Positions 1 to 64,000 of a DNA stretch of 64,000 nucleotides are shown here, piece by piece; positions within the stretch are counted from its first letter, which is position 1, and every line of letters begins with the position of its first letter. A model generated the notes under the pieces. That model had not been told where the DNA came from, ran no database searches, and saw nothing but the letters and a program-made list of their open reading frames with translations. Source of the stretch: Bacillota bacterium (GTDB taxonomy: Bacteria; Bacillota; SHA-98; UBA4971); assembly GCA_024653485.1 (NCBI GenBank), contig JANLFY010000003.1, positions 48,686 to 112,685 on the forward strand. Direction: 5' to 3'. The position numbers and the translations under genes are program-made.

Positions 1-404
1 GTGGTGCTGCTTTCCTCGCGGGTGGCGTTTTCCGCGTACTCGTACATCCGTCCTGTTGCGAAAGTGAGCGTAACGCTCACTCGACCTGCCCCTTGCACCT
101 CGCGGAGTATTTCCTCCAACCTGCGCTCGAGATATGACTCGCGTGACTCCAGAGAACCGGCTTCCCCGGTCCCAGACGCCGCGATGACCGGCGCGGGTCC
201 GTCCGTTCCCCGGGGACTGGGCGTGACCGAGCTCCCCTGAGGGCCTTGGGGCCTTGGCGAGAATCCAATGATAAGAAGGATCACGCCCACCAGCCCGATG
301 AGGATGAGCCACCCGATTCTGCGGATCTGCGGGGCCTTGAGGCTCCCGCCTTCTCCTTTGCCTTCCAGTAACCTAGCTATGTACTCCATGATCCCTTGCG
401 CCAT
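1..404 (-). CDS. spoIIIAG: SpoIIIAG, stage III sporulation protein (C-terminus beyond window)
   Basis: SpoIIIAG forms a large ring between the two forespore membranes in the SpoIIIA-SpoIIQ channel that keeps the forespore active. From the ATG at 404 the frame stays open to the window edge (134 codons). It has a short cytosolic N-terminus, one membrane helix near residues 31-48 (GWLILIGLVGVILLIIGF), a Pro/Gly linker, and the start of the ring-building fold with the family motif EVQGAGRVSVTL. A GGGGGTGA ribosome-binding site sits six bases ahead, and the spoIIIAF stop is 6 bp upstream. SpoIIIAH would be expected next, beyond base 1. Confidence 0.93.
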   Translation of the reverse strand, partial: MAQGIMEYIARLLEGKGEGGSLKAPQIRRIGWLILIGLVGVILLIIGFSPRPQGPQGSSVTPSPRGTDGPAPVIAASGTGEAGSLESRESYLERRLEEILREVQGAGRVSVTLTFATGRMYEYAENATREESST

Positions 405-410
405 GCCAGC

Positions 411-1055
411 TCACCCCCTGTGATCCGCGCGCTTCGCGCCGAGCACCTGGACGACGACGGGAACGTCGTCATCCAGACCGTAAAAGTCCCGTAAGGAGCG
501 TTCGACCTCGGTCGCGAGGGCGGTCGAGGCGGTGCCCTCGTCATCGAGACCGTCCAGGGTCGCGCCCGGCCCCCTGGCACCGCTCCCCTCTTGCGGGCCG
601 TGCTCATGCCCATCCGCCTGACCCGCCTGGTCGGTTCGCACGACCACGTGGATCGCCAGGATGTCCCCGAACGGACCCAGCTTGACACGAGCGTCCACGT
701 CATCCGCCTGCGAGGCGAGACGCGCGAGTGACTGAACCTGTCTTTCGAACCGTGCAGAGATGTCCCTGCTCACCACCTCAAGCCCGGCCTGAGCGACCTT
801 GCCGCCCTCAGCTGCAAAGTCACGTGTCGCGCCGCTCGGTGGCCATGCCGCGTCGAATGCGGGCCAGGTCGCCAGGGCTTCCTCAAGGGACGAAAGATTC
901 ACGAGAGATCCCAGGATAGTGGCGACCAAGACGAGCCCAACGACAACCCTGGCGAACCTCCGAAGATCGTTCCTTGGTAGGAGCATCTCGACAAACGCGA
1001 GCACCAGCGCCATTGCGGCAAGATCACGTACCCACGCGGAAATGGCGCCTATCAT
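411..1055 (-). CDS. spoIIIAF: SpoIIIAF, stage III sporulation protein
   Basis: Membrane-anchored ring component of the SpoIIIA secretion-like complex in the mother cell. The 214-residue product has two N-terminal membrane segments (about residues 5-25 and 35-55, including ARVVVGLVLVATILGSLV) followed by a soluble domain, the family layout. The C-terminal part (RDFYGLDDDVPVVVQVLG) resembles the periplasmic-type fold shared with SpoIIIAG. A GAGGTGA site precedes the ATG. Length is close to the family norm. It is the sixth gene of the spoIIIA order, 76 bp after spoIIIAE. Confidence 0.92.
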   Translation of the reverse strand: MIGAISAWVRDLAAMALVLAFVEMLLPRNDLRRFARVVVGLVLVATILGSLVNLSSLEEALATWPAFDAAWPPSGATRDFAAEGGKVAQAGLEVVSRDISARFERQVQSLARLASQADDVDARVKLGPFGDILAIHVVVRTDQAGQADGHEHGPQEGSGARGPGATLDGLDDEGTASTALATEVERSLRDFYGLDDDVPVVVQVLGAKRADHRG

Positions 1056-1131
1056 GTCGTGTCACCTCTCAACCGCGCCGGCTTCCCATGCGGCCTCCCC
1101 TCCCATCCTCTCCCCTCCCCTCCCATCCCAT

Positions 1132-2517
1132 CTATCTCATTGCCGCGGTTAGGTTGGCTAGGCCTGCCACCACGGTGATAGCCGCGACGAACGCGAACGC
1201 GGATACGGCGAGGGAGACGAGGACCATCACGAGGGTATTACCGAGATCCCCGAGACAGCGCGCCAACTGCTCGTCTCCCATGGGCTGCACCAAGGCGCTC
1301 GCTATCCTGTACATCGCGGCGACCACGAAGATCTTGGCCGCGGGCACGATACATATCATGAACACTCCGAGAAGGCCCACGACCGAAAGTCCGCTTTGGA
1401 TGAGAACGGAACAGCTCGCAACCATGGCGATGGCATCTGAAAACATCTTGCCGACGACGGGTATGAACGTTCCAGAGACAAACTTCGCAGCCCTGATGGA
1501 GAGAGTGTCCGTAACGGCAGCGCCCACGCCCCGCACTGCCATCACGCCCACGAACAACGTCGTGAAGCCGCCGAGCGCCGCCACGGCCCCGTCGCGCAGG
1601 AGGGTAGCCAACCGCGTGAGCTGGACGCGCTCTGTTATCATGCTCGTCACGTTCAGCACAGCGGAGAGGAATATGAGCGGAAACACCAAGTCGTTCACGA
1701 AAGCGCTGGTGGTTCCCGCTGCGGCCACCACCGCCGGGCTCATCACTGCAGCGGACGTGACGCCTCCAGCCGCCGCGAGCAGCGTGAAGAGAAGGGGCGT
1801 CGCGGAATGTACGAACGACGTCATCCTGTCCACGGCGCCGGTTGCGACGCGCGTCGCCAGGAGGAAGCTGTTCACCGCTATGACGGCCAGCACCATGAAA
1901 CACGCTGCCCGTGCGATCCCCGTGGCCTGCTCCGCTCCCAGGCCGGTCGCGAACTCCGCCAGGACGGAACACATGACGGCGATCACGATGAGCTGTCCGA
2001 GCAAGGAGAAGCTCGCCCGCACTTCGGCCGCGAGCAGCCTCGCGATGCCCACGGCAATCCCCCAGAGATCCAGCCGTCCCGCCGCACGCTGAGGAGATCT
2101 CAGCATGGAGGGGAGATCGAGCTCTGGAAAGAACTCCTTGACGTCCGCGTCCACATCCCTGAGGAAGCCTTCCAGCACAGAAGCGTCCATGGCCTCCATC
2201 TGCGCCCTCACGACATCGTCGGGCGACGCAGCCTTGCCCGTGCCCGGGGTCCGCGGTGAAGGAGCGGATGAGAACACGCCGTCCGCCTGGGGCAACGTCT
2301 GCGCGTACACGCTCTCGCCCGAGCCCGCGAGGAAAGCGCAAGTGGACAGACCCGCAAACACAACCAAGGCGGCCGTGATGGCCGCAAAGGCTCGCGCCAT
2401 CACCCGGCCGCGGGCGATGGTCGGGAGGAGCAGCCGAGCCACCTGGACTCCTCGCATGCGCGGGAGGCTCGCCGCCCCCGTTCGCGCGGCGTTCGCCGTT
2501 GAACCCAAGTCACTCAT
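1132..2517 (-). CDS. spoIIIAE: SpoIIIAE, polytopic stage III sporulation protein
   Basis: Multi-pass membrane protein of the SpoIIIA complex, proposed to be part of its export platform. The product (461 residues from this start) has an N-terminal signal-like helix (FAAITAALVVFAGLSTCAFL, with a VYAQ cleavage-type site), a hydrophilic region, then about seven hydrophobic helices from residue 170 to the C-terminus. The start is set at the ATG at 2517 because AAAGGTG lies six bases upstream; the frame is open further to 2556, and internal ATGs at 2457 and 2400 are alternatives. It is flanked by spoIIIAD and spoIIIAF in the conserved order. Confidence 0.93.
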   Translation of the reverse strand: MSDLGSTANAARTGAASLPRMRGVQVARLLLPTIARGRVMARAFAAITAALVVFAGLSTCAFLAGSGESVYAQTLPQADGVFSSAPSPRTPGTGKAASPDDVVRAQMEAMDASVLEGFLRDVDADVKEFFPELDLPSMLRSPQRAAGRLDLWGIAVGIARLLAAEVRASFSLLGQLIVIAVMCSVLAEFATGLGAEQATGIARAACFMVLAVIAVNSFLLATRVATGAVDRMTSFVHSATPLLFTLLAAAGGVTSAAVMSPAVVAAAGTTSAFVNDLVFPLIFLSAVLNVTSMITERVQLTRLATLLRDGAVAALGGFTTLFVGVMAVRGVGAAVTDTLSIRAAKFVSGTFIPVVGKMFSDAIAMVASCSVLIQSGLSVVGLLGVFMICIVPAAKIFVVAAMYRIASALVQPMGDEQLARCLGDLGNTLVMVLVSLAVSAFAFVAAITVVAGLANLTAAMR

Positions 2518-2635
2518 GATACACACCTTTCCCGCGGCGCACGGGGCGCGCGCCACGCCTTGGCCTGCAGCCCTGCCGCCTAGCCGCGGCGCGTCTTGGG
2601 GTCTTGCGCGCCCGCGTCGCGGGCGACCGATCCGA

Positions 2636-3031
2636 TTACCGCAAGAACCGCGTGATAGTCTCGAGCACCGCGACGAGCACCGGCAGCGCCATGACGAGAA
2701 TCATCACTTTCCCCGCGAACTCGAGCTTCGTCGCGATCGCGCCTTCCCCCGCGTCCCGGCACACCTCCGCGCCGAACCCCGCGAGGTACGCGACGCCGAT
2801 GACTTTCAGCACGGTATTGAAGTAGACGTTGCCCGACTTGGTCCTCGACGCTATATCGGTCAATGCTCGCACCAGGTAGCTAATGTGGCCCAGCATTGCC
2901 GAGAAAACCACGACGCCTGTCACAATGCTGAGCCAGACGGCTACGTCCGGCCTCTGAGACCTCAGAAGGACCACTATGACCGTTGCTACGACGCACACAG
3001 CAAGCACCCTGGCGATGTCCAACGTCCGCAC
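2636..3031 (-). CDS. spoIIIAD: SpoIIIAD, small membrane sporulation protein
   Basis: Small polytopic membrane protein of the SpoIIIA complex (131 residues). Three to four hydrophobic helices are visible: residues 7-23, 32-55, a central amphipathic stretch (LKVIGVAYLAGFGAEVC) and a C-terminal helix with the motif LPVLVAVLETITRFL typical of the AC/AD family. It follows spoIIIAC by 21 bp, so the two are probably coupled. Length matches family members. The 118 bp between its stop and spoIIIAE contain no recognisable gene. Confidence 0.93.
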   Translation of the reverse strand: MRTLDIARVLAVCVVATVIVVLLRSQRPDVAVWLSIVTGVVVFSAMLGHISYLVRALTDIASRTKSGNVYFNTVLKVIGVAYLAGFGAEVCRDAGEGAIATKLEFAGKVMILVMALPVLVAVLETITRFLR

Positions 3032-3052
3032 CTCGCACCGACGCTTTCGAGG

Positions 3053-3253
3053 CTACCAAAGCCTGAAAACCGTCAAGATGTCGTCCAAGAGCGTTTTGAA
3101 CTGGAGGAGCGCTATGCCCAAGATCAGGGCGGCGCCGATGACCGTTGAGGCCCAGGCGAAGTCCTTTCTGCCCACCTGCTCGAAGATGAGGGCGACCACG
3201 ATGGAGATGATGCCTATCCCGGCAACTCTGAAGACTACGTCCACGCCTGGCAT
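3053..3253 (-). CDS. spoIIIAC: SpoIIIAC, small membrane sporulation protein
   Basis: A 66-residue, almost entirely hydrophobic protein of the SpoIIIA complex. The N-terminus (MPGVDVVFRVAGIGII) and the C-terminus (LLDDILTVFRLW) are strongly family-like, with two membrane helices between. The same frame is open further upstream, but the ATG at 3253 is preceded by GGGAGATG at good spacing and gives the family's usual length. It is third in the spoIIIA order. Confidence 0.93.
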   Translation of the reverse strand: MPGVDVVFRVAGIGIISIVVALIFEQVGRKDFAWASTVIGAALILGIALLQFKTLLDDILTVFRLW

Positions 3254-3329
3254 ACAGTCATCTCCCTTCACCGGCGCAGGCCGGACGCCCGGTGCCCGTG
3301 GGCTACGACGCGCCGAGCACACCAAGGCC

Positions 3330-3845
3330 TCAATAGAGGAGGAGAGCCACCATGGCGCCAACTGTGACCCCGAGGTACCGCCACATCCTTGCCATACGTT
3401 CCGCCTCGTCCCGCGCTCTTGCCTCGTTTTCCCGCAGGCGCTCTCGCGCGAGGACGACGTGACGGAGTTGATCTTCGGCGCCGCACGCCCCGAGGGTCTC
3501 CCCGAACGCCAGCAAGACGTCGCGATCCTCTGCAGCCAGGGCGGACCACCCGTACACGGATAGCACCGCCGCGCGCCACGCTTCCCCCGGAAGGAGCTCG
3601 GACCCTCTGATGAGGTCCGCCGCGGCGCGGAATATCCGGGCGCCCGCGCCACGTCGACTCCCGCACGCGCGCGTCAAAGCCTCAGCCAGGGGCGTCCTCG
3701 CGTAAGAGATCTCCGTCTGGAGATGCGCGAAGGACGATGATATGTCCGCAAGCTCCCGAGGACGTTCCGCATAGTTGCGCGCTACTTGGTTTCCGATGAG
3801 CGCAGCTGACCCTACAACCAGGGCAGCGCCCAGAAACCTCAACAC
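3330..3845 (-). CDS. spoIIIAB: SpoIIIAB, stage III sporulation protein
   Basis: Membrane-anchored protein of 171 residues. It has an N-terminal helix (VLRFLGAALVVGSAALIG), a helical middle with conserved Tyr/Arg pairs (ETLGACGAEDQLRHV) and a C-terminal hydrophobic tail (LGVTVGAMVALLLY). This hairpin shape is shared with GspF/PilC-type platform proteins, and the family is thought to act as a platform partner of the ATPase SpoIIIAA. The start is the GTG at 3845, with GGGGAGGGG just upstream and the family N-terminus; the frame is open back to 3941, nearly abutting spoIIIAA, which is a less likely start. Confidence 0.92.
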   Translation of the reverse strand: MLRFLGAALVVGSAALIGNQVARNYAERPRELADISSSFAHLQTEISYARTPLAEALTRACGSRRGAGARIFRAAADLIRGSELLPGEAWRAAVLSVYGWSALAAEDRDVLLAFGETLGACGAEDQLRHVVLARERLRENEARARDEAERMARMWRYLGVTVGAMVALLLY

Positions 3846-3944
3846 AGGCGTCCCCTCCCCGACGTCGTGGCGCCAGGCCAAGCTGGGCCGTGCCGCCCGT
3901 CGCGCCTCGTTCTCTTCAATCGTCCAGGCGGCCCGCACCACGCA

Positions 3945-4961
3945 TCAAAGAGTCCCCTCCCCCTCGTTTGCCGTAGACCCCTGGCGGGCGGGGCGCGTGA
4001 AAAGGGCCTTGCCAGTCCTCAAGTCCAGGATGGTCTCGACGGTGCCCGGGCCTTCCGCAGAGCTCAGGATCACGACCCTCTCGAACATCTGTGCCTCGAA
4101 AAGGCACCGAAGGGCGGGACGCCTCGCCACGTCCTCGTGCGACTCACCGTGGGCAGTCACCACGACGCTGACCCCCGCGTTCATCACCTCGCGGACGGCC
4201 ACTGCGTCTTCCTCCCTGCCGATCTCGTCGGTGGCCACGAGATCGGGGGACATCGATCTTACCAGCATGATCATGCCCGCGGCTTTCGGGCACGCGTCGA
4301 GAACGTCTGTGCGCAGACCCACCGTGTTCTGAGGAAGACCTGCGAAGCAGGCGGCTATCTCCGAGCGCTCGTCCACGATGCCCACTCGGAGGCCGGAAAG
4401 GCCCAGCGATGGTGCCCCGTCGCTCGCCTGCCGTGCTATGTCGCGAAGGAGCGTCGTCTTGCCGCAGCGTGGGGGCGACACGATGAGGGTGTGAAAGAGA
4501 CGATCGCGGGACTTGACGAGGTGAGGCATCACCGCGTCCGCCGCCCCAAGGACTTCGTGGGATACCCTTATGCAGAAGCCGGATATGTCCTTGATGATCT
4601 TGACCGCGCCGTCCTGGACCACGGCCCGGCCGACGATGCCGACCCTGTGACCGCCGCGCAGCGTTATGTAACCCTGGCGGAGCTCGTCGTCAAATGCGTA
4701 TACAGACGCCCCCGCCATGAGCTGAAGGGCAGCGACCGCTTCCTGATCGCTCAGTATGTAGCACTCCTCCGGGCCTCGCGCGACTCCCCCCTGTGAGGCG
4801 AGAAACGCTTCGTCGCGTCCGGCGATGAGCATCACCGGGCGGCCGCGCCTGAGGCGAATCTCGTGAGTCCTCGCGAGGAGCTCGGTGGGCAGCGTCAGCA
4901 GCGCAGATCGCAGCCTCGCCGGGAGGCATGGCGCGATCTCATCGATAATCACGTCGTCCAC
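3945..4961 (-). CDS. spoIIIAA: SpoIIIAA, AAA-type ATPase of the SpoIIIA complex
   Basis: Secretion-type ATPase thought to energise SpoIIIA channel assembly from the mother-cell side. The Walker A motif PPRCGKTTLLRD and a Walker B region (SGLRVGIVDERSEI) are visible, followed by the family segment ending in DEIGREEDAVAVREVMNAG. The start is uncertain: the GTG at 4961 (VDDVIIDEIAP, 338 residues) has GGGGACGG upstream, while an ATG at 5018 has no visible ribosome-binding site. It is the first gene of the spoIIIA operon. The 200 bp to efp may hold a sporulation promoter, but I could not identify one. Confidence 0.92.
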   Translation of the reverse strand: MDDVIIDEIAPCLPARLRSALLTLPTELLARTHEIRLRRGRPVMLIAGRDEAFLASQGGVARGPEECYILSDQEAVAALQLMAGASVYAFDDELRQGYITLRGGHRVGIVGRAVVQDGAVKIIKDISGFCIRVSHEVLGAADAVMPHLVKSRDRLFHTLIVSPPRCGKTTLLRDIARQASDGAPSLGLSGLRVGIVDERSEIAACFAGLPQNTVGLRTDVLDACPKAAGMIMLVRSMSPDLVATDEIGREEDAVAVREVMNAGVSVVVTAHGESHEDVARRPALRCLFEAQMFERVVILSSAEGPGTVETILDLRTGKALFTRPARQGSTANEGEGTL

Positions 4962-5174
4962 GGACCGTCCCCGTCTACCTTCCGCAAGCACGGCACGTCC
5001 CCCCCCTCGTACAACCATGATTATGCGGGAGGAAGGGTTTTATGACAGGCTGGCTCGCGCAAGAACACAGCGCGGAGGTGGCGTGCGTTGCGCCATCTCC
5101 GCGGCAGGTCTGGACGTATCACGTGGGTCGGCCCCTGAGGGCCGGCGCAGGTTGCGCTCTCTGCTGGCTTTCTG

Positions 5175-5732
5175 TTACACCCTCTCGAGGTACTGGTCTG
5201 TGCGCGTGTCCACCCTGATGACGTCGCCGACGTTCACGAAGAGAGGCACCTGGACCACCGCGCCTGTCTCAAGGGTGGCGGGCTTCGATCCCCCGGTGGC
5301 GGTGTCGCCACGCAGGCCGGGGTCGGTTTCCACGACGGCAAGCTCGACGAAGTTCGGGAGCTCCACTCCGATGGGAGAGCCTTCGTACATTTGGACCCCG
5401 ATGACCATGTTCTCCTTCAAGTACTTCTTCGCGTGTCCGAGCGTCTCGTTGCTCAGTACCAGCTGCTCATAGGTGGACGTGTCCATGAAATGGTTCTCGT
5501 CGCCCGAGCTGTAAAGGTACTGCATCTCCCTGTACTCGATGTGAGCTCTCGGAAGCTTCTCACCCGCTCGGAAGGTTCGCTCCACCACGTACCCGGTTTT
5601 CACGTTCTTCAGTCTGGAACGGACGAACGCCGAACCCTTGCCGGGCTTCACGTGCTGGAAGTCCACCACGGTGTAGACCTCGCCGTCGAGCTCGATGGTA
5701 AGTCCTGTATGGAAGTCGTTAGTAGATATCAT
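5175..5732 (-). CDS. efp: Translation elongation factor P
   Basis: EF-P binds the ribosome between the P and E sites and rescues polyproline stalling. The 185-residue product begins [20 protein letters not shown] and has the loop KPGKGSAF with Lys32 at the tip, the position modified in Bacillus EF-P; three beta-barrel domains fit the length. The start is placed at the ATG at 5732 by family alignment, although the frame is open eight codons further. It sits between the M24 peptidase and spoIIIAA, the gene order common in spore-forming Firmicutes. Confidence 0.96.
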
Positions 5733-5827
5733 GCACCCACCCCCGAACTGGATCAAATACAGACATAGTTCGCGCCGTCTCTAGATTATCCTCTCCCACC
5801 GGCGAATATTTGGCGCGCCGCACCGGC

Positions 5828-6904
5828 CTACACCTCGATGAGCTCCTTTGGTGCTGTCGTGAGGTTGCGCACGCCCCCGTCCTCCACGACGACCAGGTCC
5901 TCGATGCGCACCCCAAACCTCCCCGGCAAGTAGATGCCGGGCTCAACGCTCACCACCATGCCGGGCTCGAGCACCGTGGAGGACATGGGAGCGAGGCGCG
6001 GCTCCTCATGAACGGCAAGGCCCACACCGTGTCCGAGCCCGTGACCGAAGTTATCGCCGTAGCCCGCGTCTTCGATGACGCGTTGAGCTATCTCATGAGC
6101 TTCCTCGCCCTTCATTCCGGCCCTTATCCTCTCCAGCGCTGCCTCCTGCGCCCGCAGCACTATCCCGTATACCTCCCGTTGCTCGCGAGACGCCCGGCCC
6201 AAGACAACCGTGCGCGTGGCATCGCCTCTGTAGCCCTCAACGACAGCTCCGAAGTCGAGCACGATGAGCTCTCCTGGGACGAGCCGCTTGCTGCTGGCCA
6301 CGGCGTGAGGCATGGCTCCGTTGGCGCCGGACGCGACGATGACGTCGAAACCCGTCCTCTCGGCCCCGTTCCTTCTCATGAACCACTCCATCTCGGTGGC
6401 GACTTCGATCTCCGTCATGCCGGGCTTGAGCACGGTGAGTATGTGCGAGAACGCGGCGTCCCCCAGCGCCTCCGCGCGCCGGATCTTCTCGATCTCATCC
6501 TCGTCCTTCACCATCCGCATCTTCTCGACGACGCCTTCTACCGGCACCAGCTTGACCCCCGGGAGCTCGGAACAGAACGTCTCGTGCTGCTTGAACGTGA
6601 CGACGTCCTTTTCGAACCCGAGGCTGGAGACGCCGACTTCCTCGAGGACCGACTTGAGAGCCTCGACCATCTTCACGCCGTGCTTCACGATGCGAAACCC
6701 CGGCGCTTGGGAAGAGGCCTGCTCAACGTAACGAAAATCCGTGATGAGCACGGCGTGATCCCGGGATACCACCACAACTCCCGACGACCCGGTGAATCCC
6801 GTGATATACCGCCTGTTCTCCGGCCGCGTCACGAGGAGGGCGTCGATTCCGTGCTCCGCGAGACGGTCGCGAAGACTCTGCAGTCTCGTCGACATGCAAG
6901 CCAT
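5828..6904 (-). CDS. pepP: Xaa-Pro aminopeptidase, M24 family
   Basis: Cytosolic dimetal aminopeptidase that removes N-terminal residues before proline. The N-terminal creatinase-like domain (about 1-125, with ALLVTRPENRRYITGFTGS) is followed by the pita-bread catalytic domain. The metal ligands are visible: Asp in LDFGAVVEGYRGDATRT (two), His in GHGLGHGVG, Glu in SVEPGIY and Glu in GVRIEDLV. The ATG at 6904 has GGAGG seven bases upstream, giving 358 residues, the family length. It lies 95 bp before efp; this pair is conserved in Firmicutes. Proline-specific peptidase next to EF-P is suggestive, but no functional link is proven. Confidence 0.93.
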   Translation of the reverse strand: MACMSTRLQSLRDRLAEHGIDALLVTRPENRRYITGFTGSSGVVVVSRDHAVLITDFRYVEQASSQAPGFRIVKHGVKMVEALKSVLEEVGVSSLGFEKDVVTFKQHETFCSELPGVKLVPVEGVVEKMRMVKDEDEIEKIRRAEALGDAAFSHILTVLKPGMTEIEVATEMEWFMRRNGAERTGFDVIVASGANGAMPHAVASSKRLVPGELIVLDFGAVVEGYRGDATRTVVLGRASREQREVYGIVLRAQEAALERIRAGMKGEEAHEIAQRVIEDAGYGDNFGHGLGHGVGLAVHEEPRLAPMSSTVLEPGMVVSVEPGIYLPGRFGVRIEDLVVVEDGGVRNLTTAPKELIEV

Positions 6905-7051
6905 GTTCCATCCTCCCACCTATCATCCTAGTCAGCCTGACAGCCCAACACCACCAAGCCCGCAGCGCAAATCCTGCTGCGCGGAAGGCGCGGCTCGACG
7001 GCGGTCCGGCCTTCCTCGCACTCCTCCTCTACGCAGACTCTACGCAGGCGG

Positions 7052-8515
7052 CTAAGGAGTGCCACCCGCGGCGCGGCCGGGGAGGGCGTCGGGCATCGTC
7101 GGAACCTGGATATTCTCCGTCACGGGCTCCGTCTCCTTCTCGCCTGTCTTGGCCGGCTCGGCCAGTGTCTTGGCGTCGTTCACCGTGACGATGGTCGGCG
7201 TGATGAAGATGACCATCTCGGTCTCCCTGGCCTCGACCTTCCGGCTCCTGAAAAGCGCCCCTAGAATAGGGATGTCGCCGAGAATGGGCAGCTTGAGCAT
7301 GCTGTCGATCTCCTCACGCTGGAGCAACCCTGCGATCGCCAGGGTCTCCCCGTCGCGGACCGTCGCAACGAAATCCGCCTCCCTCGTCCTGACGTGCGGG
7401 TACCCCTGGGTCTTTTCTTGGCCGAGGATGGAGGACACCTCCGGACGCACGTGCACGGTGATGAGGCCGTTGCGATTGACGCGCGGGGTGATTACGAGCT
7501 TGACCCCTGCCTCGATGAAAGACACGCTTTGCCCGGCTTGTTCGCCTTCTGAGCCCGCGATTATGATGGGGATCTTGTCACCGATGAAGATCCGGGCCTC
7601 GGTGCCATCGAGCGTGGTGGTGCCGGGTCTCGCGATGGTCGCCGCTTTGCCGGAGTCCTCGAGCATCTTGAGGAACGGCCCTACGGCGAGGGAGAGCCCG
7701 GTGAACGCCCCGGTGACAGGGTCTGTACGTATGAACACCTTCCCGAACTGGCCAGCCTCCTGCCAGTTTATCCCGAACTCGTCCAGAGCATCCTTGGCGA
7801 TCTCCTCGAGCCGCGCGTCTATCCGGACCATTGGAACGGGCACGTCCAGTTTCCGTATTATCCGTTCAGCCTCATCGAGCTCGATCCGGGAGCCGGACGC
7901 GACGACCGAGTTGGTACGCTCCTCCACCTGGAGCTTGTCCGCGGGGATCACGAGGCTGAGAGCTTGCTTGATGTCCCCCGGCGATGAGTAGTCCAGCTTG
8001 AACACTCTGGTCTCGACCTTGTCGAACCCTTCCTTGAACCTTGCCGGTGCGGCGACAACGAGACTGTTACCCACGTACCTGTACGCTAGTCCGGTTGCGC
8101 GCGTAACCAGCTCCACGGCGTCGGTCACCGGGACTGCCTTCAAGGTGAGGGAGACCTCGCCCCTCACTGAGGGATCGGAAACGATGTTCGCCCCGCTGAG
8201 CTCAGCGAGGATCTTGAGGACATCGCGCACGTCGGCGCCCTTGAGGTCTATCGTGACCGGCCAAGGCGGTCCCCCTGAGACGGGGCCTTTCGCTTCCTGC
8301 CGGCCCGGATCCTCGTCTCGACCTTGGGACTTAGCCTCGGCACCCGGCTGCGATTGAGTCTGGACCCCCTGCCCAGGCATTGGCCCCTCGCTCTGACCGC
8401 CATCCGCATCTTGTGCGAGCGCCTTCCAGGGTTGCGCCGCAGCAAGGGAACACGTCACGAGCATGAGCGCGATCGCGAGGACCATGCGCCTGGTCGGGCG
8501 CTGACCGGTTGTCAT
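7052..8515 (-). CDS. pilQ: PilQ/GspD-type secretin
   Basis: Ring-forming secretin that in diderm bacteria is the outer-membrane gate for the type IV pilus. There is a signal peptide (LAIALMLVTCSLAAAQ), a charged linker, an STN-like N-domain near residues 85-155 (IDLKGADVRDVLKILAELSG), an N1-type domain (VFKLDYSSPGDIKQAL), and the secretin core from about 270 to 445 with the hallmark LGDIPILGALFRS and a final FITPTIV. At 487 residues it is short, with few N-domains. It overlaps the PilP-like gene by 4 bp and is last in the pil operon. A secretin in a spore-forming Firmicute raises the question of an outer membrane. Confidence 0.9.
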   Translation of the reverse strand: MTTGQRPTRRMVLAIALMLVTCSLAAAQPWKALAQDADGGQSEGPMPGQGVQTQSQPGAEAKSQGRDEDPGRQEAKGPVSGGPPWPVTIDLKGADVRDVLKILAELSGANIVSDPSVRGEVSLTLKAVPVTDAVELVTRATGLAYRYVGNSLVVAAPARFKEGFDKVETRVFKLDYSSPGDIKQALSLVIPADKLQVEERTNSVVASGSRIELDEAERIIRKLDVPVPMVRIDARLEEIAKDALDEFGINWQEAGQFGKVFIRTDPVTGAFTGLSLAVGPFLKMLEDSGKAATIARPGTTTLDGTEARIFIGDKIPIIIAGSEGEQAGQSVSFIEAGVKLVITPRVNRNGLITVHVRPEVSSILGQEKTQGYPHVRTREADFVATVRDGETLAIAGLLQREEIDSMLKLPILGDIPILGALFRSRKVEARETEMVIFITPTIVTVNDAKTLAEPAKTGEKETEPVTENIQVPTMPDALPGRAAGGTP

Positions 8516-9717
8516 CGTTCACTGCCTCCTCCGAGTTCGAGCACGAACTCCTCGCCTTCCTTGAGCACGGTGATCGACCTTTCCCCCACGGATTCCACGG
8601 TCGCGCCCTCCGCTTCTTCGCCTGGTCGGACGATGATGCTTCCGCGGGGAGTCCTCACTATCGCGTACGCGACCGAGCCGCCGGCGGAGATGATGCCCGT
8701 TAGGACCATACGCGGAGGCTCCACGCGCGGCTTCTGCGGGACAAGGGTGCCCTGGTCTCCGACCTCAGGCCCGCCTTCCCTCGCCTTCCCGCTCGGCAAA
8801 GCCAGCTCGACGCGCGGGGTCTGCGCGCCTGGGGGGGCCGCGCCTCCTTCGAGACTCGAAACGGGCGAGGGAGCCGCGCGGAGATCCACGGACGGCGCGG
8901 AGGGTGACGTCTCGGCATCCGCACCGTCTGTACCCTGGTCGGGCTTCACGCGGCCATCCTCGCTTCCCCCACTAGGCGTCTGCCCGCCCACGCCCTGACG
9001 CGTGTCCGCCGCCTGATGGATTCGGACGGCAGGCGCTTCCTCGCCTGTGGCGGCGAGCCCGCTCAAAGGAGGCGCACCGTGGGACGCGGGCGCGTCCACG
9101 ACTGCCTGGTCCGGCGCCTTGATCGCCGCGTCGGGCCCTGATGTTGCCGGGGAGCGGGGAAGGCCCAAGGACGCGTCCTCCTGCCGCCGGATCTGCGCCC
9201 CACCGTCCGGTGACTCCTCGGGCTTGGCCGAACCCTGCGAGGCGACATCGGTCGAAGCGTCCGCTCCGGATCGGTCGACCACTCCCGAATCGGTTTCCGC
9301 CTGCAAATCCCAAGACGCAAGGGGGGGCCCGGTGACCCGCAAGCGCCCAGCGATAGCGATGTCCACGGCGAATGGATCATCCGTGCTCCTCGCGCGGAAG
9401 GCAATGTCCCCCTCCTCCTTGCCACTCTGCTCGAGAGCAGGGAGAGGTCTCTGTAGGTCACGCCACTTCTGTGGAATGACGGAACGGTCGGACGCCGCAG
9501 GGGGCAGCGTAGCCGCGCCATCCTCCGCCGGACGCACAACCACCGGGCACACAACGCCTTTCAAGATCGCAATGGCCGTCAGGCCCGCCGCCACTGCCAC
9601 ACCTGCCACAATGGCCGTCGCACGGCGAATTCTCGCTTTCCTGGGCGACGCTTGCGTGTCCTCGCCTAGGTCTCCTCCCATGTTGATGCCCGAGTTGATG
9701 CCCGAGAGGTTTCTCAT
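8512..9717 (-). CDS. PilP/GspC-like type IV pilus assembly protein with long linker
   Basis: Single-pass inner-membrane protein of 401 residues. It has a basic cytosolic N-terminus, one helix at about 33-53, then roughly 250 residues rich in Pro, Ala, Gly, Ser and Asp, and a compact C-terminal domain (about 335-400: RMVLTGIISAGGSVAYAIVR, then ATVESVGERSITVLKEGEEF) that looks like the beta domain of PilP/GspC proteins, which contact the secretin. Position between pilO and the secretin, with 4-bp overlaps on both sides, supports this. Similarity is confined to the C-terminus, so the name is inferred from fold pattern and context. Confidence 0.72.
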   Translation of the reverse strand: MRNLSGINSGINMGGDLGEDTQASPRKARIRRATAIVAGVAVAAGLTAIAILKGVVCPVVVRPAEDGAATLPPAASDRSVIPQKWRDLQRPLPALEQSGKEEGDIAFRARSTDDPFAVDIAIAGRLRVTGPPLASWDLQAETDSGVVDRSGADASTDVASQGSAKPEESPDGGAQIRRQEDASLGLPRSPATSGPDAAIKAPDQAVVDAPASHGAPPLSGLAATGEEAPAVRIHQAADTRQGVGGQTPSGGSEDGRVKPDQGTDGADAETSPSAPSVDLRAAPSPVSSLEGGAAPPGAQTPRVELALPSGKAREGGPEVGDQGTLVPQKPRVEPPRMVLTGIISAGGSVAYAIVRTPRGSIIVRPGEEAEGATVESVGERSITVLKEGEEFVLELGGGSER

Positions 9718-10298
9718 CCGTCGCCTCCACCCTTCGGCACCACGTACAAAACCATGGAAAACGTCGCGTCGATGGCTTGGGTAGACCCCATGTCGCCAGC
9801 CCCTCCCGTGGAGAGCAGGTGAATGCCCTTGACGCTCACCGTTCGCCCGACGGAGAGCGTCCTATCCAGGAAAGCCTGCACTTGTCGATAGGTTCCACGG
9901 ACTTTCACCGTGACGGGGATCTCCGAGTACGGGCTGGATGCGGTGAGCGTTCCAATGGAGAGATCTTGCAAGGCCGCTCCCGACGCTGATGCGGCGCGCT
10001 CCAAATCTCTGACGAAGTACGGAAGACCTGTCTCCCTCGTAATCGTCGAATCGACGTCTTGAAGGGCTTCTCGAGCCCGCTCGTACTCTCTCCGCAGACT
10101 CGCGAGGGTCTCACCCTTTTCGGCGACGGACCCTATCTTGCTCGTCACTATGTCGAGGCGCCGGGCGAGTTCCGCGGCCCGCCCCGACATCGGCGAAAGG
10201 ATCCACTCGTTGACGAGGTAACCCGCGATGAGGAAACCTGCCGCAAGAGCAGCAAGGCGCATCCAGGCGCGACTCCGAGTGCTCGCGGCCCTGCTCAT
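9714..10298 (-). CDS. pilO: PilO-like type IV pilus inner-membrane protein
   Basis: Bitopic protein of 194 residues that pairs with PilN in the alignment complex linking the PilM ring to the secretin. It has a membrane helix at about 14-36 (LAALAAGFLIAGYLVNEWIL), a coiled coil at 40-90, and a ferredoxin-like C-terminal domain containing the family pattern VKVRGTYRQVQAFLDR. The frame is open far upstream, but the ATG at 10298 overlaps the pilN stop by 4 bp and gives the family length. Confidence 0.88.
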   Translation of the reverse strand: MSRAASTRSRAWMRLAALAAGFLIAGYLVNEWILSPMSGRAAELARRLDIVTSKIGSVAEKGETLASLRREYERAREALQDVDSTITRETGLPYFVRDLERAASASGAALQDLSIGTLTASSPYSEIPVTVKVRGTYRQVQAFLDRTLSVGRTVSVKGIHLLSTGGAGDMGSTQAIDATFSMVLYVVPKGGGDG

Positions 10299-10852
10299 GG
10301 AGTCCCGCCTCCAGCGCCCGACAGGGTGGCCATGGCATGGAAGACGAACAATCCAGCTCTTTCGCTGATCCTGGTCACACTGGCGAGTCGGGCATTCTCG
10401 AACATCCTCGTGTCCTCGAGTGACAACATGAACGAGGCCACTGCCTCCAAGGATGTCGCCTCTCCCTCCATTACCGTCTTCCCGTCGCCAGCGAGGGTGA
10501 ACTGCACGAGGCGCACACCGGACGGAAGGGCGTGCGGAAGGGCTCCGAGGATCTCGCGCGCCGGAAGACCGCTTTGGACTTGGCCCCTGGCTGAAGCAAT
10601 CCTCGCCAGCAATTCGTCCTTGCGCTTGCGAGTCTCCTGTATGTCGCGGTCGAGCCAGGAATACCGAGCGTACTCCTCTTCTCGAGCTTGCACGGCACGG
10701 GAGAGGTGAGCGATCTCCTGTGCCTTCATCGCATAGAGAAGCACGACTCCCATCAAGAAGACGCACACCGAGGCCGCCACGGCTATCCGAGGCAGGCTCG
10801 TTCTGGGCGGCTTTGGTATTCCCGCGGGGAGCAGGTCCACGCCGACCTTCAC
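10295..10852 (-). CDS. pilN: PilN-like type IV pilus inner-membrane protein
   Basis: A protein of 185 residues. The short N-terminus (MKVGVDLLPAGIP, the PilM-binding N-L-P type motif, here D-L-L-P) precedes a membrane helix at about 22-43, a coiled coil (45-90) and a periplasmic fold with FTLAGDGKTVMEGEATSLEAVASFM, characteristic of PilN. The 4-bp overlaps with pilM and pilO point to translational coupling of the M-N-O subcomplex. Confidence 0.88.
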   Translation of the reverse strand: MKVGVDLLPAGIPKPPRTSLPRIAVAASVCVFLMGVVLLYAMKAQEIAHLSRAVQAREEEYARYSWLDRDIQETRKRKDELLARIASARGQVQSGLPAREILGALPHALPSGVRLVQFTLAGDGKTVMEGEATSLEAVASFMLSLEDTRMFENARLASVTRISERAGLFVFHAMATLSGAGGGTP

Positions 10853-11976
10853 GACTCCTCCACCCCCCGCAGCGCAAGCCCGATCGCGACGGATAGGGAT
10901 GGCCCGTGCTCGGCAAGCACGTCGGAGAGGCGCGGCGCCCTCGCAGGCGACGGGTTCCTCAGAGGGTCACCACTGATAATGCGCACAGAAACGGACTTTT
11001 CGAGGAACTCACCCAGCCCCGCCAGCTTCGAGCCGCCTCCGGTGAGGATGACCGAGGTGATGCGCGCGTCCTCGCCCAGCCTAGTCCTGGCTTGGGCTTC
11101 GCAGTAGTCAATCGACCTTCTGATCTCCAGCGCGAGTCTGGCCGCCACGCGTGCAAGCGCCCGTCCGACCACGTCGCTCTCTGCATCGCCCTGTACACCG
11201 TCTCCAGGCGCAGGAGAAACGCCGACCCCTGGGGGACCGGGCGACTTGGACACGCGGTGCTCGCGCTTGGCGCTTTCCGCCCAACTGGAGCTGCGCCCCG
11301 TGGCTTCCGCGACCGCAGCTGTGAAGTCGTTTCCGCCTATTCCCACGATGCGCGTAAACCTCAACACGCCGTGCTCAGTGTAGGCGAGGTCGGTGGTCCC
11401 CCCTCCTATGTCCGCGTAAAAGCCCGAGCCCCCGCTGCTTGCCCCGCGGAAGATGCGGTCGAGCGTAACCGGCTGGATGTCCAGGGCGAGCGGGTACAAC
11501 CCCGCAAGCTGTAGAGTCCGGACGTGGCTCTCTACCAGCTTCTTTGGTGCGGCCACGATCATGACTTCGAGCTTGTCCGGGAAATGCGGGACCGGGCCGA
11601 CGACCTGGTAGTCGATGCTCGCGTCCTTCGCAGCGTAAGGTATGTACGCTCCGGCCTCCCACTTCACCGCCTGAGCGAGCTCCTCCTTGGGCATGCGCGG
11701 AAAGGTCACGTGCCTCACCACGACGTCGTCCCCGGCGATAGCGGCGTATACTTCGGTGGCCCTTATCCCCGCCGCTCTCATGGCTTCCTTCACCGCGAAG
11801 GCGACGTTTGGTGGGTCGAGGACGCTCCCGTCAGCGACCGCTCCTTCCGGAGTAGGATGGATTCCCGCGCGCACGATCTCGGTCGCGCGCTTTGTTTTCG
11901 AGATCTCGACCACCTTTATGAGGGTCGTTCCTATGTCGAGTCCCACGGCGCGCTTCGCGCCGCAGAATCGGAGCAT
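10849..11976 (-). CDS. pilM: PilM, actin-like type IV pilus assembly ATPase
   Basis: Cytosolic actin-fold protein that forms a ring around the pilus base and binds the N-terminus of PilN. Visible motifs are phosphate-1 VGLDIGTTLIKVVEI, phosphate-2 YADIGGGTTDLAY, and adenosine SVILTGGGSKLAGLGEFLE. A Pro/Gly-rich insert of about 30 residues (SPGPPGVGVSPAPGDG) interrupts the region after the second motif. The start is given at the ATG at 11976 (375 residues); a GTG at 12030 directly abutting the pilD stop is an alternative. It overlaps pilN by 4 bp. Confidence 0.92.
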   Translation of the reverse strand: MLRFCGAKRAVGLDIGTTLIKVVEISKTKRATEIVRAGIHPTPEGAVADGSVLDPPNVAFAVKEAMRAAGIRATEVYAAIAGDDVVVRHVTFPRMPKEELAQAVKWEAGAYIPYAAKDASIDYQVVGPVPHFPDKLEVMIVAAPKKLVESHVRTLQLAGLYPLALDIQPVTLDRIFRGASSGGSGFYADIGGGTTDLAYTEHGVLRFTRIVGIGGNDFTAAVAEATGRSSSWAESAKREHRVSKSPGPPGVGVSPAPGDGVQGDAESDVVGRALARVAARLALEIRRSIDYCEAQARTRLGEDARITSVILTGGGSKLAGLGEFLEKSVSVRIISGDPLRNPSPARAPRLSDVLAEHGPSLSVAIGLALRGVEES

Positions 11977-12030
11977 CGGGCTCAGACGACCGCCTCCCTT
12001 CCGAGCATCCGGGTCACGAGCGTGGTCCAC

Positions 12031-12777
12031 CTAGCCGATCCAGGTGAGCCACGGGAAGAGAACGCGGACCACCCATGTCTCCGAGACGGACACTATTATC
12101 GCTCCTGCGGCGATGAAAGGCGCGAATGGGATCGCGTCTCTCCTTTTCTTGAGACCGGCAAGGATGAGCCACACGCCAGTCAGAGCTCCTAGGACGCATG
12201 CTGTCATGAAAGACGCCAGACCTCCCCACGGTCCGAGAAAGCTTCCTACCAACGCCATCATCTTGACGTCGCCGCCTCCCATGCCTCCGCGGCTCAAGAC
12301 GGCGATAAGCAGGACTAGTCCGCCGCAGAGGAGGAGTCCCGCGATGCGAGCGGCAACCTGTGGAAAGCCGCCTGTCGCCCCGACAGCGACTCCCACGGCC
12401 GTCCAGGGAAGCGTGAGTCTATCGGGGATCACGCCGTGATTGAGATCGATGACCGCGGCCACTACGACCAAGCTGGCCAAGGCGAGCCTGCTCAACGTCT
12501 CGGCCCCCACCCCGCGCGTCTCGACCATTAGAAGGAAGACGAGCCCCATTCCGACCTCGAGAACGGGGTACAAAAGAGATATCCTCCCCCGGCAATGACG
12601 GCACCTGCCCCGAAGGAGCAAATAGCTAAACACGGGAACCAGGTCGAGCGGCCCCAGCGCCGCCCCACATCTGGGGCACTGCGACCTCGGCCCCACGATC
12701 TGGCCGTCGCGCGGAATTCGGTGGATGCACACGCTAAGGAAACTCCCTATGACCGCTCCCGAAACGAACGCCAGCAA
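12031..12777 (-). CDS. pilD: Prepilin peptidase (leader peptidase/N-methyltransferase)
   Basis: Membrane aspartyl protease that cleaves and N-methylates type IV prepilins. The 248-residue protein has the bifunctional form: an N-terminal helix (VSGAVIGSFLSVCIHRIP), a zinc-type CPRC...CRHC domain linked to methyl transfer, and the two catalytic aspartates in VIDLNHGVIPD and GGGDVKM, with about seven membrane segments. The start is a TTG at 12777, the first usable codon after an in-frame stop, with GAGGTGA somewhat far upstream. It is preceded by a 363-bp gap after the pilin gene. Confidence 0.94.
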   Translation of the reverse strand: MLAFVSGAVIGSFLSVCIHRIPRDGQIVGPRSQCPRCGAALGPLDLVPVFSYLLLRGRCRHCRGRISLLYPVLEVGMGLVFLLMVETRGVGAETLSRLALASLVVVAAVIDLNHGVIPDRLTLPWTAVGVAVGATGGFPQVAARIAGLLLCGGLVLLIAVLSRGGMGGGDVKMMALVGSFLGPWGGLASFMTACVLGALTGVWLILAGLKKRRDAIPFAPFIAAGAIIVSVSETWVVRVLFPWLTWIG

Positions 12778-13140
12778 CTTGAGGATTGTTCGTCACCTCG
12801 CTGCTTTCCAACGCACCTACTGACGCGCCTACGGACGCACCTCGCCCGCCCCGATAGTCCCTGATCGAAGACCCGCCGACCCGGCCAGCCGGGCCCCCGC
12901 GGCCGGCCGGTTTTCCCCCAAATACCCGTCCGGTCGAGACCGATGACGAACTGCCCCGTCATCTCGTCGGCCACGGCGAACGGCGGCATGAATCGAGCGG
13001 CGCGGACCGCGGGAGCCCCTGGACCTCGCACAATCTATCGACCTTCCAGGACTCAAGCATGATCAACGAAGACGCTCCCCGCGTTCTGGCCATATGTCGG
13101 CAGATCGACGCCGGGGAGACGGCGCAAGCCGGAAGCCAGC
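12778..13140. other. 363-bp gap inside the pil operon, no convincing gene
   Basis: Between the pilin stop and pilD. Several short minus-strand frames are open here. One from an ATG at 13093 reads MARTRGASSLIMLESW and ends at 12959; another frame contains EMTGQFVIGLDRTGIW. Neither has a good ribosome-binding site or a family I recognise. A GC-only stretch at about 12880-12915 (mixed GGCC and CCGG repeats) can fold strongly. It could be a decayed minor-pilin gene or an mRNA-processing region that sets pilin level against the assembly genes. Confidence 0.4.
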
Positions 13141-13536
13141 TCAATCCGCGACGTCCACAGTGATATTGCACGAGTTGCACTTCACACCGGTGACCTTGCC
13201 ACCGGTAGCCGTCACCAGCGTGTACTGGCCGGCCCCTCCCACGGGACACGCGGGCACGCTGCCGCCCTCAACATAGTCGGACAAGTTGTCGATTTCGGTT
13301 GGCTCGCCGCCCGTATCCACACGGTACAGTAGCACCAGCTGCGCTAGCATCTTCAGGTTCGCCGCGCAAGCCTTCTTCTTAGCGGCTTCGGTGACTTTCG
13401 AGTAACTCGGCACCGCGATCGCCGCGAGGATTCCTATGATGGCGATAACTATGAGCATCTCCACCAACGTGAAGCCGCGCCTATCGCAGAGCACCCTGCG
13501 GACGGCGCGCCTTACGCACACGCCCAGCCTCGTCAC
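13141..13536 (-). CDS. Type IV prepilin (major pilin candidate)
   Basis: A 131-residue prepilin. It has a basic 21-residue leader ending CDRRG, cleavage before Phe, then the hallmark FTLVEMLIVIAIIGILAAIA with Glu5 of the mature protein. The C-terminal domain is small, with a conserved Tyr (AVPSYSKV) and four cysteines in the mature protein (one near ACAANLK, CPVGG, and CNSC) that could form disulphides. It is the only pilin gene in the operon, so it is probably the main subunit or the core of a competence-type pseudopilus. It lies between pilC and pilD. Confidence 0.93.
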   Translation of the reverse strand: MTRLGVCVRRAVRRVLCDRRGFTLVEMLIVIAIIGILAAIAVPSYSKVTEAAKKKACAANLKMLAQLVLLYRVDTGGEPTEIDNLSDYVEGGSVPACPVGGAGQYTLVTATGGKVTGVKCNSCNITVDVAD

Positions 13537-13668
13537 TGTAAACGACCTCCTTTACATAGTTCGGACTTGATATCATCTCGATAGCTCCCACCACTAAGCC
13601 GGCGCTCTTCCGCGTACCACCTCCCCTCCCGGACGGCGGGCCGGCGCCAACACACGACGCAAGGCCGG

Positions 13669-14892
13669 CTATACAGCCTCCACCATTCTGAACATCGGGA
13701 GTATCACTGAAGCCGCCACGAGGGCGACGCACACGCCCAAGAACACGATGACCGCCGGCTCGATCAAACTCGTGAGCGACTTGATGCCTCGGTCGACCTC
13801 CTGCTCATAGAAGCCTGCGAGCCTTGTGAGCAAGGTGTCGAGAGCACCCCCTTCCTCACCGATGGTCATCATCTGCGTGACGACAGGCGGGAATATCTCG
13901 GCTTGCGCCAGCGGAAGAGCCACGCCCGCGCCCTCCCTCACGCCCGCGCGGGCCTGCCGCAGGCCCATCGCTATTCGGCTGTTTCCAACGACCTTCTCAA
14001 CGATCTCGAGGCTCTGAAGGATCGGCACGCCCGCAGCGAGAAGACTCGCGAAGGTCTGTGCGAAGCGAACCACGATGACTTTCTCCGTGAACCTCCCGAT
14101 CACTGGGAGTCGCAACACCGTCGAGTCCCACCAATAGCGGCCTCTATCCGTCCTGAGCCAATACGCTGCTCCAGCAGCCATGACCGCCGGCACCCCGAGC
14201 ACCGCGTACCACCTCGCCTGGGCGAATCTGCCGATCCCGAATACGACGCGGGTGACGCCCGGCAGCGGCACGCCGGCTTGGGCGAGCATGTCCACGAACC
14301 TCGGGATGACGAAGGTGATGAGGACCGCTACCACCAGAACGGCAAAGGCCGTGACCACCGCCGGGTAGGTGAGCGCCCCCTTGACCTTCTGACGGAGGTC
14401 GTGGTCCTTCTCAAAGTAATCCGCGAGTCTCGCAAGCACCTCGTCGAGCCGCCCGGTCACCTCCCCCGCCTCCACCATGTGGATGAAGAGCGGTGGGAAG
14501 GCTCCGGTCTCCCGTAACGCCCCCGCAAGTGGGTTTCCGGAGTCTACGCGGGCTTTTGCCACCTCCAGGACGCGTCTTTCCGACCTCGTCTCGGCCTGGC
14601 TCGCGAGGGTACGCAGGGCCGCCGAGAGCCCAACTCCCGCCTGCATCATCACGGAAAGGTGCCGCGAAAGCCTCGCAAGGCTCTGCACCCTCAACGTCCT
14701 CGCTCCGGTTGGAGGCGCCGCGGACTGCCCGCCGCGGCCGACCTCGTTCCTGTCCGCGCCGACGAAGCCGGTTACGACGAGCCCCTGAGCGCGCAGTAGC
14801 TCCACAGCGGCCGCCTCGTTGGCTGCCGTGATGGTCCCCTGGGTGAGGCGTCCTTCTGCATCGCGCGCACGGTACGTGAACTCCCGCTCCAC
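13669..14892 (-). CDS. pilC: PilC/GspF-type platform protein
   Basis: Inner-membrane platform that couples the PilB/PilT motors to the pilin. The protein has 407 residues. The N-terminal FTYRARDAEGRLTQGTI motif is typical; two GspF domains follow (about 70-190 and 270-400), each with GxxLxxAL-type helices, and three to four membrane helices (around 168-190, 220-245 and 375-400). It is preceded by pilT by 15 bp and followed by the pilin gene after 132 bp. Confidence 0.94.
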   Translation of the reverse strand: MEREFTYRARDAEGRLTQGTITAANEAAAVELLRAQGLVVTGFVGADRNEVGRGGQSAAPPTGARTLRVQSLARLSRHLSVMMQAGVGLSAALRTLASQAETRSERRVLEVAKARVDSGNPLAGALRETGAFPPLFIHMVEAGEVTGRLDEVLARLADYFEKDHDLRQKVKGALTYPAVVTAFAVLVVAVLITFVIPRFVDMLAQAGVPLPGVTRVVFGIGRFAQARWYAVLGVPAVMAAGAAYWLRTDRGRYWWDSTVLRLPVIGRFTEKVIVVRFAQTFASLLAAGVPILQSLEIVEKVVGNSRIAMGLRQARAGVREGAGVALPLAQAEIFPPVVTQMMTIGEEGGALDTLLTRLAGFYEQEVDRGIKSLTSLIEPAVIVFLGVCVALVAASVILPMFRMVEAV

Positions 14893-14907
14893 TTTGCGCC
14901 CCCCGCT

Positions 14908-15969
14908 CTACGCTCCCCTGATGAGCCTCTTGAGCTCGTCCTGGTCGACGGCGATGGTAAGGGCGTCCTCCAGGCTCACGACGCCTTGTTCCACCCACTG
15001 CCGCAGTGACTGGTCCATGGTCTGCATTCCGAACCTCGCCCCGGTCTGGATGACCGAACGGAGCTGATGGGTCTTGCCTTCCCGGATGAGGTTCCGCACT
15101 GCCGGGGTACCCACCATCACCTCGACCGCGGGCACCCTGCCAGGCTTGTCCTTCCGCGGAACGAGTTGCTGGGCGACCACGGCAACGAGCGTCGCCGCCA
15201 GCTGGATCCTGACCTGCTGCTGTTGGTACGGCGGGTATACGTCTATGATCCGGTCGATGGTCTGCACCGCGTCCCCCGTGTGGAGCGTGGCAAGCACCAG
15301 ATGACCCGTCTCCGCCGCCGTGATGGCTGTGCTCATTGTCTCGAGGTCGCGCATCTCGCCCACGAGGATCACGTCGGGATCCTCTCGAAGCGCGGCTCTG
15401 AGCGCCAAGGCGAACGACGCGGAATCCTGGCCGATCTCCCGCTGATTCACCATGGCCCTCTTGTGCCTGTGCAGGTACTCGATGGGGTCCTCGATCGTCA
15501 TCACGTGGCAGTTCCGCTCGGTGTTTATGAGATCAACCATAGCTGCGAGGGTCGTGGACTTGCCGCTCCCGGTCGGGCCAGTCACGACCACGAAGCCCCG
15601 GGTCTTTCGGGCGAGCGTCTCGACCACGTGGGGCAGCCCGAGTTCACTTGCCGTGGGCACCTCGTGCGGGATGATCCGTATCGCCGCGCCGCACGTCCCC
15701 CTCTGGCGGTACGTGTTCACCCTGAAACGTCCCACCCCGGGCAGGCCGTACGAGAAGTCCACCTGTCCCTGTTCGGCGAAAGTCCGCTTGTGCTCCTCGC
15801 TCATGAGCGCGAGAACGAGCGCCTCCGCGTCCTGAGGCGCGAGCGGCTGGTGACCCTCCAGAGGCCTCAGGCCCCCGACCACCCTGAGCACGGGAGGAAG
15901 GCCTGTGGTGATGTGAAGGTCTGACGCGCCGCTTTGAACAGCCAGTCTCAGCAACTCCTCTATGGACAC
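14908..15969 (-). CDS. pilT: PilT, pilus retraction ATPase
   Basis: Hexameric cytosolic ATPase that powers pilus disassembly and twitching. Seen in the 353-residue product: an N-terminal PAS-like domain (SIEELLRLAVQSGASDLHI), Walker A GPTGSGKSTTLAAM, an Asp box (TIEDPIEYLH), Walker B DVILVGEMRD and a His box (GHLVLATLHTGDAVQTIDR). The start is the GTG at 15969, supported by GGAGGGTG seven bases upstream, overlapping the pilB stop by 10 bp. The frame is open further upstream inside pilB in another register, which is not coding for PilT. Presence of PilT implies a retractable pilus. Confidence 0.94.
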   Translation of the reverse strand: MSIEELLRLAVQSGASDLHITTGLPPVLRVVGGLRPLEGHQPLAPQDAEALVLALMSEEHKRTFAEQGQVDFSYGLPGVGRFRVNTYRQRGTCGAAIRIIPHEVPTASELGLPHVVETLARKTRGFVVVTGPTGSGKSTTLAAMVDLINTERNCHVMTIEDPIEYLHRHKRAMVNQREIGQDSASFALALRAALREDPDVILVGEMRDLETMSTAITAAETGHLVLATLHTGDAVQTIDRIIDVYPPYQQQQVRIQLAATLVAVVAQQLVPRKDKPGRVPAVEVMVGTPAVRNLIREGKTHQLRSVIQTGARFGMQTMDQSLRQWVEQGVVSLEDALTIAVDQDELKRLIRGA

Positions 15970-17798
15970 GACCGAGCACCCTCCTCGCAGTGCGGCACCG
16001 CGCAAACCTTCGCGAGCTCCTCCGGCGTGGTGATCCCAAGGAGCACCTTGCGCGCCCCGTCCACCACCAGCTTGGTCATGCCGGCCTTCACCGCGGCGTT
16101 TTCTATGTCCGCGGCCGAAGCGGACCTCATGACCAGATCCCGGATGTCGTCGTCGACCACCATCACCTCGGCTATCGCCGTTCGTCCGTGACAGCCCGTG
16201 TTCGCACACTGCCGGCACCCGCGACCGCGCCTCAACACCCTCCCGCGCTCCGCCTCAACCTTGGCGGCAGTGTCAGGCGCGAGGGCGCTCCAGGCCGCCC
16301 AGCCATCCGGTCCGATCTCGCGTTCCTCCGCGCAGTACGAGCAGACCCTGCGCACGAGCCTTTGGGCAACCACCGCAGTCACTGACGAGGCCACGAGGTA
16401 CGGTTCGACCCCCATCTCGGTGAGCCTCACCAGCGCGCCCGCCGCGTCGATGGTATGGAAAGTGCTCAGCACCAGGTGTCCCGTCATGGCGAACCTTATC
16501 GCTATCTCCGCGGTCTCCCTGTCCCTTATCTCACCCACCATGACGATGTCGGGGTCCTGCCTCAGTATGGCCCGCAACCCCGCTGAAAAAGTGAGGCCCG
16601 CCTTTGGGTTCGTCTGCACCTGGTTTAGACCCGACACGCGGAACTCAACAGGGTCTTCGATGGTCACAATGTTCTTCTCCGGGCTGTTCAGCTCATGGAG
16701 GGCCGCGTACAACGTCATGGTCTTGCCGCTTCCGGTCGGACCCGTAACGAGCACTATGCCGTTGGGGCGCGCTATGGCCTGCCTAAGACGTGCCGCGTCC
16801 GCCTCGAGAAACCCCAGTTCGTCGATGCGTGCGATCGACCCCTTCGACCGCAGAATCCTGATCTCCACCTTCTCTCCGTGGAGCGTGGGCAGGGTGGACA
16901 CACGCAGGTCGACTTCCTCGCCTTCCGCTCGTATCTCAACGCGACCGTCCTGCGGGACTCGCCTCTCCGCTATATCCATACCCGCGGTGACCTTGATCCG
17001 CGAGGCCACCGCGGGACCGAGCTCCTTCGGGAAAGTCATGACGTTCCTGAGAACGCCGTCGACCCTGTACCTCACGCGGACTTGCGACTCCTGAGGCTCG
17101 ATGTGGATGTCGCTCGCCCTGGCCTTCACCGCCTCTGAGATGATGGCGTTGGCCAGCCTCACAGCCGGAGCGCTCATCACTTGAGCCTCGTCGGCCGCCC
17201 GCCTTGCCTCGTCGGCCTTGGAGCTCTGCCCTCTTCCGGCACCCCCGGCGACCTGGGCTTGAACCTCCTTGGCGAGTCTTGCCACAGCACCTCCGCCGTA
17301 GGACTCCGCTATTGCCGCCTCTATCTCTGCCTCACTAGCGATCACGGGGTCGACTTGCAGCCCGGTGGAGATCCTCACGTCATCTATGGCGAACACGTCC
17401 AGAGGGTCGGCCATCGCGAGGGTTAGCCTGTCGCCGACCCGCTCGACGGGAAACACCTTGTGTGACCTCACGAAAGACTCGGAAAGGAGGCGCGCGACTT
17501 CCGGGTTGATGATGTACTTCGCGAGCTGGACACGAGCTATCCCGAGCTGGGCTTCGAGGGCTGCAAGCATGGAATCCTCATCCACCAGGCCCATCGACAC
17601 CAACACGGAACCGAGCCTTCCGCCTCTCTCTTTCTGCGCGGAAAGCGCCTTGTCGAGATCTTCCTGCGTGAGGACCCCCGCATCGATCAGAATCTCACCG
17701 AGTTTGCGCCTACGCGAAACAGGCGCGTGCTCGGTGTCCAGCGCGGCGGCCTCGGTCACAGGTGCGCGCCCCGCACTGGCTCCCCCTGCCGTGCTCAT
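15960..17798 (-). CDS. pilB: PilB, pilus extension ATPase
   Basis: GspE-type motor for pilin polymerisation, 612 residues. It has an N-terminal MshEN-like domain (about 30-180, LGEILIDAGVLTQEDLDKAL), a linker, the N2 domain (SDIHIEPQESQVRVRYRVDG), Walker A GPTGSGKTMTL, an Asp box TIEDPVEF, Walker B DIVMVGEIRDRETAEI, and a tetracysteine zinc site (CSYC...CRQC). MshEN domains in related ATPases bind cyclic di-GMP, so control by that messenger is possible; this is inference. It is the first gene of the pil operon, with AAAGGAG ahead of the ATG. Confidence 0.95.
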   Translation of the reverse strand: MSTAGGASAGRAPVTEAAALDTEHAPVSRRRKLGEILIDAGVLTQEDLDKALSAQKERGGRLGSVLVSMGLVDEDSMLAALEAQLGIARVQLAKYIINPEVARLLSESFVRSHKVFPVERVGDRLTLAMADPLDVFAIDDVRISTGLQVDPVIASEAEIEAAIAESYGGGAVARLAKEVQAQVAGGAGRGQSSKADEARRAADEAQVMSAPAVRLANAIISEAVKARASDIHIEPQESQVRVRYRVDGVLRNVMTFPKELGPAVASRIKVTAGMDIAERRVPQDGRVEIRAEGEEVDLRVSTLPTLHGEKVEIRILRSKGSIARIDELGFLEADAARLRQAIARPNGIVLVTGPTGSGKTMTLYAALHELNSPEKNIVTIEDPVEFRVSGLNQVQTNPKAGLTFSAGLRAILRQDPDIVMVGEIRDRETAEIAIRFAMTGHLVLSTFHTIDAAGALVRLTEMGVEPYLVASSVTAVVAQRLVRRVCSYCAEEREIGPDGWAAWSALAPDTAAKVEAERGRVLRRGRGCRQCANTGCHGRTAIAEVMVVDDDIRDLVMRSASAADIENAAVKAGMTKLVVDGARKVLLGITTPEELAKVCAVPHCEEGARSCP

Positions 17799-17826
17799 GC
17801 TCCTTTACAACACCCCGTGACCCACC

Positions 17827-17866
17827 ACGCCGCATGGCATGACCTTCCGTCACTCACATGCGGCGT
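17827..17866 (-). promoter_or_regulatory. 10-bp stem hairpin in the pil operon leader
   Basis: A perfect 10-bp inverted repeat (ACGCCGCATG and its complement) separated by a 20-base loop lies about 30 bases before the pilB start codon. In the mRNA it would form a stable stem just upstream of the ribosome-binding site. I compared it by eye with cyclic di-GMP riboswitch cores and do not see their conserved bases, so its role is unknown; an operator for a dimeric regulator is equally possible. Confidence 0.45.
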
Positions 17867-17886
17867 CATTCGGCCCAATATAAGGC

Positions 17887-17914
17887 ATTTTTTCTCTATT
17901 TGGACATCCGTCAA
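17887..17914 (-). promoter_or_regulatory. Candidate promoter of the pil operon
   Basis: On the minus strand TTGACG (17909-17914) is followed after 16 bases by AAAAAT (17887-17892) in an AT-rich island that stands out in GC-rich surroundings. A second -10-like TTATAT lies at 17878-17883. The -35 is good and the -10 imperfect, so the call is tentative. It would drive pilB with a leader of roughly 80 bases carrying the hairpin at 17827-17866. Confidence 0.35.
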
Positions 17915-17935
17915 CGAATTCCTGCACACAGGAAG

Positions 17936-17976
17936 AAAAAACACCTCGAGACCGCGCGCCCTCCTACGAGGGGCGC
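17936..17976 (-). terminator. Possible terminator after coaBC
   Basis: Downstream of the coaBC stop, a hairpin at 17956-17976 (GCGCCC plus two more pairs, four-base loop, one bulge) is followed, after about 14 bases, by six T residues on the minus strand. The spacing between stem and T-run is longer than ideal. It would separate the yicC-coaBC transcript from the pil promoter. Confidence 0.35.
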
Positions 17977-18064
17977 TCTTTCGACGTGAGTCCCTCAAGG
18001 CAACGCATGTCTTCCCGAAGTCGTGACGGTGACGAAGATGCTCAAGAGGGCACGGGCCCACAGG

Positions 18065-19312
18065 CTACGAGCCTTGCCCAGACCGCCTGGCCAGCAGGCT
18101 TGCTACCGCATCGAGGATCCTGTGCGCAAGCTCTACTTTGGGGACCAGCGGGACCTCCTCGACTCGCCCATCTGAGTGGAGCATCTTCGCCTGGTTGAAG
18201 TCGGACCCGAAGCCGGCGCCGGGGCAAGTCACGTCATTGGCCACCACGAGGTCCAGGTTCTTTGCGGACATCTTCTCCCTAGCGTGTGCCAACAGGTCAT
18301 GGGTTTCAGCAGCGAAGCCCACAATCACGCGGTCACCCTTGTTCCTGCCGACCGTTGCGATGATGTCCTCGCACGTTTCCAGCTGCAGGGTCATGGGACC
18401 TCGCCCCTTCTCGAGCTTGCGGGATGCCGCCGTCGCCGGCCGCCAATCCGCAGGAGCGGCCGCCCCGATTATCACGTTGGCATCCGGCATGACCTCCAGC
18501 ACCGCGTCCAACATCTCGCGAGTCGTGCGTACGCGTATGAGCTTCACCCCGGAAGGCTCCGCGAGGGCGGTGGGTCCGCTCACCAGAACGACGCGCGCCC
18601 CTCTGTCTCTGGCCGCTTCTGCGAGGGCGTACCCCATCTTGCCGGAGGACCTGTTGGAGATGTGCCTCACCGGGTCGATGGGCTCTTCTGTTGGCCCGGC
18701 GGTCACCACCACCGTGAGCCCCACGAGGTCCTTGCGCGCCAGGCAGATCCTCTCTACCTCCGCGACGATGTCCTCGGGGTCAGGCATCCTGCCCTTGCCC
18801 TCGGCGCCGCATGCCAGGTACCCCGTCCCCGGCTCCATGGCTCTGTACCCAAGATTCAGAAGGCGCTCGAGATTCCCGCGGAAGAGGGGGTTATCGTACA
18901 TGGCCTGATTCATCGAGGGCACGAAAAGCACGGGCGCTCTCGTCGCCATGATGACCGTAGTCAGAAGGTCATCCGCAATGCCGCACGCCACCTTTCCGAT
19001 GCAGTTCGCGGTGGCCGGAGCCACCAACACCACGCTCGCCTTCTCGGCTAGAGCCACGTGGCGCACGTTCCAGTCGCCGGGATCGGCGAACATGTCGACG
19101 ACCACGGGGTTGCGTGACAGGGTGCGGAAGGTTAGAGGCGCAACGAACTTCGTAGCGGCTTCGGTCATCACGACGTGGACGTCCGCCCCGCGCTTCACCA
19201 GGAGGCTCGTGACCTCCGCAGCCTTGTAAGCCGCAATTCCACCAGTCACCCCGAGGACCACGGTCTTCCCGTCAAGCGGCGCGCTCCCCTTGTGTCTTAG
19301 GGTGGTCCACAT
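18065..19312 (-). CDS. coaBC: Bifunctional phosphopantothenoylcysteine decarboxylase / phosphopantothenate-cysteine ligase
   Basis: Carries out two steps of coenzyme A synthesis: CoaB joins cysteine to 4'-phosphopantothenate, and CoaC, an FMN enzyme, decarboxylates the product. CoaC part (about 1-180): GVTGGIAAYKA, active-site His in VRHVALAE, FMN motif PATANCIGK, PSMNQAMYDNP, and catalytic Cys in LACGAEGKGRM. CoaB part (from about 185): VTAGPTEEPIDPVRHISNRS, VANDVT and the Lys of KLEKG. The start is set at the ATG at 19312 by family alignment (415 residues). It follows rpoZ, separated by a strong palindrome; the gmk-rpoZ-coaBC order is standard. Confidence 0.95.
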   Translation of the reverse strand: MWTTLRHKGSAPLDGKTVVLGVTGGIAAYKAAEVTSLLVKRGADVHVVMTEAATKFVAPLTFRTLSRNPVVVDMFADPGDWNVRHVALAEKASVVLVAPATANCIGKVACGIADDLLTTVIMATRAPVLFVPSMNQAMYDNPLFRGNLERLLNLGYRAMEPGTGYLACGAEGKGRMPDPEDIVAEVERICLARKDLVGLTVVVTAGPTEEPIDPVRHISNRSSGKMGYALAEAARDRGARVVLVSGPTALAEPSGVKLIRVRTTREMLDAVLEVMPDANVIIGAAAPADWRPATAASRKLEKGRGPMTLQLETCEDIIATVGRNKGDRVIVGFAAETHDLLAHAREKMSAKNLDLVVANDVTCPGAGFGSDFNQAKMLHSDGRVEEVPLVPKVELAHRILDAVASLLARRSGQGS

Positions 19313-19397
19313 CCTTCGCGGCTGCCCCCCGTCTTGCCGGCCAACGGCATCGCGCTCACGGCCCGCGTGCGCGTGTGCGTCAAGGCCGGTGAGATTC

Positions 19398-19425
19398 GTG
19401 TGGCGCCCCGCGCGGGGCGCCACAC
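19398..19425 (-). terminator. 28-bp perfect GC palindrome directly after rpoZ
   Basis: A perfect inverted repeat of two 14-base arms (each GTGTGGCGCCCCGC or its complement) begins three bases after the rpoZ stop codon. Folded in RNA it gives a stem of 12 pairs with a CGCG loop. There is no T-run behind it, so it may act as a partial terminator, an RNA-end protector that raises rpoZ mRNA relative to coaBC, or a protein site. Confidence 0.4.
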
Positions 19426-19428
19426 AGT

Positions 19429-19635
19429 CTACTTCACGCCTGTCTTAGGCTGCTCGAACGTGACCCTTCCGGCGAGGATCTCCTCCATGGCTATGGTTAC
19501 GGGCTTGTCCGCCTTGGAATCTACTAGTTTCTTCGCACCGCTCATTATCTGTCTGGCTCGTTTCGCCGTAGCCACAACGAGAGCATACCTGCTCTCCGCC
19601 TTGTTGGCGAACGCATCAAGAGGTGGATAAGGCAT
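19429..19635 (-). CDS. rpoZ: RNA polymerase omega subunit
   Basis: Small RNA polymerase subunit (68 residues) that helps fold beta-prime. The motif sequence YPPLDAFANKAESRYALVVATAKRARQI is split here into PPLDAFANKAESRYALV and ATAKRARQI, both characteristic; the C-terminus KPVTIAMEEILAGRV is also typical. It sits between gmk and coaBC as in most Firmicutes. Confidence 0.96.
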   Translation of the reverse strand: MPYPPLDAFANKAESRYALVVATAKRARQIMSGAKKLVDSKADKPVTIAMEEILAGRVTFEQPKTGVK

Positions 19636-19684
19636 ATCCTGGTAAGTCCCTCCCGTAAGCGCACATGGATCCTCGAAACAGCCG

Positions 19685-20389
19685 TCAGCGCAGACCCGCG
19701 TCGCCCTCGACGCACCCTAGCCCTTCACATTGCCCGCCGCCAGGTTCACGCGGCGTGCGCCGGACCTCTCGGCTCAACCGATCCACGAACGACCTGCAGT
19801 CGCAGCGCGCAATCCTGCAGCGCTCGGCCGCGATGATTGCCTGCAGGCTCCCGACGGCCGCCCCGAGATCCTCGTTCACGATCACGTAGTCGTAGTCGAA
19901 CACGGCCTCAAGCTCCTCCACGGCCGCGCAAAGACGACGAGACAGCGCCTCCGGAGCATCCCTGCCCCGTAGAGTGGCGCGCCTCTTCAGCTCCTCCATG
20001 GAGGGCGGCATGAGATAGACGAACACACCCGCCGGCCACCTGGCTCTCACCTGCCGCGCGCCCTGGATGTCGATATCGAGGATGACGTCTTCCCCTTGTT
20101 CGATCGTTTCTTCGATGAACCTGCGAGGCGTGCCATATGAATTTCCGTACACCGTGGCCCACTCCAGCAGTTCCCCCGCCTCTTGCATCTCGCGAAACCG
20201 TTCGGGCGTCACGAAGTGATAGTGCACTCCGTCGATTTCCCCAGGGCCCGGCGGGCGCGTGGTGACGGACACGGAGTAACGTATGCCCTCGGCTCGTTTC
20301 AGTAGCTCATTCACCAGGGTGTTCTTCCCGGCGCCCGAAGGCCCGGAAAGGACCACAAGGAACCCGCGCTTCCTACGCACACCGGTCAC
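19685..20389 (-). CDS. gmk: Guanylate kinase
   Basis: Phosphorylates GMP to GDP with ATP. P-loop [13 protein letters not shown] (Asn replaces the more usual Gly or Ser after the Lys), GMP-binding region [21 protein letters not shown], and the lid motif [12 protein letters not shown] are visible. The core ends near residue 190; a C-terminal tail of about 35 residues rich in Gly, Arg and Cys makes the protein 234 residues, longer than usual. It overlaps remA by 4 bp; remA-gmk-rpoZ is a conserved group. Confidence 0.95.
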
Positions 20390-20652
20390 TCGCTAGCTTC
20401 GCGGCCCGAGTCTTTCCCTCCGAGCCTGTGGGCCACCGTCTCGGGCTGGACTGCACACAGGATGACGTGGTCGCTGTCGGTCATGACCACGGCGCGCGTC
20501 CTCCTGCCGTACGTTGCGTCTATGAGCCTGCCACGATCCCTGGCCTCTTGGACGATCCTCTTTATGGGAGCGGACTCGGGGCTCACTATGGCGATGATGC
20601 GGTTTGCCGCCACGATGTTCCCGAACCCGATGTTGATGAGCTTTACGTCCAT
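20386..20652 (-). CDS. remA: RemA/DUF370 DNA-binding regulator
   Basis: In Bacillus RemA is a ring-forming DNA-binding activator of biofilm matrix and osmoprotection genes. The 88-residue product shows the family pattern [19 protein letters not shown], then [20 protein letters not shown] and [18 protein letters not shown]. The start is at the ATG at 20652, with GGGAGAGG eight bases upstream, rather than the GTG three codons earlier. It lies between mihF and gmk. Confidence 0.93.
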
Positions 20653-20667
20653 GTCCGGCACCTCTCC

Positions 20668-20979
20668 CTACTTCGCCAGTCTCTTGAGCAACGCCTCTTT
20701 CTGTCTGGCCCCGAGACCCTGGACCCTTCTGGACTCGTGTATCCCTATCTCTTCCATAATCTTGCGGCTCCTGACTCTTCCGATCCGTGGCAACGACTCA
20801 AGCAGGTACGCAACGCGCATGCGGGATATCACGTTGTCGTCGGGGCTGTTCAGGATCTTCTCCAGCGTGAGGGTGCCCTGCTTCAGGCTCTCGCGGATCT
20901 GAGCCCGCTTGGAGCGCATCTCCTGAGCCTTCTTGAGAGCCGCCCTCTTCTGTTCGGTGCTGAGCTCGGGCAAAGCCAT
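20668..20979 (-). CDS. mihF: Actinobacterial-type integration host factor (mIHF family)
   Basis: Small nucleoid-associated DNA-binding protein, unrelated to HU-type IHF; in Actinobacteria mIHF is essential and sits next to gmk. The 103-residue product carries the diagnostic helix-two-turn-helix region: LPRIGRVRSRKIMEEIGI followed by ESRRVQGLGARQKEALLKRL. The N-terminus is a basic helix (EQKRAALKKAQEMRSKRAQI). It is 15 bp upstream of remA and 45 bp after yicC. A regulator pair (mIHF, RemA) heading the gmk-rpoZ group suggests chromosome-structure control tied to nucleotide supply, which is inference. Confidence 0.88.
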   Translation of the reverse strand: MALPELSTEQKRAALKKAQEMRSKRAQIRESLKQGTLTLEKILNSPDDNVISRMRVAYLLESLPRIGRVRSRKIMEEIGIHESRRVQGLGARQKEALLKRLAK

Positions 20980-21024
20980 GATCTCACCTCCTTGCTTGTA
21001 AGACTCGAGTAGCCTGGGGCGGGG

Positions 21025-21903
21025 TCACTCTATGTTTTGGATCTGCTCCCGGATTTTCTCGAGCTCGCTCTTGATCTCCACTACCATATGGGAGATCTGG
21101 ATGTCCTGCGACTTCGATCCTATGGTATTGGCCTCCCGGTGCATCTCCTGGACAAGGAACTCGAGCCGACGTCCGGCCGGCTCAGTTTGTTCTATCACGG
21201 AGTGAACCTGCGCTATGTGGCTTGCAAGCCTTACCAGTTCCTCGGTGATGTTGCCCTTCTCGGCGTACATCGCCGCCTCCATCGCTATGCGCGATTCATC
21301 AACAGGAACGTCTGCAAGGAGTTCACGCAATCGTGCCTCGAGCCTCGCCCTGTACCCCTCGACCACTGCTGGGGCGCGGTCTGAAATCCTGGCGGCACAC
21401 TGCTCAATCAAGGACGTTCTATGTATGAGATCCCGCGCAAGGGCGTCTCCCTCCGCCGCCCTCATCCGGCCGAGCGCCTCCAACGCCTCGCGCGCCGCCG
21501 CCTCCACCACCCTCCATACAGCTTCGAGGTCTATGGGCGCGGTCTTGACGGTCACCACGTCCGGCAGCGTGAGGAGGGTTTCGATGCCGATCTCCCCATG
21601 AAGCCCGAGGCGCGTCGAAAGAGCCTTTGCGGCCTCGTAGTACGCCTGGGCCAGGTCCCACCTCACCTCGACTGCTCTGAGGGGCGTGCCGTCCTCTTCC
21701 ACCGCGACCGTCACGTCGACGTGCCCGCGTGCCACTTGCTCCGCGACCAAAGCACGCAGCCTCTCTTCAAGCTCTGAGAGCTCCCTCGGCACACGCACGT
21801 TGATGTCGCGATGCCTGTGATTGGTGGAACGCATCTCAACGGTGACTGACAGACCTGCCCCCGTGGACGTTCCTCGGCCGTATCCCGTCATGCTCCTTGG
21901 CAT
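21025..21903 (-). CDS. yicC: YicC/YloC family endoribonuclease
   Basis: Stress-linked protein, in E. coli an endoribonuclease acting on small RNA. The 292-residue product begins MPRSMTGYGRGTS, the family start, followed by VEMRSTNHRHRDINVRVP; the C-terminal domain ends with GRRLEFLVQEMHREANTIGS and KSELEKIREQIQNIE, both diagnostic. It is the first gene of the yicC-mihF-remA-gmk-rpoZ-coaBC run, and a promoter lies right upstream. Confidence 0.94.
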   Translation of the reverse strand: MPRSMTGYGRGTSTGAGLSVTVEMRSTNHRHRDINVRVPRELSELEERLRALVAEQVARGHVDVTVAVEEDGTPLRAVEVRWDLAQAYYEAAKALSTRLGLHGEIGIETLLTLPDVVTVKTAPIDLEAVWRVVEAAAREALEALGRMRAAEGDALARDLIHRTSLIEQCAARISDRAPAVVEGYRARLEARLRELLADVPVDESRIAMEAAMYAEKGNITEELVRLASHIAQVHSVIEQTEPAGRRLEFLVQEMHREANTIGSKSQDIQISHMVVEIKSELEKIREQIQNIE

Positions 21904-21927
21904 CAGGCGTCTGGCCTCCCGCCCCCT

Positions 21928-21957
21928 ATTCTACTACATAGCATTTGCAGTTCACAA
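21928..21957 (-). promoter_or_regulatory. SigA-type promoter of the yicC operon
   Basis: TTGTGA (21952-21957), an 18-base spacer and TAGAAT (21928-21933) on the minus strand, in a locally AT-rich stretch. Transcription would start about 15-20 bases before the yicC ATG at 21903, leaving room for the GGGAGG ribosome-binding site. Confidence 0.6.
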
Positions 21958-21974
21958 GTGGTTCTTGGCATGAA

Positions 21975-21995
21975 TTGCCGTCTTGACCACGGCAA
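21975..21995 (-). terminator. Weak hairpin, possible Ca2+-ATPase terminator
   Basis: A 7-bp stem (TTGCCGT with ACGGCAA, 7-base loop) on the minus strand about 230 bases after the ATPase stop and just before the yicC promoter. It is followed by only two T residues, so termination is uncertain. Confidence 0.28.
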
Positions 21996-22220
21996 ACCCC
22001 CTGGCGTGTCCTCCCGGCCAGCGTAAACCGGTGTTCCCCTGCCTTGCGCGGGCGGTCTCCCGGCCGGGCAGCAACAGGGCGGCGCAGACCGCGCAGCCTC
22101 GCGGACAGGCGACCGAGCGCCGACGCCCTCCCGCCCAACTGCAGGAGAGTCGCCAACGGGTCGGTGTGGCAGCAGTGTGAGTTGACCCAAGTTGATCTAC
22201 GTGGGAATCGTGGGCCGCTG

Positions 22221-25106
22221 CTAGGCTCGGACGACGTGTATCCTCCGCCAGAGCGCGCGTCGAGCCTTGCGAGCCACGATCGCGAGGGCGCTGGACCAGC
22301 CGGAGAACACCAGCACGAGGAGCCAGCCCAGACCGTCGAGCGCGGTCGTATGGAAGACTTCCTGAAGCGCGGGCCAGTATACGGCGGCGAGCTGCATCGC
22401 CGTCGATACCAGCACGGCTCCGACCAGGTAAGGGTTTGACCACGGGTTCATCTCCACCACCGACCGGTACTCCGACCGGCAGTGGAACACGTAGAAGAGC
22501 TGTGCCATGACGAGGCACGTAAACGCCACGGTGCGCGCCTCCGTGAGATCACCGTGGAGGAAAAGCGATGTCAGGAACGCGGCGATGGTGCATACACCTA
22601 TGAACACACCTTGGGACGCGATCTTCAGCCCCAGCCCTCGAGAGAAGACGCCCTCCTTCGGTCTACGCGGCCTGCGGGTCATGACGTCGGGGTCCACAGG
22701 GTCCACACCGAGGGCTATGGCTGGAAGCCCGTCCGTGACCAGGTTCATCCAGAGGATCTGCATGGGCACCAGGGGCAGGGGCAGACCCGCCAGAACCGCG
22801 ATGAGCATCGCGAGCACCTCGCCGGCGTTGCAGGCGAGAAGGTAGCGGATGAACTTGCGAATGTTGTCGTATATTCCTCGTCCCTCTTCCACCGCCGCCA
22901 CGATCGTGGCATAGTTGTCATCGGCGAGCACCATGGCAGCGGCTTCTCGGGTCACGTCCGTGCCAGACATGCCCATGGCCACGCCGATGTCCGCCTCTCT
23001 GAGGGCGGGCGCGTCGTTCACGCCGTCGCCGGTCATCGCAACGATGTGGCCTTGAGCTCTCAACGTCCGCACTATCCGAAGCTTGTGCTCAGGTGACACT
23101 CTCGCGAACACCACGGTGCTTCCCAGGGAGTGAGAAAGAGCCTCGTCACTCATGCGGTCGAGTTCTTGTCCTGTGATGGCCCGGCCGCCCTCCTCAGAGA
23201 GTTCCAGGGACCGGGCTACTGCCAAGGCTGTACCAGCGTGATCCCCTGTGACCATCACAGTCCTTATGCCGGCGCCGCGGGCTAGTTTGATCGCCCGCTT
23301 CACGTCTTCCCGCGGAGGATCCACCATTCCCGCAAGCCCGACGAACACGAGGTTCGTCTCAACGGCCTTCCCAAGCTGGCCGGTCTCGTGGAAGCTCCAT
23401 GGCCTGGGCAGCTCGCGGTACCCGAGGGCAAGGACTCGCAGGCCGCGCGAGGCCATCTTGGAGCTTTTCAAGAGGATGAGCTCTCTGTCATGCGCGGTCA
23501 TCGGACTCACCCGTCCTGCGGTGTAAATGAAGCTCGACGCGCCGGCCACGACCTCCGGCGCTCCCTTGACGTACCCGATTGTGCCGGCGCCTGCGGGGTT
23601 CTCGTAGATGGCGGTCATCATCTTGCGATCGGAGTCAAACGGGATCTCGTGCAGGAGCGTCGGGTGCTGCTTTCCAGGCGGCCAATGGCGAAACATGCCG
23701 GCTTTGGCCGCCGCCACCACAAATGCGCCCTCGGTGGGGTCGCCCAGGATCCCCCACCGGTCTTGAGACCCCCGGCGCGTCGGGCGTGCAAGACCCGGTC
23801 GCATGACTACCTCCGGCCCCACGACGCGTCCTCCCAGAGTGAGCTTGGCGTTGTTGCAGTAAAGACCGATCCGCAGCGCGAGGCTGAGGTGGTCGTCGCG
23901 AGTCGGGTCTAGAGGCCTTCCAGCCTCAACGAACTGACCGTGAGGGGAGTACCCGGTGCCGGTGACGCCTATGACCCTCCCCACCAGGTCGAACTCGGTC
24001 AAGGTCATTTCGTTCCGCGTGAGGGTGCCCGTCTTGTCGGAGCATATAACGGTGGTGCAGCCCAGGGTCTCGACCGCGGGCAAGCGGCGCACGATGGCGT
24101 TTCGGCCGCTCATGCGCTGTACTCCGAGAGCAAGCGCGATCGTCACTATCGCGGGGAGGCCCTCGGGGATCGCCGCGACCGCAAGACTGACCCCTGCTAG
24201 GAACATCTCTACGAGACCCTCCCCACGCAGCACCCCTACCGCGGAAACCAGGGCGCACGTGCCAACGCAAACGAGCACCAGCGTGCGACCTAGGTGCTCA
24301 AGTCGCTGTTGAAGGGGGGTCTTGTCGTCCTTCTCCTCCTGCATGAGGTGGGCGATCCTGCCGATCTCGGTGTCCATCCCCGTTGCTACCACTAAGGCTT
24401 TTCCGTGGCCCCGGGTCACGACGGTCCCCGTGAACACCATGTTCCGCCTGTCCGCAAGGGGTGTGGCGGCCGGCAAGAGCACGTCCGCTCTCTTCGACAC
24501 TGGGAGCGACTCGCCGGTCAGGGCGGATTCTTCCGCCTCGAGCGCCATGGCGTCGACTAGGCGCGCGTCCGCCGGGATGCGGTCCCCCACTCCGACCACT
24601 AGGAGGTCGCCCGGCACGACTTCCCTGGCCTTCACCTCGGCGAGCACGCCGCCCCTGATGACGCGCGCCGAGGGCGCCGCGAGCTCCTTGAGGGCCTCGA
24701 GGGAGCGCTCCGCCCTATACTCCTGCAGGAACCCGAGCACGCCGTTGAGCGTGACTATGGCGAGAATCGCGAGCGCGTCGGCGGTCTCCCCGAGCGCCAG
24801 GGAGACTCCCGCCGCCGCTACGAGGACGAGCACCATGAAGTCGCCGAACTGCCCGACAAGCATCCTGAGAGCGGACACCCTCTTGACCTGTCGAATCTCG
24901 TTGGGCCCGTTCCGGCCCAGCCTCCTCTCAGCTTCCCTTGACGACAGGCCGGTGACGAGGCTCGTCTCCAGAACCGACGCCACCTCGGCAGGCCCCAGGC
25001 TGTGCCAGACGTGCTCGACGCGCTCCCGCAAGGCGCTCACCTCTGTTCCCCTTCCCACCGTCCCCGCCGACGGCGTTGGCTCCTCGACGGCGGTTTGGGA
25101 CGTCAC
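22221..25106 (-). CDS. Calcium-type cation-transporting P-type ATPase (P2 class)
   Basis: SERCA/PMCA-like pump of 961 residues, probably exporting Ca2+ from the cytosol. Features in order: cation ATPase N-domain (HSLGPAEVASVLETS, GLSSREAERRLGRNGPNEI), actuator motif ALTGES, the membrane ion site PEGLPAIVTIALALG in helix 4, phosphorylation site CSDKTGTLTRNEM, nucleotide domain KGAPE, hinge MTGDGVNDAPALREADIGVAMG, and helix 6 residues NLVTDGLPAIALG. The C-terminal six-helix bundle is complete. The start is a GTG at 25106 without a strong ribosome-binding site. It is divergent from rqcH. Ion specificity cannot be proven by eye. Confidence 0.92.
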   Translation of the reverse strand: MTSQTAVEEPTPSAGTVGRGTEVSALRERVEHVWHSLGPAEVASVLETSLVTGLSSREAERRLGRNGPNEIRQVKRVSALRMLVGQFGDFMVLVLVAAAGVSLALGETADALAILAIVTLNGVLGFLQEYRAERSLEALKELAAPSARVIRGGVLAEVKAREVVPGDLLVVGVGDRIPADARLVDAMALEAEESALTGESLPVSKRADVLLPAATPLADRRNMVFTGTVVTRGHGKALVVATGMDTEIGRIAHLMQEEKDDKTPLQQRLEHLGRTLVLVCVGTCALVSAVGVLRGEGLVEMFLAGVSLAVAAIPEGLPAIVTIALALGVQRMSGRNAIVRRLPAVETLGCTTVICSDKTGTLTRNEMTLTEFDLVGRVIGVTGTGYSPHGQFVEAGRPLDPTRDDHLSLALRIGLYCNNAKLTLGGRVVGPEVVMRPGLARPTRRGSQDRWGILGDPTEGAFVVAAAKAGMFRHWPPGKQHPTLLHEIPFDSDRKMMTAIYENPAGAGTIGYVKGAPEVVAGASSFIYTAGRVSPMTAHDRELILLKSSKMASRGLRVLALGYRELPRPWSFHETGQLGKAVETNLVFVGLAGMVDPPREDVKRAIKLARGAGIRTVMVTGDHAGTALAVARSLELSEEGGRAITGQELDRMSDEALSHSLGSTVVFARVSPEHKLRIVRTLRAQGHIVAMTGDGVNDAPALREADIGVAMGMSGTDVTREAAAMVLADDNYATIVAAVEEGRGIYDNIRKFIRYLLACNAGEVLAMLIAVLAGLPLPLVPMQILWMNLVTDGLPAIALGVDPVDPDVMTRRPRRPKEGVFSRGLGLKIASQGVFIGVCTIAAFLTSLFLHGDLTEARTVAFTCLVMAQLFYVFHCRSEYRSVVEMNPWSNPYLVGAVLVSTAMQLAAVYWPALQEVFHTTALDGLGWLLVLVFSGWSSALAIVARKARRALWRRIHVVRA

Positions 25107-25121
25107 ACGATCATGGATATG

Positions 25122-25135
25122 CCCTTGTCCAAGGG
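25122..25135. promoter_or_regulatory. 14-bp perfect palindrome upstream of the Ca2+-ATPase
   Basis: CCCTTGTCCAAGGG lies 15 bp before the ATPase start in the intergenic region shared with rqcH. It could be an operator, or overlap the ribosome-binding site (it supplies AAGGG on the minus strand). Chance occurrence is quite possible. Confidence 0.2.
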
Positions 25136-25272
25136 ATCATGCCTCGGGGCAATGGTGTCTCCCAGGCGAGCCTTCCCGGGGAGCTCGGCTTCCCTGACCT
25201 GGGAATGAGGAGCACGCCCGCCCCTGCCATGCCGGGGGCGAGGTAGCCGCGTCTATCGTCTGCCCCTCTGCG

Positions 25273-25301
25273 TTGACGAGGACGCGCGACGGCCATATAC
25301 T
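25273..25301 (+). promoter_or_regulatory. SigA-type promoter of rqcH
   Basis: TTGACG (25273-25278), exactly 17 bases, then TATACT (25296-25301). Transcription would start near 25308, about 20 bases before the rqcH ATG. This rules out the earlier in-frame start at 25273, which would lie in the -35 box. Confidence 0.75.
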
Positions 25302-25329
25302 ACACGTGGACGCAAGCGGGGTGAGGATG

Positions 25330-27231
25330 ATGACGTTCGACGGAATCGTGATGGCCGCGGTGGCCGCGGAGCTCGCCGGGTCGCTGGAAGGAGCGAGGGT
25401 GGATGCCGTCTACCAGCCGGGCAAGCTCGACGTCCTCCTCATTGCGCGCCGTCTCGGCAAGAGCGTGCGAGTGGTCATGTCTGCCGAGGCATCCTGCGCA
25501 CGCGTGCACCTGACGCGCGCGGAACGTGAGAATCCGGCATTTCCTCCCGCGTTCTGCATGCTCTTGCGGAAACACCTCGTGGGCGCGAGGATAGCTAGGG
25601 TGGAACAGCGAAACCTCGATAGGATCCTGGAGATCGGTTTCATGGGACCTTACGACGATCCGCCGAAGACTCTCGTCGTCGAGACAATGGGAAGGCACAG
25701 CAACATCATTCTCGTCGACGACGGGTCCGGACTCGTGCTTGACAGCGTCAAGCACGTCACTCCCGCGGTGAGCCGGGTGCGGCAAGTTCGCCCTGGGGTG
25801 CCGTACGTTCCTCCGCCGTCTCAGGGGAAGCTCGATCCTCTCCTGGTGTCCGCGGAGGAGTTCATGGAAGAGCTCGCGCGCTTCACCCGCGCCTGCCCGG
25901 ACCTAGGCTGCGATGAGTTTCTGACCCGTGTCTTCACGGGCATAGGACGCGACTCGGCCGCCGTCATCGCGTCCCACGCCGCCGCCAGAGAGGGCGAAGG
26001 GCGTGGTGGCGCGACGCGGGGACTCGATGGGAGCCCGCTTGAGTGCGTGGACCTCGATTCAGCAAAGCGCCTGTGGGAGGAGTTCTCTCGGGCCATGACC
26101 AGAGTGCGGGAGCGCGACTTCTCTCCGTGCGCGGGGTTTGCCCGCGAGACACGCGAGGTGGCCTGGATATCTGTGATAGGCCCCCCTGCGGCGGCACCGC
26201 CGGACGCCCAGGGGCAGGTCGCGGAGCTGCGCCAAATGCGGGAGGGGCGCGACGCGGATGGGTCCGCGTACCGTCTTCGTCCAGGGTCATCCCAGGAGGA
26301 CCAGGAGGAAGCGATCGTTTTTCCCATGGTGGGAGCCTTGCTCGACTACGCGTTTGCCCCGCGCGAGAAGGCCGTGACGCTGGCTGGCGCGTCAGCAGAG
26401 GTGTCGCACGCAGTCGCGACGGCTCTGGAGAGATTGCGACGCAAGCTCGCGGCTCAGGAGGCGGAGATCGCGCAAGCGGAGCAAGCCGACGAGCTCAGAC
26501 GGGCGGGCGAGCTCATTGCGGCCAATGCCCAGCTCATCGAACGGGGTCGCTCCACAGCGCAGGTGGTGGACTACTTCGACCCGGAACTCCGCAAGGTGGA
26601 GGTGGTGCTCGATCCTCGCCTCTCGCCTCAAGAGAACGCCCAGGAGTACTTCAAGAAGTACTCGCGCGCGAAGAGGCGCCTTGCCGCGGCGCGGGAGCAT
26701 CTAGAGCACACCCGCGCTGAGCTTGCGTACCTGGAACAAGTATCGACCACGATCGAGCAGGCTGAGTCGGTGGAAGCCCTGGAGGGCATACGCCGGGAAC
26801 TGGCTGAGCAAGGATACCTCGCTTCGCCAAGACGCGAACGCCCCATCACACCAAAGGGCCGTGTCGCCTCAGGGCCTCTCTCTTTCTCCGTGGACGGTCA
26901 CGAAGTGCTTGTCGGAAGGAACAACGCTGAAAACGACGCCCTCACTCTGAGACTGGCGCATCCCGAGGACATCTGGTTGCATGCGAGGGGAGTCCCCGGG
27001 GCTCACGTGGTAATCAGGGTCGGACCCCTCGGTCCGCGAGGGATTTCCGATGCCGTCCTGCTTCGTGCGGCGGAGATAGCCGCGTACTACAGCAAGGCGA
27101 GGGCTGCATCCAAGGCTGCGGTGGACTATACTCTTCGCCGGCACGTGAGGAAGCCACGAGGCGCTAGACCTGGGATGGTCGTGTACGATCACGAGAAGAC
27201 CATCATGGCGGCTCCCAGGCCTCCTGCGTGA
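25330..27231 (+). CDS. rqcH: RqcH, ribosome quality-control protein (NFACT family)
   Basis: Binds obstructed 50S subunits carrying peptidyl-tRNA and adds C-terminal alanine tails that mark the nascent chain for degradation. The 633-residue product starts MTFDGIVMAAVAAEL (NFACT-N), holds the conserved Asp-Arg pair in NLDRILEIGF, has long coiled coils from about 340 to 500 (KLAAQEAEIAQAEQADEL and following), and ends with the NFACT-R domain (LVGRNNAENDALTLRLAHPE, DIWLHARGVPGAHVVI). The start is chosen inside an ATG-ATG pair, with GGGGTGAG before it. It is transcribed alone from its own promoter. Confidence 0.95.
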   Translation: MTFDGIVMAAVAAELAGSLEGARVDAVYQPGKLDVLLIARRLGKSVRVVMSAEASCARVHLTRAERENPAFPPAFCMLLRKHLVGARIARVEQRNLDRILEIGFMGPYDDPPKTLVVETMGRHSNIILVDDGSGLVLDSVKHVTPAVSRVRQVRPGVPYVPPPSQGKLDPLLVSAEEFMEELARFTRACPDLGCDEFLTRVFTGIGRDSAAVIASHAAAREGEGRGGATRGLDGSPLECVDLDSAKRLWEEFSRAMTRVRERDFSPCAGFARETREVAWISVIGPPAAAPPDAQGQVAELRQMREGRDADGSAYRLRPGSSQEDQEEAIVFPMVGALLDYAFAPREKAVTLAGASAEVSHAVATALERLRRKLAAQEAEIAQAEQADELRRAGELIAANAQLIERGRSTAQVVDYFDPELRKVEVVLDPRLSPQENAQEYFKKYSRAKRRLAAAREHLEHTRAELAYLEQVSTTIEQAESVEALEGIRRELAEQGYLASPRRERPITPKGRVASGPLSFSVDGHEVLVGRNNAENDALTLRLAHPEDIWLHARGVPGAHVVIRVGPLGPRGISDAVLLRAAEIAAYYSKARAASKAAVDYTLRRHVRKPRGARPGMVVYDHEKTIMAAPRPPA

Positions 27232-27279
27232 GCCGCCCGAGAGCCGCCAGCCGAACATCCGCGCGCCAAGCGGCGGCAT

Positions 27280-27304
27280 CCGGTGAACGGTCCCGTTCAT
27301 CCGG
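27280..27304. terminator. Hairpin between convergent rqcH and the duplicated ATPase gene
   Basis: An inverted repeat of 10 pairs with one bulge (CCGGTGAACG with CGTTCATCCGG, 3-4 base loop) spans the junction of the two converging genes, overlapping the ATPase stop codon. There is no T-run in either direction. It may serve as a bidirectional stop. Confidence 0.3.
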
Positions 27305-28430
27305 CCGAAGCCCTGCCGGCAGCATCCCGCTCGAGGTCGAGCATGCGTGCGAGCACCTGTTCGCAAAGGCGATCCACGGCGGCGAAGTCCATGCTCCGCA
27401 CGTAATACGCTTGCATGTCATCGTGAACCAACTTCGCCTTGTGTAGGAACTCAGTGGCCCGCTCAAGCGCCTGGTGGAAACGCTCCTCAGCGCTCGCGGC
27501 TATTTCGCGGTACCTCCCCGCCACCTCCTCGTCGAGAGCCGCGTTCATCTCCACGGTTCTGTCGAGCTCCTTGGAAGAATCGAAAGCGTGTGGCCACGCG
27601 CTGCTTACAAGGGCCACCCCCAGGGAGGGGATCACCACGTGATCCACCTTCGAAGGGTCCAGGGGGCAGTGGTAGAACTCGACGTCGAGGCCGCGTTCAA
27701 TGGCTGCGTCACCCACTTTGCGCACGAGGGTGGACTTCCCGGTCCCGGGCTCGCCCGTAACAATGTACCTGCGCGGGAGCCTATCCACGATCGTGCGGAG
27801 ATGGTGCACCGGGCCATCGGGAGAGAACGCGCTGGCGAACAAGCGCCGCGCCCGACCGGGGGCGGGAGATACAGGCATATCCCCGAAAACGTCGCGTTTG
27901 ACCGCCTCCGCCATGCAGTTAGTGCAACCGATGTCCAGCGCTTCGACAGAGCACGCCTCCCAGTCGTCATGGATGATCTTAGCCTCTTTCAGATAACGGA
28001 ATGCCCGCTGGAAATGGCGAGAGACCTCGGCGTTCGCTTCCATGATCTCGCGCTTGCACGCGCGCAGCGCCTTCTCATCCCAGAACTCACCGAGGTTCAT
28101 GATCTCGTCCACGGCGCCGGGGTTCTTGGGGTCCACGACGTGCGGGGCCGTGCCGTCGATGAGCGCGAGGCCGAGGTCCTGCACTGTCACACCGTCGAGC
28201 GAGTCATTGTCAGAGGAACAACAGAGGAACTCCACGTCGTATCCCATGTCGACGAACCTCTGGCCTATCTTCCTCATGAGAGTTGACTTTCCCACCCCAG
28301 GGCCGCCCTTTACGATCACGACTTTGTTGGCGTCGGGGCGGATCACGTGGTCGTAGAACGAGAAGAACCCGTCGGGCGTGTTCGCTCCGGGGAATACTCT
28401 CTTGATCCATCCTCTGCCGTGAGACTTCAT
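27297..28430 (-). CDS. Duplicated two-P-loop ATPase, PRK06851-like, function unknown
   Basis: A 377-residue soluble protein made of two homologous halves. The first half has Walker A GGPGVGKST at residues 42-50, then DVEFLCCSSDNDSLDG and LKEAKIIHDDWE; the second has Walker A GEPGTGKST at 226-234, then DVEFYHCPLDPSKVDH and LHKAKLVHDDMQ. Both P-loops keep the Lys and Ser/Thr, so both may bind nucleotide. Cysteines cluster near each sheet edge (CC, CTNC, HC). Similar proteins occur in spore-forming Clostridia without assigned function. The start is the ATG at 28430. It is probably monocistronic. Confidence 0.8.
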   Translation of the reverse strand: MKSHGRGWIKRVFPGANTPDGFFSFYDHVIRPDANKVVIVKGGPGVGKSTLMRKIGQRFVDMGYDVEFLCCSSDNDSLDGVTVQDLGLALIDGTAPHVVDPKNPGAVDEIMNLGEFWDEKALRACKREIMEANAEVSRHFQRAFRYLKEAKIIHDDWEACSVEALDIGCTNCMAEAVKRDVFGDMPVSPAPGRARRLFASAFSPDGPVHHLRTIVDRLPRRYIVTGEPGTGKSTLVRKVGDAAIERGLDVEFYHCPLDPSKVDHVVIPSLGVALVSSAWPHAFDSSKELDRTVEMNAALDEEVAGRYREIAASAEERFHQALERATEFLHKAKLVHDDMQAYYVRSMDFAAVDRLCEQVLARMLDLERDAAGRASAG

Positions 28431-28741
28431 GATATCCCTCCTCCGGGCGCCAGTGTCAGCGCCTGTGCACCGCCACAGCAAGCCCAGGCCGACTTCGCGG
28501 CGAGGCACAGCCTACGGGCTACAGCGTGACACGATTCACACAGCATGATATTGGGGCGCGGCGAGTAAAGTGCCTGGGCACCCGGGTCGCCTCAATTGGC
28601 GGCCACCGGCGAGGAGCCATCATGGCGAAGGGACGGACAAGGGCTGCCAGGCGTCCAGGAGGCCGCCTCGGCAACCTACCGTCCACGAAACCGGAGGGTG
28701 CCGTCAGAGGTCAACGAGCGGGAGGGCGTGCGCGACTTCCA
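28431..28741. other. 311-bp gap between the duplicated ATPase gene and purB
   Basis: No convincing gene. A plus-strand frame from 28622 has GAGGAG before its ATG but runs on antisense through the end of purB and has no family signature. A short GTGCCCAGGCAC repeat near 28570-28590, followed by TTT on the minus strand, is the only terminator-like element after purB. The ATPase promoter should lie here but is not evident. Confidence 0.4.
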
Positions 28742-30034
28742 CTAGATTCCCACACGCCGGAGGATGTCGTCGACGTGAGCGAGGTGTCTCGAGAGATCGA
28801 AACACTCCTCCAACTCAGCGGGCTTGAGCACCGCGGTGATCTCGGGGTCTCCGAACACGAGCTCCTTGAAGTTGAGCCCTTCGTCCCAGGCCCTGGCGGC
28901 GTTGCGCTGGACGAGGGCGTACGCGTGCTCGCGGCTCAGTCCGCGCCCCACGAGGGCCAGCATGACCGCTTCTGAGAAAACGAGGCCGTCGGTCAGCTCG
29001 AGGTTTGTCCTCATACGGTCCTTCCTGACCACGAGTCCCTCCATCACCTCGGCGAACTTCCGGAGCATGTAGTCGGTGAGAATGGTCGCATCGGGAAGGA
29101 TCACCCTCTCGACGGAGGAATTGCTGATGTCTCGTTCGTGCCAGAGAGGGGTGTTTTCCAGTGCAGCCACCGCATATCCCCTCATGACCCTCGCGAGGCC
29201 CGTGATCCGCTCTGAAACGATGGGATTTCGCTTGTGAGGCATCGCGGACGAGCCTTTCTGGCCCGGCCGGAACGGTTCCTGCACCTCGAACACCTCGGTT
29301 CGTTGGAGTCCTCGTATCTCGGTGGCAAACTTCTCCAGAGAGCCCGCGATGATCGCGAGAGTGGCGACATACTCGGCATGGCGGTCTCGGGAAAGCACCT
29401 GCGTTGAGGCCTTCGCCGGCTCGAGCCCGAGCTTGCTGCACACGTACTCCTCCACCCGGGGATCCATGCTCGCGTACGTTCCGACGGCTCCCGAGATCCT
29501 GCCGACGCTCACGACCTCGCGTGCCCGCTGCATGCGCGCGAGGTTTCTCCGCATCTCCGCGACCCAGACCGCCAGCTTGAGCCCGAAGGTGATCGGCTCG
29601 GCGTGAACGCCGTGGGTCCGTCCGATCATGGGGGTATTCTTGTGTTCCCTCGCCTTCTCGACGAGCACGTCAGTAACCTTGCGTATGTCGCGGATGATTA
29701 TGTCGGCTGCGTCGCGAAGCAGTAGCGACAGGGCCGTGTCCACCACGTCGTAGGATGTCATGCCCATGTGGATGTAGCGCGCCTCGAGGCCGACGTTCTC
29801 TGCGACATTCGTAAGGAACGCTATGACATCGTGGTCTACTATGGCCTCTATCTCCCTAATCCGCGCCAAGTCGAAGCGGGCCTTCTCCCGGATGACCTCC
29901 ACGGCCTCAGCCGGGACCCGACCCACGCTCGCCCAGCCCTCGCAGGCAAGAATCTCGATCTCGAGCCATTTCCTATAGCGGTTCTCCGGCTCCCAAAGGT
30001 GCTTCATCTCAGGGTACGTGTAGCGTTCTATCAC
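28742..30034 (-). CDS. purB: Adenylosuccinate lyase
   Basis: Catalyses two fumarate-releasing steps of purine synthesis (SAICAR to AICAR, and adenylosuccinate to AMP). The 430-residue product begins MIERYTYPEMKHLWEPENRY; the signature loop GSSAMPHKRNP with its catalytic Ser is present, as are TSYDVVDTALSLLL and the His motif in GRTHGVHAEPITFG. It overlaps pyrE by 4 bp and is the last gene of the pyrimidine operon, an arrangement that would place a purine gene under PyrR control. Confidence 0.97.
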   Translation of the reverse strand: MIERYTYPEMKHLWEPENRYRKWLEIEILACEGWASVGRVPAEAVEVIREKARFDLARIREIEAIVDHDVIAFLTNVAENVGLEARYIHMGMTSYDVVDTALSLLLRDAADIIIRDIRKVTDVLVEKAREHKNTPMIGRTHGVHAEPITFGLKLAVWVAEMRRNLARMQRAREVVSVGRISGAVGTYASMDPRVEEYVCSKLGLEPAKASTQVLSRDRHAEYVATLAIIAGSLEKFATEIRGLQRTEVFEVQEPFRPGQKGSSAMPHKRNPIVSERITGLARVMRGYAVAALENTPLWHERDISNSSVERVILPDATILTDYMLRKFAEVMEGLVVRKDRMRTNLELTDGLVFSEAVMLALVGRGLSREHAYALVQRNAARAWDEGLNFKELVFGDPEITAVLKPAELEECFDLSRHLAHVDDILRRVGI

Positions 30035-30720
30035 GTGTTGTCGCCTCCTATGCTCTGACGCGCGGGCGGCGTCGAACTCCGACAGCGATTCCCCGGGGTG
30101 GGCTCAAGGCGCCTTGAACCCGGGTCAGTCAGTGTCACATTCTCTTTGCATAGGGGGCATTCCTCTGGGACGTAAGTCCCAAATTCCACCCGCACGAGCC
30201 GCTCCGTCCTCACGCCGAAGTCCACGCGCCCCCCGCTTCGGTCCACGATCATTCCCACGCCCACCGTCTGCCCGCCGCTCCTCTCCACGATGTCGAGGAC
30301 CTCCCGGACCGAGGATCCGGTGGTCACGACGTCCTCCACAACAAGCACCTTCTCGCCGGGGGCTATGGTGAACCCGCGACGCAGCACCCGCCTGCCCCCT
30401 TCCCTCTCCGCGAAGATCGCCCTCGCCCGAAGGTGTCTGGCGACCTCGTAGGCGACGATGATTCCGCCCGTCGTTGGGCCCACTACCACCTCGACTCCGT
30501 CTCCTCGGAACCTCTCGGCGAGAGCGGAAAGCACCTTCTCGGCAAGTTCCGGGCGCTCGAGGAGCCTGAACTTCTCGACGTACACCGGGCTGTGCAGCCC
30601 CGAGCTCAGCTTGAAGTGGCCACTGAGGTACGCGCCCGTCTCCTTCAGTATGGCCAGTATGTCGTGGGTGCACGTGATCTCGCGCTGTGGGCCGTCAGTT
30701 GTCGCTCTGGTCTCTCGCAT
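30031..30720 (-). CDS. pyrE: Orotate phosphoribosyltransferase
   Basis: Converts orotate and PRPP to OMP. The PRPP motif VLVVEDVVTTGSSVREVLD is clear, and the N-terminus has LKETGAYLSGHFKLSSGLHS. The 229-residue protein carries a C-terminal extension with a CPLC pair and PGSRRLEPTPG, a form seen in some thermophilic Firmicutes. The ATG at 30720 is preceded by GGGAGG. It overlaps the 3' end of pyrF by 26 bp and the start of purB by 4 bp. Confidence 0.95.
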   Translation of the reverse strand: MRETRATTDGPQREITCTHDILAILKETGAYLSGHFKLSSGLHSPVYVEKFRLLERPELAEKVLSALAERFRGDGVEVVVGPTTGGIIVAYEVARHLRARAIFAEREGGRRVLRRGFTIAPGEKVLVVEDVVTTGSSVREVLDIVERSGGQTVGVGMIVDRSGGRVDFGVRTERLVRVEFGTYVPEECPLCKENVTLTDPGSRRLEPTPGNRCRSSTPPARQSIGGDNT

Positions 30721-31453
30721 CTCGTTTCGCCTCCCTCACCTCGTCCAACAGCCTTGCCGCCGCCTCCTTGGGCGAGGAAGCCTGTGTGATCGGTCTCCCA
30801 ACCACGAGGTAGTCCGCCCCGGAGAGGACGGCCTGGCGTGGCGTCATGCACCGCGTCTGATCGTGCGTGTCGCGCGCCCACATGGGCCGCACGCCCGGCA
30901 CGACGGTCACGAAATCGTCGCCACAGGCCCTGCGTATGGCGCTCACCTCGAGCGGCGACGTCACCGCGCCGTCCAGCCCGCACTCCTTTGCGAGGCGCGC
31001 CAGGCGCACCACGTGCTCCTCGATGACGGCTCCGCGCCCCGGAAACAACTCCCGGGAGAACTCTTCCTCTCCTATGCTGGTGAGGAGGGTTACGGCCACG
31101 ACCTTCGGGGAGCGGGCGCCCCGCGCGCTCGCGGCGCGGCGCACCGCCGCAAGGGCTTCCCTCATCATCCTCGACCCGCCCGAGGCGTGCACATCGATGA
31201 TGTCCACTCCGGGCAGGGCGAGCGCCGCCGCCGCTCGTCCAACGGTCGTTGGGATATCGTGGAGTTTCAGGTCGAGGAACAACCTCGCACCTACGGCGGC
31301 CAGCCGTCGCACGATCGACGGGCCGCAGGAATAGAAGAGCTCCATGCCGACTTTGTACATGGAGACGTCCGGCATGAGCCGATCCACAAGCGTCTCAGCA
31401 GCGTCCGGGTCGTGTGTGTCCAGGGCCACTATGATTCCGCCGTTTTCGTCCAC
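30695..31453 (-). CDS. pyrF: Orotidine 5'-phosphate decarboxylase
   Basis: Final step to UMP. This 252-residue TIM barrel starts MDENGGIIVALDTHDPDAAE and shows the catalytic motif FLDLKLHDIPTTVGRA with the Lys and two Asp residues, then DIIDVHASGG and the phosphate-binding end YLVVGRPITQASSP. It overlaps pyrD by 25 bp, an unusually long overlap for the operon. Confidence 0.96.
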   Translation of the reverse strand: MDENGGIIVALDTHDPDAAETLVDRLMPDVSMYKVGMELFYSCGPSIVRRLAAVGARLFLDLKLHDIPTTVGRAAAALALPGVDIIDVHASGGSRMMREALAAVRRAASARGARSPKVVAVTLLTSIGEEEFSRELFPGRGAVIEEHVVRLARLAKECGLDGAVTSPLEVSAIRRACGDDFVTVVPGVRPMWARDTHDQTRCMTPRQAVLSGADYLVVGRPITQASSPKEAAARLLDEVREAKRDARDQSDN

Positions 31454-32505
31454 GAGTTTGCTCCCTCCTCATCGAAGGTCCCCGCTCTCAACGCGGATCT
31501 CGTATCGTCAGCGGGCGTGCGCGCCTCGTTCGCGGTCATCGCCCCGACCGAGGAGCGCTGCGGTGGCGGACTCGCCGCGGCGTTGTCGCGCCGTCTTGCG
31601 AGGCCGACGAGATCCGCTGCGGCGCCTACGCCGCGCTGCTCCACGTAGCGCCTTATCCCTTCGACTATCTCGACGCAGGCGGCAGGCGAGACGAGGTTCC
31701 ACGTGCCCACGGCAACAGCTCTCGCTCCCGCGAGAAGGAACTCCACCGCGTCCTCTGTCCGGGAGATGCCGCCCACGCCTATCACGGGCACGCGTACCGC
31801 AGACGCGACCTCCCACACGGCTCGTAAAGCCAGGGGCTTGATCGCTGGGCCCGAAAGCCCCGCGAAGACGCGCGGCAAGGCCGGTCTCATGCGCGCGGCG
31901 TCGATGGCCACCGCGAGGTAGGTGTTGGCGCACGAGACGGCGTCCGCTCCGCCCATCTCAGCAGCCCGGGCCGTGTCGGCGATCTCGGCGACATTGGGGG
32001 AGAGCTTTACGATGACGGTCTTTTCCGTCACGCGCCGGATCGCCGCCGTCACCTCGTACACTGATTCGGGGTCGCTCGCGAAAGGCCGGCCACCCGCATG
32101 GATGTTCGGGCACGAGACGTTCACTTCTATTCCGGCTATCGCGGGTTCGCGCTCCATGCGCGACGCGAGCTCGCAGAACTCCCCCACCGAGTCTCCGGAG
32201 ACGTTCGCGATCACGGGAACGCCAATTGCGGCCAGGCTCGGCGCCTCGTCCCTGATGAACGCCTCCACTCCGGGGTTATGCAGACCTATCGAGTTGAGAA
32301 GGCCGCACGGAGTCTCCCAAAGCCTCGGGGGCGGGTTGCCGGCACGTGGCTCCAGCGTGATGCCCTTCGTCACGAGTGCTCCGAGCAAGGACACGTCGAA
32401 TATGCGTCCGAACTCCCGACCGTAACCGAAAGTGCCCGAGGCAGCCATCACGGGGTTCTTCATCCGAATGCCGCCGATGGTAACGGAGAGGTCAGCCGGA
32501 GGCAA
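31429..32505 (-). CDS. pyrD: Dihydroorotate dehydrogenase, class 1B catalytic subunit
   Basis: FMN subunit of the NAD-linked dihydroorotate dehydrogenase, which works with PyrK. Visible are MKNPVMAASGTFGYG, the FMN/substrate Lys in VIVKLSPNV, the class 1B catalytic Cys region AVSCANTYLAVAIDA, and IGVGGISRTEDAVEFLLAGA. The start is TTG at 32505: AGGAGGTGG lies six bases upstream and the encoded LPPADLSVTIGG fits the family; there is no ATG or GTG at a suitable place. It overlaps pyrK by 14 bp. About 50 C-terminal residues after the barrel are Ala/Ser/Arg-rich and not conserved. Confidence 0.94.
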   Translation of the reverse strand: MPPADLSVTIGGIRMKNPVMAASGTFGYGREFGRIFDVSLLGALVTKGITLEPRAGNPPPRLWETPCGLLNSIGLHNPGVEAFIRDEAPSLAAIGVPVIANVSGDSVGEFCELASRMEREPAIAGIEVNVSCPNIHAGGRPFASDPESVYEVTAAIRRVTEKTVIVKLSPNVAEIADTARAAEMGGADAVSCANTYLAVAIDAARMRPALPRVFAGLSGPAIKPLALRAVWEVASAVRVPVIGVGGISRTEDAVEFLLAGARAVAVGTWNLVSPAACVEIVEGIRRYVEQRGVGAAADLVGLARRRDNAAASPPPQRSSVGAMTANEARTPADDTRSALRAGTFDEEGANSWTKTAES

Positions 32506-33547
32506 CGAGGTCCACCTCCTCGACCCAGAACACCGGGCCGTCTGCGCACACGCGAAGGTACGACGGAGCCCCGGACGATCCCTTCCCTTTCGCACGCACC
32601 ACGCATCCGAGGCACGCTCCGATGCCGCAAGCCATGCGCTCCTCCAGGCTGACCTGAGCGCGGACGCCGAACGCTTCGCTGAGCCGCGCAACCTCCCGGA
32701 GCATCCCGGCGGGTCCGGAGGCGTACACGCACGTCACGCGCCCGCGCGCAAGCACATCTCGAAGGACGTCCGTAGCCAGGCCGCGCCCACCCATGCTGCC
32801 GTCCTCCGTCACTGTGAGCGCCTCGAACGTGGGGCACGCGTCCTGGGGGCCAAAGCCGCGTCCGCCATCCGCCTCGCTCGCACCGGGCGCCGCAGCGCGT
32901 TCCGTACCGCACGTTTCGCGCCCAGTCGCGCTCTCCGATAGCCCAGAACGCCCCAAGCCGGAAGCGTGGACGAGGCTCAGGAGGCCACGAAGGGTCTCCG
33001 CGTTACGCGCCCCTGCGATCAGCACTAAGCCCTCGCCCGCACGGCACAAGGCATCCGCCAGCATCGCCAGTGGAGCTATGCCCAGCCCCCCTGCCACAAG
33101 CACCACACGCCCGGCGCACGCTTGCGTCCGGCCGTCGAGTCGGGCCTCCGCGTCGAGCTCGCCCACGCGTGCTTCGCGTGTCGCGATCCCCCCGTCCTCT
33201 CGGCCGATGCGTGCTCTTGGCATCTCGAAGCCCCTGCCCAGCGGCCCCAGCACGTCCAGCTCGTCGCCAGGGCAGAGGGTCGAGAGCAGCGTCGTCCCCC
33301 TTCCCACAACTTGGTAAACGATGGAGAAGTCGCGGTCGTCCGGGCAAGTCCCGCACACGCTGAATGGACGCCTCAGCAGGGGATCAAGGGAGGTCCCGGG
33401 AAGGCGAACGTGAACGAACTGTCCCGGGAGCGTGCAACGTGCCACGTGTTCGTTCTCAATCCGCATCAGATAGCACCCGGGCGCCACCTGTCGGTTCTCC
33501 AGCACCCTCGACAACAGCGCAGCGGGCGCCGACTGACCACGTTCCAC
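32492..33547 (-). CDS. pyrK: Dihydroorotate dehydrogenase electron transfer subunit PyrK, with two insertions
   Basis: FAD and 2Fe-2S subunit that passes electrons from PyrD to NAD. FAD-binding RRPFSVC, NAD-binding VVLVAGGLGIAPLAMLA and the iron-sulphur cysteines in MACGIGACLGCVVR plus LRVCADGPVF are all present. At 351 residues it is about 90 longer than usual: insertions at about residues 111-146 (charged, after LGRGFEMP) and 195-238 (Gly/Ala/Glu-rich, with extra Cys) interrupt the nucleotide domain. The frame is continuous and conserved blocks resume after each, so these are real insertions rather than frameshifts. The start is GTG at 33547, behind AAGGGGGTGG. Confidence 0.9.
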   Translation of the reverse strand: MERGQSAPAALLSRVLENRQVAPGCYLMRIENEHVARCTLPGQFVHVRLPGTSLDPLLRRPFSVCGTCPDDRDFSIVYQVVGRGTTLLSTLCPGDELDVLGPLGRGFEMPRARIGREDGGIATREARVGELDAEARLDGRTQACAGRVVLVAGGLGIAPLAMLADALCRAGEGLVLIAGARNAETLRGLLSLVHASGLGRSGLSESATGRETCGTERAAAPGASEADGGRGFGPQDACPTFEALTVTEDGSMGGRGLATDVLRDVLARGRVTCVYASGPAGMLREVARLSEAFGVRAQVSLEERMACGIGACLGCVVRAKGKGSSGAPSYLRVCADGPVFWVEEVDLVASG

Positions 33548-33560
33548 TACACCACCCCCT

Positions 33561-34859
33561 TCACGCTGCGGTCCGCGCATCGAAGGACAGGACCCCGTCG
33601 ACAATGGTCGCGACCACCTTTCCAGAGAGCCTCCTGCCGGCGAACGGTGTGTTGCGACTAGCCGAGGCGAAAGCAGCTGGATCCACCACGAAGCTCGCGT
33701 CAGGGTCCAGCAGCGTCAGGTTGGCGCAAGCCCCAGGCACGATTCCCGGCCAGTCGAGACCCAGGATCCTTGCCGGGCCGTAGGACATCTTGTCCACAAG
33801 CTGCTGCAAGGTGAGAACGCCCGGCTTCACCAGCTCGGTGAACACAACCGGCAGGGACGTCTCCAACCCGATCATTCCAGGCGCGGCAAGTTCGTATTCC
33901 ACCTCTTTTTCCTCCCTGGTGTGGGGAGCGTGGTCCGACGCGACGGCATCGATGGTCCCGTCCAAGAGGCCGGCGCGCAACGCCTCCACGTCGCGACGGC
34001 TGCGCAAGGGGGGATTCACTTTTGTGTTCGTGTCGTACCCCGCCACGGCTTCGTCCGTCAGGGCGAGGTGGTGAGGCGTGACTTCGCACGTCACCGCCGC
34101 GCCTCTCTCCTTCGCGCGCCGGACGAGCTCGACCGACCCCGCGGTGCTCACGTGGGCGATGTGGAGCCTCGCTCCCGTAAGCTCAGCGAGGATTATGTCC
34201 CTTGCCACCATAATCTCCTCTGCGGCAGCCGGGATCCCCGGGAGTCCCAGACGCGTGGACCAGTAGCCCTCGTTCATGGCACCTCCCGCTGACAGCTCCA
34301 AGTCCTCCGAATGGGATATCACCGGGAGGCCGAACGTGCTGGCGTACTCCATCGCATAACGCATGATTCTGGAGCTCGCAACAGGACGCCCATCGTCGGA
34401 AATCGCCACTGCCCCAGCTCGAGACAGCTCACCGATCTCGGCGAGCTCCGCTCCGTCGCAGCCTTTCGTGATGGCCCCCACCGGAAGGACTCTCGCATGC
34501 CCACATTCTCTCGCTCTCGACCGCACGAAGCTCACCGCCGCTGCCGTGTCGATGGGTGGATCCGTGTTGGGCATGCACGCCACGGCCACGAACCCGCCCC
34601 TCACCGCCGCGAGGGTTCCGGTCTCGATGGTTTCCTCGTCCTCCCTCCCCGGCTCGCGAAGGTGTACGTGCATGTCGATGAGACCGGGCAACACCAGTTT
34701 TCCACGCGCGTCGATCTCATCTATCTCCCCTGTGCCCGTGGGAGCGTCGGTGCCGGCGCCGACCGAAACTATTTTCCCCGCCTCTATCAGCACGTCCATT
34801 GTTCCGTCGAGGCGGTTTCGTGGATCCACCACGCGCCCGCCCTTAAGCAGTAGCTTCAC
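33561..34859 (-). CDS. pyrC: Dihydroorotase, class I
   Basis: Zinc amidohydrolase closing carbamoyl aspartate to dihydroorotate. The metal motif [26 protein letters not shown], the [18 protein letters not shown] strand and [12 protein letters not shown] are all seen; [14 protein letters not shown] closes the barrel. The start is a GTG at 34859 (432 residues) behind GGGAGGGAAA, overlapping the pyrB end by 17 bp. Class I dihydroorotases often pair physically with PyrB, which is the upstream gene here. Confidence 0.96.
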
Positions 34860-35784
34860 CGGGTTTCCCTCCCCCCGATAGCAGATACAGCACGGCCATG
34901 CGGCACGCAACTCCGTTGGTGACCTGCTCGCGCACGGCCGCGTTGGGGCATTCCGCGACCTCTTCCGTGATCTCCACCCCTAGGTTCGCGGGACCGGGGT
35001 GCAGGACGAGCACGCCAGGCTTGCACCTCCGGAGCCTCTCGCGGGTCAGGCCGTACATCTCTGAGTACTCTCTGATGCTGGGGAGCAGGCCCTTCTTCTG
35101 TCTCTCCAGCTGAAGCCTGAGGACGTTCACCACGTCGGCCTCGGCCAACGCCTCCTCGAGGTCGCAAGTCACCCGCACTCCCAAGCGTGAGACGTCCTGT
35201 GGGATGAGAGTCCTCGGCGCGCACACCGTGACGCGGGCGCCGAGTTTCAAGAGCCCCCAGATGTTCGACCTTGCCACGCGACTGTGCAGGATATCGCCAA
35301 CGATGACAACCTCGAGGCCTTCCACTCGGCCGAGGCGCTCCTTGATGGTGAAGAGGTCGAGGAGAGCCTGGGTCGGGTGCTCGTGCCTGCCGTCGCCGGC
35401 GTTTATCACCGAAGCCCTCACCGTCCGCGCCACCAGGTGCGGGGCGCCAGCCATCTGGTGGCGGATGACTATATAGTTCGCCCCCAAGGACTCAAGGGTT
35501 CGTGCGGTGTCCTTCAGGCTCTCACCCTTCGCGACGCTACTGGTGGACGTGGCTATGTTCGTGACGTCCGCGCCCATCCATTTGCCCGCGAGCTCGAACG
35601 ATGTCCTGGTCCTCGTGCTCGGTTCGTAGAAGAGATTCACCATGGTCTTTCCACGAAGGGTCGGCAGCTTCTTGATGTCCCTCGCGAGCACCTCTTTCAT
35701 GGGCACGGCCGTGTCAAGGATGAGCTCGATCTCGTCGCGTTCCAGGTACTCCAGGCCCAACAAGTCCTTGTGTCTTAGCTGCAT
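34843..35784 (-). CDS. pyrB: Aspartate carbamoyltransferase catalytic subunit
   Basis: First committed pyrimidine step. The 313-residue protein has the carbamoyl-phosphate motif [13 protein letters not shown], the mobile loop [25 protein letters not shown] and [12 protein letters not shown]. The start is the ATG at 35784 behind GGAAGGAGG. A PyrR-type attenuator lies in the 382-bp leader between pyrR and this gene. No pyrI gene is present, as expected for Firmicutes. Confidence 0.97.
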
Positions 35785-35977
35785 GGTACGCCTCCTTCCT
35801 TGCTTCCTTTCCCCGCTCGGAATCTGGCATCGAGCGCGCCGCGGAAGCTCGCTATCGAGCTCGCGTCGCGATAACGGTCTTGCGTTCCACCTCGTGGACG
35901 TGTCGGTGAGGGTGCGGCTCCCGTGCGAGACTTGGTCCCTCCAAGAGCCGGCAACACCGCGCCCGGCGTCGCGACAG

Positions 35978-36023
35978 GTACAGTAAGAGCCTCCCTTCCG
36001 GATGCTCGCCGGAAAGGAGGCTC
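35978..36023 (-). terminator. Attenuator hairpin upstream of pyrB
   Basis: Minus-strand hairpin with 15-base arms (GAGCCTCCTTTCCGG at 36009-36023 against 35987-36001, one mismatch, 7-base loop), followed by TTACTG, a weak T-tail. Together with the upstream PyrR loop it forms the classical choice: UMP-bound PyrR favours the terminator, otherwise the antiterminator forms and pyrB-purB are expressed. Confidence 0.68.
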
Positions 36024-36056
36024 CTTGCGCGCAAAGCGCGGCTTGCCAGGGGCTCC

Positions 36057-36092
36057 TCCCCTTCCGGCCTCGCCGGGCCATGTTAAAGGGGT
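36057..36092 (-). promoter_or_regulatory. PyrR-binding loop 2 (anti-antiterminator) upstream of pyrB
   Basis: On the minus strand CCTTTAACATGG is followed by CCCGGCGAGGCC and GGAAGG. The core CCCGGCGAGG fits the Bacillus PyrR site UCCNGNGAGG at all but the first base, and the flanks CCTT and GGAAGG can pair as the lower stem. It lies about 34 bases upstream of the terminator arm. Confidence 0.65.
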
Positions 36093-36166
36093 CCTCTATC
36101 GCCCTTTTCGCCTGTCGTTCGCCAATCGTGTGGACTAGGCCGCCGTCGGGAACCCGCGGCGGATCG

Positions 36167-36739
<573 letters not shown>

Positions 36740-36757
36740 TCACCACACCTCCCGCAT

Positions 36758-36791
36758 TGAAAAACCTTCTTGCCGCGGCGGCAAGAAGGTT
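36758..36791 (-). terminator. Attenuator terminator upstream of pyrR
   Basis: A perfect 13-bp inverted repeat (AACCTTCTTGCCG and its complement, 3-base loop) ends in a run of five T residues on the minus strand, 20 bases before the pyrR start: a textbook intrinsic terminator. Placed after the PyrR loop at 36823-36856 it forms the first pyr attenuator. Confidence 0.82.
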
Positions 36792-36822
36792 CAAACGCAC
36801 GTGCCACGTCACGCGATCCAGT

Positions 36823-36856
36823 CTCCTTGCCGGCCTCGCTGAGCCAGCTTAAAGGA
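36823..36856 (-). promoter_or_regulatory. PyrR-binding loop 1 in the pyrR leader
   Basis: Minus strand: TTCCTTTAAGCTGG, then CTCAGCGAGGCC, then GGCAAGGAG. CTCAGCGAGG matches the PyrR recognition consensus UCCNGNGAGG at most positions, and TCCTT pairs with AAGGA to form the lower stem. It has the same layout as loop 2 at 36057, which independently supports both. Confidence 0.65.
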
Positions 36857-36881
36857 ATACGTCCTCTTTACTTTTACATCT

Positions 36882-36910
36882 AGTCTACCATTTGAGATCG
36901 AGCCCGTCAA
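36882..36910 (-). promoter_or_regulatory. SigA-type promoter of the pyr operon
   Basis: TTGACG (36905-36910), a 17-base spacer and TAGACT (36882-36887) on the minus strand. The transcript would start near 36875, giving a leader of about 135 bases that contains PyrR loop 1 and the terminator before pyrR. Confidence 0.8.
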
Positions 36911-36990
36911 CTACGAATCTGTCGCCGGGTCTTCCATCCCTTACGAGGGCGGCCTCGGCCGGGACCGCCTACTCCCCAGGCGCCGCCTGG

Positions 36991-37932
36991 TCACCGGGCA
37001 CTCGCCGGCCCTGTTTCCCTTGTCTTGGCCCCCGCGGCGGCCCTCCGCTGCTGCCTGGCCCTCTCCCACATGCGCCACTCAAGCCATACGGGGCTCGCCA
37101 CGAATATCGACGAGTACGTCCCCACGATGAGGCCGATCATCAGAGCAAGGCTGAAATCCTTGATGCTAGCTCCGCCGAAGAGGAATAGAGCGACCACGGC
37201 AAGCAGGGTAGTTGCCACCGTGTTCAACGACCTTCTCAGCGTCTGCAGTAGGCTCTTGTTCGTCAGCTCCTCCAGAGTCTCTTTCTTCCTAAGTCTGAGG
37301 TTCTCCCGTATCTTGTCGAATATCACTATGGTGTCGTTGATGGAATACCCGATTATCGTCAGCACAGCCGCGATGAAGGGGCTATTCACCTGTCTCCCCA
37401 TGACCGCGAACGCGCCCAGTACTATTATTGTATCGTGTATGAGGGCGAGCACCGCCGCCACCGCGAACTTGAATTCGAAGCGAAGGGACACGTATACGAC
37501 TATCCCGATCCACGACACCAAGACCGCCATGAGAGCCTTGCTGAGGAGCTCCCTCCCGATGACCCCCTCGACCAACTGGGATTCGACCACGCTGACCTGA
37601 CCAAGCGCGCGGGAAAGCGCGGCTACGATCCTCCCTATCTGCTCATCATTTAGTGGGCGCCCCCCCACCTGCGCCCTCACTTGCACGTCGTTTGTACCAG
37701 ATATGGGCTGGACCACGGCCTTCTGGAGGTGCATGTCCGCGAGCTCCGCGCCCGTGAGCGCCTCCGAAACCTCGCTCGCCCTGACCGGCCTCTCAAACCT
37801 CAGCCTGAGCAGGGACCCGCCGGTGAAGTCGACCCCAAGGTTCAGGCCTCGCGTGAGGAGCGCTATGATCCCACAAACCACGAGTATCCCTGATATGGCA
37901 AGGAACAAGCGCCTCTTGCCGATTATGTCCAC
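36991..37932 (-). CDS. secF: Protein translocase subunit SecF
   Basis: Works with SecD to draw exported proteins through SecYEG with the proton motive force. The 313-residue product has six membrane helices; the N-terminal helix is followed by GLNLGVDFTGGSLLRLRFE, and the conserved helix 4-5 region IGYSINDTIVIFDKIREN is present. It begins 13 bp after secD. The C-terminus (residues 285-313) is a basic cytosolic tail. Confidence 0.96.
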   Translation of the reverse strand: MDIIGKRRLFLAISGILVVCGIIALLTRGLNLGVDFTGGSLLRLRFERPVRASEVSEALTGAELADMHLQKAVVQPISGTNDVQVRAQVGGRPLNDEQIGRIVAALSRALGQVSVVESQLVEGVIGRELLSKALMAVLVSWIGIVVYVSLRFEFKFAVAAVLALIHDTIIVLGAFAVMGRQVNSPFIAAVLTIIGYSINDTIVIFDKIRENLRLRKKETLEELTNKSLLQTLRRSLNTVATTLLAVVALFLFGGASIKDFSLALMIGLIVGTYSSIFVASPVWLEWRMWERARQQRRAAAGAKTRETGPASAR

Positions 37933-37945
37933 GGTTTTGACCTCC

Positions 37946-39139
37946 TTACGCGCCGAAGTACCTTGCGTACCTCTCGGGGTTCCGGTCCACGACGGTTGTC
38001 ATCAAGACGCGCGTCACGACTATCGCTGTGAACATGCTGGCCAGTACGCCGAGCCCGAGGGTCACTGCGAAGCCGCGAACCGCTCCCGTCCCGTACACGT
38101 ACAACACCCCGGCGGTGATAAGCGTGGTCACGTTGGAGTCGAGTATGCACCCGAATGCCCGGGTGAACCCGGCCTCGATCGCCGCCCGCAGGCGTTTTCC
38201 GCCTCGTATCTCCTCTTTGATTCTCTCAAAGATGATCACGTTCGCGTCTACAGCCATACCTACGGAGAGAATCAGTCCCGCTATGCCCGGCAGCGTGAGC
38301 ACAGCGTGGACACACGCCAAGACCGCAAGGACGATGAGTGCGTACACAGCGAGAGCTACGTCTGCCATCAAGCCGGGCAGCCTATACATCATTAGCATGA
38401 AAAGCACGACAAGTCCCGCGCCCACGACGGCCGCGATCTTGCTTTGGTCGATGGACTCCTTGCCCAGCGTGGGTTCCAGCACTTCGCTGTGAAGAAGGTC
38501 CAATGGCACGGGCAGCGCGCCTGCACGAAGCATCATGGAGAGATCCTTGGCTCTATCCATGCTGCCGATCCCCGTGATCTGGCCCTTGTCCTTGATAACG
38601 CTCTGCACTACTGGAGCGGACAGAAGCTCCTGGTCGAGGTATATGGCGATCGGGCGGCCGATGTTCTCGCGAGTCGCCTTCTCGAATTTCCTCGCGCCCT
38701 CGCTCGTAAGCTCGAAGTGGACGGCGGGTCGCCCGTACTCATCAGATCCCGCAGTCGCGTTCTTCAGGTCGTTGCCGGTCATTATCACTTTCCCCTGCTC
38801 GTCCCTGAACTCGAGCTGCGCTGTTCTGCCGACTATCTCCTTGGCTCTTTGCGGGTCCTTTACCCCTGCCAGCTCGACTACGATCCTCCTTGAGCCTTGC
38901 CGGTAGATCGCCGGCTCGGCGACACCCAGCTGATTGACTCTTCTCTCTATGACTTCCTTAGCGCGCGCCACAGCGTCCTCGTCGGCTCTCACCGTGTCGG
39001 TGTCCCTCGCCTCGAGGACCATGCGGGTGCCGCCCCGCAGGTCGAGGCCGAGGTTCATGGGCAGCTTGTACACAGCGAAACCACACGCAATCACCAGGAC
39101 AGCGATTCCGACGAGCCTCCAGAGGGTTCCTGGCCTCAT
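37946..39139 (-). CDS. secD: Protein translocase subunit SecD
   Basis: Membrane partner of SecF, with a large external domain that pulls on translocating chains. Seen: an N-terminal helix, NLGLDLRGGTRMVLEARD, ERRVNQLGVAEPAIYRQG in the P1 head, and the RND-type helices with IAGLILSVGMAVDANVIIFE. The start is fixed at the ATG at 39139 (397 residues, GGGAGGA upstream) because the promoter at 39182-39210 would place the transcript start at about the codon at 39175, the next in-frame start upstream. Confidence 0.95.
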   Translation of the reverse strand: MRPGTLWRLVGIAVLVIACGFAVYKLPMNLGLDLRGGTRMVLEARDTDTVRADEDAVARAKEVIERRVNQLGVAEPAIYRQGSRRIVVELAGVKDPQRAKEIVGRTAQLEFRDEQGKVIMTGNDLKNATAGSDEYGRPAVHFELTSEGARKFEKATRENIGRPIAIYLDQELLSAPVVQSVIKDKGQITGIGSMDRAKDLSMMLRAGALPVPLDLLHSEVLEPTLGKESIDQSKIAAVVGAGLVVLFMLMMYRLPGLMADVALAVYALIVLAVLACVHAVLTLPGIAGLILSVGMAVDANVIIFERIKEEIRGGKRLRAAIEAGFTRAFGCILDSNVTTLITAGVLYVYGTGAVRGFAVTLGLGVLASMFTAIVVTRVLMTTVVDRNPERYARYFGA

Positions 39140-39181
39140 GAATCCGGTTCCTCCCTTGCCCGCCCCAATTGACACAACCCC

Positions 39182-39210
39182 ATTATATGAGTTGGATTTG
39201 GGCTTGTCAA
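39182..39210 (-). promoter_or_regulatory. Consensus SigA promoter of secDF
   Basis: TTGACA (39205-39210), exactly 17 bases, TATAAT (39182-39187): both hexamers fully match the consensus. It points to constitutive, strong expression and separates secDF from the HD gene upstream. Confidence 0.88.
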
Positions 39211-39247
39211 CGAAACGAGCCCCTCCGCGCTGCGCCCGTGGACCGTC

Positions 39248-39910
39248 CTACAGCAGCTTGGCGCCGTTTATCTCGAGTCGAAAACGACAGTTGAGGAACT
39301 GGGCCGCCCGCCTGCACATCACCATCCTTGCCAGGAAGATCTCGAAGTAGTCCATCACCGGTGACAACTCCATGTCGATCTCGAGTTCGAGAGTGACGTT
39401 GCGGGCCTGGGCGTCCACCCGGAGGAACGAGCGGAGGACCGCGTAGTTGACGCGGTCATGGATCTCGAACGTGGCCGGATCGACGTTTCTCACCCTCGAA
39501 CGGTGAACATCCGACTTGTCTGCTAGAATGAGCGCAGCCGCAACGTTGTTGACCGCCTGTCCAACCTGTTCCTCGTGGTTGCCTATGGCGCCCGCCACCT
39601 GAGCGACCTCGGACGGATCCATCTCAACCTTGAGGAGGATCATCGTGGCCAGCGCGGCACCCACGGCTCCATGGTGATCGCGGCCGGCCATGTTGCCTAT
39701 GTCGTGCATGAAGCCGGCGATCGCGGCAAGCTCCGCCTCCCTCTCGGAATGGCCGAGGCGCTCCAGGATATTCCGCGCTATCTGTGAGACCAGCGAGGCG
39801 TGCCTTGTCCCGTGCTCGGTGAGGCCTATGGCAGCGAGGTGTTCGTCCGCCTTTTCCACGAATACCCTCACCTCAGGGATTCTCCTGACATCGTCTAGTA
39901 CCAGAGCCAT
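39248..39910 (-). CDS. HD-domain metal-dependent phosphohydrolase
   Basis: A 220-residue HD-superfamily protein with a His in TEHGTRHASLVSQIARNIL, the HD doublet in FMHDIGNMAGRDHHGAVG and a later Asp in LILADKSDVHRSRVR; the C-terminus is a small extra domain (LELEIDMELSPVMDYFEIF). The substrate is unknown; HD enzymes act on nucleotides or phospho-signals. A gene of this type between secD and yajC occurs in several thermophilic Clostridia, so the position looks conserved. Promoter not evident; a 13-bp direct repeat lies 30 bp upstream. Confidence 0.85.
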   Translation of the reverse strand: MALVLDDVRRIPEVRVFVEKADEHLAAIGLTEHGTRHASLVSQIARNILERLGHSEREAELAAIAGFMHDIGNMAGRDHHGAVGAALATMILLKVEMDPSEVAQVAGAIGNHEEQVGQAVNNVAAALILADKSDVHRSRVRNVDPATFEIHDRVNYAVLRSFLRVDAQARNVTLELEIDMELSPVMDYFEIFLARMVMCRRAAQFLNCRFRLEINGAKLL

Positions 39911-39940
39911 CCTTACGCCTCCCGCTGAAGTGGGCCGTCC

Positions 39941-39966
39941 GACGCGGATCGTTGACGCGGATCGTT
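39941..39966. repeat. 13-bp tandem direct repeat upstream of the HD gene
   Basis: GACGCGGATCGTT occurs twice head-to-tail, starting 31 bp upstream of the HD gene start codon. Exact tandem copies at such a position resemble a repeated operator half-site; a replication slip is the simpler alternative. Confidence 0.5.
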
Positions 39967-40176
39967 CGCCCTACGCCGAGTGGAACGCGCGCCGGCGTGT
40001 GCACCGCGCCGCAAAGTGCGGGCAAGGACGGCCGCGGGGAGTGACACGGCCTCACAGCAGCGCATCTCACCCAGGCGCGGCAAGCATCGTCGCACGTCCC
40101 GACGCATAGCATGCCGGCGGTCGCGGACGGATATGCCACCTCCGCGTGGGAGCGGCGGCCTCACGCGCGACGGATG

Positions 40177-40205
40177 TGACGCGACGCCGGGCGGGGACAT
40201 AGACT
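40177..40205 (+). promoter_or_regulatory. Weak promoter candidate for the YabG-like gene
   Basis: GTGACG (40177-40182), 17 bases, TAGACT (40200-40205). Each hexamer matches consensus at four of six positions, and the -10 equals that of the pyr promoter. If the gene belongs to sporulation, a SigE/SigK promoter would be expected instead, and I could not recognise one. Confidence 0.3.
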
Positions 40206-40272
40206 GTATCGGGAAGTAGAGGATTTTCCCACCAGCGAGCAGCGAGTCTCCGAGGATCATGGAGGGAAGGAG

Positions 40273-40494
40273 ATGGCGGAGCTTCTGGCTGTAGGTGATT
40301 ATGTCACCAGGAAGTCCCATGGCGGCGACATCATCTTCAAGGTAGTCGCCGTCGAAGGTGACAGCGCGCTTCTACGCGGCGTCCTGCTGAGGATCATGGC
40401 AGATGCCCCAACGAACGATCTCGTGAGGGTCAAACCGGAGCGTGCCATCCTGGCATTGCGCTCTGTCGAAAGCGTTGAGAGGAAGACAGGATAG
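40273..40494 (+). CDS. Stand-alone YabG N-terminal-type domain protein
   Basis: A 73-residue protein. MAELLAVGDYVTRKSHGGD, then IIFKVVAVEGDSALLRGV and RIMADAPTNDLVRVKPE follow the N-terminal beta-barrel of YabG, the spore-coat protease, almost block for block; the roughly 200-residue protease domain is absent. A strong GGAGGGAAGGAG precedes the ATG. A stop follows cleanly, and the downstream frame does not resume YabG, so this is a free-standing domain rather than a frameshift in this region. It is on the plus strand, opposite to its neighbours, 37 bp before an unknown gene. It may bind coat proteins or modulate a full YabG elsewhere. Confidence 0.72.
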   Translation: MAELLAVGDYVTRKSHGGDIIFKVVAVEGDSALLRGVLLRIMADAPTNDLVRVKPERAILALRSVESVERKTG

Positions 40495-40531
40495 AGCCAT
40501 AAGCGCCATCGGGAAAGGAGTGACTCAAGGC

Positions 40532-40855
40532 ATGCAGACGATCACAAAGGAAGAGCTCATGAAGCTCGAAGAGCACATCAAAGCCTTGCCCCCTCAGGAG
40601 GAAAAGGCGGAGGTCCTTGCGGACCTGCAGCAGCTTACGTTCGTTCTTGCGAGAGCCACGTGGTTCAGGCAGCAGGCCCCAGAGGGCAGCAGGGTCTTGT
40701 GGATTGCGTCCACTGACTCGGGATTCGTCACGAGGTCTGTGAGCGAGGCATTCGTGACGACGTGGGGTCCGGTGATAATGGCAGCCGATCAGCTGTGGCT
40801 GGGAGTGGACGCGAACTCCGTCATCATGTTGTGGCAACCCGGTGCGACGTTCTAG
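40532..40855 (+). CDS. Hypothetical protein, 107 residues, family not recognised
   Basis: I do not recognise this protein. From the ATG at 40532 it has an N-terminal pair of amphipathic helices (KEELMKLEEHIKALPPQEEK, then VLADLQQLTFVLARATWF) and a C-terminal half rich in Val, Trp and Ser (SRVLWIASTDSGF, GPVIMAADQLWLGVDA) that looks like beta strands. No signal peptide, membrane helix or metal motif. AAAGGAG lies 11 bases upstream of the ATG. It probably forms a two-gene transcript with the YabG-type gene. Codon usage looks like that of its neighbours. Confidence 0.7.
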   Translation: MQTITKEELMKLEEHIKALPPQEEKAEVLADLQQLTFVLARATWFRQQAPEGSRVLWIASTDSGFVTRSVSEAFVTTWGPVIMAADQLWLGVDANSVIMLWQPGATF

Positions 40856-40919
40856 ACGCCTTGGGGATCGCTCACGGCGTGAACTCAGCCGTCCGGGCAC
40901 CAATGTGGGTACCAAAGCG

Positions 40920-40951
40920 CCCCCGGGTGTGGGGTGACCCTACCCCGGGGG
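40920..40951. terminator. Strong GC hairpin between converging genes
   Basis: CCCCCGGG and CCCGGGGG arms, 8 bp, enclosing a 16-base loop that itself contains GGGGTGACCCT. It sits between the 107-residue gene (plus) and yajC (minus), a typical place for a bidirectional terminator; no T-run follows on either strand. Confidence 0.42.
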
Positions 40952-41000
40952 ACCGCTGGGCCCTGGCCGATGAACGCGCACGCATCCTGAAAGCCGCTTC

Positions 41001-41321
41001 TCATTGGCCCCCTGCCAGCTCCGGCTCCTTGTCGCGCGCCGCCTCTCCCTTCCCAAGCACGGCACCGACCGCGGCTCGGGTCGTCTTGATGCGGACCTTC
41101 TCGGCAATCTCGACCAACAACGAGTCCTCCTTGACGTCCACGATCTGACCGTATATGCCCCCCACGGTGATGATGTGGTTCCCCTTGCGAAGGGAGTTCA
41201 ACATCTCCCGCCTCTTCTTCTGCTGAATCTGCTGCGGTCTGATGAGGAAGAAGTAGAACACGACGAACATCAGCGCGAACATCATGATACTCGAGACGAG
41301 CGACCCTTGTTGTGCGGGCAT
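41001..41321 (-). CDS. yajC: YajC, Sec translocon accessory protein
   Basis: Small membrane protein associated with SecDF. The 106-residue product has one N-terminal helix (SIMMFALMFVVFYFFLIRP), then the family motif RPQQIQQKKRREMLNSLRKG and ITVGGIYGQIVDVKEDSLLVE. The start is at the ATG at 41321, with AGAGGTG six bases upstream. It is followed by secDF in many genomes; here the HD gene and a plus-strand pair lie between. Confidence 0.95.
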   Translation of the reverse strand: MPAQQGSLVSSIMMFALMFVVFYFFLIRPQQIQQKKRREMLNSLRKGNHIITVGGIYGQIVDVKEDSLLVEIAEKVRIKTTRAAVGAVLGKGEAARDKEPELAGGQ

Positions 41322-41326
41322 GGATT

Positions 41327-43622
<2,296 letters not shown>

Positions 43623-43626
<4 letters not shown>

Positions 43627-44045
43627 CCTTCGCGCGTGCCCCCTCCCGCCGTCGGCGACATGTCTCGGCCCGTGAACGCCCCGGGCAGGAGGTCCTCCAC
43701 CCTAACCACCTTGACATCCCCTTTGAGGTTCGCCATGACAACATCGATGTCCGTGCCGAACTCGGCCAAGACCTGCCTACAAATGCCGCACGGCGCACAC
43801 GGGCCTTCGGTGTCTCCAACGACCGCTATCGCGGAGAACTCGCTCTCCCCTTCTGACACCGCTTTCGCAACAGCGCAGCGCTCAGCGCAAATCCCAGCAG
43901 GATAAGAGGCGTTCTCCACGTTGCAGCCCGCGTACACCCGGCCGCTCCTTGCGAGGAGCGCGGCTCCCACCTTGAATCGAGAGTAGGGAGCGTACGCGCG
44001 TTCCCTCGCGGCCCTCGCGATCTCGATAAGTCCGGCGTGGTCCAT
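43623..44045 (-). CDS. cdd: Cytidine deaminase
   Basis: Zinc enzyme converting cytidine or deoxycytidine to the uridine forms. YAPYSRFKVGAALLA, NVENASYPAGICAERCA (Cys zinc ligand and catalytic Glu) and PCAPCGICRQVL (two Cys ligands) are the three-cysteine tetrameric type. Length is 140 residues, with a short C-terminal extension. It overlaps queA by 4 bp, an unusual neighbour for a pyrimidine-salvage gene. Confidence 0.95.
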
Positions 44046-44066
44046 CCCGACCCCCCCATAGCGCGG

Positions 44067-44933
44067 TCATCGTCTCACGTACGCCATGAGTGTGACCGTG
44101 CTCGCTTTTTCCACCTCAAGCCTCTTCCCGTCCCGGGCGAACCGCGCGGCGATCTCGGTCAGGGCGGCGTCCAGCTCGCCAGGAGAGCCGACCGCCTTGA
44201 TCACCACGGGATTCACGGGGATCGGCTGCTGGTTCACGAGAATGACGGGCCCGGCGCACCGAACCGAGGACTGCGCTGTCATGCGCTGCCCGCCCACCTC
44301 CGCGCCTTGCGCCCCTGCGCAAAACAGAAGGTTCAGGATCTCCTTGATGTCCCGCTCATGAACGATCTCGCGGCTCCGGTAACCATCCTGCGCGTCGTAG
44401 GCCCGGACGACGACCCCGGGCCCCGCAAGCTCGGCAGCGCCGGCGGCCTCCCTCAGTCTAGTGAGCTCTTCACGGAGCCCCCCGATGTCTTCCTGCAGCC
44501 GCCGAATCTCGTCCCGTCTCTGTCTCTCTTGTTCCACCCTGGACCATGAGGCGAAGCCCGCCCGCGCAAAACCGATGGCCTCTTCGGCGTCCCTCGCCTC
44601 CACGGAAAGCGCCCTCGCCACCTCCACCGGACTTGCGGCAAGCCCCACGGCTGCCTCGAGCCGGGTGAGCGCGTTCTTGACGTATGGTACATCCTCCACC
44701 TCGAACGCGTCCGCCAGCGAACGCAATTGTAACGCCACGCTGTAACCACTGCGGCGGAGCATCTCGAGTTCACCCATTTCTCCGGGAAGGCGGAAGAGCG
44801 ACATCCGCCGGGCGAGAGCCACGCTATCGAGGGCGAGCAGCACGGATGCGCACACGAGAAGAGGCCGCAGCATGCCCCATGTGTTCGCGCCATCTTCTCG
44901 TCTCTCGTACCTCGGGTGGCGCCGGAGCGTCAA
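44067..44933 (-). CDS. DUF881 (YlxW/YlxX-type) membrane protein, copy 1
   Basis: A 288-residue protein with one N-terminal membrane helix (LLVCASVLLALDSVALA), a helical region with a coiled coil at about 135-165 (RRDEIRRLQEDIGGLREELT), and the external DUF881 domain with GPGVVVRAYDAQDGY, GAEVGGQRMTAQSS and GPVILVNQQPIPVNPVVIK. Family members in Bacillus lie near divisome genes; no function is proven. It overlaps copy 2 by 4 bp, and the shared blocks show the two arose by duplication. Confidence 0.87.
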   Translation of the reverse strand: MTLRRHPRYERREDGANTWGMLRPLLVCASVLLALDSVALARRMSLFRLPGEMGELEMLRRSGYSVALQLRSLADAFEVEDVPYVKNALTRLEAAVGLAASPVEVARALSVEARDAEEAIGFARAGFASWSRVEQERQRRDEIRRLQEDIGGLREELTRLREAAGAAELAGPGVVVRAYDAQDGYRSREIVHERDIKEILNLLFCAGAQGAEVGGQRMTAQSSVRCAGPVILVNQQPIPVNPVVIKAVGSPGELDAALTEIAARFARDGKRLEVEKASTVTLMAYVRR

Positions 44934-45976
44934 CGGCCACCGCCCCCCTTCTCGAAGCCGCTCAGCACGAGATTATCCTGTCTCTCGATTTCCACGCGTA
45001 TGCCCCATGGTTTGAGGCTGTTCCTGATGAGCTCCAGGCTGCTTGCAAGAAGCTCGGGAGAGCCCACCGCCCTGATGACAACGGGGTTCACCGCGATAGG
45101 TTGCTGGTTCACGAGCAGCAGCGGGCCCGCGCTCCTAATGGACGACGTCGCCACGAGCCGTTGCCCCCCTACTTCGACCCCGGAGGCGCCCGCGGCGAAC
45201 AGCTCGTTCACCATGTCTCTGATGTCCTTCTCCTGGACCACGTCTTCTCTCGAATAGCCGCCGGGGGCGTCGTACACCTTCACGACGATGCCCTGGCCTT
45301 CCAGAGGGCTGTACCCTGCCGTACGCCGGAGGCTCTCGAGGGCGGAGCGGAGGTTGTCCGCCTCTGCTTGCAGCAACCTGAGGGCGTCTTGGGTAGTCCT
45401 GGGGGCGATCAGGGACGTCTTGCCGCCCGTGACTTCTATCTCCACCGGCCCGGAGAGGCCGGCGAGCGTCGTCTCAGCCTGGAGCCTTGCCGTCGTCTCC
45501 GGAGAGATAGCGACGCCGTTGCCCTCAACCATCACCTGGCCGTCTGGGCCCCGGGATACGGTGACCACGGTCCGGCCCGCGATCGTCCGCACGGCGGGGT
45601 CCTCGCTGATGATGCTCAGCACCAGTCCCCTGCGGCGGTTCTCCTCCTCGCGGACTATGACATCCTGCAGGGCCCGACCGTACGTCATCATAGCCGACGC
45701 GATCTCCTCGCGACTCACGGCCTGTTCTATCTCGAACTTGAACTTCGCAAGGGCGTCCCTCACCGCAGAGTTGCGTGCAAGGCCTGAATCGGCGCACGTC
45801 AACTCATAGTAGTCAGCGAGGGCCCTCGCTCCTCCGCGGACTACCTCGGTGTCGCTGATCTCCCCTGGAAACCTCAGGAGATCAAGGGAACGGGCCAGCA
45901 TCGCCACGTTTGCGGCCATGAGCAGGACAAGGACTGCTATCAGCATCCTCGTCCCGGCGCCAGAAGGCTCTCGCAC
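44930..45976 (-). CDS. DUF881 (YlxW/YlxX-type) membrane protein, copy 2
   Basis: A 348-residue paralogue of the following gene: N-terminal helix (MLIAVLVLLMAANVAMLA), about 110 extra residues rich in beta character (VVTVSRGPDGQVMVEGNG), a coiled coil (LRLLQAEADNLRSALESL), then the DUF881 domain with VEVGGQRLVATSSIRSAG and LLLVNQQPIAVNPVVIR. The start is a GTG at 45976 behind GGGGGG; a near-consensus promoter lies 30 bases upstream, which excludes the longer open frame to 46402. Confidence 0.86.
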   Translation of the reverse strand: MREPSGAGTRMLIAVLVLLMAANVAMLARSLDLLRFPGEISDTEVVRGGARALADYYELTCADSGLARNSAVRDALAKFKFEIEQAVSREEIASAMMTYGRALQDVIVREEENRRRGLVLSIISEDPAVRTIAGRTVVTVSRGPDGQVMVEGNGVAISPETTARLQAETTLAGLSGPVEIEVTGGKTSLIAPRTTQDALRLLQAEADNLRSALESLRRTAGYSPLEGQGIVVKVYDAPGGYSREDVVQEKDIRDMVNELFAAGASGVEVGGQRLVATSSIRSAGPLLLVNQQPIAVNPVVIRAVGSPELLASSLELIRNSLKPWGIRVEIERQDNLVLSGFEKGGGGR

Positions 45977-46006
45977 GCCAGACCCCCCTCGTCCAGACTC
46001 GTCCCC

Positions 46007-46035
46007 ATTATAGCAGAAAAGGGCCGGTGCATCCA
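46007..46035 (-). promoter_or_regulatory. Extended -10 promoter for the DUF881 pair and cdd
   Basis: Minus strand: TATAAT at 46007-46012, preceded by TGC (extended -10) and, 17 bases further, TGGATG (46030-46035) as a weak -35. A perfect -10 plus the TGN motif compensates for the -35. The transcript would start about 25 bases before the GTG of copy 2. Confidence 0.65.
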
Positions 46036-46225
46036 TAAAGGCCCAGACCGAGGCGAACAAGGACTTCGTGCGGCGGCAGCGTATAGTACGGTTGAGGTGG
46101 ACGCGCTCATAAGCGTCGGGAATCCAGCGAGGCCCACCACCACGTGGTCCCCACATCACGGGAGCCCGGCTGGATCCCGCGCGCGAGGCGATCTGATGGG
46201 CGTCCGCCGGAGGGAGGATTCCACC

Positions 46226-47122
46226 ATGGCGTTTTCGCAAAGCGTCGTCATCATGCTTGTGGTGGTGATGCTCGCGGCTTCCCTGATGACCTTGCACGGG
46301 GATGCCGGCGCGCCATCCTCTGAGGTCTGGTTCGTTGGGAGGAATGTCGCCGACGTGCGTGGAGAGCCTGCAGACGACGCAGAGCGTGTCACTCAGGCAC
46401 ACATCGGCACTGAGGTCGTGGTCATCGCGGGCTCCGGTGACTGGGTCAAGGTCCGAATCCCCGCGCAGGGAGACTACCTGGGTTGGATGAGGAGAGCGGA
46501 CCTCGTTCCGGCAAGCAAGGCAGCGGCTTTCGCTTCCTCAAAGCAGCTCGCCTTGGTGCGAGTTGCGAGGGCCACGGTGCTGCGCGACGAGGGGCGTTCC
46601 GGACGGGAAGTCGCTGCAGTTACCATGGGGGCGCGCCTCGCTGTCATACGAAGACAGGGCGACCTCGTGCAGGTCGCTCTGCCGGCCGGTGAGTCCGGGT
46701 ACATCGCCGAGAACGCCGTCGTCCTCTGTGACCGGGACAACGGGCCCCCTCGCAGAGGCGTGGGAGACATCATCAAGACGGCGGAGCAGCTCCTGGGAAC
46801 CCCATACTTGTGGGGCGGCATGAGCGCGGATGGGATAGATTGCTCTGGCTTCGTGTACACAGTGTTCTACGTCAACGGCGTCATCCTCCCGCGAGACGCT
46901 CACGACCAGTACGCGGTGGGCACGCCTGTGGACCGCGCGGGTCTCCTCCCCGGTGATCTCGTGTTCTATTCAACGTACGCCAAGGGGGCATCCCATGTGG
47001 GAGTGTACACCGGCGGCCAAAAGGTGATCCAGTCCGGGTCAGCGACCGGTGGAGTCGCCGTAATCGGCTTGGACGACCCGCACTACGGCCCCAAGTACAT
47101 CGGCGCCCGCAGAGTGCTTTGA
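46226..47122 (+). CDS. Secreted SH3-NlpC/P60 cell-wall peptidase
   Basis: A 298-residue endopeptidase that likely cuts the peptide stems of peptidoglycan. An N-terminal signal helix (SVVIMLVVVMLAASLMTL) is followed by two SH3-like domains (about 35-95, with NVADVRGEPADDAERV; 110-165, with ATVLRDEGRSGREVAAV) and an NlpC/P60 domain: catalytic Cys in DGIDCSGFVYTVF, His in ASHVGVYTGG, and LGTPYLWGG. The start is the ATG at 46226, with AGGGAGGA ahead. It is divergent from the DUF881 pair and convergent with dgkA. The layout is like spore-cortex or division hydrolases, but its stage of action is unknown. Confidence 0.92.
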   Translation: MAFSQSVVIMLVVVMLAASLMTLHGDAGAPSSEVWFVGRNVADVRGEPADDAERVTQAHIGTEVVVIAGSGDWVKVRIPAQGDYLGWMRRADLVPASKAAAFASSKQLALVRVARATVLRDEGRSGREVAAVTMGARLAVIRRQGDLVQVALPAGESGYIAENAVVLCDRDNGPPRRGVGDIIKTAEQLLGTPYLWGGMSADGIDCSGFVYTVFYVNGVILPRDAHDQYAVGTPVDRAGLLPGDLVFYSTYAKGASHVGVYTGGQKVIQSGSATGGVAVIGLDDPHYGPKYIGARRVL

Positions 47123-47158
47123 CCTCCCCCGGGGCGCGATAGCGGAGTGCGGCGGCGG

Positions 47159-47542
47159 TCAGAGTGCGCGGAACATGAAGCGCGCGGCTGCGACGACCTT
47201 GGGCCCGAGGATGGCGGCACCCACCACGGCGGCCCAAACCGCGCCCACGAGGACGGTTCCCGCTGCTATGTCCTTCACCGTCTTGACGCGGACCTCCCAG
47301 CCCGGGCAGGCGATGTCGCAGATTATCTCGAGAGCCGTGTTCATGAGCTCGCACGTGATGACCAGGGCGATCGCGAGAGCGAGACACCCAAGCTCTGCCG
47401 TGGATACGCCCAGAAAGGCGGCGGCCGCAAGCGCGAGTGCTGCCGCGACAAAGTGAATGCGCATGTTGCGCTCTGACGAGAGCACGGAGATCACCCCGTG
47501 CCATGCACATCGGAAGCTCTCCCAGAGCGACCTCGTTTTCAC
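47159..47542 (-). CDS. dgkA: Diacylglycerol/undecaprenol kinase
   Basis: Small membrane kinase; Firmicutes members phosphorylate undecaprenol, recycling the lipid carrier of cell-wall synthesis. The 127-residue product has the N-terminal Ser-Glu-Arg-Asn-Met-Arg-Ile block (SSERNMRIHF), three membrane helices and the active-site stretch ITCELMNTALEIICD followed by KDIAAGTVLVGAVWA. It overlaps ybeY by 4 bp and is the last gene of the long rpsU-to-dgkA string; the standard partner set ybeY-dgkA is preserved. Confidence 0.94.
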   Translation of the reverse strand: MKTRSLWESFRCAWHGVISVLSSERNMRIHFVAAALALAAAAFLGVSTAELGCLALAIALVITCELMNTALEIICDIACPGWEVRVKTVKDIAAGTVLVGAVWAAVVGAAILGPKVVAAARFMFRAL

Positions 47543-48033
47543 CTCGCGTCACTCCCCTTGGGAGAGGCAGCAGGGGGCGCCTCGTTCGACGGAAGGCCCA
47601 ATCCCGCCATGATCTCTCTCTCGCGCTCTTCCATGTCCTCAGCTTCCTCGTCGCTAGCGTGATCGTACCCGAGCAGATGCAGAAGTCCGTGGACGGCAAG
47701 AAAGACGACGCACCGCGTGAACCCACCCATCTCTGCCGATTCCCTGGCCGCAGTCTGTAGCGATATCACGATGTCTCCGAGAACGGCTTCGCCTTCCGGA
47801 ACGTCCTGGTCATCCATGGCGAAGGAAAGCACGTCCGTAGGACAGTCTTTGGCTCGATAATCCCTGTTGAGCTCGCGAATGCGCTCGTCGTCCACCAGGG
47901 CAACGCTCACCTCGAAGTTCGACGGATCGAGTCCCTCGCGGGTCATGCCCGCCACCACCGCACGTTCGAGCGCGACTGTCAGCGCCTCGGTCACGTCGAT
48001 CTTGTCCTGAAGGTTGATGATCTCGATAGGCAT
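47539..48033 (-). CDS. ybeY: Endoribonuclease YbeY
   Basis: Single-strand RNase for 16S rRNA 3' maturation and ribosome quality control. The zinc motif HGLLHLLGYDH is complete, and the N-terminal half shows LVDDERIRELNRDYRAKDCPTDVLSF broken into LNRDYRAKDCPTDVLSF, as expected. Length is 164 residues, with a short acidic tail. It follows yqfF by 47 bp. Confidence 0.96.
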   Translation of the reverse strand: MPIEIINLQDKIDVTEALTVALERAVVAGMTREGLDPSNFEVSVALVDDERIRELNRDYRAKDCPTDVLSFAMDDQDVPEGEAVLGDIVISLQTAARESAEMGGFTRCVVFLAVHGLLHLLGYDHASDEEAEDMEEREREIMAGLGLPSNEAPPAASPKGSDAR

Positions 48034-48080
48034 GCACGACCCCCCATGCGAGCGACTGCCCGTTCAAACGAGAGCGCCGC

Positions 48081-50273
48081 TTACGCGCGCTTGGCCTCCA
48101 GGTCTCTGCTGCTCATGTCCGGGTACTCGATCCGGGCGTGGAAGATGCCGGTGAGCACCCGGACGAAAGCGCGGGCAACCCCATCCAGGTCTTTCAGAGT
48201 CAGATCGCACTCGTCGAACTGCCCGTCGGCAAGCCTTTCCTTTATTATCTTCCTCACGAGCCCCTCGATACGGCCGGGCGTCGGCCTCGCCAACGAACGC
48301 ACGGCCGCTTCCACAGAGTCGGCGAGCATCACTATGGCTGCTTCCTTTGTTTGGGGCTTGGGGCCAGGGTATCTGAAATCCCTTTCGCTGACTCGCTCCT
48401 CGCGCCCTTCGTCCGTCGCCTTATGGTAGAAGTACGGCACGAGGCTCGTCCCGTGGTGCTCCCGGATGATGTCGACTATGCCTTCCGGCAGACGGTGGCG
48501 AACGGCGAGCTCTACCCCGTCCTTCACGTGAGACGTAATGACGAGGGTGCTCAGAGTCGGAGCTATCCTGTCGTGAGGGTTGTCCTGCATGAGCTGGTTC
48601 TCCACGAAGAAATAGGGCCTCTTCATCTTGCCCACGTCATGGTAGTATGAGCCCACCCGCACCAGGAGCGAGTCAGCCCCAACTGACTCCGCCGCCGCCT
48701 CCGCCAGGTTACCCACGATTATGCTGTGGTGGTATGTCCCTGGCGCCTCCACGAGAAGCCTTCTGAGAAGCGGCTGGGTCGGGTTAGAAAGCTCGAGCAG
48801 CTTGATGGCGGACGTGATCCGGAAGAGGTTCTCGAAGAACGGCAGGAAGCCTATGGTCACTACGGTCGACAAGACCCCGTTGATGAGGCCGAGGTACCAG
48901 AATCGCGAGATTGACGGGTCGCCGACCGGCGGCCCTATGGTCGCTATGGCCACAGCCCCGGCGGCCCCAACCACCACTCCCGCCCGCATGAGGTCGGAAC
49001 GCTCGGAGATCCTGGTCACGCAGAACGTTCCGGCCAGGCCCGAGACGGTCGCAGCGGTAGCCGAGGGGAACGATCCGCCGGCGATGACGCCTGTCAAGGC
49101 GCCGAATAGCACCGCCGACAGCGCGGACAGCCTGGCATCCACGAGCACCGCAATGAGCATGGTGCCAAGGCTCACCGGCACGAGGAAGGAAGCCCCTGGC
49201 CACGGGATGGAGCATATCACGGCGGCTGCCGCGCCAATCATCACGATGATCGTGCCCAGCAATAGGAGGAGCTTGCCGCTGCAGAAAACGTCGCGCCTGT
49301 GCAGGTACAGGTACGCTCCGATCACGGACACGAGCAACACCACGAGGCTGACGATGCTGAGGAACATGAAGGGATTGAACTTCGGAACGAGGAGTCCCAG
49401 ATCTTGTAGAATCGCGATGTGGTCTTCGGTGGCGATCTCGCCGCGCCTTATCACCACTTGGCCTTTGAGGATCATCACCGGCTTGACCTGGCGAATGGCG
49501 GCCTCGCGCGCTTTCTCCACCTTTCCGGGGTTGAGCACTAAATTGGGGCTGATCTGGCTCGTGACGACCTCGGCGACCGCCCTCTCGGTCGCGTCGACCA
49601 AGCCAAGCGAAGCTACGGCGTCCGCAGCGTGCTTAGTGGCCGCGTCAAGCGTCTCCTTGCTGACGCGCATTTCTCTCATCGTCCGTCCGGCTACTGCCTT
49701 CGACGCCTCCCTCGCGACGTCGAGCTCCTCCTCTGAGAGGACCATCAGAATGGCCAGAGTCTCAGACGATAACCTCGTGCCCAAGTCTCTGAGGGCCTTT
49801 GCGGAAAGCCGGGCCACGGCGTCCTCGACCCCGTCGCGGAGCGAGGCGACCCCAACTCCTTGGCCGCCTGCGCCCGACGGACTGGCACCTAGTTTCCTCC
49901 TCTCTTCTTCCACGGCATCGAATATGAGGTCTATGGTATCCTCCGCGCTTATGCTCGCGGCGAGGCTGATGTCGTAGTTCGCTGGCGACGCGTTGGCCTC
50001 TTTTATGGCCTCTCGTGCCGCCTCCTCACGCAGACGGTCTGTGACAGGACGGTTGACTATGTCGCGCGACGCCTCGACATCGACCTTGCTGGGCTGCCCA
50101 ACCTCGAGATCCACGCGCTTCGGCACCACGATCGCCGACAGGATGAGGACGAGAGCTGCGGTCACCCCTGCAGCCACCAAGGCGCGCTGAAGACCGGGGT
50201 CTGCCCACAGCCCGGTCTTTCTGTCTTGCGCGCTCGACAGCGCTGAGGAAGGTTTTCCCATCGGAGTGGGCAC
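48081..50273 (-). CDS. yqfF: YqfF/PgpH-type seven-helix membrane HD phosphodiesterase
   Basis: Membrane phosphodiesterase; the Listeria homologue PgpH degrades cyclic di-AMP. The 730-residue product has an N-terminal helix, a large external 7TMR-HDED domain (about 60-290), seven membrane helices (about 300-500) and a cytosolic HD domain with YHHSIIVGNLAEAAAE, GSYYHDVGKMKRPYFF and IREHHGTSLVPYFYHK. All metal ligands appear intact. It sits between phoH and ybeY, its near-universal place in Firmicutes. Confidence 0.95.
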   Translation of the reverse strand: MPTPMGKPSSALSSAQDRKTGLWADPGLQRALVAAGVTAALVLILSAIVVPKRVDLEVGQPSKVDVEASRDIVNRPVTDRLREEAAREAIKEANASPANYDISLAASISAEDTIDLIFDAVEEERRKLGASPSGAGGQGVGVASLRDGVEDAVARLSAKALRDLGTRLSSETLAILMVLSEEELDVAREASKAVAGRTMREMRVSKETLDAATKHAADAVASLGLVDATERAVAEVVTSQISPNLVLNPGKVEKAREAAIRQVKPVMILKGQVVIRRGEIATEDHIAILQDLGLLVPKFNPFMFLSIVSLVVLLVSVIGAYLYLHRRDVFCSGKLLLLLGTIIVMIGAAAAVICSIPWPGASFLVPVSLGTMLIAVLVDARLSALSAVLFGALTGVIAGGSFPSATAATVSGLAGTFCVTRISERSDLMRAGVVVGAAGAVAIATIGPPVGDPSISRFWYLGLINGVLSTVVTIGFLPFFENLFRITSAIKLLELSNPTQPLLRRLLVEAPGTYHHSIIVGNLAEAAAESVGADSLLVRVGSYYHDVGKMKRPYFFVENQLMQDNPHDRIAPTLSTLVITSHVKDGVELAVRHRLPEGIVDIIREHHGTSLVPYFYHKATDEGREERVSERDFRYPGPKPQTKEAAIVMLADSVEAAVRSLARPTPGRIEGLVRKIIKERLADGQFDECDLTLKDLDGVARAFVRVLTGIFHARIEYPDMSSRDLEAKRA

Positions 50274-50284
50274 GCGTCTCCCCC

Positions 50285-51262
50285 CTATGCTTCTTCCTTG
50301 TCGTGCTCGTACCTTTCGTACGCCCTGATTACCCTCTGGACAAGCTCGTTGCGCACCACGTCCCTGTCGCTCAGGTACACGAACTCGACACCCTCAACGC
50401 CCCGAAGAATGTGCTGGATCTCCTCCAGACCAGAGAACTTCCTGCTGGGAAGGTCAGTCTGGGTGAGGTCGCCCGTGACCACGATCTTCGAGCCGAACCC
50501 CATCCTCGTCAGGAACATCTTCATCTGCTCGTGCGTCGTGTTCTGGGCCTCGTCCAGGATGATGAATGAGTCGTCGAGAGTGCGGCCGCGCATGTACGCG
50601 AGCGGCGCTATCTCGATGACACCGCGCTCCATATGTTTTCTGAATGCGTCGACGCCGACTATGTCGTATATGGCGTCGTAAAGCGGTCTGAGGTACGGGT
50701 CCACCTTCTCTTGGAGGTCGCCGGGCAGAAAGCCCAGCTTCTCACCGGCCTCGACTACGGGGCGAGTCAACACAATCCTGGAAATCTCCTTGCTCTTGAG
50801 CGCCGCGATGGCCATCGCCATTGCCAGGTAGGTCTTCCCCGTGCCCGCGGGACCGATGGCGAACACTATGCCCGACCGACGCATGGCTTCGATGTACCTC
50901 TTCTGACCGAGGGTCTTGGGGCATATCCTCTTACCTCTGGTGGTGACCTGCACGACGTCGCTCATGACTTCCACGAGGCTTGTCCCAAAGCCCTCGCTGA
51001 CCATGTCAATGGCATACCGAATGTCACCGGACGTGAGCCGGTGGCCGGCCCTCACAATCCCCAAGAGCTCCGTGAGCACCTCGCGGGCCCTCGCCACCCT
51101 AGTCGGATCGCCGTCGATGGCCAAGTCGTCCCCCCGGGACGATATGGTGACGCCAAGCTCCTTCTCGACGAGCCGAAGGGTCTCATCGCGCTTTCCGAAC
51201 AGCGCCATGGCCTCGTGCACATCCCTGAGTGGTAGTCTTTCAGGAGCCGTCTGAACGTTCAA
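50285..51262 (-). CDS. phoH: PhoH-like ATPase
   Basis: P-loop protein related to RNA helicases, probably in RNA metabolism with YbeY. The 325-residue product has Walker A GPAGTGKTYLAMAMA, Walker B FIILDEAQNTTHEQMKMFL and GDLTQTDLP; a KH-like N-terminal region (EKELGVTISSRGDDLAIDG) precedes them. It overlaps yqfD by 23 bp. The start is a TTG at 51262, the longest frame; an internal start near 51200 is possible. Confidence 0.95.
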   Translation of the reverse strand: MNVQTAPERLPLRDVHEAMALFGKRDETLRLVEKELGVTISSRGDDLAIDGDPTRVARAREVLTELLGIVRAGHRLTSGDIRYAIDMVSEGFGTSLVEVMSDVVQVTTRGKRICPKTLGQKRYIEAMRRSGIVFAIGPAGTGKTYLAMAMAIAALKSKEISRIVLTRPVVEAGEKLGFLPGDLQEKVDPYLRPLYDAIYDIVGVDAFRKHMERGVIEIAPLAYMRGRTLDDSFIILDEAQNTTHEQMKMFLTRMGFGSKIVVTGDLTQTDLPSRKFSGLEEIQHILRGVEGVEFVYLSDRDVVRNELVQRVIRAYERYEHDKEEA

Positions 51263-52460
51263 CTCCCCGCTCTTGCCTCCTCTCCAGAGCTATGTCTTCT
51301 GTGGTCTCCATCGTCATCGTGAAAACGATCGCTCCGCCTTGAGAGTACCTAACGTCCTCCCTCACGTCAAGGATCTTGGCGCCAGATGGTAACCTTGCCT
51401 CAAGGGCACCTCGCGCTCTGGCGCGCGTCTCGGAAAGCACAGCCTCCCTGTCCAGCACCTCGACCCTTCGAGCGATCTCGCGATACGTGGTGACGTCCAC
51501 TCCGAACGAACTCCACACTCCGCCCCGGATGGGCACCCGGTACGAACTCCGTTCCTCCTCATAGTCGGTGAAGGGTGGCTCCTTCGGCCCGACCACCAAT
51601 GTGAGCGCACCCACCGTGAAGCGGCGCGTCGTCGCCACCCTGCCGGTCGCGCTTGCCACCTCCCGCACCAGCCTGAGCTCCTCCGAATGGGTTCGCCATA
51701 CTCTGCCCACCACGATGCCTCGAGCGTTCACGACCTCAACTGCTTCTCTTTCGCCGTGCCGGTCGTCTGCGCCACGAATGAGCCCTGCTATCAGCACTTG
51801 GCCCTTGGCTACCGTGTCACCCTCACTCACCAGGGGCTCCCCGGATAGCACTATCAAGTTCGTGACAAGCGCGTCTTCCGCCGCGACGACGTCGACCACT
51901 CCCGGGCTCACGTCGGGCAGAGTCTTCTCAGCCACCTCGATGCTGGCCATGGTCCCCTTGATGTGGACGGCTGCCCACGCGAGGCTGGGAAGGTCGGCCA
52001 GGATGCCCCTCGCAACCTCCCTGGAGTCGATGGATCTCTTCCACGCGCCGGGACGAAGTCCGTGCTTCTTTGCCAGCTCGAGCACGAGCGCGGGATCGGT
52101 CCTCTGGACTCCAGAGACGTCCACGAACCATACGAACGACGAGACCACGTAAAGGGTGACGGAAAAAAGCACCAGACCGGCTACGAGGCCCTTCCTCCTG
52201 GCAAGCCTCCGAACGAGGAAGGGCACGCCGATCTTTTCCTCGATCCTCCCTCGGCACCCCGTCTCGCGCAAAGCCTTCCCAAGAGAGGAAAGGTCGTGAA
52301 GATAGGCCCTTGCCACGAGGGAGCGGTCGTCAACCCTGGTTATGTCCCAGAGATCTATCCCACGCGCCAGGGCCGTGTTCACGAACTTCTCGAGGGCTCT
52401 TCCCTTGACTGTGATTATAACATAGCCCCTCAAGTATGGCCACAGGGCTGCGAGCAGCAC
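51240..52460 (-). CDS. yqfD: YqfD, sporulation protein
   Basis: Mother-cell membrane protein of the SigE regulon needed for efficient sporulation. The 406-residue product shows LRGYVIITVKGRALEKFVN at the start, one membrane helix (about 92-115, GLVAGLVLFSVTLYVVSSF), an external region with LRPGAWKRSIDSREVARGIL, LVSEGDTVAKGQVLIAGLI (biotinyl-like hairpin) and an end with ERSSYRVPIRGGVWSSFG. The start is a GTG with GGGGAGGGG six bases ahead. It follows yqfC by 30 bp. Confidence 0.93.
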   Translation of the reverse strand: MLLAALWPYLRGYVIITVKGRALEKFVNTALARGIDLWDITRVDDRSLVARAYLHDLSSLGKALRETGCRGRIEEKIGVPFLVRRLARRKGLVAGLVLFSVTLYVVSSFVWFVDVSGVQRTDPALVLELAKKHGLRPGAWKRSIDSREVARGILADLPSLAWAAVHIKGTMASIEVAEKTLPDVSPGVVDVVAAEDALVTNLIVLSGEPLVSEGDTVAKGQVLIAGLIRGADDRHGEREAVEVVNARGIVVGRVWRTHSEELRLVREVASATGRVATTRRFTVGALTLVVGPKEPPFTDYEEERSSYRVPIRGGVWSSFGVDVTTYREIARRVEVLDREAVLSETRARARGALEARLPSGAKILDVREDVRYSQGGAIVFTMTMETTEDIALERRQERGVERSDGS

Positions 52461-52490
52461 GAACCACCCCTCCCCCGTGCCGAGTGGCTG

Positions 52491-52760
52491 TCATTCCCAC
52501 AGTGTCACGCGGTATATGCGTCCTTCCACGGTCAGCTCTGTTTTCGTTATCCTGCTGATGGATAGGTCTCGGCCTTCCACAGAGACCTCGCCGCGGGAAG
52601 TGGCCACTCTCACGCGTTCCTGAGAGTACTCGATGAGGCCCTGATGGTTCTCCACGCAAAGCTGCACGTTGCCCATTACTACCAGCTTGGGCATATCGAG
52701 AAGGACGTTCTTGGGGATCTCGAAGAAGTCAGCGAGCTTTTCCTCCACTCGGCCGGCCAT
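52491..52760 (-). CDS. yqfC: YqfC, sporulation protein
   Basis: Small protein of the SigE regulon and partner of YqfD. The 89-residue product: FFEIPKNVLLDMPKLVVMGN, CVENHQGLIEYSQERVRVA and ISRITKTELTVEGRIYRVTL follow the family closely. The start at ATG 52760 is set by family length; GTG 52769 or ATG 52784 are alternatives, as the upstream GGGGGTGG could serve any. The 237 bp before it show no promoter I can name, though a SigE promoter is expected there. Confidence 0.92.
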   Translation of the reverse strand: MAGRVEEKLADFFEIPKNVLLDMPKLVVMGNVQLCVENHQGLIEYSQERVRVATSRGEVSVEGRDLSISRITKTELTVEGRIYRVTLWE

Positions 52761-52997
52761 GCCGTTCACGCCACCCCCACGCATCCTCTCCCACGTCCTG
52801 CGCGTTTCAGACTCGTTACCATGAACACTGCCGCGGTGCTGGCACAGTTCATTTGTATTCCCGCGGGCAAGGCAACTTGCTGCTGACATCGCCGGTCATA
52901 GCCAACCGAGTCCTGAGGGGGGAGGGGTCGCGTGGAGTCAATGGAAGCGTGAAAAACAGGGGCACGGGGAAGACGACAAAACCTCCTGCCTCGCGGC

Positions 52998-53600
52998 CTA
53001 CAGCCTCGCCCTGCGCCGGCGCGCAAGGGGAGGGCCGAGCACCTCGGCGAGCACTATCGCCCGGACGAGCTCTTCCGACGTAAGCAGCGCGGTGAAGCTC
53101 CGGCCAGCCGATTCCACAGCACTACTCGTCCGTGCCCCGCAAGAGCCCGCCGGGGTAGTGGAGGGGCGTTCCGTGGGGCGGCGCTCCGGCGAGGTCCCGC
53201 CCCACGCGGTCTCCAGGTACGACCGCGTGCCGTCACGCTCCCGAATTCCTTCCTCCGCCCATTCGAGGCTCGTTCCTTCGTCGGACGGGCGTTCGGCAGG
53301 AACGCACCGACGCGCCATCCTTTGGCCGCCTTCCCCCGGTTTTCCACGCACACCGGACGGTGGTTGCCCAATGTCGGGCGCAGAGCGGGCAGGAGGTGAA
53401 GGACAGGCTTCGGATGATCCCGCAGGGCGCTCTGGCGTCCCGAGAGCGTCGGTCATGTCCTCCCGATCCTCAACCGGCGGAATCTGCGGCCATGGAGCCC
53501 CCGCGCCCCTCGCCGCTCCCTGGCGGCCCCTCGCGAGACCGCCTATGACGGAGACCACCACGTAGAGCAACAGCAGGACCCCGAAGAAGGCGTCCATCAT
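52998..53600 (-). CDS. Hypothetical membrane-anchored protein, conserved next to floA
   Basis: A 200-residue protein with an N-terminal membrane helix (FFGVLLLLYVVVSVIGGLA), a long low-complexity middle rich in Pro, Gly, Arg, Glu and Ser (about 25-165), and a conserved short C-terminal motif (LVRAIVLAEVLGPPLARRR). Proteins with this ILGPP-type tail occur in the same position in other spore-forming Clostridia, so the tail is the probable functional part. Function unknown. It is 4 bp after the floA stop, so likely translated with it. Confidence 0.75.
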   Translation of the reverse strand: MMDAFFGVLLLLYVVVSVIGGLARGRQGAARGAGAPWPQIPPVEDREDMTDALGTPERPAGSSEACPSPPARSAPDIGQPPSGVRGKPGEGGQRMARRCVPAERPSDEGTSLEWAEEGIRERDGTRSYLETAWGGTSPERRPTERPSTTPAGSCGARTSSAVESAGRSFTALLTSEELVRAIVLAEVLGPPLARRRRARL

Positions 53601-53604
53601 GTCA

Positions 53605-54618
53605 TCACTTCTCTTTCTCGTCTTCCACCGGTCGCGAATCGACTGCGTCTTTCGGCTCGCTCACGCTGGCTATCGACTGCCTCATGCGCGTGTCCGCCAG
53701 AACGTTCTGGAGCTGGTAATAGTCCAGCACTCCGAGCTTGCCCGACCGTAACGCCTCCGCCAGCGCCTTTGGCACCTCAGCCTCCGCCTGAACCACCCTC
53801 GCCCGCATCTCCTGCACTTGTGCCTTCATCTCCTGCTCGCGGGCGAGTGCCGCAAACCTCCGCTCCGCCGCTTTCGCCTGGGCTATGTTCTTGTCCGCTT
53901 CCGCCTGGTCCATCTGGAGCTGCGCCCCGATGTTCCTCCCGACGTCGACGTCGGCGATGTCTATGGACAGTATCTCGAACGCCGTGCCGGCGTCCAGGCC
54001 TTTGCTCAGCACGGTGCGGGATATCTTGTCGGGGTTCTCCAAGACTTCCTTGTGACTTTCCGCCGATCCGACAGTCGTGACCACGCCTTCCCCTACCCGA
54101 GCTATTATCGTGGCTTCGCCGGCTCCGCCTACGAGCCTGTCGATGTTGGCGCGCACCGTCACTCGCGCCTTGGCCTTGAGTTCGATCCCGTCCTTCGCTA
54201 CAGCGGCCACCACGGGCGTCTCTATCACTTTCGGGTTCACGCTCATCTGTACGGCCTCAAGGACGTTCCTACCAGCTAAGTCTATGGCACACGCCCGCTC
54301 GAACGACAAGTTGATTTCCGCCCTCTGAGCTGCGATGAGAGCGTCGACCACTCTATCGACGTTGCCACCCGCTAGAAAGTGCGCCTCCAGCTTGTCCACG
54401 CTCACCTGTAGGCCGGCCTTCACCGCCTTGATGAGAGGCATGATGATCCGCCCGGGTGGGACGCGTCGCAACCTCATGCCCACCAAAGTGAAGATACCCA
54501 CGTGCACCCCGGCTGCCCACGCGGACACCCACAGGCCGACCGGCACGAAGTTTAGCAGAACGAGCAAACCTGCGACTACCAAGACAGGCAGGATCATTAG
54601 GGCGTATGCCGCTCCCAT
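53605..54618 (-). CDS. floA: FloA, flotillin-like membrane scaffold protein
   Basis: Organises functional membrane microdomains with NfeD partners. The 337-residue product has a membrane-hairpin N-terminus ([20 protein letters not shown]), the PHB-type domain with [28 protein letters not shown] broken around residues 150-180, [28 protein letters not shown] and the EA-repeat coiled coil [20 protein letters not shown]. Length matches Bacillus YqfA. nfeD directly upstream is the conserved partner. Confidence 0.96.
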
Positions 54619-54676
54619 TCACATTACCTCCCGGTTGAGCTTGTGGTACAGACTCCAGTGATGATCCACGAATCCT

Positions 54677-56038
54677 CTATCCAACTGATTTTGCGCTCTC
54701 CTCGTGAACGCGCACGACGATGCGCGGTCCTGCGATGTCCACTACCTCCACAGCAGCGTCCTTCGCGATGAACTCACCCTCCGACACCGCGTCAAGCCTG
54801 GTGCCGTCCACGATTATGGTGCCACTGGGGCGCAGTGCGGTAAGCGCCCTTCCCACGCGTCCAAGGTATGCGCCGCGCTCAGGCGCCGTGATGTAGCCTT
54901 CGCGCGCGCCCTGGACCGTCTTTAGCACTAGTCGCCCGATGAACGGTGATCCGCTCAGGTACCTAAAGGCCGCCGCCACGACCACCGCAGAGATCGCCGA
55001 AGAGAGCGAGATGACCAGCAAGGCCTGACGGAAGTCCCCGAAGCTCAACACGATCGAGGCAAGGGTGGCGGCGGCCCCTGCGAAGCCCGCGACCCCGAAC
55101 CCGGGCACCACAAAAGCCTCCACCAGGAGAAGCACGAAGCCGAGCACGAAAAGGGCCACAACCTCCCAGCCAGCGATGCCCGCGATCATTCTGCCGCCGA
55201 AGAAGAGTCCCAGGGCAACCACGCCCGCGGTGCCTGGAACTCCCCAACCGGGGGAGGCCATCTCGAAGAGGAGGCCCAGAAAACCCAAGGTAAGGAGGAT
55301 GGAGCTCACCGTGGTCTCCGTCAGGAACCTCGCGACTTTCTCGGCCGAGGTTTGCCGCACCTCCACAATCCTCGCGCCGGGGAACCCGAATTCCCGCAGG
55401 ACCTCGATCCTGTTGGCTGCCACCGCGTCTGCGATGCCGTGTTCCCTCGCCTTCTGCGCGGTAAGCGTCAAGACCTTGCCCGGCTCAGTGAGGCCCTCAA
55501 TGGCCACGTCAGCGTCCACCATGGCCGCGGCCACTCGGGGGTCACGCCCCCTAGCCTGGGCGGTTGCCTCGAACTCGCCGCGGAGCGCGGAGATGGCTTT
55601 GGGGTCCTTCGGGACGGTCTCGGCGGCGCCAATACTGGCACCCGGAGCCATCGCGATACGCTCCGCAGCGAGCGTGATGAGCGCGCCCGCAGACCACGCT
55701 CTTCCTTTTACGAAGGATATTGACGGCACCTCCTGGTCGAGGACCATGTCGCGTATCTCGATGGCAGCGTCGACGCGCCCTCCGAAAGTGTCCACTTCCA
55801 TGAGCACGCAAACGGCCCCGGCAGCCTGTGCGGCTCTGATCCCCCTCCTGATGTACGCCGCGAGGCCCGGCTCGACGGGCCCTTGCACCTTCAACACGTA
55901 CACGGTCGAACCGCCCTCGACCTGCTGCGCGAGGGCCTGGTTGCCCGGCCACACGTGTGCCGTCGGCACGTGGACGAGCACTCCGGCCAACGTGAGGGCG
56001 AGAAGAATCGCACCGGTCTTGTAGCGTGCGCGCGTCAT
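54677..56038 (-). CDS. NfeD-type membrane protein with ClpP-class protease domain
   Basis: Long-form NfeD (YqeZ-like), 453 residues: a signal helix (GAILLALTLAGVLVHV), a ClpP-class serine protease domain (about 45-230, with MEVDTFGGRVDAAIEI and the catalytic Ser in RAWSAGALITLAAERI), four to five membrane helices (about 245-375), and a C-terminal OB-fold (GRVGRALTALRPSGTIIVDG). It probably cleaves membrane-associated peptides and is targeted by FloA. The start is the ATG at 56038, with GAGGTG six bases upstream; the frame is open to 56128. Confidence 0.94.
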   Translation of the reverse strand: MTRARYKTGAILLALTLAGVLVHVPTAHVWPGNQALAQQVEGGSTVYVLKVQGPVEPGLAAYIRRGIRAAQAAGAVCVLMEVDTFGGRVDAAIEIRDMVLDQEVPSISFVKGRAWSAGALITLAAERIAMAPGASIGAAETVPKDPKAISALRGEFEATAQARGRDPRVAAAMVDADVAIEGLTEPGKVLTLTAQKAREHGIADAVAANRIEVLREFGFPGARIVEVRQTSAEKVARFLTETTVSSILLTLGFLGLLFEMASPGWGVPGTAGVVALGLFFGGRMIAGIAGWEVVALFVLGFVLLLVEAFVVPGFGVAGFAGAAATLASIVLSFGDFRQALLVISLSSAISAVVVAAAFRYLSGSPFIGRLVLKTVQGAREGYITAPERGAYLGRVGRALTALRPSGTIIVDGTRLDAVSEGEFIAKDAAVEVVDIAGPRIVVRVHEESAKSVG

Positions 56039-56088
56039 GCGACACCTCAGTCCACTTTGGCTTAGTACCCTGAGTTTCGGCCCGAAAT

Positions 56089-56123
56089 GGGTGATGCCCG
56101 ACGGAAGACGTCGGGCATCACCC
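56089..56123 (-). terminator. Strong hairpin after rpsU
   Basis: A perfect 15-bp stem (GGGTGATGCCCGACG and its complement) with a 5-base loop, beginning 13 bases after the rpsU stop and followed by ATTTCGG on the minus strand. The short T-run suggests partial termination, reducing floA-yqf expression relative to rpsU. Confidence 0.6.
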
Positions 56124-56135
56124 GCCATGCCAATC

Positions 56136-56315
56136 CTAGTAACGGAACCTGCGCTTCCGTGCAGCCTCCGACTTCTTCTTCCTCCGCACGCTCGGCTTCT
56201 CGTAATGCTCGTGCTTCCTTAGTTCAGCGAAGACTCCCGACCTCTGGCACTCCCGCTTGAACCTGCGGAGCGCGCTATCGAGGGATTCGTTTTTTCCTAC
56301 ACGTACTTCCGACAT
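56136..56315 (-). CDS. rpsU: Ribosomal protein bS21
   Basis: Small 30S protein near the anti-Shine-Dalgarno region, important for initiation. The 59-residue product: [40 protein letters not shown] and a basic end. The start is the ATG at 56315, with GGGAGGGAG before it. A full promoter lies 113 bp upstream. In many Firmicutes yqeY follows rpsU; here nfeD follows, with no yqeY. Confidence 0.97.
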
Positions 56316-56427
56316 CCGATCTCCCTCCCTCCGCAACCACGATGTTTACCCGACGGTGCTGCGACTCAACGCAGCCGTTTGTGGCGGCGGAGACCAGTCG
56401 GGCACTTGCCGAGAAGATCTACGCCCG

Positions 56428-56457
56428 ATTATACCCCAGCGCTCGACCACATGTCAA
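56428..56457 (-). promoter_or_regulatory. Consensus SigA promoter of rpsU
   Basis: TTGACA (56452-56457), 18-base spacer and TATAAT (56428-56433) on the minus strand, both perfect. The leader of about 105 bases to the rpsU start has no obvious regulatory fold. It makes rpsU independent of the HIT-to-chaperonin operon. Confidence 0.85.
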
Positions 56458-56584
56458 CGCCGCACAGTGCGCGCGTGCGCCCGCGTGTCTGCGCGGCCAC
56501 CCCGCCATCTGTCGCCACGCCGCGCCCGTTCGCGGCTCGGCACGACCTCATGCCTCGCGAGCTGCGTTTGCGCTTGCCGACGAC

Positions 56585-56971
56585 TCATCCGGGAGGCCAC
56601 CCAAACCTCCTGCCTCCGAGAAGGTGGAAGTGGATGTGGAAGACGCTCTGACCCGCCAGCTCGCCGCAGTTTCCGACCACGCGAAAGCCGCCCTCGGCCC
56701 CGAGAGTCGACGCGAGCTTCGCTGCAACGACCAGGACATGTCCTGCCAAGCCCTCGTCCTCCTCGCGCAGGTCGGCGAGGGCACTTACATGCCGCTTCGG
56801 AATGACTAGCACATGGATGGGCGCCTGAGGGTTGATGTCGCGGAAGGCAAGAGTTCGGTCGTCTTCGTACACCACGTCCGCCGGAATCTCGCGCCTCGCG
56901 ATCCTGCAGAACAGGCACCCCCCGTACACGTCCCCCGCGCTCGGGCCAGCCTTGGTGTCGGCAGTCCTCAT
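56585..56971 (-). CDS. HIT family nucleotide hydrolase
   Basis: A 128-residue Hint-type protein that hydrolyses nucleoside phosphoramidates or dinucleotides. The zinc-like pair in GGCLFCRIARREIPADVV, FRDINPQAPIHVLVIPKRH and the triad HIHFHLLGGR are clear. It lies 20 bp after mtaB. Confidence 0.94.
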   Translation of the reverse strand: MRTADTKAGPSAGDVYGGCLFCRIARREIPADVVYEDDRTLAFRDINPQAPIHVLVIPKRHVSALADLREEDEGLAGHVLVVAAKLASTLGAEGGFRVVGNCGELAGQSVFHIHFHLLGGRRFGWPPG

Positions 56972-56991
56972 CGTAGTCCCCCCCTCGTCAG

Positions 56992-58386
56992 TTATAAGTT
57001 CTCCCTGACCGTCCCCGATCCTCCCTGTGAGCCCACAGGTGGAGAAAGTCTTCTCGCGGTCACCCCATCCGGACAGGCACCCACGACGGTCACGGGAACG
57101 ATGTCCCCGATCTCGCTCGCGCGGGTCGCCTCCTCTAGCAACTGGATCCTCACGTAGGTGCTTCCTAGACCCTCCACGACGACGCGATCGCCTCGCTCCC
57201 GACCCTCCACGAGGACGTCCTCACGTAGTCCTACCAGGCTCTTGTGGAACCTGAACCCAAGCTCGCGACCCAGCGCTATCATGGCCTCGCTTCGTGCGTG
57301 TTTTGTGGCGTGGTCCACCTGAGGCGTCATGCGCGCGGCGCGAGTGCCAGGCCTGGGGGAGTACGCAAACACGTGCATCTTCGTAAATCCGACGCGCCTC
57401 GCAAACTCGAACGAGCGCGCAAACCTCTCCTCGGTTTCGCCCGGAAAGCCGACCATCACATCGGTAGTGATCCCCACGGGGGAGATCGCGTCCCGAATCC
57501 GGGCTATTACACGCTCGTAGTCGGACGTCCGGTATCTCCTGTTCATCATGACTAGGACCTCGTTGTCGCCGCTCTGAAGAGGTATGTGGAAGTGCTTCGC
57601 CACCCTAGGGAGGGAGGCCACGGCCCTTATCAGAGGCTCGTCCACGTCAAGGGGCTCCACCGAGCTCAGCCTCACCCGACCGAGACCCTCCACCTCGTGT
57701 ACGCGCTCCACGAGCCACGCGAGGCCCGGCCTGTCACCGGTGTCCAGCGGGTCCAGGTCCTTTCCGTACGCGCCCAGGTGGATACCGGTCAGGACGATCT
57801 CTTTGTAGCCTGAGTTCACAAACCTTCGTACCTCTGATAGTACACACTCCGGACGGCGGCTCCTTGACGCCCCACGGGCGTGTGGGACCCTACAGTAAGA
57901 GCAGAACTCATCGCATCCCTCCTGGACCTTGATGAACGCGCGGGTCCTGGCGCGCGCCCCCGCAGCGACGGGAAGCTCCTCGAAGCGGCCGCTGGGGCGA
58001 CCCCGCCCTACCTCGACCACGGGTCCCCCTCCGTCCAGGACCCGCTCGACCAGGTCCACGAGTCGTCCCCTCTCCAGAATCCCCGCCACTACGTCCACGC
58101 CAGGTATGGCGGCGACCTCCTCGGGTGCTACCTGCGCGTAACATCCAACAACGGCGACCACCGCCGACGGATTCCGGCGCCTTGCCCGGCGGATGGCCTG
58201 CCTTGATTTCTTCTCACTCGCGCTCGTGACGGTGCACGTGTTTATGCAGTATACGTCCGCCGCAGAATCGAAGTCCACTATGTCGTAACCGCGCTCCCGG
58301 AAGAGCGTGGCCAGGCTTTCGGTATCGCACTGGTTCACCTTGCACCCCAAGGTGAAGAAGGCGCATTTTCGTGCACTCGAAGGCAA
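56992..58386 (-). CDS. mtaB: MtaB, tRNA t6A37 methylthiotransferase
   Basis: Radical-SAM enzyme that makes ms2t6A37 in ANN-reading tRNAs. It has 464 residues: an N-terminal cluster domain (FFTLGCKVNQCDTE, CYAQVAPEEVAAIPGV), radical-SAM motif CDEFCSYCRVPHARG, LSSVEPLDVDEPL, FHIPLQSGDNEVLVMMNRRY and a TRAM domain at the end (VGLREDVLVEGRERGD). Two [4Fe-4S] clusters are expected. It abuts rsmE without a gap. Confidence 0.95.
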   Translation of the reverse strand: MPSSARKCAFFTLGCKVNQCDTESLATLFRERGYDIVDFDSAADVYCINTCTVTSASEKKSRQAIRRARRRNPSAVVAVVGCYAQVAPEEVAAIPGVDVVAGILERGRLVDLVERVLDGGGPVVEVGRGRPSGRFEELPVAAGARARTRAFIKVQEGCDEFCSYCRVPHARGASRSRRPECVLSEVRRFVNSGYKEIVLTGIHLGAYGKDLDPLDTGDRPGLAWLVERVHEVEGLGRVRLSSVEPLDVDEPLIRAVASLPRVAKHFHIPLQSGDNEVLVMMNRRYRTSDYERVIARIRDAISPVGITTDVMVGFPGETEERFARSFEFARRVGFTKMHVFAYSPRPGTRAARMTPQVDHATKHARSEAMIALGRELGFRFHKSLVGLREDVLVEGRERGDRVVVEGLGSTYVRIQLLEEATRASEIGDIVPVTVVGACPDGVTARRLSPPVGSQGGSGTVRENL

Positions 58387-59172
58387 TTACCCCATCTCCC
58401 CGGCCTCGTACAGGACGATGGACGCGACCACGAGCCCCGCCGTCTCCGTCCTCAGTATCCTCGGACCGAGCCCACACGTCACTGCTCCCAACTCCACTGC
58501 CTGGGCGACTTCCTCTCTAGAAAACCCGCCCTCTGGCCCGATCAGGATCACTATGTCCCGGGCATGAGAACACCCCTTGACAACGTCGCGGATGCCCCTC
58601 GATCTCTCCAGCTCCCAGGGCATCAGCACAAGCCGACTACCGGGAGCACCTTCTCCCGACCCTGACATGGAAGCCGTCCGCCTGACGGCGTCTAGGAAGC
58701 TCTCTATGGCGAGGACGTCCGGCACGCGCTGCCTCCCGGACTGCCGTGAGGCCTCGCGAGCGATCCGCCTCCACCTCTCCAACCGCTTCGCGGCTCCCGC
58801 CTGGTCCGGCCGAGCCACTGTGCGCTCCGTGACCACCGGGACGAAGCGGCTGACCCCGATCTCAGTGTTCTTCCTGACGACTTCGTCCATCTTGTCCCCT
58901 TTGGGCAGCCCCTGGACGATGGTAATGAATACAGAGGGCTCGCGGCATACGTCGCTGCCCTCTGCCAAGACCACCAACACCTCATCGGCCCGGGCCGCCG
59001 CGATAAGCCCGCGGTGCTCGATCCCGGCCCCGTCAACAGCAGCGATCTCATCGCCGGGCCCGAGTCTCAGGACGCGGAGAATGTGGCGGGCGTCCTGGCC
59101 TGTTATTGCAACCGTGGATCCGGGTACGGCGACCCCCGGCACGAAGAACCTCGGACGTTCTCGGTCACGCAT
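58387..59172 (-). CDS. rsmE: 16S rRNA m3U1498 methyltransferase
   Basis: SPOUT-class methyltransferase. [16 protein letters not shown] starts the PUA-like domain; the knot has [16 protein letters not shown] and [20 protein letters not shown]. The start is set at the ATG at 59172 (261 residues), which overlaps dnaJ by 8 bp; the open frame to 59223 would overlap more. In many Firmicutes prmA lies between dnaJ and rsmE; here prmA is absent. Confidence 0.95.
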
Positions 59173-60316
59173 GGCGCTCCCAGGCGTCGCGGACCTTCTG
59201 GAAGAAGCCTCTTGGTTCGTCATCGGCTCTATTGCCGCCGCGCAGTTTGGAAAGCTCGCGGATGAGCTCTTTCTCTTTCTCCGTGAGCCTCGTGGGAGTC
59301 ACCACCCTCACCCTCACGTATTGGTCCCCGCGTGAACCGCCGCGCACGTCCGGAATACCCTTCCCCCGCAAGCGGAAGGCCGTGCCGGTCTGAGTCCCTT
59401 CAGGGACGCGGAGCGTGGCCCTGCCTTCGAGCGCGGGAACCTCCACCTCGTCACCGAGAGCTGCTTGCCAGATGCTTATGGGTATCTCGCACACTATGTC
59501 GTTGCCGTCTCGCTGGAATACCTCATGAGGCCTCACGGTTATGAACACGAACAGGTCGCCTGGCGGCCCGCCCCGTAGACCCGCTTCTCCCTCGCCTGCC
59601 ACCCGCACGCGCATCCCGGAGTCGACCCCTGCGGGGACTTTCACCCTTATCTTCTTGCGCTTGCGTACCCTGCCGCGTCCCTGGCACGCCGAGCACGGCG
59701 AATCGATCACCCTGCCTTCGCCTCCACACCGAGGGCACGTCGTGATGCTCGTGAACCTTCCGAACGCGGTGGTCCGCACCTGGGCTGTCTGGCCCCGGCC
59801 TCCACACACCGGACACGTGATGGGCGAGGTCCCGGGTTTGGCGCCGGTGCCGCCGCAAGTCGGGCAAGCCTCCAGCCGCACCACCTCGATGTCCCTCTCC
59901 AGACCGAAGGCGGCCTCCTCCAGGGAGATCTCGAGATCATATCGGAGGTCGGCACCTCTCTCCGGACCCGGTCTTGCGGCCCTCTGTGCGCCGAAACCGC
60001 CTCCGAAGAACATGTCGAAGATGCTGTCGAACGAGGTGCCGAAGTCTCCGAAATCCCAACCGCCCATGCCTCCACCCGGTCCTGCGCCTGCCCCATCCGC
60101 GGCATGGCCGAACTGGTCGTACTGACGGCGCTTTTCGGGGTCGGAGAGCACCTCGTACGCCTCGTTGATCTCCTTGAACTTCTCCTCAGCGGACGGATCC
60201 TCTTTGTTCATGTCTGGGTGGTACTTCCTCGCAAGCTTCCGGAAGGCCTTCTTGATCTCCTCCTGGCTTGCGTTCCTGTCCACACCCAAGACTTCATAGT
60301 AATCGCGCTTTGCCAA
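59165..60316 (-). CDS. dnaJ: DnaJ (Hsp40) chaperone
   Basis: Co-chaperone that delivers clients to DnaK and stimulates its ATPase. It has 383 residues: J-domain with [11 protein letters not shown] (HPD), a Gly-rich region, four CxxCxGxG-type zinc repeats ([32 protein letters not shown]) and the C-terminal substrate domains. It starts 46 bp after dnaK. Type I DnaJ, complete. Confidence 0.97.
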
Positions 60317-60362
60317 CTTTCACACCCCTGAGCATGCGGCAACCGGGCCGCAAGATGGGGGC

Positions 60363-62246
60363 CTACTCGTCCTTGACCTCTTTGTACTCGGCGTCGATCA
60401 CGTCATCTCGCCCGCCAGACTTTGCCCGTGAAGACCCTTCGGGACCGCCGCTCGCCGCCCCCGTCGTGTCCCGGCCGCCAGCGCCGTCGCCTGCGGAGCC
60501 CGTCCCCGCCTGGGCACGGCTGTACATGGTGGTCGTCACTTCGTGGAGCGCTGCGAGAAGCTCATCCTTGCGTGCCTTGATGGCGGCGATGTCCTTTCCC
60601 GCCAGAGCGGAACGCAGGTCTTCTTTCGCCCTCTCGACCTTGCTCGCCTGATCGGCCGAGATCTTGTCCTTGTGCTCCTTGAGAGTCTTCTCACACGTGT
60701 ATACGAGCGAGTCGGCCTCGTTCCGGAGCTCCGCCTCTTCGCGCCTGCGCTTGTCTTCCTCGGCGTGCGACTCCGCCTCCTTGACCATCCGCTCGATGTC
60801 CTCGCGCGACACGCCGCTGGAAGAAGTGATGGTGATTTTCTGCTCCCTGCCCGTTCCCAGATCCTTGGCTGACACGTGGACGATGCCGTTCACGTCTATG
60901 TCGAAAGCCACCTCGATCTGTGGAACCCCTCGAGGCGCGGGAGGTATCCCCGTGAGCTGGAACTTGCCAAGGGACACGTTGTCGGCCGCCATGGGTCGCT
61001 CGCCCTGCAGCACGTTGATCTCCACGGTGGTCTGGTTGTCGGCCGCGGTCGAGAATATCTGTTTCTTGGTTGTTGGTATGGTGGTGTTGCGCTCGATCAG
61101 CTTCGTGAACACTCCTCCGAGCGTCTCGATGCCGAGGGAGAGCGGGGTGACGTCCAGGAGCAGCACGTCGTGCACTTCGCCCGCCAACACGCCCGCCTGA
61201 ATGGCCGCCCCCAGCGCCACGACCTCATCGGGGTTCACGCCCTTGTGAGGCTCCTTGCCGATGAGCTCCTTGATCGCCCTCTGAACCGCCGGCATTCTGG
61301 TCTGGCCGCCAACGAGGATGACCTTGTCAATGTCTTTCGGCTCGAGCCCCGCGTCCGCAAGAGCCCTCCGGGTCGGACCGAGAGTCTTCTCGACAAGGTC
61401 CTGCGTTAGCTCCTCGAGTTTTGCCCTGGTTAGCGTCATGTCGAGGTGGAGAGGCTGGCCGCTCGCGTCGGCCGCAATGAACGGCAGGTTGATACTGGCG
61501 GTTAGAAGACCCGACAGCTCTATCTTGGCCTTCTCTGCCGCCTCCGTGAGCCGCTGGAGGGCTACCCTGTCCTTGCGGAGATCGAGACCGTGTTGCTTCA
61601 TGAACTCGTCGGCCACGTAGTCCACGATCTTCCTGTCGAAGTCGTCCCCACCAAGAAGGTTGTTCCCCGAGGTGGCCTTCACTTCGAACACGCCATCCCC
61701 AAGCTCCAGAATGGATACGTCGAACGTGCCGCCGCCCAGGTCGAACACAAGGATCGTGTGGTCCTGGCCTTTGTCGAGCCCGTACGCCAGTGCGGCCGCG
61801 GTGGGCTCGTTGATGATCCGAAGGACCTCAAGACCCGCGATTCTCCCGGCATCCTTAGTCGCTTGGCGTTGAGCGTCCGTGAAGTACGCAGGCACTGTTA
61901 TGACGGCTTTCTCGATCCTCTCTCCGAGGTACGCCTCGGCGTCCTCCTTGAGCTTACGGAGGATCATCGCGGATACCTCTTGAGGGGTGTACTCTTTGTC
62001 GTCTATCTTCACCCTGTAGGTCGTGCCCATCTTCCTCTTGATAGACAGGATGGTCCTCTCAGGATTGACGACGGCCTGTCTCTTGGCCACCTGGCCAACC
62101 ATCCTCTCCCCTGTCTTGGAAAAGGCCACAGCCGAGGGAGTGAGCCTCGAACCTTCAGCGTTCGGGATCACCTTGGCCTCGCCGCCCTCCATCACGGCGA
62201 TGACTGAGTTGGTGGTTCCGAGGTCTATTCCTACCACTCGTGACAT
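60363..62246 (-). CDS. dnaK: DnaK (Hsp70) chaperone
   Basis: ATP-driven chaperone. It has 627 residues: [68 protein letters not shown] in the ATPase domain, and a substrate domain with [15 protein letters not shown]; it ends in a flexible Gly/Ser/Asp tail with [13 protein letters not shown]. The 146 bp between grpE and dnaK contain no gene I can identify. Confidence 0.98.
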
Positions 62247-62392
62247 CGTCTTACCCCCTCATCCGCGCACTATCTCGCAGTATTCAAACACACTCCAGCC
62301 ATGAAGCGCTGCCTCGCGCAAAGCCCACCCCTTTCCGGCATGCCCTGCAGTCGCGTCTCATGCGCTTCCGCAGGCACGGCCGGTCGAGCCGC

Positions 62393-63103
62393 CTAGGCCC
62401 GTTCGCCTTTCGCGTCGTCGTCATCTCCGCCCGCTACGCGAGCGTCCCGTCCTTCGCCCGCCTGTCCGGCGTCTCCCGCCTGGCCATCGCCCTCGGCCGG
62501 ACCCGTCCCGATCTCGGCCGCGGCGCCTTCTTGACCCTCCAGGGCGGGGCGGCACGCAACCGTGACAAGCGCCGGTCTCACGACCCGACGCTCTGACGCG
62601 TATCCCCGCTGAATCTCCTCGAGGACTGTGCCCTCTTCGGCCTCAACGGTAGCCACCCTCAAGACCGCCTCGTGCCTCATGGGGTCAAACTGCTCCCCCG
62701 CAGCAGGAATCGGCCTTATGCCCTGCCTGCTGAGAAACTCCAGAAACTTGCCCATGACTAGGTCCAGCCCTTGCGCTATGCTTTGGTCAGCCGCGCTGGT
62801 CTTAGCGTGTTTCACTGCCCGCTCCAGGCTATCGAGAGCGGGAAGCATGTCTCTCACCACGGACTCCACGACCGCGTCGCGGAGATCCGCCTGCTCCCGC
62901 GCGACACGCTTCTTGAAGTTCTCCAGGTCGGCCTGGGCCCGTTGCCAGCCCGCAAGGAACTTCTCTTTGAGCGCCGTCTCCTGTCGAAGCAAGTCCTCGA
63001 GGGCAGCCCCGTTCTCTCCCGTGTCGCACCCTCTCGCGGCTTCCTCCCCGCCTGTCGCGTCGTCGGGCTTGCGGCCCTCCGTCTCAAACGGCTCCCCGAT
63101 CAC
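62393..63103 (-). CDS. grpE: GrpE nucleotide exchange factor
   Basis: Exchanges nucleotide on DnaK. It has 236 residues: a long helix with LAGWQRAQADLENFKKRV and REQADLRDAVVESVVRDM, then MLPALDSLERAVKHA, and the beta domain with FDPMRHEAVLRV and RVVRPALVTVA. About 45 extra C-terminal residues are Gly, Asp, Ala, Glu-rich (EGDGQAGDAGQAGEGRD), which family members usually lack. It overlaps the chaperonin gene by 4 bp. Confidence 0.95.
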   Translation of the reverse strand: MIGEPFETEGRKPDDATGGEEAARGCDTGENGAALEDLLRQETALKEKFLAGWQRAQADLENFKKRVAREQADLRDAVVESVVRDMLPALDSLERAVKHAKTSAADQSIAQGLDLVMGKFLEFLSRQGIRPIPAAGEQFDPMRHEAVLRVATVEAEEGTVLEEIQRGYASERRVVRPALVTVACRPALEGQEGAAAEIGTGPAEGDGQAGDAGQAGEGRDARVAGGDDDDAKGERA

Positions 63104-64000
63104 ATCCCCGCCTCCTTCGCCTCACCCGACTGATCCTCTCTCTTTTTTACTATCCTGTCAATCCTGAGCACGGCCTCTCCTACTTCGGCCGCTGCTCTCA
63201 AGGCGTTGAGCTTCACTTGAGCAGGGTCGACCACCCCGAGGGACAACATGTCTGCTACTGCGCCTGTATCGCAGTCTACTGCGAGGCTGTCGTTCCCACT
63301 CGCCGCCTGAGCCGTTATGGCCTCCTCGACTTTCTCGAGGGGGTTGTACCCCGCGTTTTGTACGATTTGAGCGAGGGGGCGTTTCAGCGCAGCCAACACA
63401 CAATCCACTCCGTAGGCTGCCATGCCTTTCACCTCTCGCCTAACGGAGGCAAGAGACCTCGCCGCAGCGATCTCGGCAGCTCCGCCACCGGGGACGATCC
63501 CACCTCTTACCGCCGCCTGAACCGCGCACACGGCATCATGGGCTATCCGCTCACGCTCCTCCACTACGTCACTCGTGGAGGCACCCACGACCATCGTGGC
63601 CATCGGCCTCCCACGACCCCCGACTATTCTGACCTCCGAGACCCTCTCGTCCTCGAAGACTCTCTCTGCCGCCCCTAGGACCCTCTCCATCTCGCTTGAG
63701 GACCGGGCGATCCACGAGCGCTTCACCAGGCGAGCGCCTGTGTGCTCCGCAGCCCTTCGCAGGTCCCGCCACGACATCCGCGTGACGACGACGACTCCCG
63801 CGTCCACGAGCATGTCCTCTGCGATGTCGGCAAGGCCGCCACTTACGAGGATGACGTTGATTCCGCACTCTACGAGCTGCCTCAGATTGCGTTCGAACCC
63901 CTCTTTCAGGGAGAAGTGCTTCTCGATCCCCCGTTCTGTGGCGAGGGCGCCCTCATCTACCCGCTCCGGCTCGAGCGCGTCGTCCAGCGCAAGGATCCTG
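63100..64000 (-). CDS. Archaeal-like (group III) chaperonin, 5' end beyond window
   Basis: C-terminal 300 residues of a thermosome/CCT-type chaperonin, not GroEL. The apical region reads LVECGINVILVSGGLADIAE; then VSEVRIVGGRGRPMATMVV, the intermediate/equatorial motif GGIVPGGGAAEIAAARSL, YGVDCVLAALKRPLAQIVQN, and the C-terminal GAVADMLSLGVVDPAQVKLN with LRIDRIV. These correspond in order to group II motifs (for example the thermosome VAGGGA-E and TGEVADMLE-G--EP blocks). Genes of this kind embedded in dnaK operons are known from some Firmicutes and form single-ring-derived, lidless-GroES-type cages independent of GroES. The N-terminal ATP-binding part and promoter lie outside the window. Confidence 0.9.
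   Translation of the reverse strand, partial: RILALDDALEPERVDEGALATERGIEKHFSLKEGFERNLRQLVECGINVILVSGGLADIAEDMLVDAGVVVVTRMSWRDLRRAAEHTGARLVKRSWIARSSSEMERVLGAAERVFEDERVSEVRIVGGRGRPMATMVVGASTSDVVEERERIAHDAVCAVQAAVRGGIVPGGGAAEIAAARSLASVRREVKGMAAYGVDCVLAALKRPLAQIVQNAGYNPLEKVEEAITAQAASGNDSLAVDCDTGAVADMLSLGVVDPAQVKLNALRAAAEVGEAVLRIDRIVKKREDQSGEAKEAGM

Follow-up and report, generated by a model that had tools for sequence, protein, structure and literature searches.

A complete Group III chaperonin gene in the dnaK operon of a Bacillota bacterium

What does a chaperonin gene that runs off the end of a sequenced stretch encode, and is it whole? The question was raised by the end of a 64,000-nucleotide stretch of a Bacillota genome (the window; G000:C3:48686-112685, from a 3.0-Mb assembly of 41 contigs that is 98.93% complete). 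Window positions 63100-64000, on the minus strand, form an open frame from the window edge to a TGA. A first-pass annotation had recognised apical, intermediate and C-terminal equatorial chaperonin sequence of the thermosome type in these 900 bases, and both frame and translation agree. The genes concerned are:

59165..60316, minus strand: dnaJ, 383 aa (ORF and profile match)
60363..62246, minus strand: dnaK, Hsp70, 627 aa (ORF and profile match)
62393..63103, minus strand: grpE, nucleotide exchange factor, 236 aa, GTG start (ORF and GrpE models)
63100..63103, minus strand: 4-base stop/start overlap (GTGA) of chaperonin and grpE (sequence read-out)
63100..64000, minus strand: Group III chaperonin gene, residues 222-520 (ORF, Pfam PF00118, Group III clade)

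For a stretch of 64 kb the window is strongly biased in strand: 42 of its 45 non-overlapping ORFs (at least 200 codons, longest first) are on the minus strand.

The gene and its operon

With the adjoining DNA added, the gene is whole (L005:6786-8348, minus strand). It has 520 codons, a TTG start and zero internal stops. In window numbering it spans 63100-64662, so that 662 bases lie beyond the window's end. The Pfam domain Cpn60_TCP1 (PF00118) covers residues 29-508 with 349 bits (cut-off 34.3). The part outside the window is present and in frame, and it encodes all of the N-terminal ATP-binding motifs GPKG, NDG and GDGTTT.

The gene order is CIRCE - hrcA - hairpin - chaperonin - grpE - dnaK - dnaJ. 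The chaperonin gene ends in ATG TGA and grpE starts with GTG ATC, the two overlapping by 4 bases within ATGTGATC. Gene order and overlap thus place the gene in the dnaK operon, a feature of Group III, and the annotated coupling to grpE-dnaK-dnaJ holds: the overlap was read directly and the genes were matched. The grpE product scored at best 124 bits with GrpE models, below the model cut-offs. Directly upstream of the chaperonin gene, 99 bases away, lies the expected hrcA (TIGR00331, 339 bits, cut-off 197). It is preceded by a promoter-like TTGACA-18-TATCTT (one found, 0.4 expected) and by a perfect CIRCE, TTAGCACTC-N9-GAGTGCTAA.

The only other chaperonin of the genome is one GroEL, encoded with its groES on contig C9. 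This groES is the sole one in the genome and is preceded by the second perfect CIRCE. The annotation had proposed a GroES-independent folding chamber in addition to Hsp70. A built-in lid is supported by homology; the organism has a complete groES-groEL pair as well. Both the control of the two chaperonin systems by HrcA and the placement of the Group III family in the dnaK operon, "with one exception", are already in print (PMC5635000 and PMC5220055, and PMC5904260 citing Techtmann and Robb 2010).

A hairpin, GGGGTTAAG-N4..10-CTTAGCCCC, lies directly 3' of hrcA (L005 8380-8402, minus strand; 64694-64716 in window numbering, just outside the window), and is the sole exact match in its genome. 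It follows hrcA throughout the class, whatever the next gene. That gene is the chaperonin in all six genomes of the window's own genus (g1) and in G002, all exact, and in G001, with 2 mismatches. It is grpE in both genomes of family f3, and dnaJ in the sister genus g2 (5/6 exact, 1/6 with 1 mismatch). The other 114 loci lack the hairpin between hrcA and chaperonin at up to 3 mismatches. Across 12 distinct rows (G001 excluded) its 9-pair core, including a U-G pair, was invariant. Two of the outer pairs covary and are paired in 12/12 rows; another is unpaired in 9 of them. Searched against Rfam, the stretch from promoter to chaperonin gave one match only, a phage hairpin far below its gathering score. 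In Bacillus, the dnaK-operon mRNA is processed after hrcA. Our guess is that the hairpin is an RNA-processing or stabilising element.

Group III identity and spread in the phylum

In a quick tree, built without bootstrap, with a Group II sample mostly of Thermoplasma relatives and a long-branch warning for the joining of Groups I and II, Group III formed one clade (SH-aLRT 99). The window protein fell inside it, apart from GroEL and the thermosomes, and its sisters were Group III members of its own class. The solved structures nearest to it in sequence and in fold agree, as do the diagnostic residues; the annotated Group III identity is thereby borne out. The protein lies outside the GroEL group, carries a lid insertion and has no adjacent groES.

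Could it instead be an archaeal Group II thermosome, recently acquired by the lineage and with thermosome allostery? It has a general likeness to thermosomes, and the top NCBIfam models were thermosome ones, yet none passed (best thermosome_beta, 278 bits, cut-off 400). The nucleotide-sensing loop is absent: the protein and Ch-CPN, the Carboxydothermus hydrogenoformans chaperonin, share a six-column gap where each of the four thermosomes printed has residues. The lid is four residues shorter in the alignment than in the same four. The protein nests in Group III beside members of its own class, not with archaeal sequences, and in 120 of the 123 carrier genomes viewed hrcA and grpE flank a homologue. 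We consider a recently acquired thermosome extremely improbable. The window gene is a real, intact and correctly recognised Group III chaperonin of an already known type.

The annotation had described such chaperonins as known from a limited set of Firmicutes, which understates their spread. A 24-row Group III profile (E <= 1e-80) found the gene in 126 of 398 genomes sampled evenly across the phylum, and in 84 of 266 genera, about a third. The dnaK-operon placement that it named was found widely. Gene context was viewed at 125 loci, representing 123 of the 126 carriers (all except G309, G376 and G126; G001 and G002 were seen twice). The order hrcA, chaperonin, grpE was present in 120 of these 123 genomes, and locus L032 stops at the upstream contig edge. 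CIRCE lies upstream in every one of the 89 loci with 2.5 kb or more of sequence on that side, and is exact in 88. The hrcA-chaperonin gaps ranged from -22 to 335 bases. These counts put figures on how widely Group III genes occur and in what surroundings, and the complete gene removes the doubt about its edge-cut copy in the window.

Two genomes, G287 (L034) and G241 (L081), have the order hrcA-chaperonin-dnaJ with no adjoining grpE or dnaK. As their dnaK lies on another contig, linkage of chaperonin and dnaK is not obligatory. The idea that their DnaK is unlike that of the window was dropped; the identities of 66% and 60% are not below expectation, since L009, with its DnaK in place, also has 66%.

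GroES was matched in 124 of the 126 Group III carriers, and 9 of the 398 genomes had no GroES match. The two carriers concerned are G267 (63% complete) and G325 (94% complete, about 210 contigs, chaperonin on contig C127). For G325 there was neither a GroES match nor a first-look candidate, and an assembly gap is possible. We make no claim of GroEL-less carriers from these two, because unfinished assemblies can give such absences and the search covered GroES.

Within the class (17 genomes), the gene was found in 6/6 genomes of the own genus, 0/7 of g2, 2/2 of family f2 and 0/2 of f3. The eight carriers each had two chaperonin matches to PF00118, and the nine others one, with a GroEL-like score. 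The sister genus g2 has thus kept GroEL without a Group III gene. In g2, hrcA was found in 6/7 genomes, with dnaJ directly after it in all six (L053-L058). Three tested g2 DnaK proteins are 61-63% identical to that of the window, compared with 77% for f2 and 81-87% for f3, families that by rank are further removed. The g2 locus therefore lacks chaperonin, grpE and dnaK, and an unlike DnaK is used; judged by these identities, the g2 DnaK looks exchanged. One g2 assembly, G011, had no full DnaK match. Own genus and g2 form a natural pair for asking what a Group III chaperonin adds to GroEL.

Thermophily, which the annotation had offered as a possible reason for the second chamber, received no support. 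At first, the IVYWREL index of 45 window ORFs, with its estimate of about 65 C, seemed supportive, but IVYWREL, charged-minus-polar and (E+K)/(Q+H) showed no difference between 19 carriers and 19 non-carriers, a comparison of low power. The sample was 20 stretches (up to 20 kb) per group, one per group being dropped for having fewer than 1000 residues. By eye, the composition of g1 was not set apart from that of g2, f2 and f3. A 16S gene was not found in the assembly.

Functional sites and selection

Sites were numbered on Ch-CPN by alignment, with site roles and lid limits as given in PMC5635000. Fifteen own-genus rows (some being the same genome twice) were compared with 118 other Group III rows (two genomes doubled); row L121 was left out of the later Group III alignment (A3). 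The sites placed in the window by alignment are:

63865..63987, minus strand: built-in lid, residues 226-266 (Ch-CPN 223-263)
63925-63927, minus strand: Ile246 (Ch-CPN 243), lid tip
63916-63918, minus strand: His249 (Ch-CPN 246), lid tip
63535..63537, minus strand: catalytic Asp376 (Ch-CPN Asp373)
63337..63339, minus strand: Leu442, ball of the inter-ring ball-and-socket joint (Ch-CPN Leu439)

In Ch-CPN numbering, Asn55, Asp56, Gly57, Asp87, Thr89, Thr91, Arg155 and Asp373 are kept, as are, in joint and lid, Val111, Met411, Tyr414, Leu439, Leu237 and Phe253. In the protein's own numbering, the catalytic Asp58 and Asp376, the gamma-phosphate contact Arg157 and GDGTTT are in place; the arginine (155 in Ch-CPN) occurs in all 118 other Group III rows. 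The joint retains Leu442, Val113, Met414 and Tyr417, and Lys109 is replaced by Asp111.

Other sites differ (Ch-CPN numbering from here on). At the lid tip, Phe243 is Ile or Leu in 15/15 own-genus rows and Phe in 114/118 others, while Tyr246 is His in 15/15 and Tyr or Phe in 109/118 others. PMC5635000 terms Leu237, Phe243, Tyr246 and Phe253 strictly conserved. Here the first and last are kept (Leu240 and Phe256 in the protein's own numbering) and the middle two differ (Ile246 and His249, likewise). Since 4 of the 118 other rows lack Phe243 and 18 lack Tyr246, the four-residue set is not strictly defining. Between the rings, Lys109 is Asp, Glu or Gly in the own genus (Lys or Arg in 116/118 others), and Glu102 is Ala (Glu in 86/118 others, a variable site anyway). 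The closed-state inter-ring ion pair Lys109-Glu102 therefore cannot form. The adenine-contact residue Ile152 is Thr in 14/15 own-genus rows (Ile or Val in 114/118 others), Thr500 is Arg (Thr in 105/118), Ala492 is Gly (Ala in 113/118) and Val58 is Cys or Trp (Val in 100/118; Cys also in both sister-family genomes).

At 14 mapped sites, the own-genus residues are held by at most 4 of the 118 other rows. Among them are 58, two residues past catalytic Asp56; 109, in the socket and the ion pair; the lid-tip positions 243 and 246; 362, an inter-subunit contact (Glu to Asp); and 500, at the C-terminal end. Position 500 would belong to the C-terminal lever, by our own interpretation of PMC5635000. 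Residues 58, near the catalytic Asp of the stem loop, and 500 would lie beside the two halves of the ATP-signalling sheet.

Apart from the own genus, 11 of the 118 other Group III rows have Ala in place of Asp56 (NAGVTI or SAGVTI), with Asp373 and Arg155 unchanged (L042, L064, L088, L098, L105, L111, L118, L122, L124, L127, L132); two changes on a FastTree tree account for them. Judged by sequence, these proteins are possibly naturally slow-hydrolysing chaperonins, and with them the part that ATP hydrolysis plays in Group III can be put to a direct test.

Compared with five congeners, the chaperonin showed 76.6-83.0% identity, dN of 0.097-0.145 and dN/dS of 0.077-0.100, at dS of 1.1-1.7, which is near saturation. 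GroEL in the same genomes was 95.4-97.0% identical (dN 0.015-0.022). DnaK (dN 0.036-0.074) and HrcA (0.067-0.115) fell in between, and GrpE (0.163-0.263) changed fastest. The chaperonin is therefore maintained under purifying selection, yet it changes about 6-8 times faster than GroEL.

That pace, the empty sister genus (0/7) and the altered lid and inter-ring sites might point to a decaying, dispensable copy in a genus that has GroEL and is losing its Group III gene. We regard decay as very unlikely: the gene is intact in 6/6 own-genus genomes, dN/dS does not exceed 0.10, and both the catalytic residues and the coupling to grpE are retained.

The same substitutions could instead mark a specialised Group III variant. 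Its lid tip and inter-ring contact would have been re-tuned, along with positions within or close to the ATP-signalling sheet, and client docking or ring coupling would be altered relative to Carboxydothermus. The 14 sites with residues rare elsewhere and the purifying selection argue for it. A FastTree tree with 133 rows, however, requires 5 changes for the loss of Phe243, 7 for that of an aromatic residue at 246 and 2 for that of a basic one at 109, and Glu102 is lost elsewhere too (8 changes). The lid-tip losses are thus not unique to the own genus, and the substitutions may be neutral drift on its long stem branch (0.43 in the quick tree). Such re-tuning is conceivable and somewhat doubtful. 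Its more specific form, in which the lid-tip swap, the lost Lys109-Glu102 bond and the changes at 58 and 500 would give a different docking surface for clients or DnaK and looser ring coupling than in Carboxydothermus, is proposed still more tentatively.

Predicted mechanism and comparison with known systems

We are highly confident of the main reading, a complete Group III chaperonin within a CIRCE-led hrcA-grpE-dnaK-dnaJ string, predicted to form an ATP-driven, self-lidded double-ring chamber and likely made with the DnaK system under heat stress. By analogy with the solved Carboxydothermus protein, as described in PMC5635000, it would assemble as two stacked rings of eight. ATP binding would close the lid via the stem loop and the C-terminal lever, with Leu442 (Ch-CPN Leu439) as pivot, and the protein's own lid would close the chamber in place of GroES. 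From CIRCE/HrcA biology, protein stress would cause HrcA to leave CIRCE, derepressing both chaperonin systems at once. DnaK may hand clients to the chaperonin, a putative step proposed in PMC5635000 and PMC5220055. The mechanism known from Carboxydothermus may not apply here in full, because Phe243 is Ile or Leu, Tyr246 is His and the Lys109-Glu102 pair is impossible.

The best-described relative is Ch-CPN (PDB 5x9u, 5x9v; PMC5635000), with about 42% identity over the aligned model. The two have in common the domain plan, the missing nucleotide-sensing loop, the short lid, Arg155, Asp56, Asp373, GDGTTT, the Leu439 ball and Val111, Met411 and Tyr414 of the socket; the dnaK-operon placement described there for the family is the same here. 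Phe243, Tyr246, Lys109, Glu102, Ile152 and Thr500 of Ch-CPN are Ile, His, Asp, Ala, Thr and Arg in the window protein. The proteins of Ammonifex degensii, Thermincola, Pelotomaculum and Thermosinus (P0011, P0016, P0028, P0050) are 58-61% identical over the full length and keep the lid-tip motif GF.RY, whereas nine aligned own-genus proteins have G[IL][EN][RK]H. The resurrected Group III ancestor ACIII (PDB 9rwq; PMC12696368) is a reconstruction and not a natural gene of any organism. With the archaeal thermosome (Group II), the window protein has the fold and the built-in lid in common; the thermosome forms a separate clade and has a six-residue nucleotide-sensing loop and four extra lid residues, both missing here.
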